A DNA stretch of 32,111 nt from positions 1 through 32,111 of the forward strand of contig RFZO01000005.1 in assembly GCA_009920715.1 (NCBI GenBank), in the 5' to 3' direction. A program made the position numbers and the translations under genes. Positions within the stretch are counted from its first letter, which is position 1. Each line of letters begins with the position of its first letter. The DNA comes from Actinomycetota bacterium (GTDB lineage: Bacteria; Actinomycetota; Acidimicrobiia; Acidimicrobiales; Ilumatobacteraceae). Positions 1 to 32,111 of this stretch are shown here, one piece after another. The notes below the pieces were generated by a model. That model was given only the letters and a program-made list of their open reading frames with translations, made no database searches and was not told where the DNA came from.

Positions 1-285
1 CCGCAGGTCGACCTGCGGGAGGGCGATGCATTCGCATCCCTCGCCGGTCTCGACGAGCCGATAGGTCTGCTGTTCCTTGACGGATGGAAGGGCCTCTATC
101 TGCCACTCCTGCGGATGCTCCAGGACAACCTGGTCCCGGGGGCCCTCGTGATCGCTGACGACACGACACTGCTGCCGGACCTGTGCGCCGACTACCTCGC
201 CCATGTGAGGGGCAATCCCGGGTTGTTCGTGTCGGCACCGCTTCCGGTGGATGACGGACTGGAAGTGAGCGTGGTCCTCCGATGA
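1..285 (+). CDS. Class I SAM-dependent O-methyltransferase, C-terminal fragment (5' truncated by window edge)
   Basis: Frame 1 is open from base 1 to TGA at 283-285; peptide ...GLLFLDGWKGLYLPLLRMLQDNLVPGALVIADDTT... resembles the catechol-OMT-like C-terminal half (DGxK...LxPGxxIxxDD). Confidence 0.75.
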   Translation, partial: PQVDLREGDAFASLAGLDEPIGLLFLDGWKGLYLPLLRMLQDNLVPGALVIADDTTLLPDLCADYLAHVRGNPGLFVSAPLPVDDGLEVSVVLR

Positions 286-674
286 ACGCGCGGACCGAAC
301 GCACGATCGCGGACGTCGCCCTGGTTGCAACCTTCGTCGCTTCTTTCCTGACCCACGAGGAAGGGCCGCTTCTGCACTCGGTGGTGTCCCTTGTCTTCAC
401 GGTCGTGCTCCTGCATCATGTGAAGCACAACTGGACTGCGTACAGGCGACCGAGGTTCCGATCGAAGCTTGTCGCCAATCACACCGTGGCTGCGCTGATG
501 GTGGCCGCCACGGTGTCCGGGCTGGTCTTCTGGGTCGGGGGTGACGGATACGCGCTCGCCCACGGCCCCCTCTCTGTCGCGGCCGCGGTCGCGGTGGTTC
601 CGCACGTGTGGGTCCACAGGCGGTCGCTGCTCCGTCTCGTGAAGAGGCCGTCGCGTGCGGCACACGCCTCGTAG
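282..674 (+). CDS. DUF4405-like small membrane protein
   Basis: ATGA overlap with the upstream stop; hydrophobic segments with paired histidines (FLTHEEGPLLHSVVSLVFTVVLLHHVKHNW) typical of DUF4405/cytochrome b-like proteins. Confidence 0.65.
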   Translation: MNARTERTIADVALVATFVASFLTHEEGPLLHSVVSLVFTVVLLHHVKHNWTAYRRPRFRSKLVANHTVAALMVAATVSGLVFWVGGDGYALAHGPLSVAAAVAVVPHVWVHRRSLLRLVKRPSRAAHAS

Positions 675-693
675 GTACGGGATTCGTGGGAGG

Positions 694-1671
694 ATGGTTC
701 AGGTGACCGACGCTGAGATCGACCTCAATCTGTTGCGCGTCCTCGATGCGCTCCTCGAGCACGGCTCGGTGGCCGGTGCGGCAGAGGCCCTCCATCTCTC
801 GTCGCCGGCCGTGTCCCGGTCCCTCGGTCGCCTCCGCCTCGTCGTGGGAGATCCGCTGTTCGTCCGTGCGGGTCGGTCGCTGGTCCCCACCGACGTCGCC
901 GTCGGCCTCCGCGAACCAGTTCGCCGTGCACTCGACGCTGCCGTGGCGGTACTCAAACCCAGCCTGTCCGCCGACCCGGGGGACATCGAAAGACGATTCG
1001 TGATCTGTGCCGACGATGCCATCGTCGCCGCCCTGGCGCTCCCGCTCGTGACGCGATTGCGCGAACGGGCCCCGGGAGTCGACATCAATTTCGTCTCGGA
1101 CGTGAAGGATGTCATCGGCGGGTTCCGGGCCGCCACCCTCGATCTCCGGATCGATGCCCACGTTGAGACGCATCACGACGTGGTGTCGGAGGTCATTCTC
1201 ACCGATCGGTTCGTTGCGGCGGTCAGGGACGACCATCCGCTCCTGTCCGGGCGGATGACACCTCAGCGGTATGCCTCGGCACGCCACGTGACGGTGTCCC
1301 CCAAGGGGAAGAGGCACGGCCCGATCGATGCCGCCCTCGCGGAACTGGGTCTCGAGAGGGAACACGTGACCACGATCACCAGCTTCGTGGTCGCCGCGCA
1401 CCTCGTCTCCGCAACGGACCTCGTGGGGTCCCTTCCGTCAACTGTCGTCTCGGTGATGGCGCGAACGTTGCCCATTCGGGCGCTGGAGGTTCCGCTCTCT
1501 GTGCCGACATTCGACCTGAACCTCATCTGGCATGTCCGTGATGACCTGGATGCCGCTCACATGTGGCTCCGTGAACAGGTTCTCGAGGTCTTCGGGGAAC
1601 TTCGGTTGAGGAGCGGGCATCCCGCGGACACGTCTCAAACGACAAACACGAGAGGGAGAAACAAACGGTGA
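694..1671 (+). CDS. LysR-family transcriptional regulator
   Basis: N-terminal LysR HTH (DLNLLRVLDALLEHGSVAGAAEALHLSSPAVSRSLGRLRLVVGDPLFVRAGRSLVPT); ATG 694 preceded by GGGAGG, preferred over 655. Confidence 0.92.
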   Translation: MVQVTDAEIDLNLLRVLDALLEHGSVAGAAEALHLSSPAVSRSLGRLRLVVGDPLFVRAGRSLVPTDVAVGLREPVRRALDAAVAVLKPSLSADPGDIERRFVICADDAIVAALALPLVTRLRERAPGVDINFVSDVKDVIGGFRAATLDLRIDAHVETHHDVVSEVILTDRFVAAVRDDHPLLSGRMTPQRYASARHVTVSPKGKRHGPIDAALAELGLEREHVTTITSFVVAAHLVSATDLVGSLPSTVVSVMARTLPIRALEVPLSVPTFDLNLIWHVRDDLDAAHMWLREQVLEVFGELRLRSGHPADTSQTTNTRGRNKR

Positions 1672-2045
1672 ACAGCAAGGAATACGCCATCTCGGCGGTG
1701 GCACAGGCACGGTGCATCTCGGTGACGACGTTCAAGCGGGACGGCACACCGGTCGCAACGGCCGTCTGGTTCAACATCATCGACGGCAGGATCCTCTTCA
1801 CGACGGAGGCGGGTGCCTGGAAGGTGAGGAGAATCCGGAACAATCCCAATGTCCAGTTCGCGGTGTGCACCCAGCGGGGCAAGGTGACCGGTCCCGTCTT
1901 CACGGGGACAGCCCGGGTCCTGCCGAAGGACGAGCTCGGCCCGGTGATGGCCGCGAAGAAGAAGCGCTACTTCCTCGCCCGGCTAGTGACCGCGTTGCCG
2001 GGAAAGAAGGACCAGGTGGCCGTCGAGATCAGCCCCGACAACTAG
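1668..2045 (+). CDS. PPOX-class (pyridoxamine 5'-phosphate oxidase-like), probably F420-dependent, split-barrel protein
   Basis: GTGA overlap with the LysR stop; RCISVTTFKRDGTPVATAVWFNIIDGRILFTTEAGAWKVRRIRNNPNVQFAVCTQRGKVTG is a PPOX/F420 signature. Confidence 0.85.
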   Translation: MNSKEYAISAVAQARCISVTTFKRDGTPVATAVWFNIIDGRILFTTEAGAWKVRRIRNNPNVQFAVCTQRGKVTGPVFTGTARVLPKDELGPVMAAKKKRYFLARLVTALPGKKDQVAVEISPDN

Positions 2046-2069
2046 GGCAGCACAGCGCTCCCGCCGTGC

Positions 2070-2333
2070 TCACCGCGGGTGGGTGACGCTGGATTCCTCG
2101 ATGTGACGGTTCGCGATGCGCAACCGAGCCACGCCCGTCGCGCCGTCCCTGGCACGGGTGACGTTCGCGAGGTGGGTCCAGCCCTCCGGGTGGTCAGAGG
2201 CATCATGGGTGATCCGGATGACCGTGTAGCTGGTGTAGGTCTCGCCGGCGCCCGACACGTCGGCGAACACGGCGTCCTCGAGGAAATCCTCTACACGGGT
2301 GAGCTCCGACAGGAGCCTGAAGTAGTCGTCCAT
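2070..2333 (-). CDS. Small protein of unknown function (87 aa)
   Basis: ATG at 2333 giving MDDYFRLLSELTRVEDFLEDAVFADVSGAGETYTSYTV...; 28 bp downstream of the LuxR-type gene on the same strand; no family recognised. Confidence 0.6.
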   Translation of the reverse strand: MDDYFRLLSELTRVEDFLEDAVFADVSGAGETYTSYTVIRITHDASDHPEGWTHLANVTRARDGATGVARLRIANRHIEESSVTHPR

Positions 2334-2361
2334 TGGGGGACCGTTCCGCCGTGAGGCAGGC

Positions 2362-2994
2362 TCAGGCGAAGTCCGGGATCTTCCAGCTGACGATCTGCAG
2401 GATGGCCAGCTGCGTGCGGTGGGAGAGTTCGTTGGACGTGAGAAGGGCCTCCACCCTGTTGCGCACGGTCTGCAGCGGGAGGGAGAGCGTCTCGGCGATG
2501 TCCGCATCCGTCAGGCCGCTCGCGATGAGGTCGGCGACATCGGCGTCGACTGCGGTGGGGTAGGAGAGCTCCCGTGCCAGGAGACCCGGCTCGAGATCGA
2601 GGCTGGCGAGGGACGGGTGGTCGTACAGCGACACATCGCCGGCCGCGACCGCCGCCAGATGGGTGGACACCGCGTCGGCGTGCTGGTCCACCGCGACGAC
2701 ACCGTCGTACCCGTACTGGAGCGCCCGGACAACGTGCACACGGGAGGGTGCGGGTGCGGCGACCACGTAGGAGGGCTCTGCCGACCCGTCGATGCAGGAA
2801 CGGATCATCCGGGCGAGATTGAACCAGTCCACGGGGAACATGAAGACGTCCACAGCGGATGACCTGAGAGCGTCGATCGACTCCCGTCCGGTCGTGGCAA
2901 CCCCGACGATCTCCACCGCGGGGGACACCGCAAGCTGCTCCACCGTGCTGTCAAGGACCGACCCCGGGCCGTTGCCCACCACTATCCGCAGCAT
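2362..2994 (-). CDS. NarL/LuxR-family regulator with degenerate (pseudo-)receiver domain
   Basis: Start MLRIVVGNGPG at 2994; C-terminal LuxR HTH (VADLIASGLTDADIAETLSLPLQTVRNRVEALLTSNELSHRTQLAI); receiver-like N-terminus lacks acidic pocket and conserved Lys. Confidence 0.82.
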   Translation of the reverse strand: MLRIVVGNGPGSVLDSTVEQLAVSPAVEIVGVATTGRESIDALRSSAVDVFMFPVDWFNLARMIRSCIDGSAEPSYVVAAPAPSRVHVVRALQYGYDGVVAVDQHADAVSTHLAAVAAGDVSLYDHPSLASLDLEPGLLARELSYPTAVDADVADLIASGLTDADIAETLSLPLQTVRNRVEALLTSNELSHRTQLAILQIVSWKIPDFA

Positions 2995-3068
2995 TGTTCC
3001 TCCGTCGGGTCTGGTGCGACCCCTCGAGGCGCAGTTGTCGGTGCTCGACGAACAGTACCCACGCGCCG

Positions 3069-3080
3069 CTCCGCGCGGAG
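3069..3080. promoter_or_regulatory. Perfect 12-bp palindrome CTCCGCGCGGAG in divergent intergenic region (possible operator)
   Basis: Self-complementary by inspection; lies between divergent starts at 2994 (-) and 3126 (+). Confidence 0.3.
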
Positions 3081-3125
3081 TGACCGCCCCGCTGGCGGTA
3101 CTGAGGTCCCGACTAGGTTTGCGCC

Positions 3126-4064
3126 ATGGCAGTTCAGTTCGGTGTGCATCTCGGTCCCCAGAATGCGTCGGTGGCGGACCTGCGTTCGCTGTGGAAGTGG
3201 TTTGACTCCGCGGGAATGGACTGGATCTCCCTGTGGGACCACATCTACGAGGCCCCGCCCGCAGGCGGCACCCAGGCGCACTTCGAGGCGTTCTCGATGC
3301 TCGGGGCACTGGCGGCCGACACTGTGCATGCGCGTCTCGGCTGTCTCGTGTTCTGCTCGCAGTACCGCAACATCGGCGTCCTCGCGAAGGGCGTCATCTC
3401 CGTCGACCACATCTCGGGGGGACGCTTCGAGATGGGGCTCGGCAGCGGCTGGCACGACCAGGAGGCCAGGGCCTTCGGCCTTGACTGGCCGTCACAGGGC
3501 GGCCGGTTCAAGGTCATGGAGTCCCAGCTGCAGGCGCTCGAGAAGTGGCGCCGGGGCGAGCGGGTCACGCAGTCATCGCCCGGCGTGGAGCTTTCCGACG
3601 CGGCCATGGTGCCGGGGCCGATGGGTGCGATGCCGATATGGATCGGCGGTGTGGGACGGGAGAAGACGCTCCGCATGGCCGGCCGCTACGCGGACGGCTG
3701 GAACGCCGCCTACGTCCCGCCCGCCGAGTACCGAGAACTGAACGGCATCCTCGACGACTGGTGCGCGAAGGCCGGGCGCGAACCGTCGCAGGTGGAGCGC
3801 AGCATCAACCTGTCGTACGGCCTCAGCAAGGACGACGTGTCGGTGGTGAAGGACCACCTGCGCACCCAGTGGGGCGCCGGCGCTGACCGGATCATCCAGG
3901 GGTCGCTCCTCGGCCGGCCGGCGGACGTGATGGAACAGGTTGCTGCGTTCGTCGACTCGGGCGCCCAGCTCGTGAACATCGCCATCCGCCCCCCGTGGGA
4001 TCTCGACGTCCTGACCGAGTACGTGGAGCAGGTCGTGCCGGCCATGCGGAGGGAATGGTCGTAG
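3126..4064 (+). CDS. LLM-class F420-dependent oxidoreductase (luciferase-like)
   Basis: FGVHLGPQNASVADLRSLWKWFDSAGMDWISLWDHIY...DHISGGRFEMGLGSGWHDQEARAFG is a luciferase-like monooxygenase signature. Confidence 0.93.
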   Translation: MAVQFGVHLGPQNASVADLRSLWKWFDSAGMDWISLWDHIYEAPPAGGTQAHFEAFSMLGALAADTVHARLGCLVFCSQYRNIGVLAKGVISVDHISGGRFEMGLGSGWHDQEARAFGLDWPSQGGRFKVMESQLQALEKWRRGERVTQSSPGVELSDAAMVPGPMGAMPIWIGGVGREKTLRMAGRYADGWNAAYVPPAEYRELNGILDDWCAKAGREPSQVERSINLSYGLSKDDVSVVKDHLRTQWGAGADRIIQGSLLGRPADVMEQVAAFVDSGAQLVNIAIRPPWDLDVLTEYVEQVVPAMRREWS

Positions 4065-4074
4065 GCTCGCCGTC

Positions 4075-4824
4075 ATGAAAATCGGCGTACAGCTACACCC
4101 CCAGGCAACATCACTCAACGACATCCGCGCCGCGTGGCGTGCCGCAGACGCCATGGGTGTCGACTCCATCTGGGTGTGGGACCACTTCTACCCGCTCTAC
4201 GGCGACCCTGATGCCGCCCATTTCGAGGCGTACACGCTGCTCGCGGCAATGGCGGCGGACACCTGCCACGCCCGCATCGGCGCGCTCGTCACCTGCTACT
4301 CGTACCGCAACGCCCATCTGCTCGCCGACATGTCGCGCACCATCGACCACATCTCGAACGGTCGGTTCGTTCTCGGCATCGGCTCCGGGTGGTTCGAGCG
4401 CGACTACAACGAATACGGCTACGAGTTCGGCACGGCCCCCGGGCGCCTGAAGTTGCTGGGGGAGGGAATCCCCGTCATCAAGGAACGGCTCGCGAAGCTG
4501 AACCCCGGCCCCGTGAACGGATCGATCCCGCTGATGATCGGGGGCAGCGGCGAGAAGGTCACGCTGCGTCTCACCGCCCAGCATGCGGACATGCACAACA
4601 CCTTCGGCCCCCTCGACCACTTCCGGGGAAAGATGGAGGTGCTCGACAGATGGTGCGCCGAGCTCGGGCGTGACCCGCGGGCCATCGAGCGCACGGTTGC
4701 CCTGTCGCCGGCCGACCTGGGGGACATCAATGCCTACGAGGACGCAGGTGCCGACCACGTCATCGTCATGACCGGGCATCCCTACGACCTCTCCGCCGTG
4801 GAGAAGGTGCTCGGCTCGCCCTGA
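4075..4824 (+). CDS. LLM-class F420-dependent oxidoreductase (paralogue of the preceding gene)
   Basis: MKIGVQLHPQATSLNDIRAAWRAADAMGVDSIWVWDHFYPLYGD...DHISNGRFVLGIGSGWFERDYNEYGYEF. Confidence 0.93.
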   Translation: MKIGVQLHPQATSLNDIRAAWRAADAMGVDSIWVWDHFYPLYGDPDAAHFEAYTLLAAMAADTCHARIGALVTCYSYRNAHLLADMSRTIDHISNGRFVLGIGSGWFERDYNEYGYEFGTAPGRLKLLGEGIPVIKERLAKLNPGPVNGSIPLMIGGSGEKVTLRLTAQHADMHNTFGPLDHFRGKMEVLDRWCAELGRDPRAIERTVALSPADLGDINAYEDAGADHVIVMTGHPYDLSAVEKVLGSP

Positions 4825-4941
4825 CACCCCACGGGCCGCGTCGCGGGCCCGGCGCAGCATCCGGTGACTCGTTCTGCCCGTTCGGCACGGCCGCCGCGCG
4901 GCGCGCTCGGCTACGGTGCGGGCACGAGCGATGGGGGAAGC

Positions 4942-5757
4942 ATGAAACTCGAGACCGTTCTGTACGAGGTGGCGGACGGCATCGCCACGGTCACGCTCAA
5001 CAGGCCGGAGGCCATGAACGCGTGGACGCCGCAGTTGAGCGACGAGCTGACCATGGCGCTCGGTGCCGCCGACACCGACGACTCAGTCAGGGTCATCGTC
5101 ATCACCGGCGCGGGCAAGGCGTTCTGCGCCGGTGCCGACCTGAGCGGCGGTGAGGACGGCTTCCGCGGCGGTGAGGCAAGCACGTACGACGGACCGCGCC
5201 GCTGGCCCCACCACACGTCGAAGCCCGTCATCGCCGCGATCAACGGCCATGCTGTGGGCGTGGGCATCACGTACCCGATGCTGGCTGACATCCGCGTCGC
5301 GAGCGAGACGGCAAAGATCCAGTACGCCATGGTGCGCCGCGGGATCCTCCCGGAGCTGGGGTCCCACGTGATTCTCCCGCGCATCCTCGGGTTCTCGCGT
5401 GCCGCCGAGCTGCTCCTCACCGGCCGGATGCTCTCGGGGGCCGAGGCCGCGGATCTCGGGCTCGTCTCCCGGGCTGTGCCCGCCGACCAGGTGCTGCCCG
5501 TGGCCATGGAGATCGCCCGTGACATCGCCACCAACACCGCGCCGGTGTCGGTGGCGCTCGTGAAGCGCATGCTGTGGGAGGGGCTGAACACCGGCATCGA
5601 CGAGATGATTGCGGCGGAGGGCCGCATCATCAACAAGCTCGCGTCCTCGCCCGATTCGGTGGAGGGCGTGCGCGCGTTCTTCGAGAAGCGCACGCCGCAG
5701 TGGGCTATGTCGGTGAACGACGATGCCCCCGTCTACCGAGCACTCGGCAGGGGCTAG
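4942..5757 (+). CDS. Enoyl-CoA hydratase/isomerase family protein
   Basis: MKLETVLYEVADGIATVTLNRPEAMNAWT...VIVITGAGKAFCAGADLSGG crotonase signature; ATG 4942 preferred over 4864. Confidence 0.94.
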   Translation: MKLETVLYEVADGIATVTLNRPEAMNAWTPQLSDELTMALGAADTDDSVRVIVITGAGKAFCAGADLSGGEDGFRGGEASTYDGPRRWPHHTSKPVIAAINGHAVGVGITYPMLADIRVASETAKIQYAMVRRGILPELGSHVILPRILGFSRAAELLLTGRMLSGAEAADLGLVSRAVPADQVLPVAMEIARDIATNTAPVSVALVKRMLWEGLNTGIDEMIAAEGRIINKLASSPDSVEGVRAFFEKRTPQWAMSVNDDAPVYRALGRG

Positions 5758-5766
5758 GGTGCGACC

Positions 5767-6543
5767 ATGCTGACTGCGAACCTGAACGGCACGACCATCG
5801 CGTACGAGGACACCGGGGGCAAGGGGCCCGTTGTCATCCTCAGTCACGGATTCCTCATGGACCACTCCATGTTCGACGCCCAGGTGGCGGCGTTGCGCGG
5901 CACCCACAGGGTCATCACCTGGGACGAGCGCGGCTTCGGCGGCACCCACGCGCCCGGTGACTTCACCTACTGGGACTCGGCGAACGACGTGCTCGCGCTC
6001 ATGGACCATCTCGGCATCGAGCGCGCGGTGGTCGGCGGCATGTCGCAGGGTGGGTTCCTGTCGCTGCGGGTGGCTCTCACGGCACCCCACCGCGTGGAGG
6101 CGTTGATTCTCCTCGACACGCAGGCGGGCACCGAGGATCCGTCCACCATCGAGCCGTACAACCAGCTGCACGCCGCGTGGGTGGAGCACGGTTCCGCAGC
6201 GGTGCAGGACGTCATCGCCGGCATCATCCTCGGTCCGGGTGAGTGGTCGGATTGGTTCGCCAAATGGGCGGCCCTCCACCCCGAGCAGTTCACCCGTGCG
6301 TTCGGCTGTCTCATGCACCGCGACGACATCACCGGTCGTCTGGGGGAGATCACCTGTCCGGCCCTCATCGTGCACGGAACCGCCGACGTCGCCATCCCCA
6401 TGGAGAAGGCGGAGGTCCTGCGGGACGGCATCGCCGGCCCCACCACGCTCGTTCCGGTGGAGGGCGGGCCCCATGCGGCCAACATGACCCACTCCGAGCA
6501 GGTCAACAACGCGATCGTCCGGTTCTTGTCCGCGCTCTCCTGA
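5767..6543 (+). CDS. Alpha/beta hydrolase
   Basis: GPVVILSHGFLMDHSMFD..., nucleophile elbow GGMSQGG, C-terminal acid/His region (VHGTADVAIPMEKAE...GGPHAANMTH). Confidence 0.92.
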   Translation: MLTANLNGTTIAYEDTGGKGPVVILSHGFLMDHSMFDAQVAALRGTHRVITWDERGFGGTHAPGDFTYWDSANDVLALMDHLGIERAVVGGMSQGGFLSLRVALTAPHRVEALILLDTQAGTEDPSTIEPYNQLHAAWVEHGSAAVQDVIAGIILGPGEWSDWFAKWAALHPEQFTRAFGCLMHRDDITGRLGEITCPALIVHGTADVAIPMEKAEVLRDGIAGPTTLVPVEGGPHAANMTHSEQVNNAIVRFLSALS

Positions 6544-6589
6544 CTGCGAAAATGGCCCCCGCGCCGCCGTGGCGCGACTGGGGGACACC

Positions 6590-7801
6590 ATGCCGTTGGA
6601 ACTTGATTTCGGACCCGCCGCCGAGGCCTTCCGCACCGAGGTGCGCGCCTGGCTGGAGGCGAACAAGCCCGCCGAGCTCGTCGGTGTGAATGCCGACGAG
6701 GCACAGCGCGGCCAGCACCCCGCACTCAGCGCGTGGGCGAAGAAGCTGACCGAAGCCGGCTACATGTGCGTCGGATGGCCGAAGGAGTACGGCGGCCGCG
6801 GTCTCACCGGCGTGGAGGTGGCGGTGCTGAACGAGGAGTTCGCCCGCGCGAATGTCCCGCGCATCACGCGGGGCATGGGGGAGTGGCTCGTGGGCCCGTC
6901 CATCATCGTGTGGGGCACCGAGGAACAGAAGCGTCGCTTCCTGCCGCGCATCGTCGACGGCACCGACCGGTACTGCCAGGGCTTCTCGGAACCCGACGCG
7001 GGATCCGACCTCGCGTCGCTGAAGACGCGCGGCGTCATCGACGGTGACGAGGTGGTCATCACCGGCCAGAAGGTGTGGACCTCTGGTGCCACGGAGGCGA
7101 ACATGATGTTCTGCCTGTGCCGCACTGACCAGGACGCCCCGAAGCACGCCGGCATCTCCTACGTGCTGCTCCCGATGTTCAAGGAGGACAAGTCGACGAA
7201 CGGCATCGAGCTGCGCCCGATCCGTCAGCCGCACGGGGCGTCGCACTTCACCGAGACATTCCTCACCGAGTCGCGGGCACCCGTCGACAACATCATCGGC
7301 GGCATGAACAACGGCTGGCGCGTCACCATGACCACCCTCGGCAACGAGCGCGGCGGGAACGCCACCACCCAGCACGTCGAGTTCACCAAGCAGTTCTGGG
7401 CCGCCGTGAAGATGCTGCAGGCCTCCGGCAAGGCGAAGGACCCGTTGATCCGCCAAGAGCTGGCCTGGGCCTACAGCCACGTGGAGATCATGCGGTTCAA
7501 CGGCCTGAAGGTGCTGTCCGAGGTGATCGCACGCAAGGAGCCGGGTCCCGGCGCGTCGGTGAACAAGATGTTCTGGTCGGAGTACGCCCAGAAGTTCTCG
7601 GAGCGCATGATGAACGCCCGCGGCGCCGACGCGATGCTGGCGGCCAACGAGCCCGGCCAGCCCTTCGCGGTGGACCGCTGGACGTCGATGTTCTTCCAGC
7701 ACCGTTCCTCCACGATCTGGGGCGGCACCGCGCAGGTGCAGCGCAACATCGTGGGCGAGAGGGTGCTGGGGCTCCCGAAGGAGCCGGGCCAGAAAGGCTG
7801 A
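6590..7801 (+). CDS. Acyl-CoA dehydrogenase family protein
   Basis: MPLELDFGPAAEAFRTEVRAWLEANKP...QGFSEPDAGSDLASLKTRGVIDGDEVVITGQKVWTSGA...SSTIWGGTAQVQRNIVGERVLGLPKEP. Confidence 0.95.
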   Translation: MPLELDFGPAAEAFRTEVRAWLEANKPAELVGVNADEAQRGQHPALSAWAKKLTEAGYMCVGWPKEYGGRGLTGVEVAVLNEEFARANVPRITRGMGEWLVGPSIIVWGTEEQKRRFLPRIVDGTDRYCQGFSEPDAGSDLASLKTRGVIDGDEVVITGQKVWTSGATEANMMFCLCRTDQDAPKHAGISYVLLPMFKEDKSTNGIELRPIRQPHGASHFTETFLTESRAPVDNIIGGMNNGWRVTMTTLGNERGGNATTQHVEFTKQFWAAVKMLQASGKAKDPLIRQELAWAYSHVEIMRFNGLKVLSEVIARKEPGPGASVNKMFWSEYAQKFSERMMNARGADAMLAANEPGQPFAVDRWTSMFFQHRSSTIWGGTAQVQRNIVGERVLGLPKEPGQKG

Positions 7802-7820
7802 CCCGGCCCCTCCGCGGGGG

Positions 7821-8507
7821 TCACATCTCCTCTTCGGCGTCCTTGCCGGTCTCGAAGAAGTCCTTCGCGTCGGTCTGCATGCCCATGCGCTTCTTGTCAC
7901 GGAAGTTCATGGTGGCGCGTGACATCGACCGCATCGCCGCGCGTGAGTTCATGGCGTCGGCCTTCCACGCAGACGTGGCGCCCTGGTCGTAGCCGAAGCG
8001 GGCGGCGTCGGCGTACGCATCCAGTCCGGCAGAGAGGAACACGAACTGCCATCCGTCGGCCGTGCGCTCCGCGATCAGGTTGCGCACCTGCTCGAGGTTG
8101 TATTCGTGGGACTGGTTCTCCTCACCGTCGGTGATGGTGACGAAGATGATGTCGTCCTTCGGCCGGCCGGTGGCCACGCGCGCCTGCTGGTCGACCATGA
8201 CCCGCCCGATCGCGAGTCCGGTGGCGTCCAGCAGGGGAGTGCCGCCCCGCGGAACGTACGAGTGGCGGTCGAGAGAGACCGCCTCCGAGATGGGTGCCCC
8301 CCAGACGACCACCTCCTGGGGATCCTGCGAGTCGAACAGGATGATCGAGATGCGGGCGTCAGAGCCGTTCTGCTGCTGCTCGGTGAGGAAGGTGTTGAAC
8401 CCGCCGATCACGTCGTTGACGATTGACGACATCGACCCCGACCGGTCCAGGAGGACCGCGATGTGGGTGCCGTTCGCTGCGGGCTGGTGGTTGGTGTTCT
8501 GTGTCAT
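7821..8507 (-). CDS. von Willebrand factor type A (VWA) domain protein with intact MIDAS motif
   Basis: THIAVLLDRSGSMSSIVNDVIGGFNTFL (DxSxS), VPRGGTPLLDATG (Thr), FVTITDGEENQS (Asp); ATG 8507 with AAGGAG upstream. Confidence 0.9.
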   Translation of the reverse strand: MTQNTNHQPAANGTHIAVLLDRSGSMSSIVNDVIGGFNTFLTEQQQNGSDARISIILFDSQDPQEVVVWGAPISEAVSLDRHSYVPRGGTPLLDATGLAIGRVMVDQQARVATGRPKDDIIFVTITDGEENQSHEYNLEQVRNLIAERTADGWQFVFLSAGLDAYADAARFGYDQGATSAWKADAMNSRAAMRSMSRATMNFRDKKRMGMQTDAKDFFETGKDAEEEM

Positions 8508-8523
8508 GAGTGTCTCCTTGTCT

Positions 8524-8549
8524 CTCAACCCCGACCGTCGGGGTTTGAG
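8524..8549 (-). promoter_or_regulatory. Stem-loop in the 5' leader of the VWA gene (11 bp, one bulge, 3-nt loop)
   Basis: Plus strand CTCAACCCCGA-CCG-TCGGGGTTTGAG; no U-tract, so not a classical intrinsic terminator; lies just 5' of the VWA RBS. Confidence 0.6.
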
Positions 8550-8565
8550 TAAAGGACACTATAAC
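8543..8565 (-). promoter_or_regulatory. Candidate operator/promoter dyad 1 (GTTATAGT-GTCCTTT-ACTCAAAC on minus strand)
   Basis: 23-bp imperfect dyad, same layout as the dyad at 9434-9456; contains TATAGT -10-like box upstream of the VWA gene. Confidence 0.55.
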
Positions 8566-8576
8566 CAGAACGTGTG

Positions 8577-9323
8577 TCAATCCTTCCGGGGTGACGACCG
8601 GAACCGGATGGGGGGTGTGATCTCCTTGGCTCTGCCCGCCCGGTACAGCATGGGGGGCCGGCCGGGTGTGGGCTGGTCGGAGGACATCACCCCGAGGGGC
8701 TGGACGAAGTTCTTGGTGAGCTCGACCTTGCGCCGGAAGTTGGCCGCGTCGACCTCGTCCTGGAGGAAGGCCTCATAGACCATCCTCAGGTCCGACATGG
8801 TGAACTTGGGCTGGCAGAAGCTGACGGCAATGGGGGTGTCCTCCAGCATGGAGAATGCCCGTGCCCTGGCATCAGCGATGATGCGGTGGTGGTCGAACTC
8901 CAGCACCCTTGAGGCCTGAAGCTGCCGGTAGGGCATGAACCGGGCCTCGACGGAGTGCTTGATGGGTGCGATCTCGCCGGGGTGGGGCAGCAGGGCCAGA
9001 TAGGCGATGGAGAAGGCCCTCCAGCGACTGTCCCGCCCGGGGTCGCCGTAGGCACCCACCTGGTGGAGGTCCTTGTGACGCAGGCTTATGCCAGTCTCCT
9101 CGTGCACTTTCCGCAGGGCGGTGTCCTCCAGGGGTTCCCCCTCCTTGACGGCGCCGCCGGGGAGCGCCCACCTGTTGGAGGAGGCATCAGGTCGGCGCAT
9201 CACCAGCACCTCGAGGCGGTCCTTCGGGGCGATCTCGCGGTCCGGGTTCACGGTCAGCACGACCGTGTCGACATAGACGTAGAAGTCCATCTGGATTTTT
9301 CTCTCGTGCTTCGGCATGCCCAC
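8577..9323 (-). CDS. nrtR: Nudix-domain transcriptional regulator, NrtR-type (Nudix + C-terminal winged HTH)
   Basis: Nudix fold WALPGGAVKEGEPLEDTALRKVHEETGI with altered REUXEE box, then wHTH-like FTMSDLRMVYEAFLQDEVDAANFRRKVELTKNFVQPLG...MLYRAG. Start may be 9323 or the internal Met at 9290. Confidence 0.85.
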   Translation of the reverse strand: MGMPKHERKIQMDFYVYVDTVVLTVNPDREIAPKDRLEVLVMRRPDASSNRWALPGGAVKEGEPLEDTALRKVHEETGISLRHKDLHQVGAYGDPGRDSRWRAFSIAYLALLPHPGEIAPIKHSVEARFMPYRQLQASRVLEFDHHRIIADARARAFSMLEDTPIAVSFCQPKFTMSDLRMVYEAFLQDEVDAANFRRKVELTKNFVQPLGVMSSDQPTPGRPPMLYRAGRAKEITPPIRFRSSPRKD

Positions 9324-9433
9324 AGTGTGCCACCCCCGGGTGTCATGTTTGGGTCAAAGGCTCCCTTTTCGACGTTCGGGTGGCCGGAGACGCGGGAATA
9401 ACACGGATACGGGCCTTGTTCACACACCCCTCC

Positions 9434-9456
9434 GTTATAGTGCGGAGTACCTAAAC
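9434..9456 (+). promoter_or_regulatory. Candidate operator/promoter dyad 2 (GTTATAGT-GCGGAGT-ACCTAAAC)
   Basis: Shares 16/23 positions with dyad 1 including GTTATAGTG; TATAGT -10-like box upstream of the DraG-DSP gene, in the divergent region with nrtR. Confidence 0.55.
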
Positions 9457-9494
9457 CCCCGGCCCCGGCCGGACCGATTGCCCACAGGAGCCCA

Positions 9495-10982
9495 ATGACC
9501 ACTGATTCCACCCGTTCCCCCCTCAGCCCGCACCGCGCCTCGTACACCCAGCAATTCCGGGCGGTCGGAGCACTCCTCGGGGCCGCAATCGGCGACGCCC
9601 TCGGTGCCCCCTTCGAGTTCAAGGCGGGAGGACTGTTCAGCGCCAGGTTCCCCGAACCCGTCATCGGCGGTGTGGGCGAGATGATCGGCGGTGGCGGATT
9701 CGGATGGGCCCCCGGTGAGTTCACCGACGACACCCAGATGGCCATGGCACTCGCGGAATCACTCATCAGGAACGACGGGCTGGACCTTGACGACTTGTGG
9801 GAGCGTTTCCGTGCGTGGGCCCAGTCGGCCAAGGACGTGGGCATCGTCACCAGCATCGTGTTGTCCCGCGATTCCCGCCACGGCGCGGCCGAGCACGGGC
9901 ACGAGGCCACCAACGGTCGCAGCGCCAGCAACGGGTGCGTGATGCGCGTGGCGCCCGTCGGCATCATCGGGGCGCGCCTGGGCTCGGACAGCACAATTGC
10001 GCTGGCTGCCGAACAGGCCCGCCTGACCCACTTCGACCCCGCCGCCGCCGTCGGGGCTGCGCTCGTGGCCGAGCTGATCCGGCACATCATCGTCACCGGC
10101 GAGTTCCGGGGGGTCGCCGAGGCCGTTCTCGACAGGTTCGCCGCGGAGGGTCATTTCGACGCTGCCGTCGTGGACGGGTACAGACCATTCGTGGCCGGGT
10201 CGTTCGACCCGCTCGCGCCGGGACTGCCCGGCAACGGTTCCGTGTGGACCACGGTCGGCCAGGCGCTGTGGGCCGTGCGCACCACGTCCACGTTCGAGCA
10301 GGCGATGCGCACCGTGATCGATCTTGGCGGCGACACTGACACGGTTGCAGCTGTCACCGGCAGCATCGCGGGCGCTCTCCACGGCGTGCAGCGCATTCCC
10401 GTGCGCTGGACCACCTACGTGCACGGGTATCTCCGCATGCCCGACGGCAGCCAGAAGGAGTACCGCATGCAGGACCTGATCGACGTCGCACGGATGCTCG
10501 TCGGCAAGGAGACATCGCGCATGTCGTACGTGGAGCCGCCCGTCGGGCCCCTGAAGGTGCACCCTGACGGCGTCCACGCGGCGAACCTCGACGGTGCGGC
10601 TCGCGCACCGCGCGACCACGCGGTGGTCACGCTGTGCATGCCCGAGGACAGGTTCCTCCAGCACGTCAACCGGCGCCAGATCTTCATCCGTGACAAGGAG
10701 AACCCCGCCAACGAGGACCTCCTGTTCGTCGTCCGCGACGCGGTGGAGGCGATCGATGCGTTCCTCGCCGAGGGCCGCGAGGTCGTCGTGCACTGCCACG
10801 GCGGCCGCAGCCGCACCGGGCTGGTGCTGAAGGCCTGGTACATGTCGCGTCACGGTGCGAGCCACGACGAGGCGCACGCATGGCTGCGCGGCAGGTGGGA
10901 GCACTACGAGACGTGGACCCAGTCCTTCTGGGATTTCCTGGAGGACGAGTGGACCGCGCACGTTGCGGGGAAGAGGGCCTGA
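9495..10982 (+). CDS. ADP-ribosylglycohydrolase (DraG family) fused to C-terminal dual-specificity/tyrosine phosphatase-like domain
   Basis: DraG motifs GAAIGDALGAPFEF, FTDDTQMAMAL and DLGGDTDTVAAVTGSIAGALHG; C-terminal PTP loop VVVHCHGGRSRTG (HCx5RT); RBS AGGAG at 9486-9490. Confidence 0.9.
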   Translation: MTTDSTRSPLSPHRASYTQQFRAVGALLGAAIGDALGAPFEFKAGGLFSARFPEPVIGGVGEMIGGGGFGWAPGEFTDDTQMAMALAESLIRNDGLDLDDLWERFRAWAQSAKDVGIVTSIVLSRDSRHGAAEHGHEATNGRSASNGCVMRVAPVGIIGARLGSDSTIALAAEQARLTHFDPAAAVGAALVAELIRHIIVTGEFRGVAEAVLDRFAAEGHFDAAVVDGYRPFVAGSFDPLAPGLPGNGSVWTTVGQALWAVRTTSTFEQAMRTVIDLGGDTDTVAAVTGSIAGALHGVQRIPVRWTTYVHGYLRMPDGSQKEYRMQDLIDVARMLVGKETSRMSYVEPPVGPLKVHPDGVHAANLDGAARAPRDHAVVTLCMPEDRFLQHVNRRQIFIRDKENPANEDLLFVVRDAVEAIDAFLAEGREVVVHCHGGRSRTGLVLKAWYMSRHGASHDEAHAWLRGRWEHYETWTQSFWDFLEDEWTAHVAGKRA

Positions 10983-10986
10983 CACC

Positions 10987-12420
10987 GTGATCGACATCAT
11001 GGAGGCCGAGGAGGCGGTGCTGTCCTACCTCGACAAGATCGCCTGCATCGACACCGACATCGACGAGTTCGGCGAGGAGTCCGAGCCGTCCTTCCCGTTG
11101 CGCTTCATCACGCACGAGAACGCAGTCACCTGCACGGCCACTCTCTACACGCGCTTCAACGGTGCGGTGGTGCTGCGGATCGATGCCGACGTGGCGGAGA
11201 CCGACGACAGCGCGTCGATCCGCCAGTGGGCCCTCGACGCTCCCGGTCAGTTGCCCTACGTGCAGATCCGCTACGAGCGCGATTCCGGGGCGGGCAGGGC
11301 CAGGCTCACGGCGACCCACTCACTGTCCGTCGACCATCTCTCGCGGTTCGTGCTGGAGCAGGTGGTGTCCTCGTTCGACTTCATCGTGCCCCAGTGGGTC
11401 ACGAAGGCCGGGCAGGTGGAGGCAGTGGCGGAGATGAACGCCCAGCGCCAGCGCCAGCGCATCGAGGACGCCGCCCGGGCCGGCGCGGAGGAGGACCACA
11501 GCGACGACTCCGAGGACCCGTTCGGCCTCGACGAGGACGCACCCACCACCGCGACAACCGTGCACGAGGCGAAGGGAATCGACGCTGTCCTGTCCGAACT
11601 GGCGGCGCTCATCGGTCTCGAACCCGTGAAGAGGCTGGTGCGCGATCTCGCCCACGTGCAGCAGGTCGCCTCCCTGCGCGAGCGGGCCGGGCTGAGGCCG
11701 TTGCGTCCGTCGCCGCACCTGGTGTTCACGGGCAACCCCGGCACGGGGAAGACCACCGTGGCGCGTCTCATCGGGCGTCTCTACAAGGAGATGGGACTTC
11801 TCCGCCGGGGGCACGTGGTGGAGACCGGCCGGCAGGGATTGATCGGCGGCTACGTGGGGCAGACGGCCATCAAGACCGCCGAGGTGCTGAAGTCGGCGGA
11901 GGGCGGTGTGCTGTTCATCGACGAGGCGTACTCCCTCGCGGTCGGACACCATCTCGACTACGGCAAGGAGGCCATCGAGACGATCCTCGCCCACATGGAG
12001 AACCACCGCGGCGAGATCGCGGTGGTGGTGGCGGGATACCCGGACAAGATGAAGGACTTCCTCGCCATGAACCCGGGCCTCGCCAGCCGCTTCGACCACA
12101 CGCTCCAGTTTCCCGACTTCTCGAACGAGGAGCTCGTGGAGGTGTTCGAGCTGTTCGCGTCCGCGCACGATTACGTCGTCACCCCCGCCGCCCGACAGCA
12201 CCTCGCCGCACTCGTGCGCAGGTGGCCCCGGTCGGCCACGTTCGCGAACGCACGCGAGGTGCGCAAGCTCTTCAACGACGTGGTGATGCTGCACTCGGCT
12301 GCAGTGGTGGAGGGCGGCATGAGCCTCGGCACGGGGCTCGTCGAGATTCATCCCTGTCACTTCCCCGAGGAGAACGGGTTGGTGGGGGCGGGTTCGTCCC
12401 GCCGTTTCGGCTACGTCTGA
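10987..12420 (+). CDS. AAA+ ATPase, CbbX/SpoVK/EccA-like, with an additional N-terminal domain (possibly YbjN/secretion-chaperone-like)
   Basis: Walker A GNPGTGKTTVARL, pore-loop-like GLIGGYVGQT, Walker B GGVLFIDEAYSL, Arg finger region GLASRFDHTLQFPDFS; GTG start 4 bp after the preceding stop (or ATG 10999). Confidence 0.9.
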   Translation: MIDIMEAEEAVLSYLDKIACIDTDIDEFGEESEPSFPLRFITHENAVTCTATLYTRFNGAVVLRIDADVAETDDSASIRQWALDAPGQLPYVQIRYERDSGAGRARLTATHSLSVDHLSRFVLEQVVSSFDFIVPQWVTKAGQVEAVAEMNAQRQRQRIEDAARAGAEEDHSDDSEDPFGLDEDAPTTATTVHEAKGIDAVLSELAALIGLEPVKRLVRDLAHVQQVASLRERAGLRPLRPSPHLVFTGNPGTGKTTVARLIGRLYKEMGLLRRGHVVETGRQGLIGGYVGQTAIKTAEVLKSAEGGVLFIDEAYSLAVGHHLDYGKEAIETILAHMENHRGEIAVVVAGYPDKMKDFLAMNPGLASRFDHTLQFPDFSNEELVEVFELFASAHDYVVTPAARQHLAALVRRWPRSATFANAREVRKLFNDVVMLHSAAVVEGGMSLGTGLVEIHPCHFPEENGLVGAGSSRRFGYV

Positions 12421-12491
12421 CCCGGCGGGCACGGCCCCGTCCGCAGACCGCATGGCGCGGCGCAGCACGGGCCCGAAACTAGGGTCGCATC

Positions 12492-14249
12492 GTGCGAACC
12501 GGTGCGATCAGGCGGCTTGACGAACGTCTGCATCCCCGCGGGGATGCTGTCGCCGGCACCGCATCAGGAGCACTACAGCGAAGAGTTGTCCTCGCGGCGG
12601 CCGCCGTGGCCGGGTTGGTGTCCCTCATGGTGGCACTGCGTCAGCACGGACCCACGGTGCACCCTGACGAGTGGGGTTTCCTGCTGAACGGTCGGGTGAT
12701 CATGGGGCATTCCGAGGCCCAGATCCCCACCGGCAGCTTCTACCCGGCCGGGTTCGGCTTGGTCACGGGTCCGCTCGCCGAGATCACCGGCTCGCTGGCC
12801 GGCGCCTACAGGGGGACACTGATCGTGAACTTCCTGCTGTGCGTGCTGGTGGGGGTGACCGCTCACCGTGTGGCGCGCCGGGTGTTCGGGGCGGGGGAGA
12901 CCACGGCCACGGTTGCAGGGGCACTCGCGTTCGTCGTGCCCGGCACCATCGTGACGAGCCTGTTCGCATGGCCCGAGACGGCCGCCCGTCTCGCGTTCCT
13001 GCTGTTCGTGCTCGGCTTCCATTCAGTCGCGCGCGACAGGCGGCCCGCCAGGATGATCGTCCTCGGTTTCGCGGTGGGGCTCATGCCGGCACTGCACGGC
13101 AGGTTCACGCTGGTGCTGCCGGTTGTCTGCCTGGTGTTTTTGGCGTGGGGGCTGAGACGGGATGTGTCCCGCGTCGCGGCGGTCACCGCGTGCGCGGCGA
13201 CAACCGCGGGATACGTGCTCAGTTACCTGCTGAACAGGTTCGTGAAAGGGGCGCTGTACGGGGCCTCCTACGACCAGGAGAACAGGTTGCTGCGCAGGCT
13301 GGTCGACCCGTCGCTGTGGCCCGCCCTCCTGCGCACGATGACCGGCCAGAGCTGGTACCTGGTGGCAACCTCGGGCGGTCTCGTGGCCGTGTCCGCGGCG
13401 TGGATGGTGTCGCGGGTGCGCGCCGAAGGCGGCCTGCGCACGGTCCGCACCGATGCGGCACGGTTGACGTGCCTCGTGGTGGTGGCGAACACGCTGCTCC
13501 TCGTGTTCACCGGCGGACTGCAGCTGCTCTTCGGCAACCGCGGTGACCACCTCATCTACGGGCGGTACGTGGAGATACTCGTGCCCGTGCTCATCGTCGC
13601 CGGGTGCGCGGCTCTCGAGCATTCGAGGCTGCTCTCGTTGAGGGCGTGGCTGGCGGGCTCAGTTGCCATCGTGGGTGTGGCCCTTCTGTACGTGCTCATC
13701 GACATGGGTGACGGTGTGAAAGGGGGATGGTCCCGCAACGACATCGTCTTCCCGAACATCGTCGGCACCGACGCGATGCGCTACCTCGTCACCCCCGGGC
13801 TGGTCACCTTCGGCATCGCGTTCGCGCTCGCGGGCGCGGTGCTGTGGTGGGTGTTCCGGAGGGGCGGCATGTGGGCACCCGTGCTGATGGTCGTGCTCCT
13901 CGCCGCGGGGTCGTCGTGGTCCGCGCAGCGCAGCATCTTCAGCCGAACCGACGACCTGCGCGCGACCAAGGCCACGGTGGAGTTTGTGCGGCAGTCAGGA
14001 GGCACGCTGATCGGGTTCGACGAGGGGGTCCGTAACGACCGCTCGTACTACTACCTGCGCTACAAACTGCACCCGGTGGCCCTCGTCAGGTTCGACATCT
14101 CGGGACCCGACGCCGTCATCCCGGCTGAGTACTCGTGCGTGTACGGCTTCCCGAACAAGCCCCCGTCGGACGGGGAGTGGCGCATCGTCGCCGATGAGAT
14201 ACCCCTCAAACGGGTACTGTGGCAACGGACCGGCACCGACCGTTGTTGA
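12492..14249 (+). CDS. Polytopic membrane protein, GT-C glycosyltransferase-like
   Basis: GTG start; many hydrophobic segments; N-terminal LRQHGPTVHPDEWGF loop with acidic residues reminiscent of GT-C proteins. Confidence 0.7.
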   Translation: MRTGAIRRLDERLHPRGDAVAGTASGALQRRVVLAAAAVAGLVSLMVALRQHGPTVHPDEWGFLLNGRVIMGHSEAQIPTGSFYPAGFGLVTGPLAEITGSLAGAYRGTLIVNFLLCVLVGVTAHRVARRVFGAGETTATVAGALAFVVPGTIVTSLFAWPETAARLAFLLFVLGFHSVARDRRPARMIVLGFAVGLMPALHGRFTLVLPVVCLVFLAWGLRRDVSRVAAVTACAATTAGYVLSYLLNRFVKGALYGASYDQENRLLRRLVDPSLWPALLRTMTGQSWYLVATSGGLVAVSAAWMVSRVRAEGGLRTVRTDAARLTCLVVVANTLLLVFTGGLQLLFGNRGDHLIYGRYVEILVPVLIVAGCAALEHSRLLSLRAWLAGSVAIVGVALLYVLIDMGDGVKGGWSRNDIVFPNIVGTDAMRYLVTPGLVTFGIAFALAGAVLWWVFRRGGMWAPVLMVVLLAAGSSWSAQRSIFSRTDDLRATKATVEFVRQSGGTLIGFDEGVRNDRSYYYLRYKLHPVALVRFDISGPDAVIPAEYSCVYGFPNKPPSDGEWRIVADEIPLKRVLWQRTGTDRC

Positions 14250-14268
14250 CGAAGAAGGCGAACGAGCA

Positions 14269-15174
14269 ATGACCACCTACGCCCCCGACGAATGCGACGT
14301 CAGCGTCGTGCTGCCCATCTACAACGAGAAGGGTCACCTGCGCGCAGAGATCGACCGCATCAGGGCGGCGCTCGAGAAGTCCAGGTATTCGTTCGAGTTG
14401 ATCGTGGTGGACGACGGCTCGAACGACGGCTCGGAGGCCGAGCTCTCCCGCATCGAGGGCATCACGCTCATCACCCACCGCCGCAACCAGGGCTCGGGTG
14501 CGGCACGCCGCACGGGCACCACCGCGGCGCGCGGCCGCGTGGTCGTGTGGACCGACGTCGACATGACCTACCCGAACGACCTCATCCCCGAACTGGTCGA
14601 CTCCATGGAGGGCCTCGACCACGTGGTCGGGTGGCGCCAGACGGAGGAGGGCACGCACAAGCTGCTCCGCACGCCCGCCAAGTGGGTCATCCGGAAGCTC
14701 GCCAGCTTCCTGTCCGAGACCGACATCAAGGACCTCAACTCCGGCCTGCGGGCGTTCCGCCGCGACGTGGCCATGCAGTACGTGCACGAACTCCCGAAGG
14801 GCTTCTCGTGCGTGACCACGCTGACAATGTCCTTCCTGGGCAACGGGTACAGCATCGGCTTCTTCCCGATCGAGTACTTCCCCCGCGCCGGCCGCAGCAA
14901 GTTCCACTGGCTTCGCGACACCCGCCGCTACATCCTGCAGGTCATACGGATGACCCTCTCGTACAACCCGCTGAAGGTGTTCCTGCCCGTGGGCCTGGTG
15001 CTGCTCGCCATCGGTTTCGTGAAGCTCGGTTTCGACTGGGCCGAGCGGGACTTCAGGCTGGCGGCCAACACGCTGCTCATCTTCTTTGCCGCGCTCCAGG
15101 TCATCACCGTGGGGTTGCTCGCCGACCTCGTCGTGCGGGCGACGAAGTCCCCGAACTCTGTCCCGCCGGCCTGA
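14269..15174 (+). CDS. Family 2 glycosyltransferase (polyprenyl-phosphate glycosyltransferase-like)
   Basis: DVSVVLPIYNEKGHLRAEIDRIR...IVVDDGSNDGSEAEL...VWTDVDMTYP; C-terminal TM helices. ATG at 14269. Confidence 0.93.
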   Translation: MTTYAPDECDVSVVLPIYNEKGHLRAEIDRIRAALEKSRYSFELIVVDDGSNDGSEAELSRIEGITLITHRRNQGSGAARRTGTTAARGRVVVWTDVDMTYPNDLIPELVDSMEGLDHVVGWRQTEEGTHKLLRTPAKWVIRKLASFLSETDIKDLNSGLRAFRRDVAMQYVHELPKGFSCVTTLTMSFLGNGYSIGFFPIEYFPRAGRSKFHWLRDTRRYILQVIRMTLSYNPLKVFLPVGLVLLAIGFVKLGFDWAERDFRLAANTLLIFFAALQVITVGLLADLVVRATKSPNSVPPA

Positions 15175-15177
15175 TCC

Positions 15178-16410
15178 ATGCGCATCGCGATCGTCGGCGC
15201 CGCGCTGTCGGCGAACAAGGGTGCCGCGGCGATGCTCGAGTCGGTGATGGCGCGCCAGCCCGACGTGTCCGGGCCGTGCACGTTCGACATTCTCACCACG
15301 TACCCCGGCGCCGACGCGCCGCTGGTTCCGGCAGGTGCACACGCCCGCATCGTGGGGCTTCAGCCCCTTCGGCTGGCGCTGGTGGAGATCCCCGTGGCGT
15401 TGCTCGCCCGGCTCGCGCGGCTGCTCCGCCTGCCGCTCGGGTGGGTGCGTACCCGGGCGTGCCGGGCAATCCTCGATGCGGACGTGGTCGTCGACGTCGC
15501 GGGCATCAGCTTCGCCGACGGGCGCGGCATCCCCATCACCGTCTACAACGCGCTGATGACGGGACTGCCCTTGCTGCTCGGGACACCCACGGTGAAGGCG
15601 GCGCAGGCTCTCGGTCCCTTCGCGAACCCCGTGAACAGGGTGCTCGCGCGACTGGTGCTGCCCCGGCTCGCCGCGGTCTGTGCGCGCGGTGCCCGCACCA
15701 GGGAGCATCTCGATTCTCTCGGCCTCCGCAACGTCACGGACGTGGCGGACCTTGCGTTCTCGCTGGACGAGGCCGCGGCCCTGCCCCCGGAAGCCTCGGC
15801 CGGGGTTGCGGGGGCAGTCGCGGGCACCGGCGGCCAGTACGTCGTGGTGATGCCGAGTTCGGTGGTGAGGAAGCTGTTCGAGGCCACGGGCGGCGACTAT
15901 GTCGGGGCCGTCGTGGATGTCGTCCGCGGAATCAGGGAACGCACGGGCCTCGCCGTCGTGATCGCGCCCCACAGCTACCGCGACGGCCAACCGGAGGGAC
16001 GCATGAACGACGGCCCGGTGTGCAGGGAGGTCGCCGGGCGTCTCTCCGGTGACGCCGGCACCGCGGGCATCGACATGGCCCTCACGGCGGGTGAGCTGCG
16101 CAGGCTGGTCTCCGGATCGCGCGTGCTCGTGACCAGCCGTTTCCACGCGATGATCTCGGGTCTGGCCACGTGCACACCGACCGTCGTGGTGGGGTGGAGC
16201 CACAAGTACCGCGAGGTGCTCGACGATTTCGGCCTCGCCGACATGGGAATGGATTCCTCGGCCCTCTCGGACCCCGCGAAAGTGGTGGATGCGGTGGTCG
16301 ACTGCGCCGGTCGTCGCGACGCGATCTCCGCGCGGATCGCGGCCGGCCTGCCCGCCGTGAGGGAGAAGTCGCTGCGGAACTTCGACGTCATCGCGGGGGC
16401 AGTCAGGTGA
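15178..16410 (+). CDS. Polysaccharide pyruvyl transferase family protein
   Basis: MRIAIVGAALSANKGAAAMLESV...VLVTSRFHAMISGLATCTPTVVVGWSHKYREVLDDFGL. Confidence 0.88.
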   Translation: MRIAIVGAALSANKGAAAMLESVMARQPDVSGPCTFDILTTYPGADAPLVPAGAHARIVGLQPLRLALVEIPVALLARLARLLRLPLGWVRTRACRAILDADVVVDVAGISFADGRGIPITVYNALMTGLPLLLGTPTVKAAQALGPFANPVNRVLARLVLPRLAAVCARGARTREHLDSLGLRNVTDVADLAFSLDEAAALPPEASAGVAGAVAGTGGQYVVVMPSSVVRKLFEATGGDYVGAVVDVVRGIRERTGLAVVIAPHSYRDGQPEGRMNDGPVCREVAGRLSGDAGTAGIDMALTAGELRRLVSGSRVLVTSRFHAMISGLATCTPTVVVGWSHKYREVLDDFGLADMGMDSSALSDPAKVVDAVVDCAGRRDAISARIAAGLPAVREKSLRNFDVIAGAVR

Positions 16411-17762
16411 ACGTGACCGCGGACCTCAGCGGGGTGATCTCGTCCGGCATGTGCATCGGGTGCGGCGCGTGCGAGATGGCCGACGGGTCGGTGAAGGTGC
16501 AGTTGAACCCGCGCAGCCTCATCTACGAACCGTCGTCGGCGGGCGGGGCGGCGGCCGCGGCGGTCTGTCCCGCGGTGTCCGTGGACTACCGCGGGCTCCA
16601 GGAGTACCTCTTCCCCGGTGCCGAGGCCGGTCCCTACGGTGTGGTGCGTTCGGTGCACCTGGCCCAGAGCACCGACACGGAACGCAACGTGAAGGCGAGC
16701 TCGGGTGGGCTCATCAAGGAGATTCTCCGGTCGCTGCTCTCCTCGGGGGACATTGACGGTGTGATTGCACTTGACCACGTCGACGGAATCGAGTTCGCGG
16801 CGCGTCTGGTGACCGACCCTGACGACGTCGACAACCTGCCCGGCAGCATCTACCACAACCTCTTGCAGACACCCGCCCTGAAGTTGCTGAGGGACACGCC
16901 GGGGAGGCTGGCTGTCGTGGCCATCCCGTGCCAGCTGGAGGGCCTGTACTCGTGGGTCCGCGCCAACGCACCCGAACTGCGGGAAAAGATCGTGATGACC
17001 ATCGGGCTGCTGTGCGGGTGGCAGTACTCGCACCACAGCATCAACGCGATGGGTGAGTACCTCGGGTACGACCCCGCCGACATCGCCGACATCTCGTACC
17101 GCGGCGGCGGGCCGGTGGGCAAGCTCACCGTGCGCACCCGCGACGGGTCGGAGTACTCCGCCAGCAGACGGGTCGACTTCGGGTACCAGGTGGCGTTCGA
17201 CCGGCATTTCAACACCACCAGGTGCCACGTGTGCGTGAACCACGGCAACTTCCTCGCCGACCTGGTCGTGGGGGACGCGTGGCTTCCCAGCACCGTGTTC
17301 ACGAAGACGGGCATCAGCCTGGTGGTGTGCCGCACGCCGTTCTCCGAGTCCGTTCTCTCGCGTCTGGTGTCATCGGGTGCGTGCATCGCGACTCGTGTGA
17401 CCGACGAGGAGATCCGCGAGTCGCAGACCGACCGGGTGGTGTTCGGCGAGTTCGCGTACGCCTATGCCGAGCACCTGCGCCGTCTCGGGGGCCACGTGCC
17501 CGAGCTGCGCGGCCCGAACGAGGGCCACGGCACGCCGAAGCCGCGCCGTCAGGTCGCAAAGTTCCACCGCGAGCTCGTGCGCAAGCAGGCCCTCATGGCC
17601 GCCAGGCGTTACCGCTACATGAAACTACGCAAGGCCACGCTCGAGCTGCGCGGCTACGTGATGCGGTACGTGCGCTGGTTCCTGGTGCGCATCCTGCGGG
17701 TCAAGAGCCTCAGCGGTCGCCGCAGGGAGATCCCCCGCGAGCAGCTGTCCGGGTTCCGCTGA
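16407..17762 (+). CDS. Coenzyme F420 hydrogenase/dehydrogenase beta subunit (FrhB-like) family protein
   Basis: 4Fe-4S motif MCIGCGACEM..VCPAV; ASSGGLIKEIL; IPCQLEGLYSW; CHVCVNHGNFLADLVVGDAW. GTG start overlaps the upstream stop. Confidence 0.88.
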   Translation: MNVTADLSGVISSGMCIGCGACEMADGSVKVQLNPRSLIYEPSSAGGAAAAAVCPAVSVDYRGLQEYLFPGAEAGPYGVVRSVHLAQSTDTERNVKASSGGLIKEILRSLLSSGDIDGVIALDHVDGIEFAARLVTDPDDVDNLPGSIYHNLLQTPALKLLRDTPGRLAVVAIPCQLEGLYSWVRANAPELREKIVMTIGLLCGWQYSHHSINAMGEYLGYDPADIADISYRGGGPVGKLTVRTRDGSEYSASRRVDFGYQVAFDRHFNTTRCHVCVNHGNFLADLVVGDAWLPSTVFTKTGISLVVCRTPFSESVLSRLVSSGACIATRVTDEEIRESQTDRVVFGEFAYAYAEHLRRLGGHVPELRGPNEGHGTPKPRRQVAKFHRELVRKQALMAARRYRYMKLRKATLELRGYVMRYVRWFLVRILRVKSLSGRRREIPREQLSGFR

Positions 17763-17765
17763 CGG

Positions 17766-18695
17766 TCAGCGCCCAGGCGCCCCGGACGACGAACGCGCGA
17801 CGATCGTCGACGCGGCCGCGCCTGCGAGGTCGACGCAGATGAAGACCACGCGGCTGACGAGAGCGAGGGAGACCGCCAGCGGTGCACCCACGGTTGCGCC
17901 CGCGAGCGCGGTGAACACCGACTCGCGGACACCGATCCCGCCGGGGACGCCGGGCACGAGGAAGCCGACGAGCCACGACGCGGATGTCACGAAGAGCATC
18001 TCGACGATTCCGATCCGCGCGCCGAACGCGGAAGCGGTGACCGACGTGCTGAGGGACATGAGCACCCACGCGGGGACGTGCACGGCCGTGAGCCGCACGA
18101 AGTCCGTCCGTCCGGGCAGGGACAGTTCGCGGCCGGTGACCCTTCCGGCGACGGAAGCGACCCGCTGCGTGACGGCGCGCGAGCCGAGAACGAAGGTGCC
18201 CGCCGCGAGGGCGACGAGGGCGAGGAAGCCGATCACGGGCCGCGACCAGGAAAGAAGCGAGCCGGCTGCCACGGCGACGACAGCGGCCGAGTAGGTGGTG
18301 ACCAGGGAGAGGCCGGTGGCGCGGTACGCGGCCCCGCGCTCCACGCCGCCGCGGACGGCCAGTTCGGCACGGCCCACGATGGGCCAGATGCCGCCCGGAA
18401 CGTACTTGCCCAGTTGTCCGACGAAGTACCAGGACATCGCCCTCCGTGCGGGTGCCTCGTGGCCTCGGGTCCGCAGCATCCATGTCCAGAGCGCGCCGAT
18501 GGACGTCATGGCGGCGAGGCCAAGCAGGAGGCTGAGGATGAGCCGGGTGGTGTCAAGGCCCGACAGGGCGTCGGCCACTTCGTCCCGCCGGGTGAAGAGC
18601 GTGCGGGCCACGAACACGACCCCTGCGATGCCCACGAGGGTGCCGAGCAGGGGGAGAAGGCGCCGGCGCATGAACTGTCGCGCTGTCGGGCCCAC
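17766..18695 (-). CDS. Lysylphosphatidylglycerol synthase TM-region / UPF0104-like membrane protein (possible lipid-linked glycan flippase)
   Basis: Polytopic; LGKYVPGGIWPIVGRAELAVRGGVERGAAYRATGLSLVTTYSA...GFLVPGVPGGIGVRESVFTAL typical of LPG_synthase_TM. Confidence 0.85.
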   Translation of the reverse strand: MGPTARQFMRRRLLPLLGTLVGIAGVVFVARTLFTRRDEVADALSGLDTTRLILSLLLGLAAMTSIGALWTWMLRTRGHEAPARRAMSWYFVGQLGKYVPGGIWPIVGRAELAVRGGVERGAAYRATGLSLVTTYSAAVVAVAAGSLLSWSRPVIGFLALVALAAGTFVLGSRAVTQRVASVAGRVTGRELSLPGRTDFVRLTAVHVPAWVLMSLSTSVTASAFGARIGIVEMLFVTSASWLVGFLVPGVPGGIGVRESVFTALAGATVGAPLAVSLALVSRVVFICVDLAGAAASTIVARSSSGAPGR

Positions 18696-18773
18696 GGGGC
18701 AAGGTTACGCCCGCGGGGTTGGAACGGGCCGACTTCCCTCGGCAAGGATGGAAGGGACGCAAAGGGGGAGTCA

Positions 18774-20021
18774 ATGTCAATGACAGCCGACCAGGCAGCA
18801 GCGGTCTTCTACACACCGGAGGCGTACGCGGACGAGGATCTCTTCGAGAGGGCGTGTGCCTTCCTCCGCGAGAACTCTCCCGTGCACCTCGTGGAACATC
18901 CCGACGGCGAGGTGAACCCGTTCTGGGTCATAACGAGGCACGCCGACGTCCTCGAGATCGAGCTGCACAACAACATCTTCCTCAACGAGCCGCGGCCGGT
19001 CCTCGGGCCCGCAGAGAGCGACAGGCGGAACGCGGAGAACGGGCACATGCTGCGGACGCTCATCCACGTGGACGACCCGGAGCACCGGGAACTGCGCGGC
19101 GTGACGAGCGAGTGGTTCCTCCCGAAGAACATGGCCCGGCTGGACGACAGGCTTGCGTCGCTCGCGGTCCAGTACGTGGACAAGCTTGCGTCGCTCGGCG
19201 GGCGGTGCGACTTCGCGACCGACATCGCCATGCACTACCCGCTGAACGTGATCCTGCACATCCTCGGCCTGCCCGAGTCCGACTATCCGCGCATGCTGAA
19301 ACTGACGCAGGAACTGTTCGGGGCGGCCGACGAGGACCTGCGGCGAGACGACGACCCCGAGGCGATCATCAAGGTCATCGAGGACTTCTTCGCGTACTTC
19401 ACGCGCATCACAGAGGAGCGGCGGGCGAACCCCACCGACGACCTCGCATCGGCGGTGGCGAACGGCCGGATCAACGGCGAGGAGCTGAACCTCATGCAGA
19501 CCATCAGCTACTACGTCATCACGGCCACCGCGGGTCACGACACGACCGCGTCGGCGATGGCCGGCGGGGTGCTGGCGTTCATCCAGCACCCGGACCAGTG
19601 GGAGAGACTCAAGAAGGACCCGTCCCTCGTGGGCACGGCGGCCGACGAGATCATCCGCTGGGTGACGCCGGTGAAGCACTTCATGCGCACCGCGAACGAG
19701 GACTACACGCTGGCGAGCGGCCACACCATCCGCAAGGGGGAGAGCGTGCTGCTCTCGTACCCGTCGGCAAACCGTGACAGCGCGGTGTTCGCCGACCCGT
19801 TCACGTTCGACATCGGCAGGTCGCCGAACAAGCACCTGTCGTTCGGATTCGGGGTGCACTATTGCCTGGGCGCGATGCTCGCCCGCATGGAGATCAAGGC
19901 CATGCTCGCCGAGATGGTGAAGCGGGTGGAGAAGTTCGAGCTCGCCGGCGAGCCGGCGCTCATGAAGACCACCTTCGTCGGGGGTCTGAAGCGCCTCCCG
20001 GTGTCGTACTCGATGGTCTGA
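18774..20021 (+). CDS. Cytochrome P450
   Basis: I-helix TATAGHDTTASAM, heme loop LSFGFGVHYCLGAMLARMEI. Confidence 0.96.
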   Translation: MSMTADQAAAVFYTPEAYADEDLFERACAFLRENSPVHLVEHPDGEVNPFWVITRHADVLEIELHNNIFLNEPRPVLGPAESDRRNAENGHMLRTLIHVDDPEHRELRGVTSEWFLPKNMARLDDRLASLAVQYVDKLASLGGRCDFATDIAMHYPLNVILHILGLPESDYPRMLKLTQELFGAADEDLRRDDDPEAIIKVIEDFFAYFTRITEERRANPTDDLASAVANGRINGEELNLMQTISYYVITATAGHDTTASAMAGGVLAFIQHPDQWERLKKDPSLVGTAADEIIRWVTPVKHFMRTANEDYTLASGHTIRKGESVLLSYPSANRDSAVFADPFTFDIGRSPNKHLSFGFGVHYCLGAMLARMEIKAMLAEMVKRVEKFELAGEPALMKTTFVGGLKRLPVSYSMV

Positions 20022-20031
20022 GGAGCGGTCG

Positions 20032-21435
20032 ATGGGCAACGAGATCTGGCGCAGGAGCGCGCTCCAGCTGGCCTCCGACATCAAGTCGGGGCGGACGACG
20101 AGCAGGGAGGTCGTGCAGGCCCATCTGGACCGCATCGCCGAGGTGAACGGGCACGTCAATGCGGTCGTGAAAGTTCTCGCGGACTCTGCTCTCGCGGCCG
20201 CCGATGACGCAGACCGTGCTGTCCGCGACGGTGCGCCCCTCGGGGTCTTCCACGGGGTCCCCCTGACCATCAAGGAGAACATCGACGTGGCCGGGCAGCC
20301 GACGACGAGCGGTGTCCCCGTGCTCGCCGGGGCGATCGCACCGGACACCGCCCCTGCGGTGGAGCGGATGCTGGCGGCAGGGGCCATCCCGATCGGGCGC
20401 ACGAACCTGCCGGACATGGGGCTGCGCATCCACACCGACTCCACCCTGTACGGACGCACCAAGAACCCGTGGGACCCGGAACGTACCGCGGGCGGCTCGA
20501 GCGGGGGCGAGGCGGCCGCACTCGCCACGGGGATGTCGCCGATCGGACTCGGGAACGACATCGGCGGTTCGTTGCGCAACCCGGCGCATGCCTGCGGCGT
20601 GGCATCCATCAAGCCGTCGCGCGGCGTGGTGCCCGACACCCAGGCGTACCCCACCCCCGACAGGTCGCTCTCGTCGCAGGTGATGCTGAACCAGGGCGTC
20701 ATGGCGCGGACCGTCGCGGACGTGCGGGCAGGACTCGAGACAATCGCAGGTCACGACCCGCGGGACCCCGTGAGCGTCCCTGCACGTTTGACGGACCTCG
20801 CACCGGGCGAGCGGCTCCGCGTGGCGGTGCTCGCCGAACCCCCGGGAGGCTCCACGCATCCCGGTGTCGCGGCCGCGGTCCGTGCCGCCGCCGACGCGCT
20901 CTCCGACGCCGGGCACGACGTGGTGGAGGCCACGCCCCCGGACTACGAGCTGTCGTTCCTGCTGTGGGCGGCGATGCTGTTCACCGAGCTGCACGACATC
21001 CGTGACCAGATCGACGCGGTCATGGGTGAGGGCGGCAGGAAGCTGATCGCGAACGCGCTCGACATGTTCCCGAAAATGTCGTCACTCGAGTACTACGTGG
21101 TTCACTCGCAGCGTGACGGGGTGGCGCGGCGCTGGGGGACTTGGTTCGTCGATCATCCCGTCCTCCTCTCACCCACGTGGTCGCAACCTGCGTTCGTCGC
21201 CGACTGGGACATCTCCGGCGAGGCCGGGTCGCTCGGCACCCTCGAGCTGATGAGGCCGGTCCTGCCCGGCAATCTCCTCGGGCTTCCCTGTGCGGTGGTC
21301 CCGGGCGGGATGGCGGACGGCCTGCCGGTGGGCGTGCAGGTGATCGGTGACAGGTACACCGACCTGCGGGTGCTGTCCGTGGCCCAGCAGATCGAGGACG
21401 CGCGGGGCATCATCACCCCGATCGACCCGCGCTGA
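20032..21435 (+). CDS. Amidase (amidase signature family)
   Basis: GVPLTIKENIDVAGQPTTSG and GGSSGGEAAALATGMSPIGLGNDIGGSLRNPAHACGVASIKPS. Confidence 0.95.
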   Translation: MGNEIWRRSALQLASDIKSGRTTSREVVQAHLDRIAEVNGHVNAVVKVLADSALAAADDADRAVRDGAPLGVFHGVPLTIKENIDVAGQPTTSGVPVLAGAIAPDTAPAVERMLAAGAIPIGRTNLPDMGLRIHTDSTLYGRTKNPWDPERTAGGSSGGEAAALATGMSPIGLGNDIGGSLRNPAHACGVASIKPSRGVVPDTQAYPTPDRSLSSQVMLNQGVMARTVADVRAGLETIAGHDPRDPVSVPARLTDLAPGERLRVAVLAEPPGGSTHPGVAAAVRAAADALSDAGHDVVEATPPDYELSFLLWAAMLFTELHDIRDQIDAVMGEGGRKLIANALDMFPKMSSLEYYVVHSQRDGVARRWGTWFVDHPVLLSPTWSQPAFVADWDISGEAGSLGTLELMRPVLPGNLLGLPCAVVPGGMADGLPVGVQVIGDRYTDLRVLSVAQQIEDARGIITPIDPR

Positions 21436-21442
21436 CCGCTCC

Positions 21443-22201
21443 TCAGGATCTCCTGTCCTGGAGGAACGGGAACCGCGCCCTCACCTCGGCAACATTTTGC
21501 GGGGACACCTCTGCGCACGCGATGGATTCCCCGTCGGCGGCCACCGTCTCGTTGCCGAGCGGGTCGATGATGCGCGAGTCGCCGCAGTAGGCGAGTCCGC
21601 CGCCATCACCGACCCTGTTCACGCCCACCACGTACGCCTGGTTCTCGATGGCGCGGGCGCGCAGGAGCGACACCCAGTGCGTCCGTCGGCTCTCGGGCCA
21701 GTTCGCCGGCACGACGTACAGATCGGTGTCCCGGGCGAGGCCCCAGAACTCGTCAGCGAAGCGGAGGTCGTAGCAGACGAACAGCGAGGTCCGTGTGCCC
21801 TCGATGTCCACGGTGACGTGCTTGCTCCCGGGGCGGAAGTGCCTGTCCTCCCCGCCGTAGGTGAACGGGTGAATTTTCGAGTAGCGGTGCTGCGTGCCGT
21901 CGGGGGAGGCGACCACGAGGGAGTTGTACGGCCGGGGGTCGTCGGGTGCGGTCTCCGGACAGCTTCCCGCCACCCAGATCCCGTGCCGAGCAGCCATGTC
22001 CGACAGGAAGGAACTGGAGGGCCCGCCGGTCGGCTCGCCGATGTCGTCGCGGTCCACGACGAACCCGGTGGAGAACATCTCGGTGAGGACCGCCAGGCGT
22101 GCACCCTCGTCCGCGGCGCGCGAGATGAGCGGGGCGAGTCGGGCGAAGTTGGCCTCACGGTCTGCCCAGACGATGTCGTGCTGCACCGCTGCGACCCGCA
22201 T
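21443..22201 (-). CDS. Carbon-nitrogen hydrolase, probably omega-amidase-type (YafV/NIT2-like)
   Basis: MRVAAVQHDIVWADREANFARL...LAVLTEMFSTGF...KIHPFTYGGEDRHF...LFVCYDLRFADEFW (Glu-Lys-Cys triad). Confidence 0.9.
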   Translation of the reverse strand: MRVAAVQHDIVWADREANFARLAPLISRAADEGARLAVLTEMFSTGFVVDRDDIGEPTGGPSSSFLSDMAARHGIWVAGSCPETAPDDPRPYNSLVVASPDGTQHRYSKIHPFTYGGEDRHFRPGSKHVTVDIEGTRTSLFVCYDLRFADEFWGLARDTDLYVVPANWPESRRTHWVSLLRARAIENQAYVVGVNRVGDGGGLAYCGDSRIIDPLGNETVAADGESIACAEVSPQNVAEVRARFPFLQDRRS

Positions 22202-22213
22202 GCCGTCAGTCTC

Positions 22214-23404
22214 TCACTTCCAGGCGGCGAGCCTGCGCGCCGCCTCCTCGATTGTGGGCATCTGCTTGCAGAAGGCGAACCGCACGATGTGCCGGCCCTC
22301 CGCGGCGTTGGCGGGTGAGTACAGGACGCCGGCGGGGATGGCCACGACGCCGCAGCCTGCGGGCATCTGACGGCAGAACTCCGTGCCGTCGCCGTCGGCG
22401 CGCCTGCCGCGGACGTCGGCGGTGACGAAGTACGTGCCCGACGATGCGTAGGGACGCAGTCCCGCGTGCGCGAGCGCATCCCGCAGCACGTCACGCTTGG
22501 CCTGCAGGTCCGCAGCGAGAGAGGAGAAGTAGGAATCGGGGAGGCGCAACCCCGCGGCGATCGCCGGCTGGAACGGGGTGCCGCCCGCGAAGGTGAAGAG
22601 TTGCTTGGCCATGCGCACGGCGTTCACCAGCGGGGCAGGCCCGCAGGCCCAGCCGATCTTCCAGCCGGTCGTGTTGAACGACTTCCCACCGGAGGAGACG
22701 GTGACGGTGCGCCCGGCCATGCCGTCGAGGGTCGCGATGGGTGTGTGCGCGAGCCCGTCGAATGTGAGGTGCTCGTAGACCTCGTCCGAGACGACGATGA
22801 GGTCGTGCTCCACCGCGGTGTCCGCCACGGCCTGCAGTTCCCCGGGCGTGAACACCGTGCCGGTGGGGTTGTGGGGAGAGTTCAGCAGGATCATCCGCGT
22901 GCGCGGCGTGACAGCGCGGCGCAGGTCAGCGGGGTCGAAGCAGAATCTGCCGGCCGCGTCCGGCCGGAGCGTGACGGGCACGAGCACGGCACCGGCGAGG
23001 GACACGCACGCCGCGTAGGTGTCGAACAAGGGCTCGAAGACGATCACCTCGTCGCCCGCATCGAGGATCCCGAGGAGTGCACCGGCAATCGCCTCGGTTG
23101 CCCCCATTGTGACGAGAACGTCGGTGTCGGGGTCGAGGTCCATGCCCCAGAATCTCTTCTGGTGCTCGCAGATTGCGGCGCGCAGGTCCGGCTGCCCCGT
23201 GCCTGGCGGATACTGGTTGGCTCCCGCCGCAATCTGCTCCTGTGCGATGCGCAGCACCTCGGCCGGTCCGTCGTAGTCGGGGAAGCCCTGGCCGAGGTTG
23301 ACGGAGCCCGTGGACACCGCGAGCGCTGTCATCTCGGCGAAGATCGACGCGCCGAAGCCCCGGAGACGGGAGGCGAGCACGGGCCTGGTCGTCACGCCGC
23401 CCAC
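22214..23404 (-). CDS. PLP-dependent aminotransferase class I/II (glutamine/methionine aminotransferase-like)
   Basis: SVNLGQGFPDYDGPAEVLRIAQEQIAAGANQYPPGTGQPDLR...NSPHNPTG...SSGGKSFNTTGWKIGW. Confidence 0.93.
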   Translation of the reverse strand: MGGVTTRPVLASRLRGFGASIFAEMTALAVSTGSVNLGQGFPDYDGPAEVLRIAQEQIAAGANQYPPGTGQPDLRAAICEHQKRFWGMDLDPDTDVLVTMGATEAIAGALLGILDAGDEVIVFEPLFDTYAACVSLAGAVLVPVTLRPDAAGRFCFDPADLRRAVTPRTRMILLNSPHNPTGTVFTPGELQAVADTAVEHDLIVVSDEVYEHLTFDGLAHTPIATLDGMAGRTVTVSSGGKSFNTTGWKIGWACGPAPLVNAVRMAKQLFTFAGGTPFQPAIAAGLRLPDSYFSSLAADLQAKRDVLRDALAHAGLRPYASSGTYFVTADVRGRRADGDGTEFCRQMPAGCGVVAIPAGVLYSPANAAEGRHIVRFAFCKQMPTIEEAARRLAAWK

Positions 23405-23426
23405 AGTACGTGAGCGGGTGCCGGGG

Positions 23427-24428
23427 TCAGGCAGTCCAGCCCGAGAACGCGTCGATCATCGCCTTCACGTCGCCGAGCGGGTAGAGGATGGGGCACGTGG
23501 CCCCGTCCGCCATGTACTCGCGCACTTTCGCGCGGGCGTCCTCGGGTGTGCCCGAGGCAGTGAGCATCTGGACGATCTCGTCGGGGACCAGCTTCGACGC
23601 CGCGACCACCTGCTCGTGCGTGGCCGGCCACGTGAGCACCTCGCCCACCTTGTCCAGCAGCGACTGGGGAACGCCCGACGCCTTCATGATGTGCGGCTGC
23701 TGGCCGAGGTACTGGGTGACCATGAGCCGGGCCATGTCGAGTGCGGTCTTGCGGTCCTCGTGCACGCTGCACACCACCAACTGCGGACGGTCGATGTCCT
23801 CCCACCGCCGGCCCTTCTTCTCGGCGCCGCGGGCCAGTGCCTCGATGGCGGTCTTGTTGTAGTCGGGGGAGACCAGGTAGTTCAGCACCACGCCGTCGGC
23901 GATCTCGCCCGCGAGTTCCATCATCTGGAGCCCGGTTGCGCCGAGGTAGATCGGCACGTCCTTCGGCCTGCGCTCCTGGTACACGTAGTCGAGCTCGACA
24001 CCGTCGAGGTGCACGAACTCGCCCTGGAACGTGACGGTCTCGTTGTGCAGCAGGGCGCGCACGGAGGTGATGATCTCGCGCATCGCGCGCAGGGGCTTGG
24101 CCCGGCTCACCCCCACCTTTGCCGCAAGGGGGTCCCACCACGCGCCGATGCCGAGGATGACCCGGCCGGGGGCGAGGTCGTCGAGCGTGGAGAAGGTTGC
24201 TGCGAGACGTGCCGGGTTGCGGGTCCAGCAGTCGACCACGCCGGAGCCGATCTTGATGGTGTCGGTGACAGCGGCGAACGCGGACATCGGAACGATGGCG
24301 TCCCTCACGAGGCGGCTGTCCGCCTGCCACACGGCCTCGAAGCCCTTCGACTCGGCGTAGCGGACGTAGTCCATGCCCTCGTTGATCGGGTGTGCGTCCT
24401 GCAGGTAGAGGGCGGCGGGGCTTGTCAT
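23427..24428 (-). CDS. LLM-class F420-dependent oxidoreductase
   Basis: [84 protein letters not shown]. Confidence 0.93.
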
Positions 24429-24444
24429 CGGGTCTCTCTTCTCG

Positions 24445-27036
24445 TCAGTCGTCGTTGTCGGAGTTCTTGGGCTTCATCGGGAGGGTGGTGCGCCACACGC
24501 CGTCCGCGGCGCGGAGAGCGGCGGCGACCGCGGGGGCGGTGGGCACGAGACCGATCTCGCCGACTCCCTTGATGCCGTAGGGGCTTCGCGGCTGCGGGCA
24601 CTCCACGATGGTCACGTCGATCGGCGGGACATCCTTTGCGCGCAGGATGCCGAGCGAACGCAGGGTCATGTTGGTGGGGAAGCCGCGCTCGTCGCTCGGG
24701 AAGTCCTCCGTGAGCGCGTACCCGAGGCCCATGTGGACGGCTCCCTCGATCTGGCCCTCGCACAGGGTGGGGTTCACCGCACGGCCGACGTCGTGGACGG
24801 CGACGACTCTCTCGATCGCCTGTGTCTCCCTGTCCATCACGACCATCTGCGCCGCGTACCCGAACGCCGAGTGGATCGTGGGGTTCGGGTGGTCGGGGTC
24901 GCCGAGGTGCTGGGTCCAGTCAACGACGTACTCGCCCGTGTAGTCGACGCCGGGTGCACATCCTGCTGCCTTTGCCTCCGCGCATGCGGCCTGCACGCTG
25001 GCAGCGGCCATGAGCGTGCCGCGGCTGCCCGTGGTCTGCCCGAAACCGAGCTGGCGCGTTGTGTCGACGATGACGCGGATGCGTGCGGGGTCCAGGCCGA
25101 GTTCCTCGACGGCCACCTGCAGGGCGACGGTGTGCACCCCCTGGCCCATCTCCGTCCATCCGTGACGCACCTCGACGGTGCCGTCCTCCTCGAACCGCAC
25201 GACCGCGCGCGTGACCTCGCGGAAGCCGTTGCCGAGTCCCGAGTTCTTGAGACCGAGACCGAGACCGACCGCCGCGCCGGACGCGATGGCCGCGTCGTAC
25301 TGCGGCTTGATGGCGTCGAGGCACGCCTCGGCTCCCGCGCATCCCTCGTCCATGATCTGCCCGGGGCCCCACACCTCGCCAGGGTGGATGACGTTGCGCT
25401 TGCGGATCTCCCATCCGCTGATGCCGACCTTCTCCGCGAGCCGGTCGAGGCATCCCTCCATGGCGAACTGGGCCTGGTTCGCGCCGAACCCGCGGAAGGC
25501 GCCGCACACCGGGTTGTTGGTGCGCACGGCCACGCTCTGCACGTCGACTGCGGGGGTGTGGTACGGGCCGGTCGCGTGGCCCGCCGCCCGCTCGAGGACC
25601 TTCATGCCGACCGATGCGTATGCGCCGGAGTCGCCGACCATCCGCGCCTTCACTGCGGTCAACTTGCCCTCGGCGTCGCAACCGGCCCAGTACTCCATGC
25701 GGATGGGGTGGCGCTTGGCGTGGATGAGGAGGCTCTCCTCGCGGGAGAGGGTGCACTTCACCGGCCGCCCGAGCAGCCACGCCGCGAGGGCGGTCTGGCC
25801 CTGGTTGGACATGTCCTCCTTGCCGCCGAACGCGCCCCCGTTGGAGACCAGTTCGACGGTGACCCTGTCGGTGGCAACCCCGAGAATGGCGCAGATCTGG
25901 TCGCGGTCGTCCCACACTCCCTGCCCGCCCGAATAGACGTGCATGGTGCCGGCGGCGGTGTCGGGCACCGCGAGCGTGCTCTCGGGCTCGAGGAATGCGT
26001 GCTCGATGCGCTGCGTCCGGAACGTCTCGTGCACGACGTGGGTGCTGGCAGCGAGTGCGGCGTCCGCGTCACCGCGCGCGTACTCGCTGCGCGACAGCAC
26101 GTTCGAGTCGGTGCCCCACACCGCGATCTCCGGGTCGTCGATGGCAGCTTCGGCGTCCACGATCGGGCGCAGCACCGAGTACTCCACCCTCACCAGCGTC
26201 GCGGCGGCGCGGGCCTGCTGGCGGGTGCCCGCCACCACGATCGCCAGAACGTCGCCCGCGTACGAGGTGCGCTCTCCCTCGCCGATGAAGACGGGCCAGT
26301 CCTTGTGGATGATGCCCACCATGTTCGTGCCGGGCACGTCACGGCGCGTGAACACGGCGACAACACCCTCGGCAGCCTCCGCCGCGGAGGTGTCGATGCG
26401 CAGGATGTCGGCGCGGGTGTGCTCGGTGAGGTGAAGCGCCGCATGCAGCATGCCGTCCACCCTCATGTCATCGACGTAGCCGCGGTCACCGAGCGCGAGG
26501 TCGTGGGCCTCGTACTTGAGACCGCGGGACCCGACACCGCCGGGAAGCGAGACATCCACCGGTGTGCCCTTGGCAACGGCCTCGATGGCGTCCAGCACCT
26601 TCACGTACCCGGTGCAGCGGCACAGGTGCGCACCGAGGTGGCGCGCCATGTCCTCTCGCTTCAGGTCGGCGCCCTTCTTGTCCACCTGCGACTTCGCCCG
26701 CATCACGATGCCGGGGATGCAGAAGCCGCACTGCAGGCCCCCGCACGCCGCGAAGGCATCGGAGTACTTCTTCCGTTCGGTCTCGTCGACGCCCTCGAGG
26801 GTGGTGACGGTGCGACCCTCCGCACGGGTCACGGGGTACTGGCAGCTGACCTGGGCCTTTCCGTCGATCATCACGGTGCAGCAACCGCACTGGCCCGACG
26901 GTGAGCAGCCGTCCTTCGGGGACGTGATGCCCAGTTCCTCCCGCAGAGCGGCGAGGAGGTGGGGGTGACCGGCGCGCACCGACACCGGGGTGCCGTTCAC
27001 CACGAACGAGACGGTCTGCTGGGCGGTGTCGGTCAT
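24445..27036 (-). CDS. Xanthine dehydrogenase-family molybdenum hydroxylase; [2Fe-2S] subunit fused directly to molybdopterin subunit (aldehyde oxidoreductase/Mop-like layout, no FAD domain)
   Basis: [22 protein letters not shown] and [15 protein letters not shown]...HLCRCTGY, then [36 protein letters not shown]. Confidence 0.93.
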
Positions 27037-27044
27037 GGGGCAAC

Positions 27045-27059
27045 TTTACAAAATGTCAA
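27045..27059. promoter_or_regulatory. AT-rich imperfect dyad TTTACA-AAA-TGTCAA next to the Mo-hydroxylase start (possible repressor operator)
   Basis: 5/6 paired positions; 8 bp upstream of the ATG at 27036 (-). Confidence 0.35.
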
Positions 27060-27121
27060 GCTGGATTGCCCGTGTCACAAGGGTTCCCGACGGGACTGCG
27101 GGGCTGGCATAGTCTCACCGC

Positions 27122-27967
27122 GTGGGGAAGGCATGGCTGCGGCGCACCGTGACCATCACGGTCCTTGGGCTCATCGACCTTCTCGTCACGGTCCTCCTGC
27201 CCGTCTGGGCTGTCGCTTTCCTCCTGTATGACCTGGTGCGGGGCAAGTGGCGCCTGCCGACCCTGCGCCTCATGACGTTCGGGCTGCTGTGGGCCTGGAT
27301 CGAGACAGCGGGAGTGTTCCTCATGTTCCTGCTGTGGCTGACCGGCCAGGCCCGGAACCACGGCGCCCACTACCGGACACAGCGGTGGTGGTGCGGCCGG
27401 ATCATCGCGGCGCTCAGGGTGACCGTGGGGCTCAGGGTCACCATCATCGGGGCTGAGCACGTGGGGAAGGGCCCGTACGTGGTGTTCTGCCGACACGCCA
27501 GCCTCGCCGACTCGATCATCAGCTGCTTCATCGTGAACAACACGCTCGGTCTCCAGCCGAGATACGTGCTGAAGAGTGACCTCGAGATGGTGCCGTGCCT
27601 CGACCTGCTGGGTCACCGCACGCCCAACTGTTTCGTGCGCCGCGGGTCGTCCGATGTCGCCGCCGAGCTTGCCGCGCTGCAGGGGATGATGGAGGGGCTG
27701 GGCGAGGGCCAGGCCGCAGTCATCTTTCCCGAGGGCAGCCGCGCGAACCCCGACAAGCGGGAGAGAGAGCTCGGCCGCCTGTCGGAGCGCCACCCCGAGC
27801 GTCACGTGCGACTCGCGGGACTCCAGCGGTTGATCCCCCCGAAGCCGGCCGGGGCAAAGGCGATGCTGGATGCGGCACCGCAGGCCGATGTTGTGACCAT
27901 CTGGCACGAGGGAGCGAAGGGTCGGGGCACACGTCGTGGTCACGGTGCACCCCCGCCACGAGGTTGA
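27122..27967 (+). CDS. PlsC-like 1-acyl-glycerol-3-phosphate acyltransferase; apparent C-terminal frameshift (in-frame ORF ends 27967, homologous-looking tail continues in another frame to 28058)
   Basis: FCRHASLADSIISCF (HX4D-like), LKSDLEMVPCLDLLGHRTPNCFVRR, VIFPEGSRANPDKRE. Tail in frame 0: GAHVVVTVHPRHEVDAAPDFTEWIDTRWVEMDEAVARFTQVAGI*. Confidence 0.8.
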   Translation: MGKAWLRRTVTITVLGLIDLLVTVLLPVWAVAFLLYDLVRGKWRLPTLRLMTFGLLWAWIETAGVFLMFLLWLTGQARNHGAHYRTQRWWCGRIIAALRVTVGLRVTIIGAEHVGKGPYVVFCRHASLADSIISCFIVNNTLGLQPRYVLKSDLEMVPCLDLLGHRTPNCFVRRGSSDVAAELAALQGMMEGLGEGQAAVIFPEGSRANPDKRERELGRLSERHPERHVRLAGLQRLIPPKPAGAKAMLDAAPQADVVTIWHEGAKGRGTRRGHGAPPPRG

Positions 27968-28071
27968 TGCGGCCCCTGATTTCACGGAATGGATCGATAC
28001 CCGTTGGGTTGAAATGGACGAGGCCGTCGCCCGGTTCACCCAGGTGGCGGGAATCTAGGGAAGGAAGCGAC

Positions 28072-28848
28072 ATGGGAACCGCAATGCTCGCTGCGGCACT
28101 CGCGATCGTCACGGTCATGCTGACGACGTGGGTCATCAGCGTGCTCATCAAGAACGCGTCCATCGTGGACATCACGTGGGGCCTCGGTTTCGTGGTCGTC
28201 GCGTGGACCGTGCGCCTCACCGTGGAGGGTGACGCGGCGCGCCAGAACCTCCTCGTCGCACTGGTCACACTGTGGGGCCTGCGTCTCGCGCTGTATCTCG
28301 CCAAGCGGAACCTCGGTCACGGAGAAGACTTCCGTTACGTGCTGATGCGCCGCAAGCACGGCGAGAAGTTCCCGTGGGTCAGCCTGTACACGGTGTTCGG
28401 TCTGCAGGGGGCGCTCATGTGGGCCGTGTCGCTCCCCGTCCAGCTGGGGCAGGCCGACGACGGCGTGTCTGTCGGTCCGGTCGCCGTCATCGGTGTCGTG
28501 CTGTGGGTCATCGGGTTCGTGTTCGAGACGGTGGGCGACGCCCAGCTGGCTCGTTTCAAGAAGGACCCCGCCAATGCGGGCAAGGTGATGGACCGCGGTC
28601 TGTGGAGTCTCACCCGGCACCCCAACTATTTCGGCGACGCAGTGCAGTGGTGGGGCATCGGACTCATCGCCGCCGAGGCGGGCACCGCGGCCATCGGTCT
28701 CATCGGACCGGTGGTGATGACCGTGTTGTTGACGCGGGTCTCCGGCGTGCCGATGCTCGAGCACTCCATGGCGAAACGCCGACCGGGGTATGCCGAGTAC
28801 GTCGCGCGCACCAGCGCGTTCGTGCCACGTCCCCCGAAGAAGGCCTGA
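28072..28848 (+). CDS. DUF1295 / steroid 5-alpha-reductase-like membrane protein
   Basis: KNASIVDITWGLGFV...GLWSLTRHPNYFGDAVQWWGIGL...RVSGVPMLEHSMAKRRPGYAEYVARTSAFVP. Confidence 0.93.
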   Translation: MGTAMLAAALAIVTVMLTTWVISVLIKNASIVDITWGLGFVVVAWTVRLTVEGDAARQNLLVALVTLWGLRLALYLAKRNLGHGEDFRYVLMRRKHGEKFPWVSLYTVFGLQGALMWAVSLPVQLGQADDGVSVGPVAVIGVVLWVIGFVFETVGDAQLARFKKDPANAGKVMDRGLWSLTRHPNYFGDAVQWWGIGLIAAEAGTAAIGLIGPVVMTVLLTRVSGVPMLEHSMAKRRPGYAEYVARTSAFVPRPPKKA

Positions 28849-30009
28849 TCAGCCGAGGGTGTCGAGTGCCGATGCGATGTCGGCAAGCAGATCGTCGGGG
28901 TGCTCAAGCCCCACGGAGATCCTCAGCAGCCCCTCGGTGACGTCCATCGCGGCGAGTTCCTCGGGGGAGAGGCCGGCGTGCGTGCTGGTGGCGGGGTGGC
29001 ACACGAGGGTCTCCGGGCCGCCGAAACTTGTCGCCGGCCTCACCAGGCGCAGGGAGTCGATCACGCGGCGGCAGGCCTCGGTGCCGCCGTCGATCTCCAC
29101 CGCTATCACCGTGCCGCCCATCCGCATCTGGGCACGGGCGAGTGAGTGCTGCGGGTGCGACTCGAGGAAGGGATGCGACACCGAGGTGACCCGCGGGTGC
29201 GCCTCGAGTCCCCGCGCGAGGTGGAGTGCCGTCGCGTGCTGGCGCTCCGTGCGGACGGCGAGCGTGCGGATGCCGCGCAGTCCGTTCAGTGCGTCATGGG
29301 GCGAGGCGACCGCACCGTGCATGACCGAGTACCCCCAGATCGCGTCGATGAGGTCGCGCTCACCTGCCACCACGCCGAGGAGGGCGTCGTTGTGCCCGCC
29401 GATGCCCTTGGTGGCGGAGTGCAGCACGAGGTCCACCCCGAAGTCCAGCGGTCGCTGCCCGAGCGGGGTGGCCATCGTGGAGTCGACGAGCGTGAACGGG
29501 CCCTTGATGGTCCCGAGCTCTGACAGGTCGGTGAGGGCGAGCCGCGGGTTGGACGGCGTCTCTGCGATCACGAGAACGGTGCGGCCCGGTTGCACCGCCG
29601 CGGCGAACGAACCCGGCACCCGGCCGTCGACGAACGTGGTCTCGATGCCGAACCTCCTGCACGGCCCCTGCAGGAACGAGAGCGTCGCCCCGTACACGTT
29701 GTTCTGGGCGACCACGTGCGACCCGGTGCCGCACAGCGCGAGCACGACGGATGCGATTGCGCCCATGCCGGACGCGAATGCCAGCGCGGACTCCGCACCC
29801 TCCAGCTCGGCAACTGCGGCCTCGAACTGGGCGACGGTGGGGTTCGAGTAGCGGCTGTACAACCCCGACAACCGCGCCCCCGTGGCGCGTCGTGCGGTGT
29901 CGTCCAGTCCACCTGTCTGCCAGACAGTGGAGGTCGACAGCCCCGGGGCGAGCGACCCCGACCCGTCGCGGCCCGAGGTGATTGCGGTGGTCTCGGGCCT
30001 TTGTGTCAC
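28849..30009 (-). CDS. Trans-sulfuration PLP enzyme (cystathionine gamma-synthase/lyase family)
   Basis: YSRYSNPTVAQFEAAVAELEGAESALAFASGMGAIASV...LVLHSATKGIGGHNDALLGVV. Confidence 0.93.
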   Translation of the reverse strand: MTQRPETTAITSGRDGSGSLAPGLSTSTVWQTGGLDDTARRATGARLSGLYSRYSNPTVAQFEAAVAELEGAESALAFASGMGAIASVVLALCGTGSHVVAQNNVYGATLSFLQGPCRRFGIETTFVDGRVPGSFAAAVQPGRTVLVIAETPSNPRLALTDLSELGTIKGPFTLVDSTMATPLGQRPLDFGVDLVLHSATKGIGGHNDALLGVVAGERDLIDAIWGYSVMHGAVASPHDALNGLRGIRTLAVRTERQHATALHLARGLEAHPRVTSVSHPFLESHPQHSLARAQMRMGGTVIAVEIDGGTEACRRVIDSLRLVRPATSFGGPETLVCHPATSTHAGLSPEELAAMDVTEGLLRISVGLEHPDDLLADIASALDTLG

Positions 30010-30108
30010 GGCGCAAGGCTAATGACATACCCGCCGCGAGCGTCCCCGAATTGCCCGGCAGGGCGTGCTTCCCCGTCCTCCGTGATGCGCTCGGGTAGGG
30101 TGACATGC

Positions 30109-30288
30109 ATGATTTCGTACCTTGACGCCGGCACCGGCTCCATGATCGTGACCGCCATCGCCGGTGGTGTCGCCGGCATCGGCGTGGCCTTCAAGATGGG
30201 CTTGGCCCGTCTCAAGTCGAAGGTCACCGGCAAGCCGATGCCCGAGCAGGATTCGGACGAATCCGAGCCCGGCTCCGCCCACGACTGA
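30109..30288 (+). CDS. Small single-TM protein (59 aa) with YLDAGTGS motif
   Basis: ATG 30109: MISYLDAGTGSMIVTAIAGGVAGIGVAFKMGLARLKSKVTGKPMPEQDSDESEPGSAHD; stop lies 4 bp before the next start. Confidence 0.75.
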   Translation: MISYLDAGTGSMIVTAIAGGVAGIGVAFKMGLARLKSKVTGKPMPEQDSDESEPGSAHD

Positions 30289-30292
30289 GCCG

Positions 30293-31693
30293 ATGCCCCC
30301 TGTCCACCAAGACCCGGGTTCCTTCCGGGACCCCCTGAGCCGGGTCTTCGTCGGCCCCGACACGGTGGTGCGGGCCTTCACCGCCGAGGGCAAGTCCGAT
30401 CTGGACGCCGTGTGGTCACGCCGGTCCATCTCCGGTGCGCTCGCCGCGGGGGACCTGATCGAGTCGACGTTGGTCGATCCCGCCTCCGTTGGGCTCGGTG
30501 CGCCGTGGGTGGCGGCCATGACCCACCCACGGGTGCCGTTCATCTCGTACCCCTACGAGTGGACCTTCTCGATGCTGAAGGATGCCGCACTCCTGCAGTT
30601 GCACCTGACCCGCGAGACGCTCGCGGACGGGGTGGGCCTGAAGGACGCAACCCCGTACAACGTCCAGTTCATCGGCTCACGTCCCCAGTTCATCGATGCC
30701 GGGTCGTTCGAGGTCCGCCGCAAGTCCGACCCGTGGTACGGCTACCGCCAGTTCTGCGAGTTGTTCCTCTATCCCCTCATGATGCAGGCGTACCTGGGGG
30801 TGGGGTTCCAGCCGTTCCTCCGGGGTGCGGTGAACGGGATCTCCCCTGACACCATGCGCAAGCTCCTGCCGGCGAGCATCCGTCGCCCGCGCAAGGGTCG
30901 GTTCACGCACGTGGTCCTCCATGCAGCCGCGCAGAACCGCTTCGCCGACACCGAGGTCGAGGTGAAGAAAGAGGCCGCCAAGGCCGGCATGAGCGCCGCC
31001 GTGCTCGATGCCACGCTGCGCAAGCTGGAGAAACTGGTCGGCTCGCTCGAGCTCGGCGACAAGAAGTCCACGTGGTCCGAATACACGGAACGCGGCCACT
31101 ACATCGAGGACAGCCTCGACGAAAAGGAGCGTTTCGTGCGTGACGCGGTTGCGTCGCGTCCGCGGAGGCTCGTCACCGACATCGGCTGCAACGACGGCAA
31201 GTTCAGCCGCATCGCCGCGTCCCACAGTGACCACGTGGTCGCGATGGACGCCGACCCGCTCGTGGTCGACAGGCTGTACAACTCACTGAAGTCGGAGGGC
31301 AACGAGAAGATCCTGCCGCTGTACGTGGACATGTCCGACTCGGGTGGCGGCATCGGGTGGCGCGGCAAGGAGCGGCCCGGCGTGTTCGACCGCGGGACCC
31401 CGGACATCGTGCTGTACCTCGCAGTGATCCACCACGTCGCGATCACGTTCAACATCCCGGTCGCGGCCCAGCTGGACATGCTGGCCGATCTCACGCCCGA
31501 GATCGTCATCGAGATGCCGCATGCGGATGACCCCATGGTGCGCAAGCTGCTCGTCAACAAGCGGGCAGGGATCCACGATGATTTCAACCTGGCCGAGTTC
31601 GAGCGACTCCTCGGCGAGCGCTTCGACGTGAGGACGAAGTTGCTCCTCTCCAGCGGCACCCGCACCATCTTCCACGCTGTGCGTCGCTCCTGA
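30293..31693 (+). CDS. NoeA-like class I SAM-dependent methyltransferase with N-terminal kinase-like region
   Basis: C-terminal LVTDIGCNDGKFSRIAASHSDHVVAMDADPLVVDRLY (SAM motif I/II); N-terminal LKDATPYNVQFIGSRPQFIDAGSFE resembles a kinase catalytic loop and metal-binding Asp. Confidence 0.82.
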   Translation: MPPVHQDPGSFRDPLSRVFVGPDTVVRAFTAEGKSDLDAVWSRRSISGALAAGDLIESTLVDPASVGLGAPWVAAMTHPRVPFISYPYEWTFSMLKDAALLQLHLTRETLADGVGLKDATPYNVQFIGSRPQFIDAGSFEVRRKSDPWYGYRQFCELFLYPLMMQAYLGVGFQPFLRGAVNGISPDTMRKLLPASIRRPRKGRFTHVVLHAAAQNRFADTEVEVKKEAAKAGMSAAVLDATLRKLEKLVGSLELGDKKSTWSEYTERGHYIEDSLDEKERFVRDAVASRPRRLVTDIGCNDGKFSRIAASHSDHVVAMDADPLVVDRLYNSLKSEGNEKILPLYVDMSDSGGGIGWRGKERPGVFDRGTPDIVLYLAVIHHVAITFNIPVAAQLDMLADLTPEIVIEMPHADDPMVRKLLVNKRAGIHDDFNLAEFERLLGERFDVRTKLLLSSGTRTIFHAVRRS

Positions 31694-31754
31694 CGGAGGG
31701 AGCGGTCCCCCTGCCCCGATAGCATCCACTCAGTGCTCCGCTCGCGGTGCACTT

Positions 31755-31826
31755 GGCGACGTGGCGGAATGGTTTACGCAGCGGCCTGCAAAGCCGTTTA
31801 TCCGAGTTCGATTCTCGGCGTCGCCT
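31755..31826 (+). tRNA. tRNA-Cys (GCA), CCA not encoded
   Basis: Acceptor GGCGACG/CGTCGCC, anticodon arm GCGGC-CTGCAAA-GCCGT (anticodon GCA), T-arm CCGAG-TTCGATT-CTCGG, discriminator T. Confidence 0.95.
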
Positions 31827-31877
31827 CGACTGGCCGTCCGTCCGGGACGATTCGCGACCGAATTAGTGTGTGATGCC

Positions 31878-32111
31878 GTGACTGGTCAGACCTCTTCCAC
31901 CGCTTCCGTACTGTTCGACCGATTCCGGTTGCTGTTCTCCTCGGCACCGGTCGTTGCCGTCGTGCTGCTCGTCCGGTACCTCGTGCAGGAGGTGTGGGAC
32001 ATCGGCGAGGTCGCCACGTTCGGGGAGATCGGCTCCGTCATCACGGGCGTCACCCTCATCCTCGGTTTCATGCTGGGTGGTGTGCTCGCCGATTACAAGG
32101 AATCCGAACGA
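31878..32111 (+). CDS. Predicted membrane protein (bestrophin-like N-terminus), 3' truncated by window edge
   Basis: GTG 31878: VTGQTSSTASVLFDRFRLLFSSAPVVAVVLLVRYLVQEVWDIGEVATFGEIGSVITGVTLILGFMLGGVLADYKESER; open to window end. Confidence 0.55.
   Translation, partial: MTGQTSSTASVLFDRFRLLFSSAPVVAVVLLVRYLVQEVWDIGEVATFGEIGSVITGVTLILGFMLGGVLADYKESER

What the first reader, a model, noticed from the sequence alone, without database searches (positions are those of the whole stretch)
7821..12420. Candidate ADP-ribose-linked system: NrtR-type regulator, VWA protein, DraG-phosphatase fusion and CbbX-like AAA+ ATPase
Four adjacent genes unrelated to the surrounding catabolic and glycan genes. Sequence shows: VWA with intact MIDAS, Nudix-wHTH regulator, ADP-ribosylglycohydrolase fused to a Cys-dependent phosphatase, and a CbbX/SpoVK/EccA-like AAA+ ATPase with an unusual N-terminal domain. 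Established: NrtR-family regulators sense ADP-ribose-type ligands and control NAD metabolism; AAA+ ATPases often partner with VWA proteins (MoxR-VWA, CbbQ-CbbO); DraG-family enzymes remove ADP-ribose. Inference: ADP-ribose level derepresses a module in which an ATPase-VWA remodelling pair acts on ADP-ribosylated or phospho-ADP-ribosylated targets that the DraG-DSP enzyme processes. No ADP-ribosyltransferase is visible in the window, so the modifying enzyme or trigger would be elsewhere or foreign (toxin or phage).
Basis: partly seen in the sequence, partly recalled or inferred. Interest (0 to 1): 0.82.

Follow-up and report, generated by a model that had tools for sequence, protein, structure and literature searches.

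The report
Swappable ADP-ribose-removal gene cassette with chaperones
Four genes in a freshwater actinobacterium form a real, rapidly changing cassette that probably strips ADP-ribose tags from the cell's own molecules after attack by viruses or toxins; the class was already predicted in 2022, but the protein-remodelling motor found here appears to be a new part of it.

Summary
7821-12420 encodes a MIDAS VWA protein, an NrtR-type Nudix-winged-helix regulator with a degenerate Nudix box, a DraG-type ADP-ribosylglycohydrolase fused to a Cys phosphatase (catalytic residues invariant in 73 homologues), and a CbbX-clade AAA+ ATPase. The ATPase's 'unusual N-terminal domain' models as a TY (YbjN / type III secretion) chaperone. 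The four genes are a unit. Within one genus they occupy one chromosomal slot (acyl-CoA dehydrogenase / membrane glycosyltransferase) that is empty, or holds 2, 3 or 4 of them. Subsets also recur at unrelated loci; one has DraG, a TY-like AAA and a Macro domain. This is a member of the 'ARG-centric' predicted anti-ADP-ribosylation systems of Iyer et al. 2022 (PMC9503650), so the core idea is not new. What I did not find described is the TY-chaperone-AAA+ fusion and the slot with its intermediates. Best mechanism: NrtR senses ADP-ribose and derepresses; DraG removes ADP-ribose; DSP processes a terminal phosphate; VWA and TY-AAA bind and remodel modified clients. All biochemistry is inferred. New variant of a known (predicted) kind.

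The parts
7821..8507 (-). VWA-domain protein (228 aa), MIDAS intact (DRSGS, T, D)
   Evidence: the same gene follows NrtR in L031, L034-L036, L148, L164, L165, L185-L187
8543..8563 (-). operator-like site over the VWA promoter (TATAGTGTCCTTTACTCAAAC)
   Evidence: best hit in the 32-kb window of a motif learned from relatives without the window, 18.7 bits; suggestive only
8577..9317 (-). NrtR-type regulator: Nudix sensor with degenerate Nudix box (RK..EE in place of RE..EE) + NrtR winged helix
9318..9494 (.). divergent promoter region NrtR / DraG-DSP
9347..9369 (+). second, weaker operator-like site (GTTTGGGTCAAAGGCTCCCTTTT)
   Evidence: 9.7 bits; about 5% of shuffles of the same region reach this
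9495..10982 (+). DraG-type ADP-ribosylglycohydrolase (aa 25-303, TDDT77-80, TH178-179, DTD280-282) fused to DSP/rhodanese-fold phosphatase (aa 390-469, D400, HCxGGxSR 433-440)
10987..11481 (+). N-terminal TY-chaperone (YbjN/CesT/SycH-like) domain of the AAA+ protein
   Evidence: AlphaFold2 pLDDT 89, Foldseek top PDB hits are YbjN / T3SS chaperones
11482..11571 (+). disordered linker
   Evidence: pLDDT < 50 at aa 166-195
11572..12420 (+). CbbX/SpoVK/EccA-clade AAA+ module (Walker A GNPGTGKT, Walker B VLFIDEA, sensor-1 AGY, NPGLASRF)
6569..7801 (+). left border of the slot: acyl-CoA dehydrogenase (not part of the module)
12492..14249 (+). right border of the slot: PMT-like membrane glycosyltransferase (not part of the module)

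Best explanation
The four genes are one inducible module that undoes ADP-ribosylation inflicted from outside the operon. NrtR, whose Nudix site is degenerate and so is probably a sensor rather than an enzyme, represses both divergent units (NrtR-VWA and DraG-DSP-AAA). Free ADP-ribose or a close derivative, released when host molecules have been modified, lifts repression. DraG removes ADP-ribose from its acceptors; the fused Cys phosphatase removes a terminal phosphate from the released sugar nucleotide or acceptor. The VWA protein and the TY-chaperone domain of the AAA+ protein bind modified or misfolded client proteins, and the CbbX-type ring remodels them so that DraG can reach them or so that they refold. 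Shown by sequence and structure models: domain identities, intact active sites, gene linkage, slot, rapid change. Inferred: ligand, substrates, regulation, client remodelling and the antiviral or antitoxin purpose.
For: DraG and DSP catalytic residues are 100% conserved in 73 homologues. NrtR lies next to DraG-DSP at many loci with different flanks, from Acidimicrobiia to Geodermatophilaceae, often with ARPP-1 (PF20208) or an HD phosphohydrolase, as in the published ARG-centric systems. TY-AAA follows DraG-DSP in the slot, at L115 and at L145/L147; an AAA with a divergent TY-like N-domain follows a stand-alone DraG beside a Macro gene at L177. The same slot is empty or holds NrtR+VWA, NrtR+VWA+DraG-DSP, NrtR+DraG-DSP+AAA, or all four. 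Module proteins diverge faster (mean identity 63-70%, TY domain 51%) than acyl-CoA dehydrogenase (84%) and GT2 (88%). N-domain fold is that of peptide-binding chaperones. Characterised members of the AAA clade are dedicated chaperones with variable N-domains (PMC10659427).
Against: No activity, ligand or phenotype has been measured. The full four-gene set was seen only in the window, L031 and (split over contigs) G668, all in one slot. AAA and VWA are often absent, so neither is essential to the core. DraG relatives elsewhere sit beside PnuC or a NadR-like gene (L010, L015), which fits NAD metabolism. The adjacent glycosyltransferase is also fast-evolving (56%), so divergence is not unique to the module. 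Operator evidence is weak. Co-occurrence tests do not correct for relatedness.
Confidence: 0.55

Rival explanations
1. Metabolite housekeeping: the module clears or recycles small ADP-ribose derivatives (ADP-ribose-1''-phosphate, cyclic forms, damaged NAD) under NrtR control, with no role in protein or nucleic-acid ADP-ribosylation. DraG cleaves and DSP dephosphorylates the same small molecule.
For: The DraG-phosphatase fusion suits a two-step small-molecule route. NrtR classically controls NAD genes. DraG relatives sit next to PnuC (L010) or a NadR-like gene (L015).
Against: Does not explain VWA and TY-chaperone-AAA+ partners, the slot turnover, or faster divergence than the flanks. No NAD-synthesis gene adjoins the module in the window.
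Confidence: 0.2
2. Dedicated activator: TY-AAA works like CbbX or SpoVK on one specific partner, most simply DraG-DSP itself or VWA, pulling off a tight inhibitory product such as a sugar phosphate, rather than remodelling modified clients in general.
For: CbbX (40% identity over the AAA+ module) strips an inhibitory sugar bisphosphate from Rubisco; clade members act narrowly on dedicated targets (PMC10659427). DraG-DSP and AAA are 4 bp apart in the window.
Against: DraG-DSP stands without AAA in most genomes (43 vs 26 of 199, overlap 11), and TY-AAA occurs beside NrtR and a sigma-like gene without DraG-DSP (L151-L159).
Confidence: 0.15
3. Neighbours by chance: four unrelated genes that drifted together in one lineage.
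For: The full set is restricted to one slot in one genus in the data here.
Against: Subsets recur at unrelated loci (L115, L148, L177, L145/L147). The slot is either empty or filled with subsets of exactly these genes. DraG/VWA 22 vs 7.3 expected, p = 1e-9; DraG/AAA 11 vs 5.6, p = 0.009 (not corrected for relatedness).
Confidence: 0.03

Closest known systems
ARG-centric predicted anti-ADP-ribosylation systems (Iyer, Burroughs, Anantharaman, Aravind 2022, PMC9503650, section 3.8)
   Same: ARG domain fused to a rhodanese-phosphatase-superfamily domain, Nudix-HTH (NrtR-like) regulator, vWA chaperone, TY-chaperones, no coupled ADP-ribosyltransferase, rapid evolution with variable parts, present in actinobacteria
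   Different: Here the TY-chaperone is fused to a CbbX-clade AAA+ ATPase; the paper's main text contains no 'AAA' (its figures could not be viewed). The single-slot states, including an empty site, are not in the text read.
CbbX / SpoVK / EccA clade of AAA+ chaperones (PMC10659427)
   Same: AAA+ core 40% identical to CbbX; lid, Walker motifs and GY sensor-1 present
   Different: N-terminal domain is a TY-chaperone (EccA has TPRs, SpoVK a short unique domain); scores below all three equivalog cut-offs; linked to ADP-ribose genes, not Rubisco, sporulation or T7SS
NrtR regulators of NAD metabolism (e.g. MsNrtR, PMC6800001)
   Same: Nudix + winged helix, FDH and NFRRK-type motifs, divergent promoter
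   Different: No adjacent NAD-synthesis operon; first Nudix-box Glu replaced; NCBIfam NrtR equivalog 67 bits vs cut-off 400; mycobacterial operator GTTTTCGA-N7-TCGAAAAC not seen in the printed intergenic sequence
DraT-DraG
   Same: DraG catalytic fold and residues
   Different: No DraT seen in the window, fused phosphatase, chaperone partners; TIGR02662 scores 129 vs cut-off 337
MoxR-VWA and CbbQ-CbbO motor pairs
   Same: An AAA+ and a VWA in one module
   Different: AAA+ is CbbX-type, VWA is a small single-domain protein in the opposite transcription unit, no significant AAA-VWA co-occurrence

Membership tests
ARG-centric system (PMC9503650) | ARG (DraG-type) domain with intact metal site | tested here: met
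   PF03747 9e-64; T77 D78 D79 H179 D280 D282 100% in 73 sequences
ARG-centric system (PMC9503650) | rhodanese-phosphatase-superfamily phosphatase fused or adjacent | tested here: met
   DSPc 2e-10, Tc-R-P 3e-8; C434, R440, D400 100%
ARG-centric system (PMC9503650) | Nudix-HTH or WYL regulator | tested here: met
   NUDIX + NrtR_WHD, divergent from DraG-DSP at many loci
ARG-centric system (PMC9503650) | vWA / TY / SseB chaperone partner | tested here: met
   VWA; TY fold
ARG-centric system (PMC9503650) | no genomically coupled ADP-ribosyltransferase | tested here: inconclusive
   none among the window genes annotated; DarT and KptA not found in the 89.7%-complete genome; other ART families not searched
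ARG-centric system (PMC9503650) | rapid evolution and exchangeable modules | tested here: met
   slot states, identity contrast
ARG-centric system (PMC9503650) | protects against viral ADP-ribosylation | not testable with these tools
   a prediction in the paper; no experiment found in the papers searched
NrtR (NAD regulator) | Nudix + NrtR winged helix | tested here: met
NrtR (NAD regulator) | adjacent NAD biosynthesis or salvage operon | tested here: not met
   annotated neighbours are module or catabolic/glycan genes
CbbX/SpoVK/EccA AAA+ clade | AAA+ core of this clade | tested here: met
   profile hits CbbX 6.5e-83 and EccA1 7e-65; Foldseek CbbX 5.6e-22, 40% id
CbbX, SpoVK or EccA proper | NCBIfam equivalog cut-off | tested here: not met
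   CbbX 240/459, SpoVK 256/423, EccA 214/467 bits
TY-chaperone superfamily | alpha-beta(3)-alpha-beta(2)-alpha fold matching YbjN / T3SS chaperones | tested here: met
   (TM about 0.5-0.57, prob about 1.0, E about 2e-3; none below 1e-3, moderate strength)
MoxR-VWA / CbbQ-CbbO pair | MoxR-type AAA+ with co-occurring VWA | tested here: not met
   AAA+ clade; VWA/AAA p = 0.13
Catalogued antiphage system (PADLOC 2.0.0) | match to a known defence protein | tested here: not met
   only weak generic hits
DraT-DraG | linked DraT | tested here: inconclusive
   no DraT among annotated neighbours; whole genome not searched for it

The most novel reading that the evidence does not exclude
The TY-chaperone-AAA+ protein is a remodelling machine dedicated to ADP-ribosylated clients: the TY domain, the fastest-changing part, recognises modified or misfolded proteins and the CbbX-type ring pulls them open so that DraG (or Macro) can strip the ADP-ribose. 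It would be an ATP-driven partner of ADP-ribose erasers.
Probability: 0.25. Interest if true: 0.82.

Novelty: new variant of a known kind. Interest (0 to 1): 0.55.

Why it matters
The 2022 prediction of host systems that undo foreign ADP-ribosylation appears untested in the papers I could search. This locus gives a compact version, plus a natural series of the same chromosomal slot holding none, two, three or four of the genes in related genomes, so each gene's contribution can be tested. It also adds a motor: a TY-chaperone fused to a CbbX-type ATPase beside ADP-ribose erasers, which raises the testable idea that some ADP-ribosylated proteins must be remodelled before the tag can be removed.

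Tried and rejected
Known defence systems: PADLOC gave only generic AAA/Nudix hits. MoxR-VWA pair: rejected on clade and co-occurrence. Endogenous toxin-antitoxin with DarT, or RNA repair with KptA: neither family found in the genome, which is incomplete. Phage origin: no phage record holds most of DraG-DSP; only ARG-domain hits below 35% identity in the rows shown; plasmid relatives shown are mostly ARG-only or about 30% identical across the fusion. Viral-contig scans failed twice for technical reasons. Single-sequence search with the TY domain across the phylum found almost nothing; the 7-sequence profile was needed. No sigma-70 promoter passed the consensus scan. Rodionov 2008 (the original NrtR regulon paper) not held. 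Searches failed on wrong reading frames of mine.
Full report
WHAT IS THERE. The window is one whole contig (G000:C335) of a 2.48-Mb actinobacterial MAG, 89.7% complete. One same-genus genome has a contig identical in length to a record titled Ilumatobacteraceae (G586:C10 and JAJTEL010000002.1, both 556,739 bp). Genes: VWA 7821-8507(-), NrtR-like 8577-9317(-), DraG-DSP 9495-10982(+), AAA+ 10987-12420(+). The AAA+ start is taken at GTG 10987, 4 bp after the DraG-DSP stop, because homologues start at the same place; the longer ORF from 10855 is not needed. Pfam and NCBIfam confirm the identities of three proteins; the VWA is below Pfam's cut-off but has an intact MIDAS. Flanks are luciferase-like monooxygenases, enoyl-CoA hydratase, alpha/beta hydrolase and acyl-CoA dehydrogenase on the left and a PMT-like protein, GT2 and pyruvyl transferase on the right.

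ACTIVE SITES. In 73 full-length DraG-DSP homologues the ADP-ribosylglycohydrolase residues T77 D78 D79, T178 H179, D280 and D282 and the phosphatase residues D400, H433 C434, S439 and R440 are 100% conserved, so both halves are under selection as enzymes. The regulator's Nudix box reads G-x5-E-x7-RK-V-x-EE-TG, with K in place of the first catalytic E; close relatives have RK or RI. That favours a sensor that has lost hydrolysis, as known for the NrtR family (general knowledge), but ligand binding is untested.

THE 'UNUSUAL N-TERMINAL DOMAIN'. Modelled alone from a 7-sequence alignment it is confident (pLDDT 89, pTM 0.83), and the top Foldseek hits in the PDB are YbjN, AmyR, SycH, SchA, VecA, CesT and ExsC (prob about 1.0, TM 0.5-0.57, E about 2e-3 to 2e-2): the TY-chaperone superfamily. 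No hit is below E = 1e-3, so this is a consistent but moderate match. The full model shows TY domain, disordered linker (166-195), AAA+; the AAA+ matches CbbX at 40% identity and the profile finds CbbX and EccA1 in the PDB. The clade's characterised members are narrow, dedicated chaperones with varied N-domains; the text of that paper does not mention TY/YbjN domains (PMC10659427).

A SLOT WITH INTERMEDIATE STATES. In relatives of the same genus the genes between acyl-CoA dehydrogenase and the PMT-like protein vary while the borders stay: none (L184, where the borders are about 0.2 kb apart or less); VWA+NrtR (L164, L165, L185); VWA+NrtR+DraG-DSP (L034-L036, L186, L187); NrtR+DraG-DSP+AAA (L032, L033=L142, L050=L143); all four (window, L031; G668 split over L144 and L170). 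Mean pairwise protein identity: acyl-CoA dehydrogenase 84%, hydrolase 81%, GT2 88%; NrtR 70, VWA 67, AAA+ core 65, DraG-DSP 63, TY domain 51. The PMT-like border gene is also fast (56%), so speed alone does not mark the module. The direction of change (gain or loss) was not reconstructed.

RECURRENCE ELSEWHERE. NrtR<->DraG-DSP-AAA sits at an unrelated site with photolyase and rhodopsin-like neighbours (named from the printed sequences) and a broken VWA remnant (L115). AAA<->NrtR-VWA without DraG, next to a NERD helicase, is in L148. DraG-DSP-AAA is in L145/L147. In L177 a stand-alone DraG is followed by an AAA with a divergent TY-like N-domain (hhalign E 0.0017, probability 15%, hence weak) and faces MerR and Macro genes (Macro 2.4e-36). 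NrtR<->sigma-like-TY-AAA recurs in another genus (L151-L159). In Geodermatophilaceae the partners are NrtR, ARPP-1 and an HD phosphohydrolase. Over 199 genomes of the family: DraG-DSP in 43, VWA in 34, TY-AAA in 26; DraG/VWA overlap 22 (7.3 expected, p 1e-9), DraG/AAA 11 (5.6, p 0.009), VWA/AAA 7 (4.4, p 0.13); within the genus p = 0.006, 0.03, 0.31. These tests ignore relatedness and MAG incompleteness, and the three searches used different E-value limits.

REGULATION. A 21-bp partly palindromic motif was found by Gibbs sampling upstream of DraG/AAA and of VWA; the total score exceeded simple base shuffles, but many inputs are homologous promoters, which inflates it. Built without the window and scanned over 32 kb, its best site is 8543-8563 in the VWA promoter (18.7 bits); 9347-9369 in the NrtR-DraG region scores 9.7, reached by about 5% of shuffles. 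I regard control of both units by NrtR as likely but not shown.

PRECEDENT. PMC9503650 section 3.8 predicts 'ARG-centric' systems: ARG plus rhodanese-phosphatase domain, Nudix or WYL regulator, vWA and TY chaperones, ARPP, HD phosphatase, Macro, REases and helicases, acting against viral ADP-ribosylation. The window meets every defining feature that could be tested conclusively; the absence of a coupled transferase is only partly tested. The main text has no 'AAA'; figures and supplements were not available, so an AAA+ member could be drawn there. An experimental paper shows that hydrolases of several families reverse RNA ADP-ribosylation and that PARG can protect against an ART toxin (PMC11833690), which makes the general idea credible without testing this module.

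MECHANISM AND RIVALS. Best reading: inducible reversal of foreign ADP-ribosylation with client remodelling (0.55). Rivals: small-molecule ADP-ribose housekeeping (0.2; note DraG relatives beside PnuC and a NadR-like gene), dedicated activation of a single partner by TY-AAA (0.15), chance neighbours (0.03). Whether the attacker is a phage or a bacterial toxin cannot be told from these data. DarT and KptA were not found in the genome; other transferase families were not searched.

VERDICT. Real, coherent, and largely foreseen by a published prediction; the TY-chaperone-AAA+ fusion and the stepwise slot are the additions. New variant of a known kind, interest 0.55.

Noticed in passing
L177:6705-10331: Second locus in a same-genus genome: stand-alone DraG, AAA+ with a divergent TY-like N-domain, convergent MerR regulator and Macro-domain protein; none of the searched window-flank genes present.
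   Followed up: partly
L053:5406-7764, L149, L150, L157, L062, L056: A sigma-70-region-4-like protein and/or a 250-320-aa protein with no Pfam match recur beside TY-AAA or DraG-DSP; possibly an alternative regulator pair to NrtR.
   Followed up: partly
L151-L159: In another genus of the family NrtR is divergent from a sigma-like gene plus TY-AAA, without DraG-DSP.
   Followed up: partly
G700:C27, G676:C78, G682:C20 (L187): The VWA gene match contains one TAG in three genomes; not resolved whether it is a pseudogene, readthrough, or an end-of-gene effect.
   Followed up: no
L115:10226-10486: Remnant of the VWA gene (contains a stop) behind NrtR at an unrelated site, suggesting that VWA was once linked there too.
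   Followed up: partly
L010, L015: Distant DraG genes next to PnuC (with NrtR) or to a NadR-like protein, a link to NAD salvage.
   Followed up: no
window 12492-14249: The PMT-like membrane glycosyltransferase bordering the slot is itself unusually variable (56% mean identity) compared with its neighbours.
   Followed up: no
L038, L045, L079, L061: Records titled Bifidobacterium breve or Planctomicrobium piriforme MAGs carry DraG-DSP loci like those of Acidimicrobiia; the titles are probably wrong.
   Followed up: no

Follow-up and report, generated by a model that had tools for sequence, protein, structure and literature searches.

An NrtR-type regulator gene and its predicted 23-bp operators at an ADP-ribosylglycohydrolase locus of the Ilumatobacteraceae

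Genes and dyads of the nrtR locus

The window (the whole 32,111-nt stretch of DNA that was analysed, with a G+C content of 0.68) contains an nrtR-type regulator gene placed between a VWA-domain gene and a gene for an ADP-ribosylglycohydrolase (ARG) fused to a phosphatase (DSP). The genes of the locus are:

8577..9323, minus strand: nrtR-type regulator, Nudix domain and NrtR winged helix; its start is likely the ATG at 9317, in agreement with the starts of the orthologues
7821..8507, minus strand: VWA-domain protein (predicted chaperone), predicted output of site 1; PF00092/PF13519, E ~0.001-0.002, below the curated cut-off
9495..10982, plus strand: DraG-type ARG fused to a DSP phosphatase, predicted output of site 2; PF03747 (9e-64) and PF00782 (2e-10)
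10987..12420, plus strand: AAA+ ATPase of the CbbX/SpoVK/EccA type; PF00004 and TIGR02881 (2e-76)
6569-7801, plus strand: acyl-CoA dehydrogenase, flanking the locus
12492-14249, plus strand: membrane glycosyltransferase-like gene, flanking the locus; weak PMT_2 match only

The VWA protein carries the metal-site motif DRSGSMS, and its homologues are conserved in relatives. The AAA+ ATPase, a neighbour also found in some relatives, is likely co-transcribed with ARG-DSP. Its N-terminal 200 residues (window positions 10987-11640) matched no Pfam family and might form a chaperone-like domain such as PMC9503650 describes. No ADP-ribosyltransferase gene was found among the annotated neighbours of the locus, and PADLOC returned weak AAA and Nudix matches only.

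The original prediction had described two 23-bp dyads, one upstream of the VWA gene on the minus strand and one upstream of ARG-DSP on the plus strand, sharing 16 of 23 positions and the same 8-7-8 layout. Both are present exactly as described; a third dyad closer to nrtR, as well as a second register of site 1, had been missed:

8543..8565, minus strand: site 1, candidate operator dyad, GTTATAGT-GTCCTTT-ACTCAAAC, that is GTTATAGTGTCCTTTACTCAAAC read from 8565 to 8543; 35 nt upstream of the VWA ATG (8507)
8549..8571, minus strand: alternative overlapping register of site 1, GTTCTGGTT-ATAGT-GTCCTTTAC; rank 1 in the motif scan
9434..9456, plus strand: site 2, candidate operator dyad, GTTATAGT-GCGGAGT-ACCTAAAC, that is GTTATAGTGCGGAGTACCTAAAC; 38 nt upstream of the ARG-DSP ATG (9495)
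9347..9369, minus strand: site 3, nrtR-proximal dyad, AAAAGGGAGCCTTTGACCCAAAC on the minus strand and GTTTGGGTCAAAGGCTCCCTTTT on the plus strand; 29 nt upstream of the likely nrtR ATG (9317)

With up to 3 mismatches allowed, the pattern GTTATAGT-N7-ACYATAAC matched only sites 1 and 2 within the 32-kb window, where 0.01 matches are expected from dinucleotide shuffles. A genome-wide scan, which had been proposed as a check, found that the same two sites are the only 23-mers within 2 mismatches of this pattern in the 2.48-Mb draft genome; one extra, weaker match with 3 mismatches lies on contig C11. In the closest relative (L055), site 1 is kept as GTTATAGTAGCCTTTACTCATTC, and the 8543 register is preferred because the left half of the 8549 register is not preserved there. 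The comparison with L055 covers site 1, as the contig ends inside nrtR and the ARG copy is cut too. Site 3 is new here, and its simplest reading is that of a probable autoregulatory operator. The divergent nrtR/ARG-DSP region would therefore have two operators, one per direction, with site 2 serving ARG-DSP.

A palindromic motif learned from related loci

Orthologues of the regulator were searched for in 201 genomes of the same family, and the flanking DNA was compared after gene calling. The orthologues mostly show 56-64% identity within the genus, with paralogues at 39-43% further out. A symmetric motif was then trained on other nrtR loci only, the window and its closest relative being excluded. 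A first EM run on VWA and ARG upstream regions recovered a 23-bp palindrome with ATT..AAT ends that penalised the GTT..AAC sites of the window, and this penalty was resolved by adding nrtR-upstream regions and distant NrtR loci to the training set. The learned motif is a 23-bp palindrome with the consensus ATTATGGTC-ATAAT-GACCATAAT. Its log-likelihood is 328.5 at width 23, compared with 302.0, 207.7 and 250.1 at widths 21, 22 and 24, respectively; width 25 is slightly higher in raw likelihood (336.7), with the same consensus and one more base per side.

When the window was scanned with this motif, the top four of 32,089 positions were 8549 (17.8 bits), 8543 (17.7 bits), 9434 (12.6 bits) and 9347 (12.1 bits), while the fifth scored 3.2. 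Sites 2 and 3 are imperfect dyads, 5 bits below site 1, and the numbers of matches expected per 32 kb under a first-order Markov null are 0.016, 0.10 and 0.14 at the strength of sites 1, 2 and 3, respectively. Another palindrome, at 8506-8528 over the VWA start region, was rejected (final-motif score of 3.1, not conserved). A looser pattern gave 70 matches per strand in the genome compared with 37 in the control; as only three further places lie within 2 mismatches, a wider regulon in this genome is not claimed on the strength of this excess.

Within the genus, the locus occupies a single chromosomal site, with the order ACAD-VWA-nrtR-ARG-AAA-GT in the window, and its parts are missing from one locus or another: VWA from L036, L037 and L042, ARG-DSP from L038, L039 and L041, and AAA from L040 and L043-L045. 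The sites follow the genes. The three loci lacking VWA have no VWA-side site, and the three lacking ARG-DSP have no ARG site but do have the VWA site, with the nrtR-proximal site kept in both of those that were scanned (L038 and L041). Homologues of site 2 are present in L036, L037, L040, L043 and L044, and nrtR-proximal dyads homologous to site 3 in these same loci as well as in L046, L047 and L049; L042 also carries dyads, whose position does not align cleanly with the other ARG sites. In leave-group-out scans, the top motif matches fell in the nrtR-adjacent intergenic regions of most loci, including those with other cargo. Exceptions are L047, where the best match precedes a 216-aa protein at 6601-7251, and L050, L062 and L067, whose regulators are divergent and where the motif is not the top match beside nrtR. 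A pattern scan of 26 genomes of the genus gave ten matches, nine of them at nrtR loci.

Further away, nrtR genes adjoining a zinc dehydrogenase gene have paired sites of the type GTTCTGGTC-N5-GACCAGAAC, about 33 bp apart, one of each pair overlapping the nrtR start region. Because these loci keep such sites beside nrtR, the motif appears to track the regulator. In L060, where nrtR comes after the ARG gene, GTTATAGTCGTAAGGACCATTAC is found upstream of ARG. No clear site was found beside the gene for a remote Nudix regulator in L005 (Asticcacaulis). The dyads, whose conservation at orthologous loci the original prediction had made the test of its claim, are thus conserved; its proposal that they are operators of the Nudix regulator gains support from comparative genomics, the window-blind motif ranking them top and the palindrome lying beside nrtR in most loci.

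Promoter elements at the dyads

The left halves of sites 1 and 2 each contain a -10-like hexamer, preceded by a variant of a promoter box found in the genus (GACACACCC):

8558..8563, minus strand: -10-like TATAGT in the left half of site 1, within a TGACACAC-N8-TATNNT architecture
8570..8578, minus strand: GACACACGT, variant of the GACACACCC promoter box, 6 nt upstream of the site 1 hexamer
9436..9441, plus strand: -10-like TATAGT in the left half of site 2, within CACACACCC-N6-TATAGT
9421..9429, plus strand: CACACACCC, variant of the GACACACCC promoter box, 6 nt upstream of the site 2 hexamer

A canonical sigma-70 promoter with a -35/-10 pair was looked for at the dyad promoters, and none was found. 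When genomes of the genus were searched for GACACACCC-N{5,7}-TANNNT, the gap was N6 in nearly every listed case, and a search for TGACACAC-N{7,15}-TATNNT gave N8 in most, the single match in the genome studied here being site 1. Twenty such places were taken away from the nrtR loci, and in 19 of them a plausible start codon follows within 1-82 nt, in some cases at the distance of a leaderless transcript, which makes TANNNT a credible -10 element. At the dyads, 12 of the 13 orthologous sites have TANNNT at an offset of -4 to +2 from the first base of the dyad, which supports the prediction that the -10/start region is occluded. Of the overlap put forward in the original prediction, the position therefore stands, backed by these sites and by the promoter architecture of the genus, while the word TATAGT is found at the sites of this genome and its nearest relative only; what is conserved more widely is the palindrome.

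Throughout the genus, genes are preceded by a GACACACCC box that keeps a constant distance of 6 nt to TANNNT, a promoter class without a canonical -35 element. WhiA was considered as the reader of the GACAC box and rejected, as none of the 26 genomes of the genus that were tested has its HTH family (PF02650), which does match in control genomes. At one further locus (L083, G043:C15:45660-47560), the promoter of a VWA-type gene has the layout GACACACCC-N6-TANNNT and is directly followed by another palindrome, TAACACTTAATTAGTGTTA; this gene is perhaps under another regulator.

The regulator and its predicted mode of action

The regulator matches PF00293 (59.6 bits, cut-off 21.1; 4e-16) and PF21906 (48.7 bits, cut-off 27; 8e-13) above the curated cut-offs, and its relatives in the PDB by sequence are Shewanella NrtR (3gz5/3gz6) and AraR (5bs6). 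BtAraR and Shewanella NrtR have the same two-domain architecture but other target genes, and in the case of AraR also another ligand. In the clade of the window, the Nudix box reads RKVHEETG: the first Glu of REUXEE is lost and the other two are kept, whereas more distant members keep this metal ligand (RELREETG-type). Such a degenerate box fits a sensor role. Longer NrtR-like proteins, of 417-433 aa (L053:5270-6571 and L054:5517-6770), occur in other genera of the family and have additional, unassigned sequence around the Nudix domain and winged helix.

The closest characterised counterpart is NrtR from M. smegmatis (MsNrtR, MSMEG_3198), an autorepressor which binds GTTTTCGA-N7-TCGAAAAC and is released by ADP-ribose (PMC6800001). 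Both proteins combine a Nudix domain with a winged helix and have a degenerate Nudix box. Five of the six DNA-contact residues of MsNrtR are conserved, D167, N170, R173, K179 and R196 corresponding to D192, N195, R198, K204 and R222 here, and the sixth (T169) is changed to A194; this correspondence was obtained by counting residues from the D-x-x-N-F-R-R motif and from the invariant GRP, not by aligning the protein directly with MsNrtR. The operators share the 8-7-8 palindromic layout with a GTT start and an AAC end, while the inner half-site is TATAGT/ATGGTC here and TTTCGA in M. smegmatis, and the autorepression of MsNrtR (PMC6800001) has its counterpart in the probable autoregulation from the predicted site 3. 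The two differ in their outputs, which are nadABC (NAD synthesis) in M. smegmatis (PMC6800001) and ARG-DSP, AAA and VWA here. The locus does not fit an NAD-biosynthesis NrtR regulon, whose targets would be genes of NAD synthesis or salvage: no place in the genome other than the two local sites gave a strong match, and annotation of the neighbours gave ARG-DSP, VWA, AAA and metabolic genes.

The dyads are very probably operators of a local NrtR-type repressor of VWA, ARG-DSP(-AAA) and its own gene, which would be released by an ADP-ribose-type ligand. The analysis gives evidence for the DNA side of this model, namely for the sites and their conservation, for their association with nrtR and with the output genes, for the overlap with a conserved -10-like element, and for the conserved DNA-contact residues. 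That the regulator physically binds, that it represses and does not activate, that its ligand is ADP-ribose, and what triggers it biologically are what we infer. A dimer of the regulator would bind 23-bp palindromes of the type RTTMTRGTC-N5-GACYAKAAY, covering the -10 of the VWA promoter at site 1, that of the ARG-DSP(-AAA) promoter at site 2, and the upstream region of its own gene at site 3. Bound, it would shut these promoters, so that repression is the default. It would be released once an ADP-ribose-type ligand occupies the degenerate Nudix domain, and because of this the genes for ADP-ribose removal would be induced when ADP-ribose adducts or ADP-ribose accumulate. With ARG-DSP, AAA and VWA made, ADP-ribose would be removed and repression would return.

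It is rather unlikely that the regulator binds the dyads to activate transcription, or that it is a repressor with NAD+ as co-repressor instead of one released by ADP-ribose. A related regulator of C. glutamicum (NdnR/NrtR) reportedly bound better with NAD+, as cited in PMC6800001, so that a ligand might act in the opposite direction here; ADP-ribose, however, antagonises both MsNrtR and S. suis NrtR (PMC6800001), and the overlap of the dyads with a -10-like element is a position typical of repression. The shared words could also be two similar -10 elements with incidental symmetry, given that TATAGT fits TANNNT and that both sites have the GACACACCC-N6-TANNNT layout of the genus. This is very unlikely, as the conserved unit is a palindrome of odd width (23 bp) found de novo, which in relatives of high G+C content occurs without the GACACACCC box and beside other genes. 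In relatives, the position of the -10 element with respect to the dyad varies by several bases, which makes them separable as signals. It is also very unlikely that another transcription factor, encoded elsewhere, binds the dyads, with nrtR as a mere neighbour: palindromes of about 20 bp are used by many regulators, but nrtR is the constant element across VWA, ARG-DSP and zinc dehydrogenase cargo, the frame of the palindrome matches the characterised MsNrtR site (PMC6800001), and the strong matches in the genus are almost all at nrtR loci. Chance likeness of AT-rich intergenic DNA, to which site 3 alone could be ascribed in the blind 32-kb scan (0.14 matches expected, not significant), can be set aside, as conservation effectively excludes it for sites 1 and 2 and the 171-bp intergenic stretch is expected to hold at most 0.0007 matches of site 3 strength under the Markov null, or no more than 0.005 when the base composition of the stretch itself is taken as background.

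As probable operators of an NrtR-type repressor, the dyads would add regulatory sites to a known kind of system. ARG-centred conflict systems regulated by Nudix or WYL proteins, reversing ADP-ribosylation by viral enzymes, were predicted in 2022 by comparative genomics (PMC9503650, section 3.8). Several parts described there are found here: the fusion of ARG with a DSP/R-P phosphatase (PF03747 and PF00782 in one protein), a Nudix-HTH regulator next door whose negative action is predicted there and inferred here, a vWA gene (here the sub-threshold match with DRSGSMS), and the modular gain and loss of parts. In the literature searched, this was the sole paper to name NrtR along with ADP-ribosylglycohydrolase. 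That section gives no operators, and we add candidate operators, a third dyad and the AAA+ neighbour. NrtR operators and ARG systems are thus both of known kinds, and what appears to be new is a well-supported operator motif with a probably autoregulatory site 3. In PMC9503650, the regulation of these systems is assumed, the prediction being made from gene neighbourhoods; a defined operator offers a direct readout, since a reporter with site 1 or site 2 would reveal the switching signal (ADP-ribose, NAD+ or phage infection), and the motif allows further regulon members to be assigned in related genomes.

We tentatively suggest that this NrtR clade may control a regulon of modular, interchangeable parts whose place in the chromosome is fixed. 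Each output gene would bring its own 23-bp operator and, within the genus, a promoter of the class GACACACCC-N6-TANNNT, matched here to no known sigma factor or activator. The outputs meant are ARG-DSP and VWA, joined in relatives by a stand-alone phosphatase with an HDAC-like protein, a TPR protein and the zinc dehydrogenase.

Strong copies of the operator are found at L047:6536-6558, L046:7987-8009 and L046:1363-1385. The genes that these copies precede in the two loci encode a stand-alone DSP-type phosphatase in L046 and its homologue of 216 aa in L047, with an HDAC-like protein (PF00850) coming next, and also a TPR protein, which suggests additional predicted regulon members. In the genus members L050 and L051, a second NrtR and ARG-DSP pair has a differently spaced palindrome, TTCGTCA-CCATAT-TGACGACAA, directly upstream of ARG.
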